Shown here piece after piece: positions 1 to 38,159 of a stretch of 38,159 nt of DNA. The position numbers and the translations under genes were made by a program. The DNA comes from an uncultured Lachnospiraceae bacterium (lineage in GTDB: Bacteria; Bacillota; Clostridia; Lachnospirales; Lachnospiraceae). The notes under the pieces were generated by a model. That model did not search any database. It saw only the letters and a program-made list of their open reading frames with translations, and was not told the DNA's origin. Positions within the stretch are counted from its first letter, which is position 1; the number at the start of each line of letters is the position of its first letter. The stretch is taken from NCBI GenBank assembly GCA_947175175.1, contig CAMWLV010000020.1, positions 1 through 38,159 of the forward strand, in the 5' to 3' direction.

Positions 1-141
1 GACGAAGCAGAGGAGTACGAAGAACCACAGGAATACGATGAAGCTGAAGCATATGAGGAACCACAGGAGTATAATGCAATAGAGAAGTATGAGGAACCAC
101 AGGAATACGACGAAGCAGAGGAGTATGAAGCACTAGAGGAA
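1..141 (+). repeat. 36-bp tandem repeat coding for an acidic 12-residue unit
   Basis: Four consecutive 36-bp units begin at 1, 37, 73 and 109 and encode DEAEEYEEPQEY, DEAEAYEEPQEY, NAIEKYEEPQEY and a degenerate fourth copy, DEAEEYEALEED. The array probably continues upstream of the window. The unit is a multiple of three, so copy-number change would lengthen or shorten the cytoplasmic tail of the lysozyme without a frameshift. Confidence 0.85.
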
Positions 142-3100
142 GATGAGTCGCTGTACAGTACCAAGAAAATTGATATCGAAATCTATATTCCAACGGAAGA
201 TGAGTCATTATACAGTACCAGGGAAATTGATCTAGAGCTCTATGAGCCAGACGATTACGCAGAGGATACAGAGAGCTATTATGAGAATGCGGAAGAAGAC
301 ATTTATGAGGAAGGCGAGGCAGAGTATTATGCATCTGACGAATACTATGAAGATGAGTATGTGAATGAGGAGTTTGTCGAGGAAGCATATGTTGACGAGG
401 AGTATATTGAGGAAGAATATGTGAATGAAGAGTATGACGAGGACTCTTTTGATATTGCATATGGTGATTTTGAGGCGGATTATGAGCCTGATGATGTGCT
501 GTATGAGGATGATGGGGGGGAGGAACTGCTTGGTTTCTGGCAGAGAGTAAAAATGCGGCTCAGTCATTTGACTGCCTTTGACGCAGTCCTTGCGTCCACA
601 GGTGTCGTTGTTCTAGTGGTCGCTTTCGTGATTCTGAGTATGTTTTTGCAGTCGAGACAGATCAACAAGCAGATTGAAGCGCTTGCACCTCTGGGGAATG
701 AACTCAAGGAGATGGGAATTGTAGGCGGTGATGGTCTGTTTGCCATGACAGATGCTGCACTCTCAGGAAATTTTGCACAGACAGCAGACCAGGAAGAGCT
801 TAACGCAGAGGATACATCTTCGATTGAGGTGATCGACATACCAGAGTCAACAAAAGTGAATGTCAGCTTTGTGTCTGTAGAGAAAGATTTAAAGATACGT
901 TTTACAGATGTCAATACAGGGGAACTGATCACAGGAACGGTTTTTGAGGTGACATTGACGAACGCAGCAGGAAAGCAGCTTGTCCTCACGGACGATGATA
1001 TGGATGGAATTATCTATGCGCAGAATGTGAACGCAGGGGTGTTTGATGCAGTTGTGACCTCGACGGACAAATACAAGTTCCCAGCCATAGCACAGCAGGT
1101 TACAGTCAAGGATAAAGTTGAGTATGTGGTGATCAATGTGCAGGATGAGGTAAAGACAGAGAAGCAGATCAATGTGGCGGCCGAGGATACGGAGAAAAAT
1201 GTCGCGGCAGCGGAGGCGGAGATACTCAAAGACACTGTGGAGTGGGTGGAGTCGACCAAGACACCTGTGAGCGGTTCGGAGAGTTATCTATTGGTGGATA
1301 AAAATACGATTGCGGATCCATCACAGGTATCAAAGGCAGCGGCGAGAATGCTGTTTGACACATTAAGTGTGACGCTGGAACCATCGAATGTGACTTTGAG
1401 CGTAGGTTCAAGCATTGACCTAAAAGGGAAGGAATTTGCGAATGTAACAGAGGGGGATATAGAGTATCAATACACAGCCGAGTGGAAAAGTTCAAATGAC
1501 AGCGTTGCGTCAGTGAGCGGCGGAAAGGTGACTGCAAGGGCTGCGGGAGAAGCGGTTATCACCTATACCGTTACCAGAAAAACGATCACGACGACGTATG
1601 TATCCAAGGAACCTGTCGAGGAGATTTTGGAGATATCCGTTGATAAGTATAAGAATGAATTGTCTGAAACGGAGAGAGGGAAATGCACTGAGATTAAGGA
1701 TGATTCTGGACAGATAACAGGTTATACATTCAAGAAGACAACAGAGCAGGAGCCAGAGAAAAAGACAAGCGAGACGACGGAGAGTGCCAGCGCAGAGTGT
1801 AAGATCACTGTTGAGCCGGCAAAGATCACATCTGGCAGTCTGGAATTGTCCAAGAGTGCAGACAGCTGTGCAGTCGGCGCGACGCTGACTGTGAAGCCGT
1901 CAAAACTTGTGTATACAAAGCAGGATGGAAGTACGGAGACTCTCACCAGTAATTTCCCGTCTATTGCGTGGGAAAGCGCTGACAAAACAATCGCGACTGT
2001 TGGAACAGATGGTGTAGTGACAGGTGTGAAAGCGGGAAAAGTACATATTACAGGCAGGGTTACAGGCGTCAATGGAGCGGACGGTAAGGAGCTGGATATC
2101 CGATGCAGTGTGGAGATCAGTGTTACCGAGGCAGTAGACCTTGTACTAACACTTGACAGGACAAACGATGTGTATCTTGCAGTAGGGGGCTCTACAACGC
2201 TTGTGGCAACAGTAACGAATTATAAGTCTGATGCGGGAGTGACATGGGAGACTTCTGACAAAAACGTTGCAACGGTCAATGAAAAGGGTGTTGTGACCGG
2301 TGTAGCGGCAGGAAGCGTGAAGATCACAGCGACTACGAAGGAAAAGGATAAGAGTGGAAAGCAGAAACAGGCGACCTGCGTCGTGACAGTCAATTCCAAT
2401 GCAACATCTGACACGACGACAAAGCTGAAGGATAAGAACGGGAACCAGATCTATGTCAAAAATTCAGACGGCAGCTACAGGGAGGCAGTCTATGCAGACT
2501 ATTTCACCAGCTCTGAATTTTATATCGTGGCACAGTCAAATTATGTGTATACAGGGTGGCAGACGATCAATGGAAAGACTTATTACTATGACAAGAATGG
2601 CAATGTTGTGACCGGAACTCAGATCATTCAGGGTGTTACCTACAACTTTGGCACAGACGGGGCGATTGCGACAACGGTCAACGGATCGACGTTTGGGATC
2701 GATGTTTCAAGGCACAATGGAACAATTGACTGGAATGCAGTCAAGGCATCGGGTGTCGATTATGTCATTATCCGCTGCGGTTACAGGGGATCTTCCACAG
2801 GCGCACTGATCGAGGACCAAAACTTCAAGACGAACATCAAGGGTGCCACGGCGGCGGGGCTGAAAGTCGGTGTGTATGTGTTCTCTCAGGCAGTCAATGA
2901 AGTTGAGGCAGTCAAGGAGGCATCACTGGCAGTGAGTCTTGTAAAAGGTTATAACCTAACCTATCCGATTTTTATCGACACGGAGGCAAGCGGCGGCAGG
3001 GCTGATAAGATCGACAAGGCGACGCGTACCGCGGTGGTGAATGCGTTCTGCCAGACGGTTTCCAGCGCAGGATATCAACCTGGAATTTATGCATCAAAAA

Positions 3101-3282
3101 CGTGGTTTGAGGACAAACTGAATATGGGTGCGGTTGGCAGCTGCAGGATATGGCTCGCACAGTATTCCGCGGCACCTACATATACAGGAAGAAAGTATGA
3201 TATGTGGCAGTATTCCAGCAAGGGTAAGATCAGCGGGATCAGCACGGCTGTTGACCTGAACTACAGTTACTTAGGGTATTAG
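1..3282 (+). CDS. Membrane-anchored GH25 lysozyme with Big2 and cell-wall-binding domains (5' partial)
   Basis: The frame is open from base 1, so the start lies upstream; the GTG at 361 is internal. At least 1093 residues are encoded. In window codon numbers: an acidic, Tyr-rich tail with tandem repeats (1 to about 190); one membrane helix (about 196-216, bases 586-648); a small beta domain (about 290-385); three Big2 Ig-like domains (about 450-800); two cell-wall-binding repeats (around 850-895, with GWQTINGKTYYYD); and a GH25 domain from about 899. GH25 catalytic residues are visible: D901 in GIDVS and D993/E995 in FIDTE, plus DMWQYSS near the end. GH25 enzymes cleave the MurNAc-GlcNAc bond of peptidoglycan. 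With no signal peptide in view, the tail should be cytoplasmic and the rest outside (inference). Its role may be to remodel the wall where polymer is attached. Function is firm; full length is unknown. Confidence 0.93.
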   Translation, partial: DEAEEYEEPQEYDEAEAYEEPQEYNAIEKYEEPQEYDEAEEYEALEEDESLYSTKKIDIEIYIPTEDESLYSTREIDLELYEPDDYAEDTESYYENAEEDIYEEGEAEYYASDEYYEDEYVNEEFVEEAYVDEEYIEEEYVNEEYDEDSFDIAYGDFEADYEPDDVLYEDDGGEELLGFWQRVKMRLSHLTAFDAVLASTGVVVLVVAFVILSMFLQSRQINKQIEALAPLGNELKEMGIVGGDGLFAMTDAALSGNFAQTADQEELNAEDTSSIEVIDIPESTKVNVSFVSVEKDLKIRFTDVNTGELITGTVFEVTLTNAAGKQLVLTDDDMDGIIYAQNVNAGVFDAVVTSTDKYKFPAIAQQVTVKDKVEYVVINVQDEVKTEKQINVAAEDTEKNVAAAEAEILKDTVEWVESTKTPVSGSESYLLVDKNTIADPSQVSKAAARMLFDTLSVTLEPSNVTLSVGSSIDLKGKEFANVTEGDIEYQYTAEWKSSNDSVASVSGGKVTARAAGEAVITYTVTRKTITTTYVSKEPVEEILEISVDKYKNELSETERGKCTEIKDDSGQITGYTFKKTTEQEPEKKTSETTESASAECKITVEPAKITSGSLELSKSADSCAVGATLTVKPSKLVYTKQDGSTETLTSNFPSIAWESADKTIATVGTDGVVTGVKAGKVHITGRVTGVNGADGKELDIRCSVEISVTEAVDLVLTLDRTNDVYLAVGGSTTLVATVTNYKSDAGVTWETSDKNVATVNEKGVVTGVAAGSVKITATTKEKDKSGKQKQATCVVTVNSNATSDTTTKLKDKNGNQIYVKNSDGSYREAVYADYFTSSEFYIVAQSNYVYTGWQTINGKTYYYDKNGNVVTGTQIIQGVTYNFGTDGAIATTVNGSTFGIDVSRHNGTIDWNAVKASGVDYVIIRCGYRGSSTGALIEDQNFKTNIKGATAAGLKVGVYVFSQAVNEVEAVKEASLAVSLVKGYNLTYPIFIDTEASGGRADKIDKATRTAVVNAFCQTVSSAGYQPGIYASKTWFEDKLNMGAVGSCRIWLAQYSAAPTYTGRKYDMWQYSSKGKISGISTAVDLNYSYLGY
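142..255 (+). repeat. 57-bp tandem duplication in the lysozyme tail
   Basis: Two 57-bp (19-codon) copies lie at 142-198 and 199-255. Both begin DESLYST and continue with a similar pattern: KKIDIEIYIPTE in the first, REIDLELYEPDD in the second. This is a second, independent repeat class directly after the 36-bp array, in frame with the lysozyme. Confidence 0.85.
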
Positions 3283-3284
3283 GG

Positions 3285-3313
3285 TTGCATTATTGCCAAA
3301 TTTAGGATAAAAT
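3285..3313 (+). promoter_or_regulatory. Putative sigma-A promoter for the rfbB operon
   Basis: TTGCAT at 3285-3290, a 17-bp spacer, then TAAAAT at 3308-3313, in the gap between the lysozyme stop and rfbB. The -10 box and spacing are good; the -35 box matches the consensus only in its first three bases. A GGAGG ribosome site follows at 3338-3342. Confidence 0.45.
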
Positions 3314-3352
3314 GAGATGTACGATTAAATTTCATGTGGAGGTATATATTTG

Positions 3353-4429
3353 ATGAGAACTTATTTGGTGACTGGCGGTGCAGGCTTTATCGGATCAAAC
3401 TACATTCATTATATGTTTCGAAAATATGATAAAGAGATCAGGATCATCAATGTGGATGTACTGACTTATGCTGGAAATCTTGAGAACCTGAAGGATATAG
3501 AAGACAGGGATAACTATACATTTATCAAGGCGGACATTACGGACAAGGAAGCGATCGCAAAGATTTTTGCGGAGAATGACATTGACCGGGTAGTTCATTT
3601 TGCGGCGGAGAGTCATGTGGACAGGAGCATTAAGAATCCGGAAGTATTTGTGCAGACCAATGTACTTGGCACAGCCGTGATGCTCAACTGTGCAAAGGCG
3701 GCATGGGAGCTTCCTGACGGGAGCTTTCAGGCAGACAAGAAGTTTCTCCATGTGTCGACAGATGAAGTATACGGTTCTCTTGAGGAGGATGGCGGGTACT
3801 TTTATGAGACTACCCCATATGCGCCGCACAGCCCATATTCCGCGAGTAAGGCGTCTTCGGACATGCTTGTGAGGTCTTATATGGACACTTACAAATTTCC
3901 GGCAAATATTACAAACTGTTCGAATAACTATGGACCATATCAGTTTCCAGAGAAGTTTATTCCGCTGATCATCAACAATGCACTGCAGGGAAAAAATCTT
4001 CCAGTGTACGGGGATGGAAAAAATGTGCGTGACTGGCTTTATGTCGAGGATCACGCAAAGGCGATTGACATGGTGCAGGAAGAGGGGAGATTATTTGAGA
4101 CTTATAACATAGGCGGACACAACGAAAAGCAGAATATTGAGATTATCAATATTATTCTTGAAACGCTTCAGGAGCAGCTTGCCGATGATGATCCGAGAAA
4201 GAAACTTGTATCGAAGGATCTGATCACGTATGTTGAGGACAGAAAAGGACACGACAGACGTTATGCGATCGCGCCGGATAAAATCAAGGCAGAGATTGGG
4301 TGGGAGCCGGAGACGATGTTCAAAGACGGTATCAGACAGACGATTCAGTGGTATTTTGATCATGATGAATGGATGAAGAATGCGACAAGCGGCGATTACC
4401 AGAAGTACTATGCTGAAATGTATAAATAA
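3353..4429 (+). CDS. rfbB: dTDP-glucose 4,6-dehydratase
   Basis: Converts dTDP-glucose to dTDP-4-keto-6-deoxyglucose, the second step of dTDP-L-rhamnose synthesis, in the cytoplasm using bound NAD+. Extended SDR features are clear: an N-terminal dinucleotide-binding GGAGFIGSN, STDEVYG in the active-site region, and the catalytic Tyr/Lys pair in YSASK. The product is 358 residues, normal for RfbB. ATG 3353 is chosen, with GGAGG at 3338-3342 ten bases upstream; an in-frame TTG at 3350 would add one residue and has tighter spacing. First gene behind the putative promoter at 3285; rfbA follows after 118 bp. Confidence 0.96.
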   Translation: MRTYLVTGGAGFIGSNYIHYMFRKYDKEIRIINVDVLTYAGNLENLKDIEDRDNYTFIKADITDKEAIAKIFAENDIDRVVHFAAESHVDRSIKNPEVFVQTNVLGTAVMLNCAKAAWELPDGSFQADKKFLHVSTDEVYGSLEEDGGYFYETTPYAPHSPYSASKASSDMLVRSYMDTYKFPANITNCSNNYGPYQFPEKFIPLIINNALQGKNLPVYGDGKNVRDWLYVEDHAKAIDMVQEEGRLFETYNIGGHNEKQNIEIINIILETLQEQLADDDPRKKLVSKDLITYVEDRKGHDRRYAIAPDKIKAEIGWEPETMFKDGIRQTIQWYFDHDEWMKNATSGDYQKYYAEMYK

Positions 4430-4444
4430 TAAGGTTAAGTTACA

Positions 4445-4477
4445 GGGAACGTCAGTATCGAAAGGTAGGGCGTTCCC
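4445..4477 (+). other. Inverted repeat upstream of rfbA
   Basis: GGGAACG at 4445-4451 pairs perfectly with CGTTCCC at 4471-4477 across a 19-base loop, in the 118-bp gap between rfbB and rfbA. There is no T-run after it, so it is not a typical terminator. It may affect mRNA stability or be chance. Confidence 0.3.
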
Positions 4478-4547
4478 ACTTTGGCATATGATGCACAGGG
4501 GCACATGTGGCACCTGTATGACGAAGAATGAATAAAAGGAGTAGACG

Positions 4548-5417
4548 ATGAAAGGTATTATATTAGCAGGAGGTTCCGGCACAAGGCTTTACCCACTGAC
4601 AAAGGCGATTTCAAAGCAGATCATGCCGGTATATGACAAGCCGATGATCTATTATCCGTTATCAACGCTGATGCTTGCGGGAATCAGGGATATTTTGATC
4701 ATCTCGACGCCGCGCGATCTTCCGACGTTTGAGGAATTGTTTGGCACGGGGGAACAGCTGGGGCTTCATATGGAGTACGCGGTTCAGGAGCAGCCAAGGG
4801 GACTTGCGGATGCCTTTATTATTGGTGCTGATTTTATCGGAAAGGATTCCGTGGCGCTGGTGCTCGGCGACAATATCTTTTACGGACAAAGCTTTTCAAA
4901 GCTTTTGCTGCGCGTCGCGGCAAAGGAGAGCGGTGCTACAATATTTGGATATTATGTGCGCGATCCAAGGGAGTATGGTGTTGTGGAATTTGACAAGGAC
5001 GGAAAGGCGATTTCGATTGAGGAAAAGCCGGAAAAACCAAAGAGCAACTATGCGGTGCCAGGACTTTACTTTTATGACAATGATGTGGTCGAGATTGCCA
5101 GAAATGTAAAACCATCTGCGCGGGGCGAGATCGAAATTACAAGCATCAACAATGAATATCTGCAGCGCGGAACACTGACGGTTGAGACAATGGGACGCGG
5201 TTTTGCATGGCTTGACACAGGAAATCATGATTCCCTTCTCGACGCTGCGGATTTTGTCTGTGCATTCCAGAAGAGGCAGGGGCTTTACATTTCCTGCATT
5301 GAGGAGATAGCATATAAGAGGGGCTTTATCACGAGGGAGCAGCTGTTGAAGCTCGCAGAACCGCTGATGAAGACTGATTACGGAAAGTATCTTGTAGAGG
5401 TTGCCAATGGACTCTAA
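4548..5417 (+). CDS. rfbA: Glucose-1-phosphate thymidylyltransferase
   Basis: Makes dTDP-glucose from glucose-1-phosphate and dTTP, the entry step to dTDP-rhamnose. The N-terminus has the nucleotidyltransferase signature [11 protein letters not shown] followed by [25 protein letters not shown] and [20 protein letters not shown] are further family blocks. At 289 residues it is the usual RfbA length. An AAGGAG ribosome site sits just upstream. The substrate could be supplied by the phosphoglucomutase at 18072. Its last 11 bases overlap the start of the next gene, the second GH25 lysozyme, suggesting coupled translation. Confidence 0.96.
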
Positions 5418-6717
5418 GGGGAAGAAAATCGGGATACTGTTTGTATTGTGTTCCCTGCTGGCAGTGATGACAGCGGTGGTGCTGGTGAATTACAATAAAC
5501 TTATGGGGAAAAATCCGCCCCCCGCTGCTGGAAGCAATACAGACAGTGTTTCTTATCAGGTCGTAGAAGCGGATGGAAGGGTACATGGCGCTGATTTATC
5601 GGCATTTATGAAGGACAGCGATTTTTTTGATGCCGAAGTGCCAAACGGTTCCAATCAGAGTACATATGATGAAGTGGATGAGAACGGTGAGTCCGTGCGC
5701 AGTCTCACTGTTCTGGCAAGTTCTGTGGAGCGTGATATCAGGGTGAAGATTGTCGATGACAAGGGCGATGTGGTATCAGGAGAGAAATTTGCCGTGGCGG
5801 TTGAAGACACTGGAGTGTATGTCGATGACGACAAGGACGGCGTCATACTGATTTCGGACATAAAACCCGGGGAATACAAAGTTTCCCTGAATGAGCAGCC
5901 GGGATTTAAGGTGCCGGCATCTCCTGTCAATGTCAGGGTGAAATCCATTGTGTCCTATACGGTTATCGATGATATTGACCTTTTTGTACATGAGGAGTCG
6001 GAGGTTGACATCCTCAAGGAGGATACGAAGGATAAGAAGATTGACAGCGAGGATGAGGACGATTCCCAGCACACGGCACTGCTGGACATGGAGAAGGACG
6101 AGCGTGAGAATGCTGTCAAACTCGGTATCGATGTATCAAAGTGGAATGGTGAGATTGACTGGGAGATTGTGAAAGCAGAAGGTGTTGATTTTGCGATTAT
6201 CCGCTGCGGTTACAGAGGTTCTTCTTCTGGATGGCTGATCGAGGATCCCTATTTTTATAAAAATCTGACTGGGGCAAAGAAAGCGGGAGTTAAGGTTGGC
6301 TTATATTTCTTCACACAGGCGATCAACCCTGTGGAGGCGGTCGAGGAGGCGAGTATGGTGGTCTCCCTGCTCGGTGACACTGAGATTGATTATCCGGTTT
6401 ATATTGACATAGAAGGTGCCGGAGGAAACGGAAGGGCGGACAATCTTAACGCGGCGGCAAGAACAGCAATTGCAAATGCGTTCTGCCGGACAATTCGAAA
6501 TGCCGGACTGGATGCGGGTGTGTATTCCAGCCGCTACTGGTATTACAATAACCTGCTTGTGGACGAGATGGATTCGCTAAAGATATGGCTTGCGGAGTAC
6601 CGAGATACGCCTCTGTACACTGGGCGGTATGATATGTGGCAGTACACTTCAAGCGGCAGTGTCGCTGGCATTGAGGGAAGGGTCGACTTAAATGTCAGCT
6701 ATTTGGGTATAGAATAA
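5407..6717 (+). CDS. Membrane-anchored GH25 lysozyme, compact paralog
   Basis: A 436-residue peptidoglycan muramidase. After a short basic N-terminus, one membrane helix (about residues 8-28, [19 protein letters not shown]) anchors it. A beta domain follows (about 95-190) that resembles the one in the lysozyme at the left edge, then an acidic linker and a GH25 domain from about 240. Catalytic candidates are D242 in GIDVS and D334/E336 in YIDIE. It lacks the Big2 and cell-wall-binding modules of its paralog. ATG 5407 overlaps the rfbA stop by 11 bp; a TTG at 5401 is a less likely start. Its place between rfbA and rfbC suggests co-expression with rhamnose synthesis (inference). Confidence 0.92.
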
Positions 6718-6737
6718 GGAAAGGAATATGTGAGAAC

Positions 6738-7304
6738 ATGGGAAAGATTACAGTAGAGGAATGCATATCTGACGGGGTGGTCATAGAGGGACTCAAAGTG
6801 GTCACGCCACAGGTATTGAAAGATAACAGAGGTTATTTTATGGAGACCTACAACTATAACGATTTCAAGGAAGCAGGTATTGATCAGGTATTTGTGCAGG
6901 ATAATCAGTCAGCTTCCAAAAAAGGTGTCTTGCGAGGGCTTCATTTTCAGAAACAGTATCCGCAGGATAAGCTTGTCCGTGCAGTGCGGGGGGAAGTGTT
7001 TGATGTGGCTGTAGATTTGCGGGAAGGGTCGAAAACCTTTGGAAAATGGTTTGGTGTTCTTCTGTCAGACGAGAACAAGAAACAGTTTTTTATTCCCAAG
7101 AATTTTGCCCATGGTTTTCTGGTTTTGTCGGAATATGCAGAGTTTTGTTATAAATGTACGGATTTCTATCACCCAAATGATGAGGGGGGACTGTTGTGGA
7201 GTGATCCTGATATCGGGGTAAAATGGCCGATACCAGAGGGAATGGAGCTGATCTTTTCTGACAAGGATCAGAAATGGGGCGGAATAAAGGATTTTAAGCG
7301 ATGA
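6738..7304 (+). CDS. rfbC: dTDP-4-dehydrorhamnose 3,5-epimerase
   Basis: Epimerises C3 and C5 of dTDP-4-keto-6-deoxyglucose to give dTDP-4-keto-L-rhamnose. The 188-residue length is typical. The active-site segment GVLRGLHFQ carries the conserved His; VRGEVFDVAVDLR and FFIPKNFAHGFLVLS are standard cupin-fold blocks of the family. The stop overlaps the ATG of the exporter permease by four bases (ATGA), so the sugar pathway and the exporter are co-translated. The next enzyme, the reductase RfbD, is not found in the window. Confidence 0.95.
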   Translation: MGKITVEECISDGVVIEGLKVVTPQVLKDNRGYFMETYNYNDFKEAGIDQVFVQDNQSASKKGVLRGLHFQKQYPQDKLVRAVRGEVFDVAVDLREGSKTFGKWFGVLLSDENKKQFFIPKNFAHGFLVLSEYAEFCYKCTDFYHPNDEGGLLWSDPDIGVKWPIPEGMELIFSDKDQKWGGIKDFKR

Positions 7305-8116
7305 GAAATAGTTTGGTGGGACTGTGGCGGTCAAGGCAGCTGATCTGGAAGCTTGCGAAAAATGATTTCAAAAACCGTTTTGCAGGCTCATATCTGGGAC
7401 GTGTGTGGGCATTTGCGCAGCCTGTTGTGACCGTACTGCTGTATTGGTTTGTGTTTGGGCATATCATGATGGCGGACAAGAAGGAGCTGCTGACAGCGGG
7501 TGTGGAAGCGCCTTATGTGCTGTGGCTGACGGCGGGACTTGTGCCCTGGTTCTATTTCAGCGAGGCGGTCAGCAATGGGACAACATCTCTTCTCGAGTAC
7601 AGTTATCTGGTCAAAAAGGTTGTATTTCAGATTCGTATCATACCAGTCGTGAAGCTGATTGCAGCATCGTTTACCCATATGTTTTTTGTGGTATTTATGC
7701 TCCTGTTGTATTTTGTATATGGTTATAAACCAGATATTTACCTGCTGCAGCTGATTTATTTTAGTTTCTGCCTGTTTATATTTGTGCTGGCATTGAGCTA
7801 TACAACTTGCGCGATTGCTGTCTTTTTCCGGGATCTGATGCAGATTGTCAATATTTTCCTTCAGGTTGGCATGTGGGCAACACCGATTCTGTGGAATATC
7901 GCAATGCTGGATGGGGAACCAGTGCTTCAGGGAATCATTAAGTGCAATCCCGTCTTTTATATTGTAAATGGTTACAGGAACGCGATGTTTGCTGATACAT
8001 GGTTCTGGCAGGATGGTTATATGACAGTGTATTTCTGGGTTGTCACCGCTGCATTGTTTGGGGTGGGAACACTGATCTTTAGAAGGCTTAAAGTGCATTT
8101 TGCCGATGTGCTGTAA
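7301..8116 (+). CDS. Polysaccharide ABC exporter, permease subunit (Wzm/RgpC-like)
   Basis: A 271-residue integral membrane protein of the ABC-2 type. The N-terminal cytoplasmic part contains LAKNDFKNRFAGSYLGRVWAF, characteristic of Wzm/TagG/RgpC permeases, followed by about six hydrophobic helices (for example VTVLLYWFVFG and YLLQLIYFSFCLFIFVLAL). With the ATPase encoded next, it should move a lipid-linked polysaccharide across the membrane. It overlaps rfbC by four bases and is followed 32 bp later by the ATPase gene. Substrate inferred from context: a rhamnose-containing glycan. Confidence 0.92.
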   Translation: MRNSLVGLWRSRQLIWKLAKNDFKNRFAGSYLGRVWAFAQPVVTVLLYWFVFGHIMMADKKELLTAGVEAPYVLWLTAGLVPWFYFSEAVSNGTTSLLEYSYLVKKVVFQIRIIPVVKLIAASFTHMFFVVFMLLLYFVYGYKPDIYLLQLIYFSFCLFIFVLALSYTTCAIAVFFRDLMQIVNIFLQVGMWATPILWNIAMLDGEPVLQGIIKCNPVFYIVNGYRNAMFADTWFWQDGYMTVYFWVVTAALFGVGTLIFRRLKVHFADVL

Positions 8117-8148
8117 TGTGGCGAATAGCATAAAATACGGGGGAAACT

Positions 8149-9498
8149 ATGGAAGACAAACAGCTGCAACGAGAAGAAAACGCTGAAAATGCGATAACAG
8201 TGGAGCATGTCAGCAAGGTCTATAAGCTCTATGACAAACCGATGGACAGGCTTAAGGAAGCCCTGAAGCTTACCAGAAAGCAGAAATATCGCGAGGCGCA
8301 TGCTCTGTCCGATATCAGTTTTAATGTCAGACAGGGGGAGTGTGTCGGAATCATTGGAACAAATGGTTCTGGCAAGTCTACGATTTTGAAAATAATAACA
8401 GGTGTCTTGAATCCTACGGGGGGCAGTGTCACAGTTAACGGGCGGATCTCTGCTTTGTTAGAGTTGGGCGCTGGATTTAACATGGAATATTCAGGTATTG
8501 AGAATATTTATCTCAATGGTACCATGAACGGTTTTTCCAATGAAGAGATTGACGCGAGAATGCAGGATATCCTCGACTTTGCGGACATCGGTGACTATGT
8601 CCATCAGCCGGTGAAGACATACTCAAGTGGTATGTTTGTGCGCCTTGCCTTCTCGGTGGCGATCAACATTGATCCAGAAATACTGATTGTCGACGAAGCA
8701 CTCTCTGTCGGTGATGTCTTTTTCCAGGCAAAGTGCTATCACAAGTTTGATGAATTTAAGAAAATGGGGAAGACCATCATGATTGTAAGCCATGATTTGA
8801 GCAGTATTGCGAAGTATTGTGACAGGGTTATTCTGCTCAATCAAGGAGTGAAGCTTGGGGAAGGTTCTCCCAAGGCGATGATTGATGACTATAAGCGTGT
8901 CTTAGTAGGACAGTATGAGTTTCCCCAATCGAAAGCAGAACAAAATCTGCTGAACGATGCCGAGGTTCAGGAGGCAGTTCAGACCCATGCCGCTGCCCAG
9001 AAGCGTGCAAGACAGCAGCCAGAGGATGGGAGCACACAGGAGTCAAAAACACTGGAGTATGGAACGAAGCAGGCAGAGATAGAGGAGATCTATCTGACAG
9101 ATGACCGTGGGATCAGAACAAATTCCATTTTAAAAGGGCTTATGTTCCAGATCAATATGCGGGTGCGGTTTTATCAGGATCTGCCAGCGCCTATTTTTGC
9201 ATTTTCTTTTAAGACAGCCAAGGGGACTGAGATCACAGGAACGAATACGATGTTTGAGAAGGCGTTTCTGGAGCCAGTGAAAGCTGGTGATGTAAAGGAG
9301 GTTTGCTTTACACAGAAGATGTCGCTGCAGGGTGGTGAGTATTTGCTATCCTTCGGTGTGACAGGCTATGAAGGGGACGATTTCAAGGTATATCACAGGC
9401 TTTATGATGCGCTCGATGTGACGGTTGTGTCCGATAAAAATACAGTGGGATATTATGACATGGATTCGATAGTTGTGGTTAAAAATGTGGCGTTATAG
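8149..9498 (+). CDS. Polysaccharide ABC exporter ATPase with C-terminal carbohydrate-recognition domain (Wzt-like)
   Basis: A 449-residue ATPase partner of the preceding permease. Walker A is GTNGSGKST, the signature is YSSGMFVRLAF, Walker B is PEILIVDEAL, and the switch His is in VSHD. After a charged linker (about 255-305), residues about 305-449 form an extra beta-rich domain with a GTNT motif, as in the Wzt C-terminal domain. In E. coli O9a that domain binds the modified end of the finished chain and licenses export (established for that family). TagH/RgpD-type ATPases often lack or diverge in this part. Its presence beside a methyltransferase-kinase-like gene suggests end-modification-dependent export (inference). 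Confidence 0.92.
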   Translation: MEDKQLQREENAENAITVEHVSKVYKLYDKPMDRLKEALKLTRKQKYREAHALSDISFNVRQGECVGIIGTNGSGKSTILKIITGVLNPTGGSVTVNGRISALLELGAGFNMEYSGIENIYLNGTMNGFSNEEIDARMQDILDFADIGDYVHQPVKTYSSGMFVRLAFSVAINIDPEILIVDEALSVGDVFFQAKCYHKFDEFKKMGKTIMIVSHDLSSIAKYCDRVILLNQGVKLGEGSPKAMIDDYKRVLVGQYEFPQSKAEQNLLNDAEVQEAVQTHAAAQKRARQQPEDGSTQESKTLEYGTKQAEIEEIYLTDDRGIRTNSILKGLMFQINMRVRFYQDLPAPIFAFSFKTAKGTEITGTNTMFEKAFLEPVKAGDVKEVCFTQKMSLQGGEYLLSFGVTGYEGDDFKVYHRLYDALDVTVVSDKNTVGYYDMDSIVVVKNVAL

Positions 9499-9517
9499 AA
9501 TAGTGGGGTGAGGGAAC

Positions 9518-11617
9518 ATGGAAGAGGATGTGCAGGTAAAACAGGAAAAGATCGGCAGTGTAACCTTAGATTATACGTATTATTCAGGGCAGGATTTGTA
9601 TTCTGATGGCGATATTGAGGATAAGATGCTTGACATTGCCATGTACAATCCGCCGGAAGACTTTCCAAAGATTATCGAGAGAGAGAAGAGCTGGCCCATT
9701 TTTTATCATTTCTCGCCGCTTCGGACAAATATCATAGACTGGATTCCATTTAAGAAAACAGATAAGGTGCTTGAGATTGGTTCAGGTTGTGGGGCGATCA
9801 CGGGCTTGCTGGCAAAAAGGGCGGGCAGTGTCACCTGTGTCGACCTGTCCAAGAAGCGCAGTATGGTAAATGCCTACCGCAACCGCAATGCGGACAATAT
9901 CACGATCGTGGTTGGCAACTTCAAGGATATCGAGCCGCATCTTGACAAGGATTATGATTATGTATTGTTGATCGGTGTCTTTGAGTATGGACAGGCGTAT
10001 ATTGGCGGTGCGGCACCTTACGAGGATTTTCTGCAGATCTGCAACTGTCACAGGAAACTTGACGGGCGTCTGGTCATTGCCATTGAGAATAAGTTTGGAC
10101 TAAAATACTGGGCAGGCTGCCGCGAGGATCACCTGGGAACTTATTTTTCCGGACTAGAGGGATATCGTGAAGGCGGTTCGGCGAGGACATTTACGAGGCA
10201 TGGTCTGGAGAAGCTTCTTGACAAGGCTGGGATTCACGAGTATGCATTTTACTATCCATACCCTGATTATAAATTTGTGACTACCATCTATTCAGATCGG
10301 TATCTTCCCCAAAAGGGTGAGCTGAGCAATAATCTAAGAAATTTTGACAGGGAGCGTGTCCTGCTGTTTGACGAGAAACAAGTGTTTGATGAGATTATAG
10401 ACGAGAATGAGTTCCCGCTTTTCTCCAATTCTTATCTGCTTGTGGTCGGAGGCGCGCCAAATGTCATTTACACAAAGTTTTCCAATGACAGGGCTGCAAA
10501 GTGGGCAGTCCGCACATCCATTGTCAGAGAGGCTCCCGGGCAAATGCATGTGGAGAAGCTGCCGGACACAGAGGCTGCACACAGACATCTGTTGAACACT
10601 AGACAGGCATATGAACAGCTATCTGCGCGGTATGAAGGTACCAAAATAGATATTAACAAGTGTACTGTGATTGGCGATGATGTCAAAAACGGGCTGTCTT
10701 TTGAATTTTGCAGAGGAAAGACCTTAGAAACATTGCTTGACGAGTGTCTGATGCAGGCAGACGTGGCAGGCTTTAAGGCATTGATCCAGGAGTATATGCA
10801 CTGGCTGCATTACAATGAAGACACCTATGCAGTCAGCAATTTTGACTTTATATTTCCTAATATTCTTGTGGAGGGGAAACAGTGGCATGTCATTGACTAT
10901 GAGTGGACCTTTGACAAGCATATTGAGGCGAAGGACATTGCATTTCGTGCCTTTTATAATTATACATTGAGCGGAGAGATGAGAAAGGTCTGTGAAGACC
11001 TTTTGATGAAAGATATTCTGGGATTTACAGATGAAGAGATTGCAGCTGCCACTGAGGAGGAGAAAGAGTTTCAGCTTCGTATCACTGGAAGCCGTGCGTC
11101 GGCGGGGCGTATGCGGGAGCTGATCGGAAACAGGGCATATGCGCTTGAGGGGATGTTAAAGTATTGCAATCACGCGGACATTAAATATATTACGCAGATT
11201 TTTGTGGACTATGGAGAGGGATTCAGTGAGGAAAACTCTATAAAGCTTCTGGGCTGTTTTGCAATTGGGAGATATTTGAAACTGGAGTACGATATTCCTG
11301 GCAATGCTGTGAAAATAAGGATCGACCCATGTACGTATCCGTGTGTGGTGGACATCCGGGAGATTAAGGTTGGGGACAGGATCTACATGGCGGATGAAGT
11401 TGAGGTTAATGGAAGCCGACAGGAATGTGGTCTGATCGTTTTTGATAATGAGGATCCCAATTGTACCATTGATGTTGAAGGGGGGAAGCGTCTCACTGTT
11501 GATATGGATGTTCTGGAACTTCCACAGGCGCTTGCCAGCCAGCTGGTGCAGCATGCGGTAAAAGAGAATTTTGTTACGAAAACAAAGGGGTTTTTTAAGA
11601 CGAAGTTGAGGGGTTAG
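9518..11617 (+). CDS. SAM methyltransferase fused to a kinase-like domain; possible WbdD-type chain terminator
   Basis: 699 residues. N-terminal class I methyltransferase: motif I VLEIGSGCG at 84-92, acidic residue in CVDLS near 109, and FTRHGLEKLLDKAG near 225. Residues about 315-500 look like a divergent kinase/aminoglycoside-phosphotransferase fold: K347 (HVEKL) with E352 as the beta3/alphaC pair, a hinge-like FEFCRGKTLETLLDE, a catalytic-loop-like NFDFIFPN (D443, N448) and a metal-site-like VIDYEW (D460). The usual HxD His is replaced by Asn. The C-terminus (about 560-699) is beta-rich, with no evident coiled coil. The methyltransferase-then-kinase order matches WbdD. It lies between the Wzt-like ATPase and the glycosyltransferases. 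Methyltransferase call firm; kinase activity and capping role inferred. Confidence 0.75.
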   Translation: MEEDVQVKQEKIGSVTLDYTYYSGQDLYSDGDIEDKMLDIAMYNPPEDFPKIIEREKSWPIFYHFSPLRTNIIDWIPFKKTDKVLEIGSGCGAITGLLAKRAGSVTCVDLSKKRSMVNAYRNRNADNITIVVGNFKDIEPHLDKDYDYVLLIGVFEYGQAYIGGAAPYEDFLQICNCHRKLDGRLVIAIENKFGLKYWAGCREDHLGTYFSGLEGYREGGSARTFTRHGLEKLLDKAGIHEYAFYYPYPDYKFVTTIYSDRYLPQKGELSNNLRNFDRERVLLFDEKQVFDEIIDENEFPLFSNSYLLVVGGAPNVIYTKFSNDRAAKWAVRTSIVREAPGQMHVEKLPDTEAAHRHLLNTRQAYEQLSARYEGTKIDINKCTVIGDDVKNGLSFEFCRGKTLETLLDECLMQADVAGFKALIQEYMHWLHYNEDTYAVSNFDFIFPNILVEGKQWHVIDYEWTFDKHIEAKDIAFRAFYNYTLSGEMRKVCEDLLMKDILGFTDEEIAAATEEEKEFQLRITGSRASAGRMRELIGNRAYALEGMLKYCNHADIKYITQIFVDYGEGFSEENSIKLLGCFAIGRYLKLEYDIPGNAVKIRIDPCTYPCVVDIREIKVGDRIYMADEVEVNGSRQECGLIVFDNEDPNCTIDVEGGKRLTVDMDVLELPQALASQLVQHAVKENFVTKTKGFFKTKLRG

Positions 11618-11618
11618 C

Positions 11619-13733
11619 ATGCCCGGAGATGGGGGATTCATTGGTATGTTAGGTAAGATAAAGGAAGTTATACAGGGCAGATTATATAAAAAATGTATAA
11701 ACGAGTATGAGAGAGTGCTGCGCTGCCAGACGGATCCATATCTGCTGTGGATTAAGGAGAATGAGCAAACAGGCAGGCAGGATTCCAATGAAGAGCAGAA
11801 ACCTAGATTTGATATTGTGTATATGGAGGAGTGCGGCAGAGACTTTTCCCTGTCGGGTTTTGACAAAGAGTACATTCTGTTTGTGTCAGAGGAAGGCAGA
11901 ATTGCGGCGGATGTTTATCGTGAGATTCCGCAATATTTTGAGATGCATAAGGATGTGAATATTGTCTATGCAGATGAGGATACATGGATGCTGGAGACAC
12001 AAAAGGAAGTGGACCGGGATCTAGTGAATGATGAAAGCGCACACAGGATCTTTCCATGGACCAAACCGATGTGGTCACCGGATACACTGTTTTCTTTTCT
12101 GTATTTCGGCAATATCTTTGCAGTTCGCAGAGAGGCTTATCTGGGTTTAAAGTGGCTTGGCGACAACGACTATCGCAAAAATATCTATGATTTTGTGCTG
12201 AAAGCGACGGAACATGGCAGACGTCCTGGCCATATTGAGAAAATCCTGTTTCACGCGAATGAAAAAGGAAGCAGCAGGGAAGACATTGAGGACAGACTCA
12301 TGCACAAGACGGATTTCATCGGTGTGGGGAAAGCGTACGATTTTATCCGCGAGAGTGCATTTGCAAGACGGGGGATTACAGGGAAGATGGTAGTGGATTC
12401 ACAGACTGGGATTTCGTATCCAGTTTATGAACTGCCAGAGAAACCGCTGGTCAGTATTGTCATTCCTTCAAAAGATAATCCAGACGTGTTAAGGCAGTGT
12501 ATTCGTTCCGTTTATGCACATACAGATTATCCGAATTATGAGATTATCGTTGTAGATAATGGGAGCACAGCCAGGGTGCGTATCGGACTGGAAAATTTCA
12601 TGCAGGAGTGTCCATTTACGTATCTGTATCTGCCAATGGAATTTAATTTTTCTCATATGTGCAATATTGGTGTGAAAGAGGCAAAGGGCGAGTATATCCT
12701 GCTGCTCAATGATGATATGGAGGCAATCGAGGATAGCTGGCTTACAAGGATGGTCGGACAGGCTTCTTTAAAACATGTAGGTTCTGTTGGTGCTAAGCTT
12801 TTGTATCCAAACTCGACCAAGATACAGCACACAGGGATCAACAATACGATTTATGGTCCTGGGCATAAACTAAAGCAGATGGATGACAGTGTGTCCTATT
12901 ATTATGGAAGAAACCGTTTTGTGTATGATCTGATTGGCGTCACCGCGGCATGTCTCATGATGCGCAGGGATTATTTCCTGGCGATCGGGGGACTGTTTGA
13001 GGGACTCGCTGTGGCATATAATGATGTGGATCTATGCTTTCGGCTGTGCAGCAAGGGGCTGTACAATGTTCAGCGAAATGATGTTGTGCTGTATCATCAC
13101 GAGTCCCTCAGCCGTGGAGATGATCTTCAGGATGAAACGAAACTGAAACGTCTGTTGGCAGAGAAGGATGTGCTTTATCAGAGACATCCGAAGTTGTATA
13201 GAAAGGATCCATTTATCGGGACACTCCTAAACAGCGGGGAACCAGAGTACAGCTGTCGCTGGCTGGAGCGATATGAGCTTTTCAATATGTTTGATGCTGA
13301 CGATATGCTTGCCGAGTCCAAAAAGCTGCCTGCATTGGAGAACATGAATCAGGCAATCATGATTACCGTAGAGGACTGTGGCAGGGAGAATTTTGCGAAA
13401 GCAGTGACCAAGAACGGACAGAAGAAAAAGACATATTATCTCATCAAGGGATGGGCTTATGTGCCGGGGGTGGACAATGCGCGCTATCAGTTCAAGATTC
13501 TGCTGGTGAACAGTATCGGCAAGGTGTGGGAACTGCCAGTGCAGAGGCGGTATCGCAAAGATGTGGCTGCGATTTTACAAGATGAGATTAATGTGGAGCT
13601 GACAGGCTTCTGCAACTGGATTTTTGAGGGGGCGCTGCCGCCGGATACTTATGAGCTGTGGATGACTGCAAAGGATGGCTGTTCCAGACAGCGGCTTTAT
13701 CGCAGCATGGAGAAAACATTGACGATTGAATGA
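11619..13733 (+). CDS. GT2 glycosyltransferase with a partial N-terminal GT-A unit and C-terminal beta domain
   Basis: 704 residues. A complete GT2 domain spans about 278-510: LVSIVIPSKDN, VVDNGS, the metal-binding LLLNDD (D365, D366), and AYNDVDLCFR. Residues about 65-215 resemble only the second half of a GT-A fold (VYADEDTW, then PWTKPMWSPDTL and FGNIFAVRR); the nucleotide-binding first half is absent. Residues about 595-704 form a beta-rich module starting LIKGWAYVPGVDN. It probably adds sugars, perhaps rhamnose, to the exported glycan; donor and linkage cannot be read from sequence. ATG 11619 is used; an in-frame ATG at 11646 behind GGGGGA is an alternative. Six bp separate it from its paralog downstream. 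Confidence 0.85.
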   Translation: MPGDGGFIGMLGKIKEVIQGRLYKKCINEYERVLRCQTDPYLLWIKENEQTGRQDSNEEQKPRFDIVYMEECGRDFSLSGFDKEYILFVSEEGRIAADVYREIPQYFEMHKDVNIVYADEDTWMLETQKEVDRDLVNDESAHRIFPWTKPMWSPDTLFSFLYFGNIFAVRREAYLGLKWLGDNDYRKNIYDFVLKATEHGRRPGHIEKILFHANEKGSSREDIEDRLMHKTDFIGVGKAYDFIRESAFARRGITGKMVVDSQTGISYPVYELPEKPLVSIVIPSKDNPDVLRQCIRSVYAHTDYPNYEIIVVDNGSTARVRIGLENFMQECPFTYLYLPMEFNFSHMCNIGVKEAKGEYILLLNDDMEAIEDSWLTRMVGQASLKHVGSVGAKLLYPNSTKIQHTGINNTIYGPGHKLKQMDDSVSYYYGRNRFVYDLIGVTAACLMMRRDYFLAIGGLFEGLAVAYNDVDLCFRLCSKGLYNVQRNDVVLYHHESLSRGDDLQDETKLKRLLAEKDVLYQRHPKLYRKDPFIGTLLNSGEPEYSCRWLERYELFNMFDADDMLAESKKLPALENMNQAIMITVEDCGRENFAKAVTKNGQKKKTYYLIKGWAYVPGVDNARYQFKILLVNSIGKVWELPVQRRYRKDVAAILQDEINVELTGFCNWIFEGALPPDTYELWMTAKDGCSRQRLYRSMEKTLTIE

Positions 13734-13739
13734 ATATGA

Positions 13740-15941
13740 ATGCGTATGAAAGAATATAAACAGGAATTTTTTGCACAAAAGACGCCATACCTGCAATGGC
13801 TGAAAGCGCAGGGAGCAGAGCTGGAGAGACGGTATGGGCAACAGCTGGATCAAGGTGCTTTAGGGAAGCAGATACACACGCTTCCCTTTTCTTCGTGTAT
13901 GGACAAAATGCAGGATTATGGGGAATTCCACACGGATGAGGTATATCTCTTCGTAAAAAGCGGCGGTACACTATCTGAATATGCCATGGCGGTGTTTACA
14001 GAAGCCTTAACAGAGGATACAGATGCTGTTCTGGTTTATGCGGATGAGGATTATAAGGGGAGTCTGAAGGAACTATATGCGATCGAGGAAGATATATTCG
14101 AGGATGAGATTACATCGTCCTATCGTTTTGGAGATGATCATTACAGGGGGGCTCCGTGGTTCAAACCCGATTTTTCACCGGATACAATTGCGTCTTTTTT
14201 CTATATTGGCAGTGTATTTGCGATCAGAGGCGGTCAAATATTGGCAGCGATGAGAGAATATGGGAGTGACAATAGCATTTATGAGATTGTCTACAGAATA
14301 TTCATGGCTGCGCTGGACCGGAAAAAGCGGGGAAAAGCAGAAGGAATCATTCATATACCGAAAGTGTTGTATACAAATGACAGTCTGGCTGACGCAGAAC
14401 GGATTGACAGCTCTGATCAGATCAGGACACTGTATAGGGGAGGGGACAGGACCTCAAGTATCAATTCAGATATGTGTCATGATAAAGTATCAATTGTTAT
14501 TCCAAGCAAGGATAATGCCAAGGTGTTGGAAAAGTGCCTGGAAACCATGATAAAATATACAAATTACAGCTGTTATGATATTATTATTGTAGATAACGGC
14601 AGTAATTCAGAGCAGAAGATGTGCATAACACACATGATTGATGCAAAAAAGAAAGAAAAGAGTGACCTGACAATCCGATATCTCTATCAAAAAAGAGAGT
14701 TTAATTTTTCCGCTATGTGCAATGCTGGGGCACGGGCAGCAAATGGAGCATATCTTCTTTTCCTAAATGACGATATTGAGGTGATGGATACAGACGAGGG
14801 CAGGGACTGGCTTGGGAAGATGATGGCGTATGCTGTAAAATCTCATGTGGGTGCTGTAGGAGCAAAGCTTTATTACCCATACTGTTCAGAAGAAAACGGC
14901 TGTTATAGGATTCAGCATGCAGGGATTACGAATATGGGAATCGGACCAGCGCACAAGCTTGGCGGTATGGTGGACAACGGCTGCCTGTATCATGGGCACA
15001 ACACACAGAACTACGATATGCTTGCAGTCACCGCAGCGTGTATGCTGATTCGGAAAAGTGTCTTTGATGCGGTGGGTGGTTTTGACGAAAACTTTCCCAT
15101 AGCATATAATGATGTGGAGTTTTGCTTTCGGCTGTACCAGAGCGGTTATTGGAATGTACAGGTCAATGAGGCAGTGCTGGTACACCATGAATCCCTCAGC
15201 AGAGGGCAGGATACCTCGCCGGAAAGGCAAAGACGTTTAACAGAGGAGAAGCGGAAATTATATCAAAAATATCCGTTATTGAATGCGCGCGATCCCTTTT
15301 ACAGCCCGAATCTGGTGCAGTGGAAAAGGGATGCAGAATATAACACTGCATATTTGTACGATTTTGACAGACAGAGCACACCAGTACTGCTTGAAGATGA
15401 CGGGGAAACTGGTAAAAGGAAACATACAATATTTAAAAAGTATGATGTCAGGAGTTTTTTGCATGTAAAGTCTGGACTGGCGGCAAAAATCTATGACAGA
15501 ATGACAGGGTTTGACAAGATCATGCTTCATATTGATAATATTGGTTATGGAGATGGCATAGCAGACGATAAAATAACAGATAATAACTTAATGATCGAAG
15601 GGTGGTGGGCTGTCAAGAATGCAGACAATGCAGACCTGCCTTGCAGACTATGGCTGATCTATGAGACGCGCAGCTTTGATTTTCGGAGTGTGTATGAGTT
15701 TGAGGTTGTACCAAAGCTCAGGGAGGATGTCGCGGCGCTTTTGGAAGGGAGCAACGGCCCGAAAGGAACAAGAAATACTGCGCTCTCGGGCATACAGATC
15801 AACATTGAGAGAAGCACCCTGAAACCAGGAACGTATAGGATTGGTGTGCTCTTTGACAACAAACTGGTCTGTGATCTGGAACAGTATGTTAAGATCCCCA
15901 AAAAAGATGATGGGGATACAAAAGAAAGGTGTGATGCATAA
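13740..15941 (+). CDS. GT2 glycosyltransferase, tandem paralog of the preceding gene
   Basis: 733 residues with the same layout as the preceding glycosyltransferase: an incomplete N-terminal GT-A unit (about 62-210; VYADEDYK, then PWFKPDFSPDTI and IGSVFAIRG), a full GT2 domain from about 250 (VSIVIPSKDN, IVDNGSNS, LFLNDDIEV, AYNDVEFCFR, HHESLSRG), and a C-terminal beta module near 600-720 (MIEGWWAVKNADN). The matching motifs indicate tandem duplication and divergence. The stop overlaps the next ATG by one base (TAATG). Likely a polymerising or branching transferase of the same polysaccharide. ATG 13740 or 13746 could be the start. Confidence 0.85.
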   Translation: MRMKEYKQEFFAQKTPYLQWLKAQGAELERRYGQQLDQGALGKQIHTLPFSSCMDKMQDYGEFHTDEVYLFVKSGGTLSEYAMAVFTEALTEDTDAVLVYADEDYKGSLKELYAIEEDIFEDEITSSYRFGDDHYRGAPWFKPDFSPDTIASFFYIGSVFAIRGGQILAAMREYGSDNSIYEIVYRIFMAALDRKKRGKAEGIIHIPKVLYTNDSLADAERIDSSDQIRTLYRGGDRTSSINSDMCHDKVSIVIPSKDNAKVLEKCLETMIKYTNYSCYDIIIVDNGSNSEQKMCITHMIDAKKKEKSDLTIRYLYQKREFNFSAMCNAGARAANGAYLLFLNDDIEVMDTDEGRDWLGKMMAYAVKSHVGAVGAKLYYPYCSEENGCYRIQHAGITNMGIGPAHKLGGMVDNGCLYHGHNTQNYDMLAVTAACMLIRKSVFDAVGGFDENFPIAYNDVEFCFRLYQSGYWNVQVNEAVLVHHESLSRGQDTSPERQRRLTEEKRKLYQKYPLLNARDPFYSPNLVQWKRDAEYNTAYLYDFDRQSTPVLLEDDGETGKRKHTIFKKYDVRSFLHVKSGLAAKIYDRMTGFDKIMLHIDNIGYGDGIADDKITDNNLMIEGWWAVKNADNADLPCRLWLIYETRSFDFRSVYEFEVVPKLREDVAALLEGSNGPKGTRNTALSGIQINIERSTLKPGTYRIGVLFDNKLVCDLEQYVKIPKKDDGDTKERCDA

Positions 15942-17947
15942 TGGCAAATGATATGATTGACAGTCATCAGAATAAAGAGGAGCGGGATGAGCAATTCTAT
16001 AAACAGGCATATGAGAAGGAAAAAGCGCGTGCTGCTTCCCTTGCAGGCAGGCTTGCGGACGCCAAAAACGAGGCGGACAGTCTGCAGTTCCAGCTCGACC
16101 GCATCAAGAACAATCCACTGTGGAAGGCGTCAAAACCCCTGCGTCAGACGATGCACTGGGGGCTTAGGAATTACAGGCGTGTGCGGAACTTAGGCGGTCC
16201 GAAAGGCATCGCCAGAAAGCTGCGGCAGAAGAAGATCGAGGCGGAGGCAAAAAAACTCCATGGCACGGCGAGCTTTCCGACGCCAGAGCAGGCTGAAAGC
16301 CAGCGAAATGCGAAATTTGACCGCATGGTAAAGATCAGTATCCTAGTGCCTTTGTGGAACAATCAGAGAGAGTTCCAGATACAAATGCTCGAATCCGTGA
16401 TGAACCAGACTTATCAGAACTGGGAGCTGTGTCTGGCGGACGGTTCCGACGAGGAGCACGGCTATATCGGAGAGATCTGCAAGGAATACGCTGCGCGCGC
16501 AGATGGCAGGATTGTCTATCGCAAACTCGACAAAAACGGGGGAATTTCGGGCAATACCAACGAATGCCTGAAACTTGCCACTGGTGAGTATATCGGTCTG
16601 TTTGACCAGGATGATATTCTGCACCCCTCTGCACTGTACGAGTATGTGAAAGTGATCAACGAGGAGGGGGCGGATTATATTTACTGTGATGAGACCACTT
16701 TCAAGGGTGACAGCATCAACAATATGATTACACTGCATTTTAAGCCTGATTTTGCGCCGGACAATCTCAGGGCAAACAATTACATCTGTCATTTTAGTGT
16801 GTTTTCAAGAGAACTGCTTGAAGGGACGGAGCTTTTTCGAAGCGGCTATGACGGCAGTCAGGACCATGATATGATACTGCGTCTGACGACAAATGCCAAG
16901 AAAGTCGTGCATGTGCCAAAGCTTATGTATTATTGGCGTTCCCATAAGGCGAGCACAGCGAGCGATATCAGTGCCAAACCTTATGCCATTGCGGCGGCGA
17001 AGGGGGCAGTGGCAGACCACCTTACCAGATGCGGGTTCAAGAATTTTGAGATCAAGAGTACCAGGGCATTTGATACAATCTTTGAGATTAAATATGAGAT
17101 CTTGAGTGAGGACAAGATTTCGATCTTGATTCCGAACAAGGATCATATAGATGATCTGAGACGCTGTATCGACTCCATCAAGGAGCGCAGTACTTACGAG
17201 AATTATGAGATCATTATCATAGAAAATAACAGTGTGGACAAAGCGGTTTTTGACTATTATGATACCCTGAAAAAACAGAAAAACATAACAGTAGTTACCT
17301 ATGATGGGGAGTTTAATTACGCAAAGATCAACAACTTCGGGGCGCGCTGTGCAACAGGAAAGTATCTGCTGTTATTGAATAACGATACGCAGGTGATCTC
17401 CATGAACTGGCTGGAAGCGATGCTGATGTACGCGCAGCGCCCTGATGTGGGGGCAGTCGGTGCAAAACTCTACTATGGGGACAGGACGATACAACATGCG
17501 GGTGTGGTCATCGGACTTGGCGCGCACAGAACAGCAGGGCATACCCATTATAAGATCAACTATGACAATCTCGGCTATATGGGGAAGCTGTGTTATGCGC
17601 AGAATGTGTCGGCGGTGACAGGCGCATGTCTGATGGTCAGAAAGAGTATCTATGACGCACTCGGCGGACTCGACGAGGTGTTTGCAGTGGCGTTAAATGA
17701 TGTGGATTTTTGTCTGCGGATCCGGGAGAAAGGATATCTGAATGTGTTTACGCCGTTCGCGGAGCTGTATCATTTTGAATCAGCGTCGCGCGGCAGTGAT
17801 GTTGCAGAAGAGAAGAAAGCAAAACGCTACGAGGAGGAATCAGCTCTGTTCCGTGAGCGCTGGAAGGAACTGCTGGCAAAAGGGGATCCGTATTACAACC
17901 CGAATTTCTCACTTGATCATAGTGATTACTCTTTGAGAACGAAATGA
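15941..17947 (+). CDS. Bifunctional GT2 glycosyltransferase with N-terminal coiled coil
   Basis: 668 residues. A charged heptad-like helix (about 12-58) precedes a basic linker. GT2-A begins near 131 (ISILVPLWNN, MNQTYQNWELCLADGS, FDQDDILHPS at about 221-230, then YIYCDETTF). GT2-B begins near 392 (ISILIPNKDH, IIIENNS, LLLNNDTQV, ALNDVDFCLR, HFESASRG). Both GT2 halves keep their sugar-nucleotide and acidic metal motifs, so two linkages could be made by one chain, as in processive rhamnan synthases (inference). It overlaps the preceding gene by one base and is the last gene of this run; 124 bp with a new promoter follow. Confidence 0.87.
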   Translation: MANDMIDSHQNKEERDEQFYKQAYEKEKARAASLAGRLADAKNEADSLQFQLDRIKNNPLWKASKPLRQTMHWGLRNYRRVRNLGGPKGIARKLRQKKIEAEAKKLHGTASFPTPEQAESQRNAKFDRMVKISILVPLWNNQREFQIQMLESVMNQTYQNWELCLADGSDEEHGYIGEICKEYAARADGRIVYRKLDKNGGISGNTNECLKLATGEYIGLFDQDDILHPSALYEYVKVINEEGADYIYCDETTFKGDSINNMITLHFKPDFAPDNLRANNYICHFSVFSRELLEGTELFRSGYDGSQDHDMILRLTTNAKKVVHVPKLMYYWRSHKASTASDISAKPYAIAAAKGAVADHLTRCGFKNFEIKSTRAFDTIFEIKYEILSEDKISILIPNKDHIDDLRRCIDSIKERSTYENYEIIIIENNSVDKAVFDYYDTLKKQKNITVVTYDGEFNYAKINNFGARCATGKYLLLLNNDTQVISMNWLEAMLMYAQRPDVGAVGAKLYYGDRTIQHAGVVIGLGAHRTAGHTHYKINYDNLGYMGKLCYAQNVSAVTGACLMVRKSIYDALGGLDEVFAVALNDVDFCLRIREKGYLNVFTPFAELYHFESASRGSDVAEEKKAKRYEEESALFRERWKELLAKGDPYYNPNFSLDHSDYSLRTK

Positions 17948-17977
17948 AATTAAATTTGGTTAAATATGCTCATAATC

Positions 17978-18006
17978 TTGAAATATTTCCAAATTTTTGA
18001 TTTAAT
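17978..18006 (+). promoter_or_regulatory. Sigma-A-type promoter for phosphoglucomutase
   Basis: TTGAAA at 17978-17983, a 17-bp spacer and TTTAAT at 18001-18006, each box one base from consensus, in the AT-rich 124-bp gap after the glycosyltransferase run. A GGAGG ribosome site follows at about 18060-18064, just before ATG 18072. Confidence 0.6.
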
Positions 18007-18071
18007 AGAATTGGAATATGGTGCAAATTGACAACGCACTGATTTTAATGAATTTATGTGGAGGTAGCAGT

Positions 18072-19799
18072 ATGGGTTTTATGGATGAATTTAACTTCTG
18101 GCTGGGTGATGATTACTTTGACCAGGCGACAAAGGATGAGCTCTTAAAGATCAAGGATAATGAGAGCGAGATTGAGGAACGTTTTTACAAGGAGCTTGAG
18201 TTTGGTACTGGCGGACTCAGAGGTGTGATCGGCGCAGGTACGAACCGCATGAACATCTACACCGTGAGAAAGGCATCACAGGGACTGGCAAACTACATTA
18301 TCAAGGCAAACGGACAGGAAAAGGGTATTGCTATCGCATACGATTCGCGTTTCATGTCACCGGAATTTGCAGATGAGGCAGCTCTGTGTATGGCGGCAAA
18401 TGGCATCAAGGCATATGTGTTTGAGTCACTCAGACCGACACCGGAGCTTTCCTTTGCACTGAGGACACTTGGCTGTATCTCCGGTATTGTGATCACGGCA
18501 AGTCATAATCCGCCGGAGTACAACGGTTACAAGGTATACTGGGAGGATGGCGCGCAGATCACGGCACCTAAGGACAAGGATATCATCAGTGAGGTAAAAG
18601 CTGTCACAGACTACCATACAGTGAAGACGATGGACAAGCAGGAGGCGATTAATGCCGGACTGTATCAGGTGATCGGCAAGGAGATTGACGATGCTTACAT
18701 GGTAGAGCTCAAAAAGCAGATCATCCATCCTGATGTCATCAAGGAAGTTGCAGATGATATCAAGATCGTGTACACACCGCTTTGCGGCACAGGAAACAAG
18801 CCAGTGAGAAGAATCCTCTCTGAGCTTGGTTTTAAGAATGTATATGTCGTACCGGAGCAGGAGAATCCGGATCCGAAGTTCACGACACTTGACTACCCGA
18901 ATCCCGAAGATCCAAAGGCATTTACATATGCCTTAAAGCTTGCAAAGGAAAAGAATGCAGATGTCGTGCTTGCAACAGATCCGGATGCGGACAGGCTTGG
19001 CATCTATGCATTGGATACGAAGAGCGGAGAGTACAAGGCGTTTACAGGTAATATGTCAGGTATGCTGATCGCTGAGTATATTTTAAGAGAGCGCAAGGCA
19101 ACAGGAACGATGCCGGAGAATCCTGCACTTGTCACTACGATTGTTACAACGAATATGACAGCCCCGATCACACAGGCTTATGGTGTAAAATTGATCGAGG
19201 TGCTTACAGGATTTAAGTTTATAGGTGAGCAGATCAAATTATTTGAGCAGACAGGCTCCAACAATTATGTATTTGGTCTTGAGGAGAGCTATGGCTGTCT
19301 TGCAGGAACACATGCAAGGGATAAGGATGCAGTCGTTGCGGTAATGTGTCTGTGTGAGGTTGCAGCATGGTGCAAGAAGAATGGCAAGACACTGTATGAC
19401 ATGATGCTTGAGATCTATGAGAAATATGGCTATTATAAAGAGACGCAGTATGCGATCACGATGAAGGGCATTGATGGTTCTAAGCAGATTGCAGCGCTCA
19501 TGGATAAGTTCAGGAACAATCCGCCTAAGAAGTTTGGTGAGCTTGATGTAGTGCGCGTAAGAGACTATGAGAACGATGTCATCACAGAGCTTGAGACCGG
19601 CAAGACTTATCCGACAGGACTGCCAAAGTCGAACGTACTCTATTTCGACCTGACGAACGATTCCTGGTGCTGTGCAAGACCTTCTGGTACAGAGCCAAAG
19701 ATCAAGTTCTACATGGGTGTCAAGGGAACAAGCCTTGAGGATGCACAGAAGAAGGTAGAAGATCTGACAAACGAGGTTAAGGCTGTTATAGAAGAATAA
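18072..19799 (+). CDS. pgm: Phosphoglucomutase / phosphohexomutase
   Basis: 575 residues, alpha-D-phosphohexomutase family. It interconverts glucose-6-phosphate and glucose-1-phosphate, the RfbA substrate. The catalytic phosphoserine loop TASHNPPEYNG has Ser144; the metal loop DPDADR is at 303-308; GLEESYGC is the sugar-binding loop and RPSGTEPKIKFY the phosphate-binding C-terminal block. The start is ATG 18072, with GGAGG eight bases upstream; an in-frame ATG at 18018 lacks a ribosome site and would add 18 unrelated residues. It has its own promoter (17978) and a strong hairpin after its stop, so it is probably expressed independently of flanking polysaccharide genes. Mannose-phosphate activity is possible. 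Confidence 0.95.
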   Translation: MGFMDEFNFWLGDDYFDQATKDELLKIKDNESEIEERFYKELEFGTGGLRGVIGAGTNRMNIYTVRKASQGLANYIIKANGQEKGIAIAYDSRFMSPEFADEAALCMAANGIKAYVFESLRPTPELSFALRTLGCISGIVITASHNPPEYNGYKVYWEDGAQITAPKDKDIISEVKAVTDYHTVKTMDKQEAINAGLYQVIGKEIDDAYMVELKKQIIHPDVIKEVADDIKIVYTPLCGTGNKPVRRILSELGFKNVYVVPEQENPDPKFTTLDYPNPEDPKAFTYALKLAKEKNADVVLATDPDADRLGIYALDTKSGEYKAFTGNMSGMLIAEYILRERKATGTMPENPALVTTIVTTNMTAPITQAYGVKLIEVLTGFKFIGEQIKLFEQTGSNNYVFGLEESYGCLAGTHARDKDAVVAVMCLCEVAAWCKKNGKTLYDMMLEIYEKYGYYKETQYAITMKGIDGSKQIAALMDKFRNNPPKKFGELDVVRVRDYENDVITELETGKTYPTGLPKSNVLYFDLTNDSWCCARPSGTEPKIKFYMGVKGTSLEDAQKKVEDLTNEVKAVIEE

Positions 19800-19813
19800 A
19801 GGTAGAAAGTGCC

Positions 19814-19853
19814 ATGAAACCGGACGGCTGAGGCAAAAGCCGTCTGGTTTCAT
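19814..19853 (+). terminator. Strong hairpin after pgm, likely intrinsic terminator
   Basis: A 16-bp stem pairs 19814-19829 with 19838-19853 (ATGAAACC...GGTTTCAT outer part, one G-T pair) around an 8-base loop. The T-rich tail is short (ATTTC), so termination may be partial. It separates pgm from the gtrA-like gene. Confidence 0.6.
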
Positions 19854-19880
19854 TTCGTGAGGGAAGAACGGGGATCATAT

Positions 19881-20336
19881 ATGAAAAATTTATTTGCGCA
19901 GATTATGAAGTTTGGCCTGGTAGGTGTGATCTGCTTTGGGATTGATTATGTTATTGGCATATCGGTTATGAAAATGATCGTGAGACTGGGCGGCGATCCG
20001 CTGTTTGAAATTGCTTCCATGGCAGGTTCAGCGCTGGGATTTACAGTTTCCGTGATTATAAATTATATCTTAAGTTTTAAATTTGTCTTTGAGCGGAAGG
20101 AAGATTTAGACCGCAGGAAAGAGTTTGTCGCATTTATTATACTGAGTGTGATCGGGCTGGGATTGAATCAGCTGATCATCTGGGTATGTGTGGGTCCGGT
20201 TTATGGCAATATACAATTTCTTCAGAATGTATTGAATTATGATCTTGCCTACACAGGTGCGAAGGTGATCGCGACGGCAATTGTGATGGTTTACAACTTT
20301 GTCACCAGAAAGATGTTTTTGGAAAAGAAATCATAA
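19881..20336 (+). CDS. GtrA-like membrane protein
   Basis: 151 residues with four hydrophobic segments (FGLVGVICFGIDYVIGISV; LGFTVSVIINYILSFKFVF; FIILSVIGLGLNQLIIWV; GAKVIATAIVMVYNFVTRK). The first and last blocks fit the GtrA/DPMS family, whose members take part in synthesis or translocation of polyprenyl-linked sugars used for side-branch decoration. Start ATG 19881 is chosen over a GTG at 19857, which lies next to the terminator hairpin. It is followed 29 bp later by a GT2 gene, consistent with a glucosylation-type branch module (inference). Confidence 0.8.
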   Translation: MKNLFAQIMKFGLVGVICFGIDYVIGISVMKMIVRLGGDPLFEIASMAGSALGFTVSVIINYILSFKFVFERKEDLDRRKEFVAFIILSVIGLGLNQLIIWVCVGPVYGNIQFLQNVLNYDLAYTGAKVIATAIVMVYNFVTRKMFLEKKS

Positions 20337-20365
20337 GGAATGCAGATGGAGGATAGAGAATTAAG

Positions 20366-21721
20366 ATGTCGCTGGCACAAAATATTAGGAAGACAATAAA
20401 TTATAGTAAGAAGAATGGCTATGGAGAGGCGGTTGTTGCAGCGTGGGAGCGGGTGACGGCAAAATATTATGCAGACTATAATTATCACGCACCCGACCAG
20501 AGCACACTGGAACAACAGAGGGCGGATCAAGGGATATCGGATTTGAAGTTCTCAATACTTGTACCGGCATACGAGACGCAGAGTGTCTATATGAGTGCGC
20601 TGATCGACAGCTGTATTGGACAGACATATGGGAACTGGGAACTGATCATTGCAGATGGAAGCGCGAGTGACATCGTGAAGGCTGTGATAGACCAATACCA
20701 GGATGCGCGTATCCGTTATGTCAGACTTGCGGGAAATGATGGCATCGCGGAGAACACAAACCGCGCGATTGAACTTGCTACGGGAGATTATTATGGTCTA
20801 TTGGATCATGATGACCTGCTGACGGCTGATGCCTTGTACGAGATGGCGCACGCTGTACAGGCGGACAGACCGATTCTGGCGTATTCCGACGAGGATAAAT
20901 GCGATGAATCTGGAAAGCATTTCTATGACCCGCATTTTAAGCTCGATTTTAATCTTGATCTGCTTCTGACGAACAACTATATCTGCCATTTTATGGCAGT
21001 GCGGTCTGATATTCTGAAAAAACTACAGATCAGAAAAGAGTTCGACGGGTCACAGGACTATGATATCATTCTTCGGGTGGTGGGAAGCCTGCTGTTAAAG
21101 GAAAAGGAAAATAAAGATGCAGAGCCGGCAGAGAAAGCCATTGTGCATGTTCCGAAAGTGCTCTATCACTGGCGCTGTCATGAAAATTCCACTGCGGACA
21201 ATCCACAGAGCAAGATGTATGCCTATGAGGCGGGAAAAAAGGCGCTGATTGACTTTGCATCACGCATGGGGTGGAAAGTTGATGTGCGCCACAACAAACA
21301 CCTTGGTTTTTACCGCATTGAGTATAAGAACGGTGTGCTGGCGCACCGGCCGGATTTGGCGGCAGTGGGCGGTTTTGTCGCAAGACATGGCAAGGTGGCA
21401 TCTGGTATCTATAAAGGACAGCCATTACTGTATGCCGGTTATATGAACCGAATGGATCTGTATCAGAATACCAAACAGCTTGATATTCGGAATATGGCAG
21501 TCAGCAAGGTGTGTCAGGGAGTGTATGAGGAGGTCACAGGGCAGCCTTATGTGAGCACGCTTTATACAGAGAACAAGGAGCTGCCACAGTGGATGCAGGA
21601 CCTGGAGAGAACAGCGGGCGGAGAAGAGAAACTGATGGAGCTTGGTGCAAGACTCTGCAAAGAACTGACAGCAGATGGGGCAAGACTGCTGTTAGATCCC
21701 GTGTGTATAAGGAAAATGTAG
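20366..21721 (+). CDS. GT2 glycosyltransferase
   Basis: 451 residues. A GT-A domain starts near 61 (FSILVPAYET, GQTYGNWELIIADGS), with DGIAENTNRAIELATGDY, the metal motif LLDHDDLLT, and AYSDEDKCD. PHFKLDFNLDLL and NNYICHFMAVR resemble the first GT2 half of the glycosyltransferase at 15941. The C-terminal part (about 290-451) has weaker GT-like features (AAVGGFVARHGK) and no clear second catalytic site. Function: transfer of an unknown sugar in polysaccharide assembly. It lies three bases before the next GT2 gene, which resembles the other half of the fused enzyme. Confidence 0.85.
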   Translation: MSLAQNIRKTINYSKKNGYGEAVVAAWERVTAKYYADYNYHAPDQSTLEQQRADQGISDLKFSILVPAYETQSVYMSALIDSCIGQTYGNWELIIADGSASDIVKAVIDQYQDARIRYVRLAGNDGIAENTNRAIELATGDYYGLLDHDDLLTADALYEMAHAVQADRPILAYSDEDKCDESGKHFYDPHFKLDFNLDLLLTNNYICHFMAVRSDILKKLQIRKEFDGSQDYDIILRVVGSLLLKEKENKDAEPAEKAIVHVPKVLYHWRCHENSTADNPQSKMYAYEAGKKALIDFASRMGWKVDVRHNKHLGFYRIEYKNGVLAHRPDLAAVGGFVARHGKVASGIYKGQPLLYAGYMNRMDLYQNTKQLDIRNMAVSKVCQGVYEEVTGQPYVSTLYTENKELPQWMQDLERTAGGEEKLMELGARLCKELTADGARLLLDPVCIRKM

Positions 21722-21724
21722 ATT

Positions 21725-22702
21725 ATGATAAAATCAACGGTTGTGATACCAAATTACAATGGTATCAAATATATTCAAGCGTGTCTGGAGAGCTTGTACG
21801 ACGGTACGACAAAGGATCTTGCGGTCATTGTGGTGGATAACGCTTCGACGGACGGCAGTATGGAGCTTGTGCGGGAGCATTTTCCGCAGGTTCAGTTGAT
21901 CGTAAACCAGCAGAACACAGGCTTCAGCCATGCAGTGAACCAAGGAATTAAGGCGAGTACAACACCATATGTTATTTTATTGAATAATGACACGCAGGCA
22001 GATTTTTCCTTTGTGCATGAGCTCGAAAAGGTTATGGACAGTGACCAGAATAAAAAAATATTTTCAGCTTCGGCAAAGCTGGTATGCCTGTACGATAAGG
22101 ATAGGACAGATGATGCGGGGGATTATTACTGCGCGCTGGGCTGGGCATACGCCAGAGGAAAAGGGAAAAATCCGAACAGATATACGAGAAATTGCGATAT
22201 TTTTGCTGCATGTGCAGGCGCGGCAATTTACCGCAGGGAATTGCTGGAAGAAAATCAGGTGGGACTGTTTGATGAGGAACACTTTGCTTATTTTGAGGAC
22301 ATTGATATTGGTTACAGGGCAAAAATTTATGGATATAGAAACAAATTTGCGGCAAACTCTATAGTATACCACGCCGGAAGCGCGACAAGCGGTTCGAGGT
22401 ACAATACCTTTAAAACCGGGCTGGCATCAAGGAATAGTATCTATCTTATTTACAAAAATATGCCGGTTCTGCAGATTGTTTTGAATCTGCCGTTTCTGAT
22501 TATGGGATTTTCGATAAAAACGTTGTTTTTTGTCAGAAAAGGAATGGGAAGGGATTATGTGTCAGGACTGTGGAGGGGAGTGAAACTTTCGATGAGTCCT
22601 GCCGGAAAAAGGCACAGACAAAAATTTGACAAGGGCAGATTTGTAAATTACGTGTCGATACAACTGGAACTTTGGAGGAATTTAGTCAGACTTTTTGTAT
22701 GA
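21725..22702 (+). CDS. GT2 glycosyltransferase, rhamnosyltransferase-like
   Basis: 325 residues. Motifs are STVVIPNYNG at the N-terminus, VVDNASTDGS, NTGFSHAVNQGI, the metal site LLNNDT, CAGAAIYRRELL, and EDIDIGYRAKIYGY. This pattern is typical of GT2 enzymes annotated as rhamnosyltransferases of the WbbL type. A basic, hydrophobic C-terminus (VLNLPFLIMGFSIKTLFFVRK) could associate with the membrane. Start ATG 21725 follows the previous stop almost directly, indicating coupled expression. A promoter-like site lies downstream at 22715. Rhamnose as donor is an inference from family and context. Confidence 0.85.
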   Translation: MIKSTVVIPNYNGIKYIQACLESLYDGTTKDLAVIVVDNASTDGSMELVREHFPQVQLIVNQQNTGFSHAVNQGIKASTTPYVILLNNDTQADFSFVHELEKVMDSDQNKKIFSASAKLVCLYDKDRTDDAGDYYCALGWAYARGKGKNPNRYTRNCDIFAACAGAAIYRRELLEENQVGLFDEEHFAYFEDIDIGYRAKIYGYRNKFAANSIVYHAGSATSGSRYNTFKTGLASRNSIYLIYKNMPVLQIVLNLPFLIMGFSIKTLFFVRKGMGRDYVSGLWRGVKLSMSPAGKRHRQKFDKGRFVNYVSIQLELWRNLVRLFV

Positions 22703-22714
22703 ATAAAAAATAAG

Positions 22715-22743
22715 TTGTACTTTTGGCTCAAATATTGTAGAAT
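22715..22743 (+). promoter_or_regulatory. Putative promoter before the sugar-phosphate transferase
   Basis: TTGTAC at 22715-22720, 17 bp, TAGAAT at 22738-22743. The -10 box is one base from consensus; the -35 box keeps only TTG. It lies in a 74-bp AT-rich gap. Confidence 0.4.
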
Positions 22744-22776
22744 GAAATGTGTTGAATTCTTTCCATTGGAATAAGG

Positions 22777-24195
22777 GTGAGAAAATTGATAAGAGATAAT
22801 CAGAAGTATTTTAACAGACTGCTGGTTCTGCTCGATGCACTGGTGATCACAGCTACTTACTGGCTTTCCTGGTTTTTGTGGCTCAGCGGATTTGTGAAGG
22901 AGAATGAACCCGGCACAGGTATTTTGTCGGTGCAGGTTTATTTTATCGCGTTTCTGGCCATTGTACCAGAATATCTGATCTTATACAATGCAGTTGACTT
23001 GTATTCTTCAAAGCGTACCGCGAAGACCGTATATGAGATCTTTAATATAATAAAAGCGAATACAATAGGACTTTTGGCAGTTATGGTAGTGCTTTTTGCC
23101 ATCAATATACCGGATTTCTCACGAGGCATGGTTGGCGTGTTCTATGGAATCAACATTGTGGCGGAATCTTTGATGCGAAAAACTGTTCGATATTGGCTTC
23201 GCAGGATGCGCAGGAAAGGTTACAATATCAAGCACATTCTGTTAGTCGGATACTCGCGCGCAGGTGAGGAGTACATTAACAAGGTCAAGGCGAACCCTGA
23301 ATGGGGGTACGAAGTGTATGGAATACTAGATGATCATGTTCCAGTGGGAGCCGTATACAAAGGTGTGAAAGTGACAGGAGAAATTGATTCGCTGCACACG
23401 ATTCTGACGGAAAACCAGCTGGATGAGATTGGTATTACACTTTCTCTGGCAGACTATGACAGACTGGAGAACATTGTTAAAATCTGCGAGAAATCAGGTG
23501 TGCATACAAAATTTATTCCAGACTACAATAGTGTGATACCAAGCCGGCCTTATCTGGAGGATTTGGATGGACTGGCGGTGGTAAATATCAGAAGAGTGCC
23601 GCTCAACAATGTGGCGAATATGCTGCTGAAGCGTCTGGTGGATATTGCGGGGGCTTTGATTGCAATCGTGTTATCCTCCCCGTTTATGCTTGCAGCAGTG
23701 GTCGGGGTGAAGGTGACGAGCAGAGGACCATTGATCTTTAAACAGGAAAGAGTCGGGCTTCACAACAAGCCCTTTCAAATGTATAAATTTCGAAGCATGG
23801 AGGTTCAAAACGAAGCCGACGAGAAAAAAGGCTGGACGACCAAAAATGATCCGAGAGTCACGAAAGTGGGAAGGATACTGCGAAGTACAAGTATTGATGA
23901 ACTTCCTCAGCTTTTTAATGTGTTAAAGGGGGACATGAGTTTGATTGGCCCTCGTCCAGAGAGACCTCTTTTTGTTGAAAAGTTTAAAGAGGAAATACCA
24001 AGGTATATGATAAAGCACCAGGTTCGTCCCGGAATCACGGGATGGGCACAGGTAAACGGTTACAGAGGAGACACCTCGATCAAAAAGAGGATAGAGTATG
24101 ACCTCTACTACATTGAAAATTGGTCGATGGCATTTGATTTTAAGATTTTATTCCTTACATTTTTCAAGGGCTTTATCAATAAAAATGCCTATTAA
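22777..24195 (+). CDS. Polyprenyl-phosphate sugar phosphotransferase (WcaJ/CpsE-type)
   Basis: 472 residues. Four N-terminal hydrophobic helices (within about 14-140), a Rossmann-like central region (HILLVGYSRAGEEYI near 150), another membrane segment (LVDIAGALIAIVLSSPFML) and the catalytic bacterial sugar-transferase domain: GPLIFKQERVG, YKFRSM, STSIDELPQLFNVLKGDMS, IGPRPE, VRPGITGWAQVNGYRG. The family moves a sugar-1-phosphate from a nucleotide sugar to undecaprenyl phosphate at the inner face of the membrane, starting a glycan chain; the sugar is not determined here. GTG 22777 is used; TTG 22786 is also possible. The LCP gene starts 34 bp after its stop. Confidence 0.93.
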   Translation: MRKLIRDNQKYFNRLLVLLDALVITATYWLSWFLWLSGFVKENEPGTGILSVQVYFIAFLAIVPEYLILYNAVDLYSSKRTAKTVYEIFNIIKANTIGLLAVMVVLFAINIPDFSRGMVGVFYGINIVAESLMRKTVRYWLRRMRRKGYNIKHILLVGYSRAGEEYINKVKANPEWGYEVYGILDDHVPVGAVYKGVKVTGEIDSLHTILTENQLDEIGITLSLADYDRLENIVKICEKSGVHTKFIPDYNSVIPSRPYLEDLDGLAVVNIRRVPLNNVANMLLKRLVDIAGALIAIVLSSPFMLAAVVGVKVTSRGPLIFKQERVGLHNKPFQMYKFRSMEVQNEADEKKGWTTKNDPRVTKVGRILRSTSIDELPQLFNVLKGDMSLIGPRPERPLFVEKFKEEIPRYMIKHQVRPGITGWAQVNGYRGDTSIKKRIEYDLYYIENWSMAFDFKILFLTFFKGFINKNAY

Positions 24196-24229
24196 AAAAT
24201 TTGTGCTGACGACAGCATGGAGGTTAAAA

Positions 24230-25804
24230 ATGCAGGATCATGATAATAATAGCAAAAGCAATAATGTCAAGAGGAGGTCTGGCGGCGATGGGAGACCAGT
24301 GTCAAAGTCAGGCAGTCAGTCAAGACCGACAGGAGCCCCCCGATCAAGTGCTCAGCCCCGCAGACAGGCGCCAGATGGAGGTCAGCCTAAAGTGAGCAGG
24401 CAGGCACTGCCGGGCAGCCAGTCCAAAATGGGCGGTCAGCCCCGCAGACAGACGGTATCAGGTGCAGGCAGGCAGTCAAGACCGACAGAGCAGCCACGGT
24501 CCAATAACGAAGTGCGGTCAAATGGTCAGGCAAGAGCAGTTGAAACGTCAAACCAACAAAAGCCTCGCAGACAGGCATCTGGTGCACAGCCAAAGTCAGC
24601 AGGACAGTCACGGTCCAATAACGGAGCACATTCAAACAGCAAACCGCAGAGTACAGCAAAAACGAAAGTGCAAAAGAAGTCTAACAATACGACTCCGCAT
24701 CAGGCAGCGAAGAAAAAGCGCAAAAAGATTGTTTTGTTTATTGCAGAGATTTTCTTGCTGTTGATATTGCTGGCGGCGATGTGGGTAGTAAAGAAGACAC
24801 AGAATATTCAGCATGTTGAGCTCAACCCAGAAAAAGTTCATATCAATGAAGCTGTTAAGGTTGAAATTGAACAGGGAACGAGCATTATGAAAGGTTACAG
24901 GAATATTGCGTTGTTTGGTGTAGATTCACGCAATAAAGAGCTTGATAAGAATACACGTACAGACGTTATCATGGTCGCGTCGATCAATCTGGATACGAAG
25001 GAAGTGAGGCTTGTATCTGTGTACCGTGATACATGGCTCAATATGACAAATGATAAGTATAGTAAAGCGAATGCAGCTTACGCAAGGGGCGGCGCAGAAC
25101 AGGCGATCGGCATGCTCAATATGAATCTCGATCTTGATATCACAGATTTTGTCACTGTGGGATTTGATGCGGTGATTGATGTTGTCGATGCGATTGGCGG
25201 TGTCGAGATTGATGTGACGGATGAGGAGATTGCCCATCTAAACAGCTATCAGATATCAATGGTAGGAAAAGTGGTAGGCAAGAATGCTGCAGGTGAGGAC
25301 GAATATTATGCGGTCGAAGGTGTGGACTATATTCCTGTTAAGCACGCTGGACTTCAGACACTTAACGGACTGCAGGCGACAGCTTATTCCAGAATCCGAT
25401 ATACCAGCGGAGGAGATGGAGCGAGGACAGAGAGACAGAGAAGGGTTCTCACCCAGATTGCCAAGAAGTCGATGACCTTGAATCCGGCAACCCTCAATAA
25501 GATTGTAGATTCTGTATTTGGAGAGATTGCAACGTCCCTCACAATGCCAGAGATTCTAGAGCTGCTTTCTGATATCGCCAGCTATGAGATTGGTGAGACA
25601 GCCGGTTTTCCGTTTAATGATTATGTTAAGATGAACGGGCGTGTAGGGGACGCCAGTGTCGTAGTGCCGATAGATCTTACCAAGAATGTAACCTTGTTAC
25701 ATGAATTCCTGTTTGACGAGAGTGATTACACGCCGACAGATACTGTAAAACAGTGCAGCCAGCGTATTGCATCGGATACGGGAGTAAGTTATAATGGAGA
25801 ATAA
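24230..25804 (+). CDS. LCP-family (LytR-CpsA-Psr) glycopolymer transferase with long basic repetitive tail
   Basis: 524 residues. Residues 1-166 are a low-complexity, Arg/Ser/Gln/Pro-rich cytoplasmic tail with recurring QPRRQ, SRPT and PRSNN motifs. A membrane helix covers about 167-187 (IVLFIAEIFLLLILLAAMWVV), followed by the extracellular LCP domain from about 223: IALFGVDSRN, NTRTDVIMVAS, SVYRDTW, KANAAYARGG, VDAIGGVEIDV, ATAYSRIRYT, GARTERQRRV. LCP enzymes attach lipid-linked glycopolymers to peptidoglycan (family knowledge). ATG 24230 has GGAGG six bases upstream; the reading frame is open back to 24098 but overlaps the previous gene. A terminator follows at 25816. Confidence 0.93.
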   Translation: MQDHDNNSKSNNVKRRSGGDGRPVSKSGSQSRPTGAPRSSAQPRRQAPDGGQPKVSRQALPGSQSKMGGQPRRQTVSGAGRQSRPTEQPRSNNEVRSNGQARAVETSNQQKPRRQASGAQPKSAGQSRSNNGAHSNSKPQSTAKTKVQKKSNNTTPHQAAKKKRKKIVLFIAEIFLLLILLAAMWVVKKTQNIQHVELNPEKVHINEAVKVEIEQGTSIMKGYRNIALFGVDSRNKELDKNTRTDVIMVASINLDTKEVRLVSVYRDTWLNMTNDKYSKANAAYARGGAEQAIGMLNMNLDLDITDFVTVGFDAVIDVVDAIGGVEIDVTDEEIAHLNSYQISMVGKVVGKNAAGEDEYYAVEGVDYIPVKHAGLQTLNGLQATAYSRIRYTSGGDGARTERQRRVLTQIAKKSMTLNPATLNKIVDSVFGEIATSLTMPEILELLSDIASYEIGETAGFPFNDYVKMNGRVGDASVVVPIDLTKNVTLLHEFLFDESDYTPTDTVKQCSQRIASDTGVSYNGE

Positions 25805-25815
25805 AGGAGCCGATC

Positions 25816-25839
25816 AGGAACCGAAAACGGTTCCTTTTT
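25816..25839 (+). terminator. Intrinsic terminator after the LCP gene
   Basis: Perfect 8-bp stem AGGAACCG (25816-25823) and CGGTTCCT (25828-25835) with an AAAA loop and a run of T after the stem. It closes the transcript that carries the sugar-phosphate transferase and LCP genes. Confidence 0.85.
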
Positions 25840-25860
25840 GGCATACGGGGAGCGATAAAT

Positions 25861-26793
25861 ATGCAGTACAGTGTAGATGTCATATTGCTGACCTATAAGC
25901 CCGGAGAGCAGGTTTTGGAGCTGATCAGGGCATTGGAGGAGCAGACATATCCCATACGGAAGATCATTATCATGAATACGGAAGAGCGGTATTTTTACAA
26001 GCTTTTTTATGGAACGGGTTTTCTGGAAAAATATAAGAATATTGAGATACATCACCTCTCAGAAAAGGAATTTGATCATGGGAGGACGAGGGCGAAGGCA
26101 GTGCAGTACTCGAAATCCGATATTTTTGTATGTATGACACAGGATGCGATACCAGTGGATGACAGATTGGTACAGTATCTGGTGGAGGCATTGGATCGGC
26201 AGGAGAACATTGCTGCAGCATATGCAAGACAGCTTCCGCTTCCTGATTGTCGTGAGATTGAGAAATATACAAGGAGCTTTAATTATCCAGACCAGTCGTT
26301 GGTAAAGTCGGCGGCGGATATGGAAAGACTTGGGATCAAGACGTTTTTTTGCTCCAATGTATGTGCGGCATATAACAGGGAGATCTATGAGACAATCGGC
26401 GGCTTTGTCAAGAGGGCGATTTTTAATGAGGATATGGTGTATGCCGGACACGCGGTCACGGCGGGATACAGCATCGCCTATGCGGCGGACGCGAAGGTAC
26501 GCCATTCCCACAACTATACCTGCATGCAGCAGTTTCACAGAAATTTTGACTTGGGTGTATCGCAGGCAGAGCATCCGGAGGTGTTTGAGGCGGTATCCTC
26601 GGAAAACGAGGGTGTAAAGCTTGTCAAGAGTACAATTAAACATCTGAAAAGGACAAAAAACTGGCTGCAGATACCGTATTTGATCCTATCGAGTGGGTGT
26701 AAGCTGATCGGATACCAGTTGGGAAAGCATTATCAAAGTCTGCCGAAGGGCATCGTGAAGTGGTGCAGTGCGAGTAAGACATATTGGAATTAG
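25861..26793 (+). CDS. GT2 glycosyltransferase, probable rhamnosyltransferase
   Basis: 310 residues. Starts DVILLTYKPGEQVLELIRAL and has EQTYPIRKIIIMNT, HHLSEKEFDHGRTRAKAVQ, the metal-site equivalent MTQDAIPVDD, FNEDMVYAGHAVTAGY and a conserved RHSHNYT. The EFDHGRTR and TQDA blocks are typical of proteins annotated as rhamnosyltransferases in rhamnan clusters. GGGGAG lies upstream of ATG 25861. It sits behind the terminator at 25816 and 26 bp before glmS, so it may share a transcript with glmS. Donor sugar inferred. Confidence 0.85.
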   Translation: MQYSVDVILLTYKPGEQVLELIRALEEQTYPIRKIIIMNTEERYFYKLFYGTGFLEKYKNIEIHHLSEKEFDHGRTRAKAVQYSKSDIFVCMTQDAIPVDDRLVQYLVEALDRQENIAAAYARQLPLPDCREIEKYTRSFNYPDQSLVKSAADMERLGIKTFFCSNVCAAYNREIYETIGGFVKRAIFNEDMVYAGHAVTAGYSIAYAADAKVRHSHNYTCMQQFHRNFDLGVSQAEHPEVFEAVSSENEGVKLVKSTIKHLKRTKNWLQIPYLILSSGCKLIGYQLGKHYQSLPKGIVKWCSASKTYWN

Positions 26794-26819
26794 AAATATG
26801 AAGATGGAGGACAGTAATC

Positions 26820-28646
26820 ATGTGTGGAATTGTAGGATATATCGGAAAGCATGCGGCTGCGCCAGTGATACTTGAGGGGCTTTCTAAACTGGAGTACAGG
26901 GGATATGACTCCGCAGGGATGGCAGTGCTTGACGGGGAGCGGATTCAGATCAAGAAATCGGCAGGACGGCTCAAGGTACTTGAGGAACTGACACATGGCG
27001 GGGCAACGATGCCCGGCAATATCGGAATCGGACATACGAGGTGGGCGACACATGGGGCGCCAAGTGATGCCAATTCGCATCCGCACTACAATGCCGAGGA
27101 GACGATTGCGGTTGTCCACAATGGAATTATTGAGAACTATCTGCCATTGAAGGAGAAAATGATCTCAAAGGGATACAAGTTTGTCTCGGATACAGATACG
27201 GAAGTGCTCGCACATTTGATTGATTATTATTATAAGGGAAATCCGCTGGAAGCCATCACAAAGGTTATGCACCGTGTTCAGGGCTCTTATGCGCTTGGAA
27301 TTCTGTTTTCAGACCATCCGGATCAGATTTTTGCGGTCAGAAAGGACAGCCCCTTGATCGTGGGGCAGAATGAGGATGGATGTTTTATCGCGTCGGATGT
27401 ACCTGCGATCTTGAAATATACCAGGAAAGTTTATTTTATCGAAAATCAGGAAGTGGTTCGTCTCCGTGCCGACCATATGCATTTCTATACGGTTGACGAG
27501 GAGGAGATTACCAAAGAGCCCGTCACGATTGAGTGGGATGCCAACGCAGCCGAGAAGGGCGGCTATGAGCATTTTATGTTAAAGGAGATGTATGAGCAGC
27601 CTAAGACGGTGACAGATACGTTGGGACCAAGAATCAAGGACAATGATATTGTGATCGAGGAATTGGGCATGTCTGACGAGGAGATCAGGGCGGTCAGCAA
27701 GATCTTTATTGTGGCGTGTGGTTCTGCGTACCATGCGGGAGTTACAGGTAAGTATGTTATTGAGGGAATTGCGCGGATACCGGTGGAGGTCGATGTGGCG
27801 AGCGAGTTCCGCTATCGCAATCCGATAATGGAAGAGGGAACGATGGTGATCGTGATCAGCCAGTCGGGTGAGACGGCTGACACGCTTGCGGCGCTCAGGG
27901 AGTCGCAGGCGCTTGGATATAAAGTACTTGGAATCGTTAACGTAGTGGGAAGCTCGATTGCGCGGGAGGCGGATAATGTCATGTATACATGGGCAGGTCC
28001 GGAGATCGCAGTTGCCACCACAAAAGCCTACAGTGCACAGCTGATCGCGCTGTACCTGCTTGCGATGAAGTTTGGAAGGGTGCGCGGAAGGTTGGATAAT
28101 GCGGCATTTCTTGACATGATCGAGGATCTGAGGAGACTTCCGGCGCAGATTGAGATGCTTTTGTCCAACAAGCAAAGGATACAGCGCTTTGCCAACCGCT
28201 ATATCGGGGCAAAAGATGTATTTTTCATCGGCAGGGGCGTCGATTATGCAATTTCCATGGAGGGGTCGCTGAAATTAAAAGAGATATCTTATATTCACTC
28301 GGAGGCGTATGCCGCAGGGGAGTTAAAGCATGGAACGATATCCCTGATTGAAAAGGGAACTCTAGTTGCGGCAGTTGCTACACAGGACGTTCTGTTCAAA
28401 AAAGAACTCAGCAATATGGTTGAGGTGAAGGCAAGAGGCGCATTTGTCCTTGCAGTAACCAATGAGGGTAATACAGAGATTGAGAAAGCAGCGGACTATG
28501 TGATCTATATTCCAAGGACAAATCAGTATTTTACCAATTCGCTGGCGATCATACCGCTGCAGCTGTTTGGCTATTATGTGGCAGTTGGAAAGGGCTGTGA
28601 TGTCGACAAGCCCAGGAATCTTGCAAAGTCTGTTACGGTGGAGTGA
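26820..28646 (+). CDS. glmS: Glutamine-fructose-6-phosphate aminotransferase (isomerizing)
   Basis: Makes glucosamine-6-phosphate from fructose-6-phosphate and glutamine, the first committed step to UDP-GlcNAc for peptidoglycan and wall polymers. The 608-residue protein starts MCGIVGYIG, so Cys2 becomes the N-terminal glutaminase nucleophile. GHTRWATHGAPS and HNGIIENY belong to the glutaminase domain. Two SIS sugar-isomerase domains follow (CGSAYHAG, SQSGETADT), and the C-terminus KPRNLAKSVTVE is invariant in GlmS. GGAGG lies about ten bases upstream. Only 26 bp separate it from the previous gene, leaving no room for a glmS ribozyme. Confidence 0.97.
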   Translation: MCGIVGYIGKHAAAPVILEGLSKLEYRGYDSAGMAVLDGERIQIKKSAGRLKVLEELTHGGATMPGNIGIGHTRWATHGAPSDANSHPHYNAEETIAVVHNGIIENYLPLKEKMISKGYKFVSDTDTEVLAHLIDYYYKGNPLEAITKVMHRVQGSYALGILFSDHPDQIFAVRKDSPLIVGQNEDGCFIASDVPAILKYTRKVYFIENQEVVRLRADHMHFYTVDEEEITKEPVTIEWDANAAEKGGYEHFMLKEMYEQPKTVTDTLGPRIKDNDIVIEELGMSDEEIRAVSKIFIVACGSAYHAGVTGKYVIEGIARIPVEVDVASEFRYRNPIMEEGTMVIVISQSGETADTLAALRESQALGYKVLGIVNVVGSSIAREADNVMYTWAGPEIAVATTKAYSAQLIALYLLAMKFGRVRGRLDNAAFLDMIEDLRRLPAQIEMLLSNKQRIQRFANRYIGAKDVFFIGRGVDYAISMEGSLKLKEISYIHSEAYAAGELKHGTISLIEKGTLVAAVATQDVLFKKELSNMVEVKARGAFVLAVTNEGNTEIEKAADYVIYIPRTNQYFTNSLAIIPLQLFGYYVAVGKGCDVDKPRNLAKSVTVE

Positions 28647-28685
28647 AAAAAACGAGTGTGCCGTGCATAAGGAGGTATTTTAAGT

Positions 28686-30254
28686 ATGGGAAAGAAGAAA
28701 TCAACGTTTAAAAATATTATGGTTACGCTGGGGTGTACTGCGTTTGCCGGAGTGTATGTTCTCGGCGGGGGATATGTGATCAGCACATTCATGGACGGTG
28801 CAAATGGAACAAGACCGGCATGGTTGGAGAGAGTGGAAATCCATGTCGACGAAAATGCTTCGGAAAACATCGTAGCGGACAATTCTCTTTCAGGCAGTGT
28901 CATCGCAGGGGCAGCCGGTGTAGAAGGTGCTCGGAATGTAGACAATGCTCCCACAGGACAAAGTTCGGACAGTGGTGTGAATCATAATGGTAATAATGAT
29001 AAGTCCAGTTCCGGGGATACGCTTCAGAAGCCTAGATTTGAAGAGGAAGAGACAGAGACGGATGAGACAGATACAGAAACGGATGAGGCAGAATCAGAAT
29101 CAGAGACTGATTTAGAGTCGGAGACAGATGATGAGCAGTCTGAGGAATCAGAAGACGAGACAGACGACAAAAACGCTGATAAGAAAGAGGAAAAAGAAGG
29201 GAAAAAAGATTCCGTACAGGTAAGCCATGTAAAGGTTATCGATCAGGAGGACCAGGCACTTGCTGTTATGGCGGACGTGACTGCTGTGGTAAAGACAGCA
29301 ATGCCCTGTGTTGTGTCCATCACAAACGAGTATACGGCATATGATTATTGGTATGATGAGGAGTATGACGAGCAGGCAAATGGTTCAGGAATCGTTGTTG
29401 CGCAGAGTGACGAGGAGCTTTTGATCGTCACCAACTATCATGTAGTCGAGGATAACAATAATCTATATGTACAGTTCATTGATGAAGAGGAGGCGGTAGC
29501 TTATGTGAAGGGAACTTCGCCGGAGAATGACCTTGCTATTGTTTCTGTCTTTTTGGAAGATATGTCAGATAAGACGCTGGAAAGCATCGCAATCGCGGCA
29601 CTGGGGGATTCAGACAGCCTTCAGGTGGGAGAGCCGGCGATTGCGATCGGCAATTCGCTTGGATACGGACAATCCGTCACGACAGGAGTCATAAGCGCGC
29701 TGAACAGAAATGTGTTTGCCGACGATCCGGATATGATTCCAGGATACTTGATTCAGACGGATGCGGCGATTAATCCTGGCAATTCAGGTGGTGCGCTCCT
29801 GAACGTGAGGGGTGAAGTGATCGGGATCAATTCCAGCAAGATTGCCGACTATGTGATCGAAGGAATGGGATATGCCATTCCGATCTCGACTGCAAAACCG
29901 ATTATCGAAGATCTGATGCAGAAAGAGACAAGAAAAAAGGTGCCGGAGGAGGAGCGTGCTTTTCTTGGAATTGCTGGTACAGACGTCATCAAGGAGGCGA
30001 CTGCAAGGTATGATATGCCAGAAGGTGTGTATGTAAACAATGTACTGGAAGATACGGCTGCTGATGAGGCAGGGATCTTAAAGGGAGATATCATCATGTA
30101 CATAGACGGTGAGAAGATCACACGCATGGAGGAACTGCAGGGATTGCTGGAGTACTATGCGGCAGGTACTGAGGTTGAGGTCGTGCTGATGCGGCAGAGC
30201 GATGGTGAGTATAAGGAGCGGACTGTCGATGTGATGCTTGGATATAAAGAATAG
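28686..30254 (+). CDS. Membrane-anchored HtrA/DegP-family serine protease with PDZ domain
   Basis: 522 residues. An N-terminal membrane helix (about 11-36) is followed by an extracellular linker that becomes strongly acidic and Thr/Ser-rich (about 118-175, repeated ETD/ESE). The trypsin-like domain has the full triad: His252 in TNYHVVED, Asp282 in ENDLAIV, Ser367 in NPGNSGGAL. One PDZ domain follows (about 425-510; GVYVNNVLEDTAADEAGILKGD). HtrA proteases degrade or refold damaged proteins at the cell surface. AAGGAGGT lies eight bases or so upstream of ATG. The acidic tract before the protease domain is longer than in typical HtrA and may be a wall-spanning spacer (inference). Confidence 0.95.
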   Translation: MGKKKSTFKNIMVTLGCTAFAGVYVLGGGYVISTFMDGANGTRPAWLERVEIHVDENASENIVADNSLSGSVIAGAAGVEGARNVDNAPTGQSSDSGVNHNGNNDKSSSGDTLQKPRFEEEETETDETDTETDEAESESETDLESETDDEQSEESEDETDDKNADKKEEKEGKKDSVQVSHVKVIDQEDQALAVMADVTAVVKTAMPCVVSITNEYTAYDYWYDEEYDEQANGSGIVVAQSDEELLIVTNYHVVEDNNNLYVQFIDEEEAVAYVKGTSPENDLAIVSVFLEDMSDKTLESIAIAALGDSDSLQVGEPAIAIGNSLGYGQSVTTGVISALNRNVFADDPDMIPGYLIQTDAAINPGNSGGALLNVRGEVIGINSSKIADYVIEGMGYAIPISTAKPIIEDLMQKETRKKVPEEERAFLGIAGTDVIKEATARYDMPEGVYVNNVLEDTAADEAGILKGDIIMYIDGEKITRMEELQGLLEYYAAGTEVEVVLMRQSDGEYKERTVDVMLGYKE

Positions 30255-30278
30255 TGGAATGAAAAAACGGAGGGCATA

Positions 30279-31892
30279 ATGTTAGATAACAACTTTGACA
30301 ACAACGAAGAGATTGTGGATATGACTGGGGATGAGTCAAACGCTGATGACGATAAAAAAGAGGACAAGAAGGGATCTGAGGACGAATACGAGGAGAAAGA
30401 AAGCGAGTACGAGGATGTATGTTTTATATGCAGACGGCCGGAGAGCAAGACAGGGAGGATGTTCAAGCTTCCAAACCACATCTCTGTATGTTCAGACTGT
30501 ATGCACAAGACGATGGATACCGTCAGCCAGTTTGACTATCAGGGAATGCTCAACAACACGAACCTGAATTTTGACAAGGATAACGGTAAGGATGGCAAGA
30601 GGCGTTTTCCAAATATCAGCTTCGTCAATATTGCAGATCTGCAGGGGGACGGAGGTATTCCGAACCGACAGAAGCTCAAGAAGAAAAAGCCAAAAGAAAA
30701 GAAAGAGAAGGCTGTATTTAACATCAATGATCTGCCAGCGCCGCACAAGATCAAGGCGCAGCTTGATGATTTCGTCGTAGGACAGGATTATGCCAAGAAA
30801 GTGATATCCGTGGCGGTATACAATCACTATAAGCGTGTGACTACTGGCACGATGGATGAAATTGAAATCGAGAAATCCAATATTCTATTGTTAGGACCGA
30901 CAGGATGTGGCAAGACTTATATGGTAAAGACGCTTGCGCGGCTGCTCGATGTGCCGCTCGCCATTGCGGATGCGACTTCGCTGACGGAGGCGGGGTATAT
31001 CGGAGATGATATCGAATCTGTGATTTCAAAACTTCTGACAGCGGCGGAAAATGATGTGGAGAAGGCGGAACAGGGCATCGTATTCATCGATGAGATTGAC
31101 AAGATTGCCAAGAAGAAGAACACGACATCGCGCGATGTGAGTGGTGAGTCTGTACAGCAGGGAATGTTAAAGCTCCTGGAGGGTTCTGATGTGGAGGTTC
31201 CTGTGGGGGCAAACAGCAAAAATGCCATGGTGCCGCTGACTACGATCAACACCAGAAATATCCTGTTTATCTGCGGAGGAGCGTTTCCTGATCTCGAGGA
31301 GATTATCAAGCAGAGACTCACGAAACAGTCTTCGATTGGATTTAATGCGGAGTTGAAAGATGCCTTTGACAAAGAGAAAAATATCTTAAAGAAGGTGACG
31401 GTTGAGGATATCAAAAAATTTGGCATGATCCCAGAGTTTATCGGGCGTCTTCCGATCATCTGTCCTATGGACAGTCTTACAGAGGAGAGCTATATTAAGA
31501 TATTAAAGGAGCCAAAAAATGCGATTTTAAAACAGTATCAGAAGCTTCTTGAGCTGGATGAAGTGAAACTCAACTTTGATGACAGTGCATTGGAAGCAAT
31601 TGCCAAGAAAGCGATGGAACGGGATACTGGTGCACGCGCTCTCCGGGCGATCATTGAAGATTTTATGCTTGATATCATGTACGAGATACCTAAAGATGAC
31701 AATATTGGAGAAGTGACGATCACTGGCGATTATATCAATGGCACAGGTGGTCCAGTGATTGACATACGCACAGACAATGTGCACACAAGGCAGGTCGCAG
31801 GTGCATCAGAGAAAGAACAAGTAGGATCGGAAGCGGCTTCGAAGGACGATGAAGCCAAAAAGGTGGAGGAGCATAATTTCTATGAGTTCTAA
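30279..31892 (+). CDS. ClpX-like AAA+ unfoldase with acidic N-terminal extension
   Basis: 537 residues, against about 420 for usual ClpX. Residues 1-46 are acidic. A ClpX zinc-binding domain has C48, C51, C71 and C74. A Lys-rich insert (about 95-145) precedes the AAA+ module: Walker A GPTGCGKT (206-213), pore loop GYIG (239-242), Walker B IVFIDE (267-272), a sensor-2 Arg in GARALRAIIEDF. The ClpP-docking tripeptide IGF is kept at 353-355, so partnership with ClpP is possible. An additional C-terminal tail follows. No clpP, tig or lon is adjacent, so it may be a second ClpX beside a standard copy elsewhere (inference). It overlaps the next gene by 11 bp. Confidence 0.88.
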   Translation: MLDNNFDNNEEIVDMTGDESNADDDKKEDKKGSEDEYEEKESEYEDVCFICRRPESKTGRMFKLPNHISVCSDCMHKTMDTVSQFDYQGMLNNTNLNFDKDNGKDGKRRFPNISFVNIADLQGDGGIPNRQKLKKKKPKEKKEKAVFNINDLPAPHKIKAQLDDFVVGQDYAKKVISVAVYNHYKRVTTGTMDEIEIEKSNILLLGPTGCGKTYMVKTLARLLDVPLAIADATSLTEAGYIGDDIESVISKLLTAAENDVEKAEQGIVFIDEIDKIAKKKNTTSRDVSGESVQQGMLKLLEGSDVEVPVGANSKNAMVPLTTINTRNILFICGGAFPDLEEIIKQRLTKQSSIGFNAELKDAFDKEKNILKKVTVEDIKKFGMIPEFIGRLPIICPMDSLTEESYIKILKEPKNAILKQYQKLLELDEVKLNFDDSALEAIAKKAMERDTGARALRAIIEDFMLDIMYEIPKDDNIGEVTITGDYINGTGGPVIDIRTDNVHTRQVAGASEKEQVGSEAASKDDEAKKVEEHNFYEF

Positions 31893-32523
31893 AATGAAAT
31901 GCTTTGCGCGTCCGCCCAAGTTTCGAAACCGGATGATCATGATGCTGTGTGGCGTGCTGGCGCAGGGAATGGGCTTGTCGCTTTTGAGGGCGATCAATTT
32001 GGGCACGGATCCCTGTTCCTGCCTGACGCAGGGGGTTACAAATTTCGTGCCGTTAAGCTTTGGAACCTGCCAGCTGTTGTGTCATCTGGTGACATTTGTC
32101 TTTGTGATCAAGTATGACCCTGGCATGATTGGCTTTGGAACGATAGGCAATATGTGCTTTCTGGGATATATTTCCGACTTTTTCAGGTGGATCTGGTCGC
32201 TGCTGCTTCCAGTGGGATTTTTTGAGGTTACGGGAAACAAATACATACTGCTGATACCATCGCTTGCCATCTTTTTGCTGGGGGCAGCTGCCTACATGTG
32301 TGCAGGTCTGGGCTCCTCACCATACGATGCGCTGCCATTTATCATATCGGGTCATGTGAAAAAGGTTTCGTTTAAGGTGGTGCGCATGATATGGGATATC
32401 AGCTTTATGGCAGCAGGATTTCTGCTTGGTGGCGATGTTGGCATCGTCACGATTTTGGTTGCATTTTTCTTAGGACCGATTATCACGTGGGTACAGCGCA
32501 AGTTGGAGGTACTAATTGCGTAA
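31882..32523 (+). CDS. YczE/YyaS/YitT-type integral membrane protein
   Basis: 213 residues with about five hydrophobic helices. The early motif GMGLSLLRAINLGTDPCSCL and a later GLGSSPYDALPF, an internal repeat of the small-residue/acidic pattern, match the YczE/YitT-like family, whose molecular role is largely unknown. Start ATG 31882 overlaps the ClpX-like stop and has GGAGGA 11 bases upstream; ATG 31849 or 31894 are alternatives. A methyltransferase gene begins immediately after its stop (TAA then ATG), so translation is probably coupled. Confidence 0.75.
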   Translation: MSSKMKCFARPPKFRNRMIMMLCGVLAQGMGLSLLRAINLGTDPCSCLTQGVTNFVPLSFGTCQLLCHLVTFVFVIKYDPGMIGFGTIGNMCFLGYISDFFRWIWSLLLPVGFFEVTGNKYILLIPSLAIFLLGAAAYMCAGLGSSPYDALPFIISGHVKKVSFKVVRMIWDISFMAAGFLLGGDVGIVTILVAFFLGPIITWVQRKLEVLIA

Positions 32524-33357
32524 ATGACAGAGCTTGAAGAATATTATAACAAATTCAATGAGGAAAAGCGTTTCAATTCACGTCATGGACAGGTGGAGTA
32601 CCGTGTTTCCATGAAATATATCCACAAGTATCTGGATGAAGCAGCTGTAAGACTCAAAGAGGCGGCAGGATCCGACTGTGAGATGGATGATGCTGTCAGA
32701 AGTCGGATCAAGCTTGTGGATATTGGTGCAGGAACTGGACGCTATAGTGTGGAGCTGGCAGAAGAAGGGTATGATGTCACGGCGGTGGAGCTTGTCAGGT
32801 ACAATCTGGGTATCCTGAAAAAGAAGGCAAGCAGTGTCAAGGCGATGCAGGGAAATGCCCTTAATCTGAAAAAGCTTGCAAATGACAGCTTTGATGTGAC
32901 GCTTTTGTTTGGTCCGATGTATCATTTATTTGGGTTTGAGGACAAGAGACAGGCGCTCCGCGAGGCAAAGCGCGTCACGAAGCCGGGTGGTGTAATCCTG
33001 GTGGCGTACTGTATGAATGAGTATAGTGTCATCACATATGGTTTTAAGGAGCGGCATGTGCTTGAATGTATGGAGCAGAAGCGCTTTACGGAGGATTTTC
33101 AGACGATATCGACACCAAGTGATCTCTATGATTATATGCGCATGGAAGAGATCAATGCTCTTAATGAGGCAGAAGGACTGGAACGGATTCAGATTATATC
33201 GCCTGACGGACCGGCAAATTATATCAGGCCTTTTTTGAACCAGCTCAGTGAAGAAGAATTTGAAGCGTTTGTCCGTTATCAGATGGCAGTCTGTGAGCGG
33301 GCTGACCTGATCGGGGCAGGGGCGCATACAACAGATATATTGAGAAAAATAAAGTGA
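32524..33357 (+). CDS. Class I SAM-dependent methyltransferase
   Basis: 277 residues. Motif I is LVDIGAGTG at 64-72, followed by VTAVELVRYNLGIL, the acidic motif II region, then FDVTLLFGPMYHLF and a post-motif LREAKRVTKPGGVILVAY. An insertion of about 20 residues rich in acidic amino acids precedes motif I. It resembles small-molecule methyltransferases of the Methyltransf_11/25 type; the substrate cannot be inferred. It directly follows the YczE-like gene and lies ten bases before the DUF4037 fusion gene, whose GAGGAGG ribosome site fills the gap. Confidence 0.88.
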   Translation: MTELEEYYNKFNEEKRFNSRHGQVEYRVSMKYIHKYLDEAAVRLKEAAGSDCEMDDAVRSRIKLVDIGAGTGRYSVELAEEGYDVTAVELVRYNLGILKKKASSVKAMQGNALNLKKLANDSFDVTLLFGPMYHLFGFEDKRQALREAKRVTKPGGVILVAYCMNEYSVITYGFKERHVLECMEQKRFTEDFQTISTPSDLYDYMRMEEINALNEAEGLERIQIISPDGPANYIRPFLNQLSEEEFEAFVRYQMAVCERADLIGAGAHTTDILRKIK

Positions 33358-33367
33358 GGAGGACAAT

Positions 33368-36124
33368 ATGGACATAAATCAGGTAACAGAGGAGCTTGAC
33401 GCGCTCTTTGCACAGGAGAAAATAGACGAGATACCACAGTTTTTGGAGTCACATATTGTGCGGGCCATCGAGGAAGGGGCGGAGGATGTACTGCTGACTC
33501 TTTACAACGAGATTATTGGATTTTATAGGGAGACAGGTCAGTATGACCTTTCGATTGATAACTGTCATAAGGCGATTGCACTTATGGATGATATGGGGAT
33601 ACAGGATACAATTCCCTATGCGACTACACTGTTAAACGCTGCAAATGCCCACCGTGCAGCGGGTTTGCTGCAGGAGTCATTGGAGCTGTATAATCAGGTG
33701 AAACCAATCTATGTGGCACAGCTTGACGAGGATGACATGTATTTTGCAAATTTTTATAACAATCTGAGTCTGCTGTATCAGGAAATGAATGATTTTGCGT
33801 CTGCGAAAGATCAGCTCGTGAATGCGCTGTATATTGTGACGCATAAACCAGATAAGCAATTTGAGGTGGCGGTTACACAGGCAAATCTTGCAAATACTTG
33901 CATTGAGCTTGGACAGGACGAAGAGGCGAAGGCAAGGGCGGAGGAGGCAATCCGCATCTTTGAGGAGCTCGGTGTGGACGATGCCCATTATAGTGCGGCT
34001 TTATCAGCTTTGGGCAGTCTGTATTATATGGATAAGGACTATGCCAACGCATTGCAGGTTATGGAAAAGAGCAGGGATTGCGTGGCAAAATACCTTGGTA
34101 CAGACAATATCCAGTATCAAAGGCTGAGCGATAATATCGGAATTATAAGAAATAAAATAGAGGAGGTCACCTCGGCACCAGAAGAACCTACATCGGCAGA
34201 GAATGCAGTAAAAGAGACTGGAGAAGAGCTTGGAATAGAGGAGGCTGTGCCAGAAGAGCCTACAGGCACAGAAGTGCCGGAAATGAGTGTGGGAGAAGCA
34301 GAAGCGTCAGAGGCAGGCGAGGAAAGTGTGTCAGAGGAAGCAGTAACAGAAGAACCCCAGATAGAGAACACGATAATCGAAGAACCTGTGATTGAGGAAA
34401 TCGTAAACGAGGAAGCTATAGCGGCGGAAAGTGCACAGGTTCATGAGGAAAACGCGCCAGAAAAATCAGAGGAAGTCACGGAGCATTCCGTAGAAGATTT
34501 CAAGCCCGAAATCACAGGGCTGGAATTATGCCGTCTTTTCTATGAAGAGTATGGCAGACCAATGATCGCAGAGAAATTTCGCGCCTATGAATCTGTCATT
34601 GCGGTGGGACTTGTGGGAAAGGGGTCTGACTGTTTTGGATATGATGATGCTTTATCACAGGATCACGACTATGGTCCGCGTTTTGTGATGTGGGTTACGA
34701 AGAAGATATATGAACAGATCGGGGAGGAGCTTCAGGAGGCTTATGAACAGCTGCCCAGAAGCTTTATGGGGATTGACAGAATCGAGACATTTCATGGCAG
34801 GGATCGTTGTGGTGTCATGATCATCGAGGATTTTTATAAAAATATACTTGGCTTTAATCTCGTGGGAATGCTTGCACGCAATCAGGAAGCTACAGTGTCT
34901 GGCAAGGAGACCATGGATACCATTAAGAGCTGGCTTGCGGTGCACGATTATGCACTTGCGGCGGCAGTGAACGGGGAAGTATTCCGCGATGATGAGGGAA
35001 TTTTTACAATGTATCGGGATATGCTGATCGATTATTATCCCAAGGCTGTCTGGTATCGGAAGATTGCGCAGACCTGTGCACTTTTTTCACAGAGTGGACA
35101 GTATAATCTGCCCCGCATGCGCATGCGGGGACAGCTTGTGGCGGCAGAGCTGGCAAAGGCGGAGTGCGCTAAACAGGCAATGAAATTGTATTACCTGTTA
35201 AATAGAACATATGCACCACATGATAAGTGGCTCTTTAAGGGGATGCCAAATAATCCGCAGATGGTCATCAGCGGAGAAAACATGGAACAGCTGTGCGTGG
35301 CAGAGCTGGTGGAGAAAGTCAGTCTGCTTCCAGTAGACCAGGCACATGAGGCAGAGCTTACAACTGCGATTGAATCCCTTGCCGTAATCTTTGCAAACGA
35401 ACTTGAGAAAAAAGATATGGTCGGAAAATGTGATCTGTATCTGGATGCCTGCACAAAGGAACTCACGGCGAAAAGTGATGCGCTGCTGACTGCAATTGTC
35501 GCGAACACGCCAGTGATCACAGCACTCTCACTGTCCATAGCAAAGGCTGAGTTCGAGGCATTTGACAAGGTGCAGAATGAGGGCGGCAGGGCAAGCTGTC
35601 AGAACAACTGGCCCACCTTCAAGGTCATGCGCATGAGCCAGTATATGACATGGACGGAGGATATGCTGCTGCAGTATTTGTATGAATTTAAGACAAATTA
35701 TGCGAATGGCAGGAATATGATAGAAGAGAAATATGCCCGCATGATGGAGTCAACGGCACCGTTCGAGTATGCCGTATTTGCAGACCAGCTGCCGCCTGTC
35801 TCAGAGGAGAAGAAGGCAGTCATGGAGCAGGTGATTGGGCTTCAAGTCAAGTGGATGGAGGAGTTTGCGGCAGAGTACCCCAATTTGGCGGATGATGCCC
35901 GCAGGATACACACGTCAGAGGATCTTGCGTATGACACGTCCTATGAGACGTATCTGAGGGGGGAACTCGGTACCTATTCGGACAGAATGCTGGAGATGTA
36001 TGGGCGGTATATCGTGGCACATGCACAGGAAGGCAGAAATGTGGCGCGTGAGATCATGGAAAATACAGTCCGTTTTTATGGATATCAGGATTTGGAAGCG
36101 GCAAGCATTGCGAAAACAAAATGA
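33368..36124 (+). CDS. TPR - DUF4037 - DUF4125 fusion protein
   Basis: 918 residues, no signal or membrane helix, so cytoplasmic. Residues 1 to about 265 form TPR-like helical repeats (YDLSIDNCHKAIALMDDMG, DFASAKDQLVNALYIV, YANALQVMEKSRDC). An acidic Glu/Val/Pro linker covers about 267-385. The DUF4037 part (about 390-700) has a nucleotidyltransferase-like signature near 413-433: GLVGKGSDCFGYDDALSQD, followed by HDYG. The C-terminal part (about 728-905) matches DUF4125, with NEGGRASCQNNW and FKVMRMSQYMTW. These two families often occur as neighbouring domains or genes in Firmicutes; function is unknown. An AMP- or nucleotide-transfer role on a protein or RNA partner held by the TPR is possible but unproven. 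Confidence 0.85.
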   Translation: MDINQVTEELDALFAQEKIDEIPQFLESHIVRAIEEGAEDVLLTLYNEIIGFYRETGQYDLSIDNCHKAIALMDDMGIQDTIPYATTLLNAANAHRAAGLLQESLELYNQVKPIYVAQLDEDDMYFANFYNNLSLLYQEMNDFASAKDQLVNALYIVTHKPDKQFEVAVTQANLANTCIELGQDEEAKARAEEAIRIFEELGVDDAHYSAALSALGSLYYMDKDYANALQVMEKSRDCVAKYLGTDNIQYQRLSDNIGIIRNKIEEVTSAPEEPTSAENAVKETGEELGIEEAVPEEPTGTEVPEMSVGEAEASEAGEESVSEEAVTEEPQIENTIIEEPVIEEIVNEEAIAAESAQVHEENAPEKSEEVTEHSVEDFKPEITGLELCRLFYEEYGRPMIAEKFRAYESVIAVGLVGKGSDCFGYDDALSQDHDYGPRFVMWVTKKIYEQIGEELQEAYEQLPRSFMGIDRIETFHGRDRCGVMIIEDFYKNILGFNLVGMLARNQEATVSGKETMDTIKSWLAVHDYALAAAVNGEVFRDDEGIFTMYRDMLIDYYPKAVWYRKIAQTCALFSQSGQYNLPRMRMRGQLVAAELAKAECAKQAMKLYYLLNRTYAPHDKWLFKGMPNNPQMVISGENMEQLCVAELVEKVSLLPVDQAHEAELTTAIESLAVIFANELEKKDMVGKCDLYLDACTKELTAKSDALLTAIVANTPVITALSLSIAKAEFEAFDKVQNEGGRASCQNNWPTFKVMRMSQYMTWTEDMLLQYLYEFKTNYANGRNMIEEKYARMMESTAPFEYAVFADQLPPVSEEKKAVMEQVIGLQVKWMEEFAAEYPNLADDARRIHTSEDLAYDTSYETYLRGELGTYSDRMLEMYGRYIVAHAQEGRNVAREIMENTVRFYGYQDLEAASIAKTK
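35111..35130. repeat. Perfect 20-bp palindrome inside the DUF4037 gene
   Basis: CCCCGCATGCGCATGCGGGG is its own reverse complement with no spacer. It lies within the coding sequence (codons for PRMRMRG) between two AT-richer stretches. Could form a very stable mRNA hairpin or be a protein-binding or methylation site; may also be chance from the Arg-Met codons. Confidence 0.8.
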
Positions 36125-36161
36125 TACTTGCAGGGTATGATAAAATGGAGGTTATGAAAAA

Positions 36162-37256
36162 ATGAGCAATATAATTTTAACAGGTGACAGACCTACAGGG
36201 AGACTTCACATTGGACATTATGTGGGCTCCCTTAGGCGAAGAGTGGAACTGCAGAATTCTGGGGAATACGACAAGATTTACATTATGATTGCAGATGCGC
36301 AGGCACTTACCGACAATATTGACAATCCAGAAAAGGTCAGACAGAATATCATTGAAGTAGCACTGGATTACCTGTCAGCAGGACTGGATCCGGCAAAATC
36401 TACGCTCTTTATACAATCACAGATATCAGAGCTCACAGAGCTTACATTTTACTATATGAACCTTGTAACAGTTTCCCGGCTTCAGAGGAATCCAACGGTA
36501 AAGAGCGAGATACAGCTTAGAAATTTCGAGGCAAGTATCCCAGTTGGATTTTTTACATATCCGATCAGTCAGGCAGCGGATATTACGTTCTGTAAAGCAA
36601 ATGTGGTTCCTGTTGGGGAAGACCAGCTTCCGATGATAGAGCAGACGAAGGAGATTGTGCATAAGTTTAATTCAGTGTATGCGCCAGAGAATCCAGTACT
36701 TGTGGATCCCAAGGCACTGATACCGGAGGCGGAGGCGTGCAAGCGGCTGCCTGGAACAGACGGAAAGGCAAAGATGAGCAAATCGCTTGGAAACTGCATC
36801 TACCTCGCGGACAGCGCAGATGAGGTGCGGACTAAGATTATGAGTATGTACACAGATCCCCTGCATCTGCAGGTCAGCGATCCCGGACATCTTGAGGGAA
36901 ACACCGTGTTTACCTATCTTGACGCATTTGCGCGCGATGAACATTTTGAGCGGTATTGCACTGATTATGCAAATCTCGATGAGATGAAAGCACATTACAC
37001 AAAGGGCGGTCTAGGCGATGTGAAGGTCAAGAAACTTTTGAACAATATCATACAGGAGGAACTCGAGCAAATCAGGAAAAGACGCGACGAGTATGAGAAG
37101 GACATTCCTGAGATATACAATATCCTCAAGAAGGGCTCTGATGCAGCACGGGAAGTGGCAGCACAGACACTCTCGGAAGTAAAGCATGCTATGAAAATTG
37201 ACTATTTTGAAGATATGGAGCTGATCAAGGCGCAGTGTGAGAAGTATAAGAGATAG
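36162..37256 (+). CDS. trpS: Tryptophanyl-tRNA synthetase
   Basis: Charges tRNA-Trp with tryptophan. The 364-residue class I synthetase has the HIGH motif in [10 protein letters not shown] (about 13-22), [11 protein letters not shown], a conserved [15 protein letters not shown] and KMSKS in [10 protein letters not shown] (about 204-208). The length is slightly above the common 330 residues, as in several Clostridia. ATG 36162 has GGAGG about ten bases upstream. No T-box leader fits in the 37-bp gap. Its stop overlaps a GTG that opens the Uma2 remnant. Confidence 0.96.
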
Positions 37257-37486
37257 TGTTAGGTATCTATGAAAGCTCTGGTGTGGAGGAGTTATGGATT
37301 ATATCTCCCAAAGAGCGAGCTGTTGAGATTTACTATCTTGAAGATGGAGAATATAGTTTAAATCAGAACTATATATTACAAGATGATATCGAGGAAGAAT
37401 ATTACAATGCAGAAACGGAAATATCATTAAGGGCTTTTCCGCATATCAAAATGACATTGGCGGAAATATTTGAAGGAGTTGAATAA
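37256..37486 (+). pseudogene. Remnant of a Uma2-family (DUF820) gene
   Basis: A 76-codon frame that begins at a GTG overlapping the trpS stop. It reads YESSGVEELWIISPKERAVE and then IYYLEDGEYS, which matches the C-terminal third of Uma2 proteins (GV-E-YWI-DP followed by VEVY-L-DG-Y). Full members are near 190 residues; the N-terminal part with most of the nuclease-like active site is missing, and upstream bases belong to trpS. There is no proper ribosome site. Best read as a broken gene, though a short translated product cannot be excluded. Confidence 0.7.
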
Positions 37487-37493
37487 AGTTTTG

Positions 37494-37523
37494 AAAGACA
37501 TCTCATAAGAGGTGTCTTTTTTT
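37494..37523 (+). terminator. Intrinsic terminator after trpS and the Uma2 remnant
   Basis: Stem AAAGACATCTC (37494-37504) pairs with GAGGTGTCTTT (37509-37519), one G-T pair, ATAA loop, then a T-run to 37523. A strong Rho-independent terminator. Confidence 0.92.
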
Positions 37524-37530
37524 ATGCACA

Positions 37531-37596
37531 CGCCGATGCTAATGCGAAAGGCAGTTTTTCGCATGGGAAATATGCCACTGGAGTGGCGCATCGGCG
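37531..37596. other. Predicted three-stem (three-way junction) element
   Basis: Outer stem CGCCGATGC (37531-37539) pairs perfectly with GCATCGGCG (37588-37596). Inside are two hairpins: ATGCGAAA (37542-37549) with TTTCGCAT (37557-37564), and GCCAC (37574-37578) with GTGGC (37583-37587) closed by a TGGA loop. The second hairpin abuts the outer stem. All stems are fully paired. Could be a structured RNA, a small non-coding repeat, or a regulatory leader; no known family was recognised. Confidence 0.6.
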
Positions 37597-37601
37597 GCGC
37601 G

Positions 37602-37631
37602 CGAGTAGGGGAAAAGCTTTTCCCCTACTCG
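37602..37631. repeat. Perfect 30-bp palindrome upstream of spoVAD
   Basis: Left arm CGAGTAGGGGAAAAG (37602-37616) is followed directly by its exact reverse complement CTTTTCCCCTACTCG (37617-37631). It is six bases after the three-stem element and ends 13 bp before a possible -35 box. No T-run follows, so a simple terminator is unlikely. An operator, a transposon-derived repeat or a bidirectional transcription barrier are possible. Confidence 0.9.
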
Positions 37632-37644
37632 ATTAATACATAAT

Positions 37645-37673
37645 TTTACGCTTTCCAAGAAAAACTATGTAAT
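37645..37673 (+). promoter_or_regulatory. Possible promoter for spoVAD
   Basis: TTTACG at 37645-37650, 17 bp, TGTAAT at 37668-37673. The -10 box is one base from the sigma-A consensus, the -35 box two. SpoVA operons studied in Bacillus use sigma-G; no convincing sigma-G pair was found here. Confidence 0.35.
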
Positions 37674-37705
37674 AGGAAAATGAGATAAAAACAGGAGGCG
37701 ATCAA

Positions 37706-38159
37706 GTGGAAAATAATACATCAAAAAACAAGGCACTTGGAACATCAAGCGTTGCATATGGCAGTCCGGTATTGATCATGGGAAGTGGTTCGATCGTAGG
37801 ACAGATGGAGGACGAGGGACTGCTTGCGGGAAGCTTTGACAAGGTGAGCGATGACAAGAATGATATGTTTGGCGAAGACTCGTGGGAGAAGGCGGAAAGT
37901 GCGCTTCAGAAGGAGGCAGTGGCACTCACACTGTCCAAAACATGTGCCGAGACAGGTGATATTCGGTTTCTGTACGCTGGGGATCTTCTGGGACAGAATA
38001 TAGCGAGCTCGTTTGGTCTGGTGGACTACAATATTCCATTGTTCGGGCTGTACGGCGCGTGTTCCACTTGCGGGGAATCGCTGTGTCTGGGAAGCATGAG
38101 TGTGGCAGCAGGTTATGCAGACCGTGTTATGAGTCTGACATCAAGTCATTTTGCAAGTG
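37706..38159 (+). CDS. spoVAD: Stage V sporulation protein AD (3' partial)
   Basis: The first 151 codons are present; the gene leaves the window open. SpoVAD is part of the SpoVA channel that loads dipicolinic acid into the developing spore and has a thiolase-like fold that binds it. Visible blocks: MGSGSIVGQMEDEGLLAGSF, FGEDSWEKAES, LYAGDLLGQNIASSF, LFGLYGACSTCGESL, and YADRVMSLTSSHFAS. Cys in GACST corresponds to the thiolase active-site position. GTG 37706 is the start, with AGGAGG at 37693-37698 seven bases before it. No spoVAC precedes it; its 5' neighbour is the palindrome region. Confidence 0.93.
   Translation, partial: MENNTSKNKALGTSSVAYGSPVLIMGSGSIVGQMEDEGLLAGSFDKVSDDKNDMFGEDSWEKAESALQKEAVALTLSKTCAETGDIRFLYAGDLLGQNIASSFGLVDYNIPLFGLYGACSTCGESLCLGSMSVAAGYADRVMSLTSSHFAS

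Follow-up and report, generated by a model that had tools for sequence, protein, structure and literature searches.

A predicted membrane-anchored GH25 muramidase with a repeat-built acidic tail in Lachnospiraceae

The first gene of the 38,159-nucleotide stretch analysed here (the window, which is the whole of contig C20 from genome G000) begins at base 1, the contig edge, within a set of tandem repeats and ends in the catalytic domain of a lysozyme. This arrangement raises the question of what a long, acidic and repetitive chain may contribute to a wall-cutting enzyme, and whether the repeats alter its length between relatives.

Domains and predicted orientation of the tailed muramidase

The GH25 muramidase gene occupies positions 1–3282 of the forward strand, as do all of its features described below, and is truncated at its 5′ end by the contig edge. 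The visible part of the N-terminal tail (1–567, residues 1–189 of the frame) is acidic and Tyr-rich and is followed by a single membrane-spanning segment (568–648). The ectodomain contains a Big_2 (Ig-like) domain (Pfam PF02368; 2167–2352, the top scorer of three), a choline-binding-type wall repeat (PF19127; 2551–2673) and finally the GH25 catalytic domain (PF01183; 2698–3240, E 6e-34). The PF01183 match scores 118 bits against a cut-off of 27 and covers the full profile (1–180 of 180). The nearest solved structure is that of a pneumococcal 1,4-beta-N-acetylmuramidase (pdb 2ww5), which shares the GH25 domain (E 1.4e-20) and choline-binding-type repeats but is without a tail of the Lachnospiraceae type. 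The motifs IDVSRHNG and FIDTE align with IDISEHNG and YYDVE of 2ww5, with the D and E kept; we take the Asp and Glu of this D..DxE motif to be the catalytic residues. From this similarity the tailed protein would be expected to have N-acetylmuramidase activity. The curated NCBIfam models supply no equivalog name for it. Two minus-strand open reading frames that lie over the tail (2–460 and 232–567) were rejected as genes, as they mirror its GAR/TAY-rich composition.

A scan of genome contigs returned 63 homologous loci, whose titles and tree labels place nearly all of them in Lachnospiraceae. Each of the 51 complete homologues contains a single hydrophobic segment, around which Lys and Arg residues average 3.8 on the N-terminal side versus 2.0 on the C-terminal side, being commoner on the N-terminal side in 34 of the 51 and tied in 13. 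Because of this single segment and the charge bias, the tail is most likely cytoplasmic, with the protein in an N-in orientation. The AlphaFold model of one relative (L043), for which the alignment held only 15 sequences, has a pLDDT of about 25 over residues 1–222, consistent with predicted disorder, and then continues with a long helix, which includes the membrane segment, and β domains. Four tails from the genus also lie deep within the disordered range of charge–hydropathy values. The original prediction of a lysozyme with a cytoplasmic tail agrees with the GH25, Big_2 and choline-binding domains, the one hydrophobic segment and the distribution of Lys and Arg.

Repeat arrays and tail length

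The 36-bp array (12 residues, EEYEEPQEYDEA) lies in frame at 1–141 and consists of 18-bp half units that place a Tyr at every sixth residue. Tandem Repeats Finder gives a period of 36 with 3.9 copies in view and 71% matches over 1–141, and a period of 18 with 7.9 copies over 4–146. Identity at a lag of 36 is 0.704 over 1–144, whereas 2000 codon shuffles average 0.461 and never exceed 0.602. A 57-bp (19-residue) duplication with the motif DESLYST-K/R-K/E-ID-I/L-E-I/L-Y follows at 139–252; its copies at 139–195 and 196–252 (EDESLYSTKKIDIEIYIPT and EDESLYSTREIDLELYEPD) are identical at 43 of 57 positions, which none of 5000 codon shuffles reaches. Both the array and the duplication fall within the open frame that continues into the GH25 domain, and on the strength of the repeat search, the shuffles and this shared frame both of the repeats first described here are real. 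Their head-to-tail copies exceed chance and their periods are multiples of three, as in a coding minisatellite. A third in-frame array, overlooked at first, is found by Tandem Repeats Finder at 358–443 (period 30 bp with 15-bp half units, 2.9 copies), and the tail itself extends to about 567. Two conserved blocks punctuate this region, YAEDTESYY at 256–282 (15 of 23 complete genus tails) and DSFDIAYG at 442–465 (13 of 23). The strict EY-hexamer pattern is confined in this genome to the tailed GH25 gene; looser matches occur at a few other places in other genomes of the genus.

The upstream part of the gene, the recovery of which had been proposed, was located by searching G000 at the DNA level. 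The array reappears at the terminus of contig C65, the last 49 bases of which are exactly those that open the window. When the two contigs are joined, the gene begins at C65:19987 (reading MKKKRTLGSHGKNRGKKAKYTDEYIEDFY...), its first 480 nucleotides (C65:19987–20467, including the overlap) supplying the start codon and about five further units, to give approximately 8.75 units of 12 residues in all. The exact overlap indicates that the assembly broke inside the array, and the 36-bp repeats run off the edge solely because the contig ends there; the true number of units in G000 could therefore be higher. Tail loci are similarly open in eight of 31 cases in the genus, the contigs ending at or near the tail (L035–L038, L040, L042, L044 and L054). 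This suggests that the repeats break short-read assembly of these loci and, together with the break seen here, makes copy numbers from short reads uncertain. That the length of the array is itself an artefact of assembly, as such breaks might imply, is nevertheless extremely improbable: similar arrays are spanned by many independent contigs, including those of isolates A4 (L041) and COE1 (L053), and the units differ from each other in sequence. Caution is still needed with short-read genomes, which break or truncate the tailed GH25 gene.

The genomes compared represent one per species. One near relative, G017, has an ectodomain 97.8% identical in DNA to that of G000 and a contig that spans the tail region. 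It is one 36-bp unit shorter (93 versus 105 residues in the array region, G000 being joined across the contig break), and the 57-bp duplication is common to both. The expectation that tail length changes with copy number thus holds between near relatives for the 36-bp array and fails for the duplication, which is the same in both genomes. The duplicated 19-residue motif is single in several relatives; what was doubled is therefore a motif that recurs, and the doubling is older than the divergence of G000 from G017. Tail lengths in other close pairs are 3 to 96 residues apart and unequal in every pair listed, so that copy number is not constant among relatives. Such frequent differences between species, in arrays that keep the frame, might be taken to indicate a contingency device by which strains alter tail length at a high rate and so tune the enzyme. 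We regard this as very improbable: all best periods are multiples of three, which leaves no on/off switching, and the many synonymous changes between units of one array point to age rather than rapid turnover.

Tails and gene order across the family

Among the complete homologues 46 of 51 tails are acidic and five are basic, a distribution for which the tree requires two changes. Within this Lachnospiraceae GH25 family a long acidic domain on the cytoplasmic side is therefore the rule and not an oddity; it was at first considered unusual for a surface lysozyme, and may be so when set against characterized GH25 enzymes. The acidic tails are mostly Tyr-rich and mostly repetitive. Arrays are found in the tail of 53 of the 63 loci; their periods span 15 to 183 bp, the best period being a multiple of three in all 53, and the best array beats all 12 codon shuffles in 42 of the 51 complete tails. 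The repeat units are unalignable. Within the genus the tails range from 167 to 424 residues, with a coefficient of variation in length of 0.23 versus 0.01 for the rest of the protein, and are composed of 32–45% Asp/Glu and 10–18% Tyr. All 23 complete genus tails carry a basic head and 19 an EYIV-type motif. The sequence and length of the tail therefore appear to be free, while its composition and a few blocks recur. A motif of the type DDTLEFLSLDDE near the start of the tail in L070, L072, L076 and L089 recurs in many other Lachnospiraceae homologues. The basic tails (L077, L078, L086, L088 and L095) are rich in Lys/Arg with little or no Tyr, and some are still built from tandem repeats. One homologue, L096, is without a tail and lies outside the conserved gene order.

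This gene order is itself a consistent feature. Downstream of the tailed gene, at 3350–9498 on the forward strand, lie rfbB, rfbA, a second GH25 gene without the acidic tail, rfbC, an ABC permease and a TagH-like ATPase. The order tailed GH25, rfbB, rfbA, GH25, rfbC, wzm, wzt recurs in most loci, the second GH25 being absent in some, and the tailed gene nearly always stands at the head of this rhamnose/TagH-like ABC-transporter wall-polysaccharide cluster. The ATPase is nearest to the teichoic acid exporter TagH, with a score below the cut-off. The second GH25 muramidase (5401–6717) is also membrane-anchored and contains a SpaA-like domain.

A comparison of G000 with G017 gives a pN/pS of 0.08 over the ectodomain and membrane segment, which rises to 0.54–1.27 in the non-array part of the tail. 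Among units within one gene it is 0.11–0.15, the differences being mostly synonymous, and Tyr is kept at 30 of 30 positions in 15 units with mixed codons (TAC:TAT, 18:12). These values suggest that selection keeps the composition of the tail and the Tyr residues in its units; the signal is suggestive only, since comparisons of units are non-independent, and the low pN/pS could partly reflect homogenization.

Possible roles of the tail

A type II (N-in) membrane-anchored muramidase would, from its gene order, belong to a cluster for the export of a rhamnose-containing wall polysaccharide. Its tail may be an intrinsically disordered acidic chain with a basic head, a handful of conserved short motifs and variable Tyr/Glu-repeat filler, in which units could be gained or lost in frame and the length altered freely while selection holds the composition and end motifs. 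Such a chain could act as a flexible multivalent tether that keeps the muramidase close to a cytoplasmic partner or to the site of polysaccharide synthesis or export, so that the wall would be opened where the polymer is exported or attached. The tail probably helps to place the enzyme; we give the full reading, that a disordered multivalent tether positions a polysaccharide-cluster muramidase with the predicted topology and activity, about even weight. The fast evolution of the tail outside the array argues against it, as does the absence of a tail from L096, and the exact chemistry of the tail cannot be essential across the family, because in five homologues the tail is basic and contains little Tyr or none.

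The main rival to tethering is that the tail serves only as a disordered, nearly neutral spacer: an entropic chain that would passively keep the enzyme membrane-bound, its repeats being gained and lost by slippage with hardly any consequence. The broad range of lengths in the genus, the unalignable units, the relaxed pN/pS outside the array and the changes from acidic to basic are all consistent with a spacer, which we consider possible but rather unlikely in view of the prevailing acidic composition, the invariable basic head, the recurring motifs, and the low pN/pS and invariant Tyr of the units. The abundance of Tyr, one per six residues in the array, and the position of the gene in a polysaccharide cluster could instead point to a polysaccharide-type bacterial tyrosine kinase, for which the tail would serve as a phosphorylation platform. 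The BY-kinase model TIGR01007, however, is matched above its cut-off in five of 36 genus genomes, G000 (86.5% complete) not being among them, whereas almost every genome of the genus has the tailed gene; Tyr-free tails also exist. A dedicated BY-kinase partner was therefore rejected as a general explanation, and a platform of this kind is very doubtful. A further-reaching form of the tethering idea would apply to the Lachnospiraceae as a whole: a class of trans-membrane muramidases with disordered, multivalent acidic Tyr-repeat tails would gather or bind the polysaccharide machinery in the cytoplasm and couple polymer export on the inside to wall opening on the outside, selection acting on composition and not on sequence. 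This is a speculative proposal that we think unlikely as it stands.

Known systems offer analogies for a tethered muramidase. AtlE of Enterococcus faecalis is likewise a GH25 muramidase; its gene lies within the EPA locus for a rhamnose polysaccharide, and its function is linked to this polymer, on the release of which it can act (PMC12208459). Unlike the tailed protein it is secreted by a signal peptide, with an N-terminal catalytic domain and C-terminal GW or DUF5776 repeats, and the published account describes neither a membrane anchor nor an acidic tail in the cytoplasm (PMC12208459). In MapZ of Streptococcus pneumoniae the cytoplasmic tail is disordered, starts with basic residues and includes a conserved segment, and it shows that such a tail can bind lipids and a cytoplasmic partner (PMC7055233). 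The likeness is one of architecture alone, namely a disordered N-terminal domain with a positive start, one membrane helix and a peptidoglycan-binding outer domain; in contrast MapZ is not a hydrolase, and its partners are FtsZ and lipids (PMC7055233). The openly available literature searched contains no earlier description of the tailed-GH25 arrangement, which is conserved in a large gut family and apparently undescribed. Such an arrangement, in which gene order links a rhamnose-type wall polysaccharide to a membrane muramidase whose inner tail is built of repeats, would provide a testable way into the coordination of polysaccharide export and wall cutting in Lachnospiraceae.

The repeats themselves resemble other bacterial intragenic tandem repeats (PMC3899988) in being in frame and in setting protein length by their number, but here they are found in the predicted cytoplasmic tail of an envelope enzyme and not in an exposed region. 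Elsewhere in the window an HtrA-like protease (28686–30254) contains an E/T/D-rich array with a 21-bp period (29048–29099) in the linker after its membrane segment.
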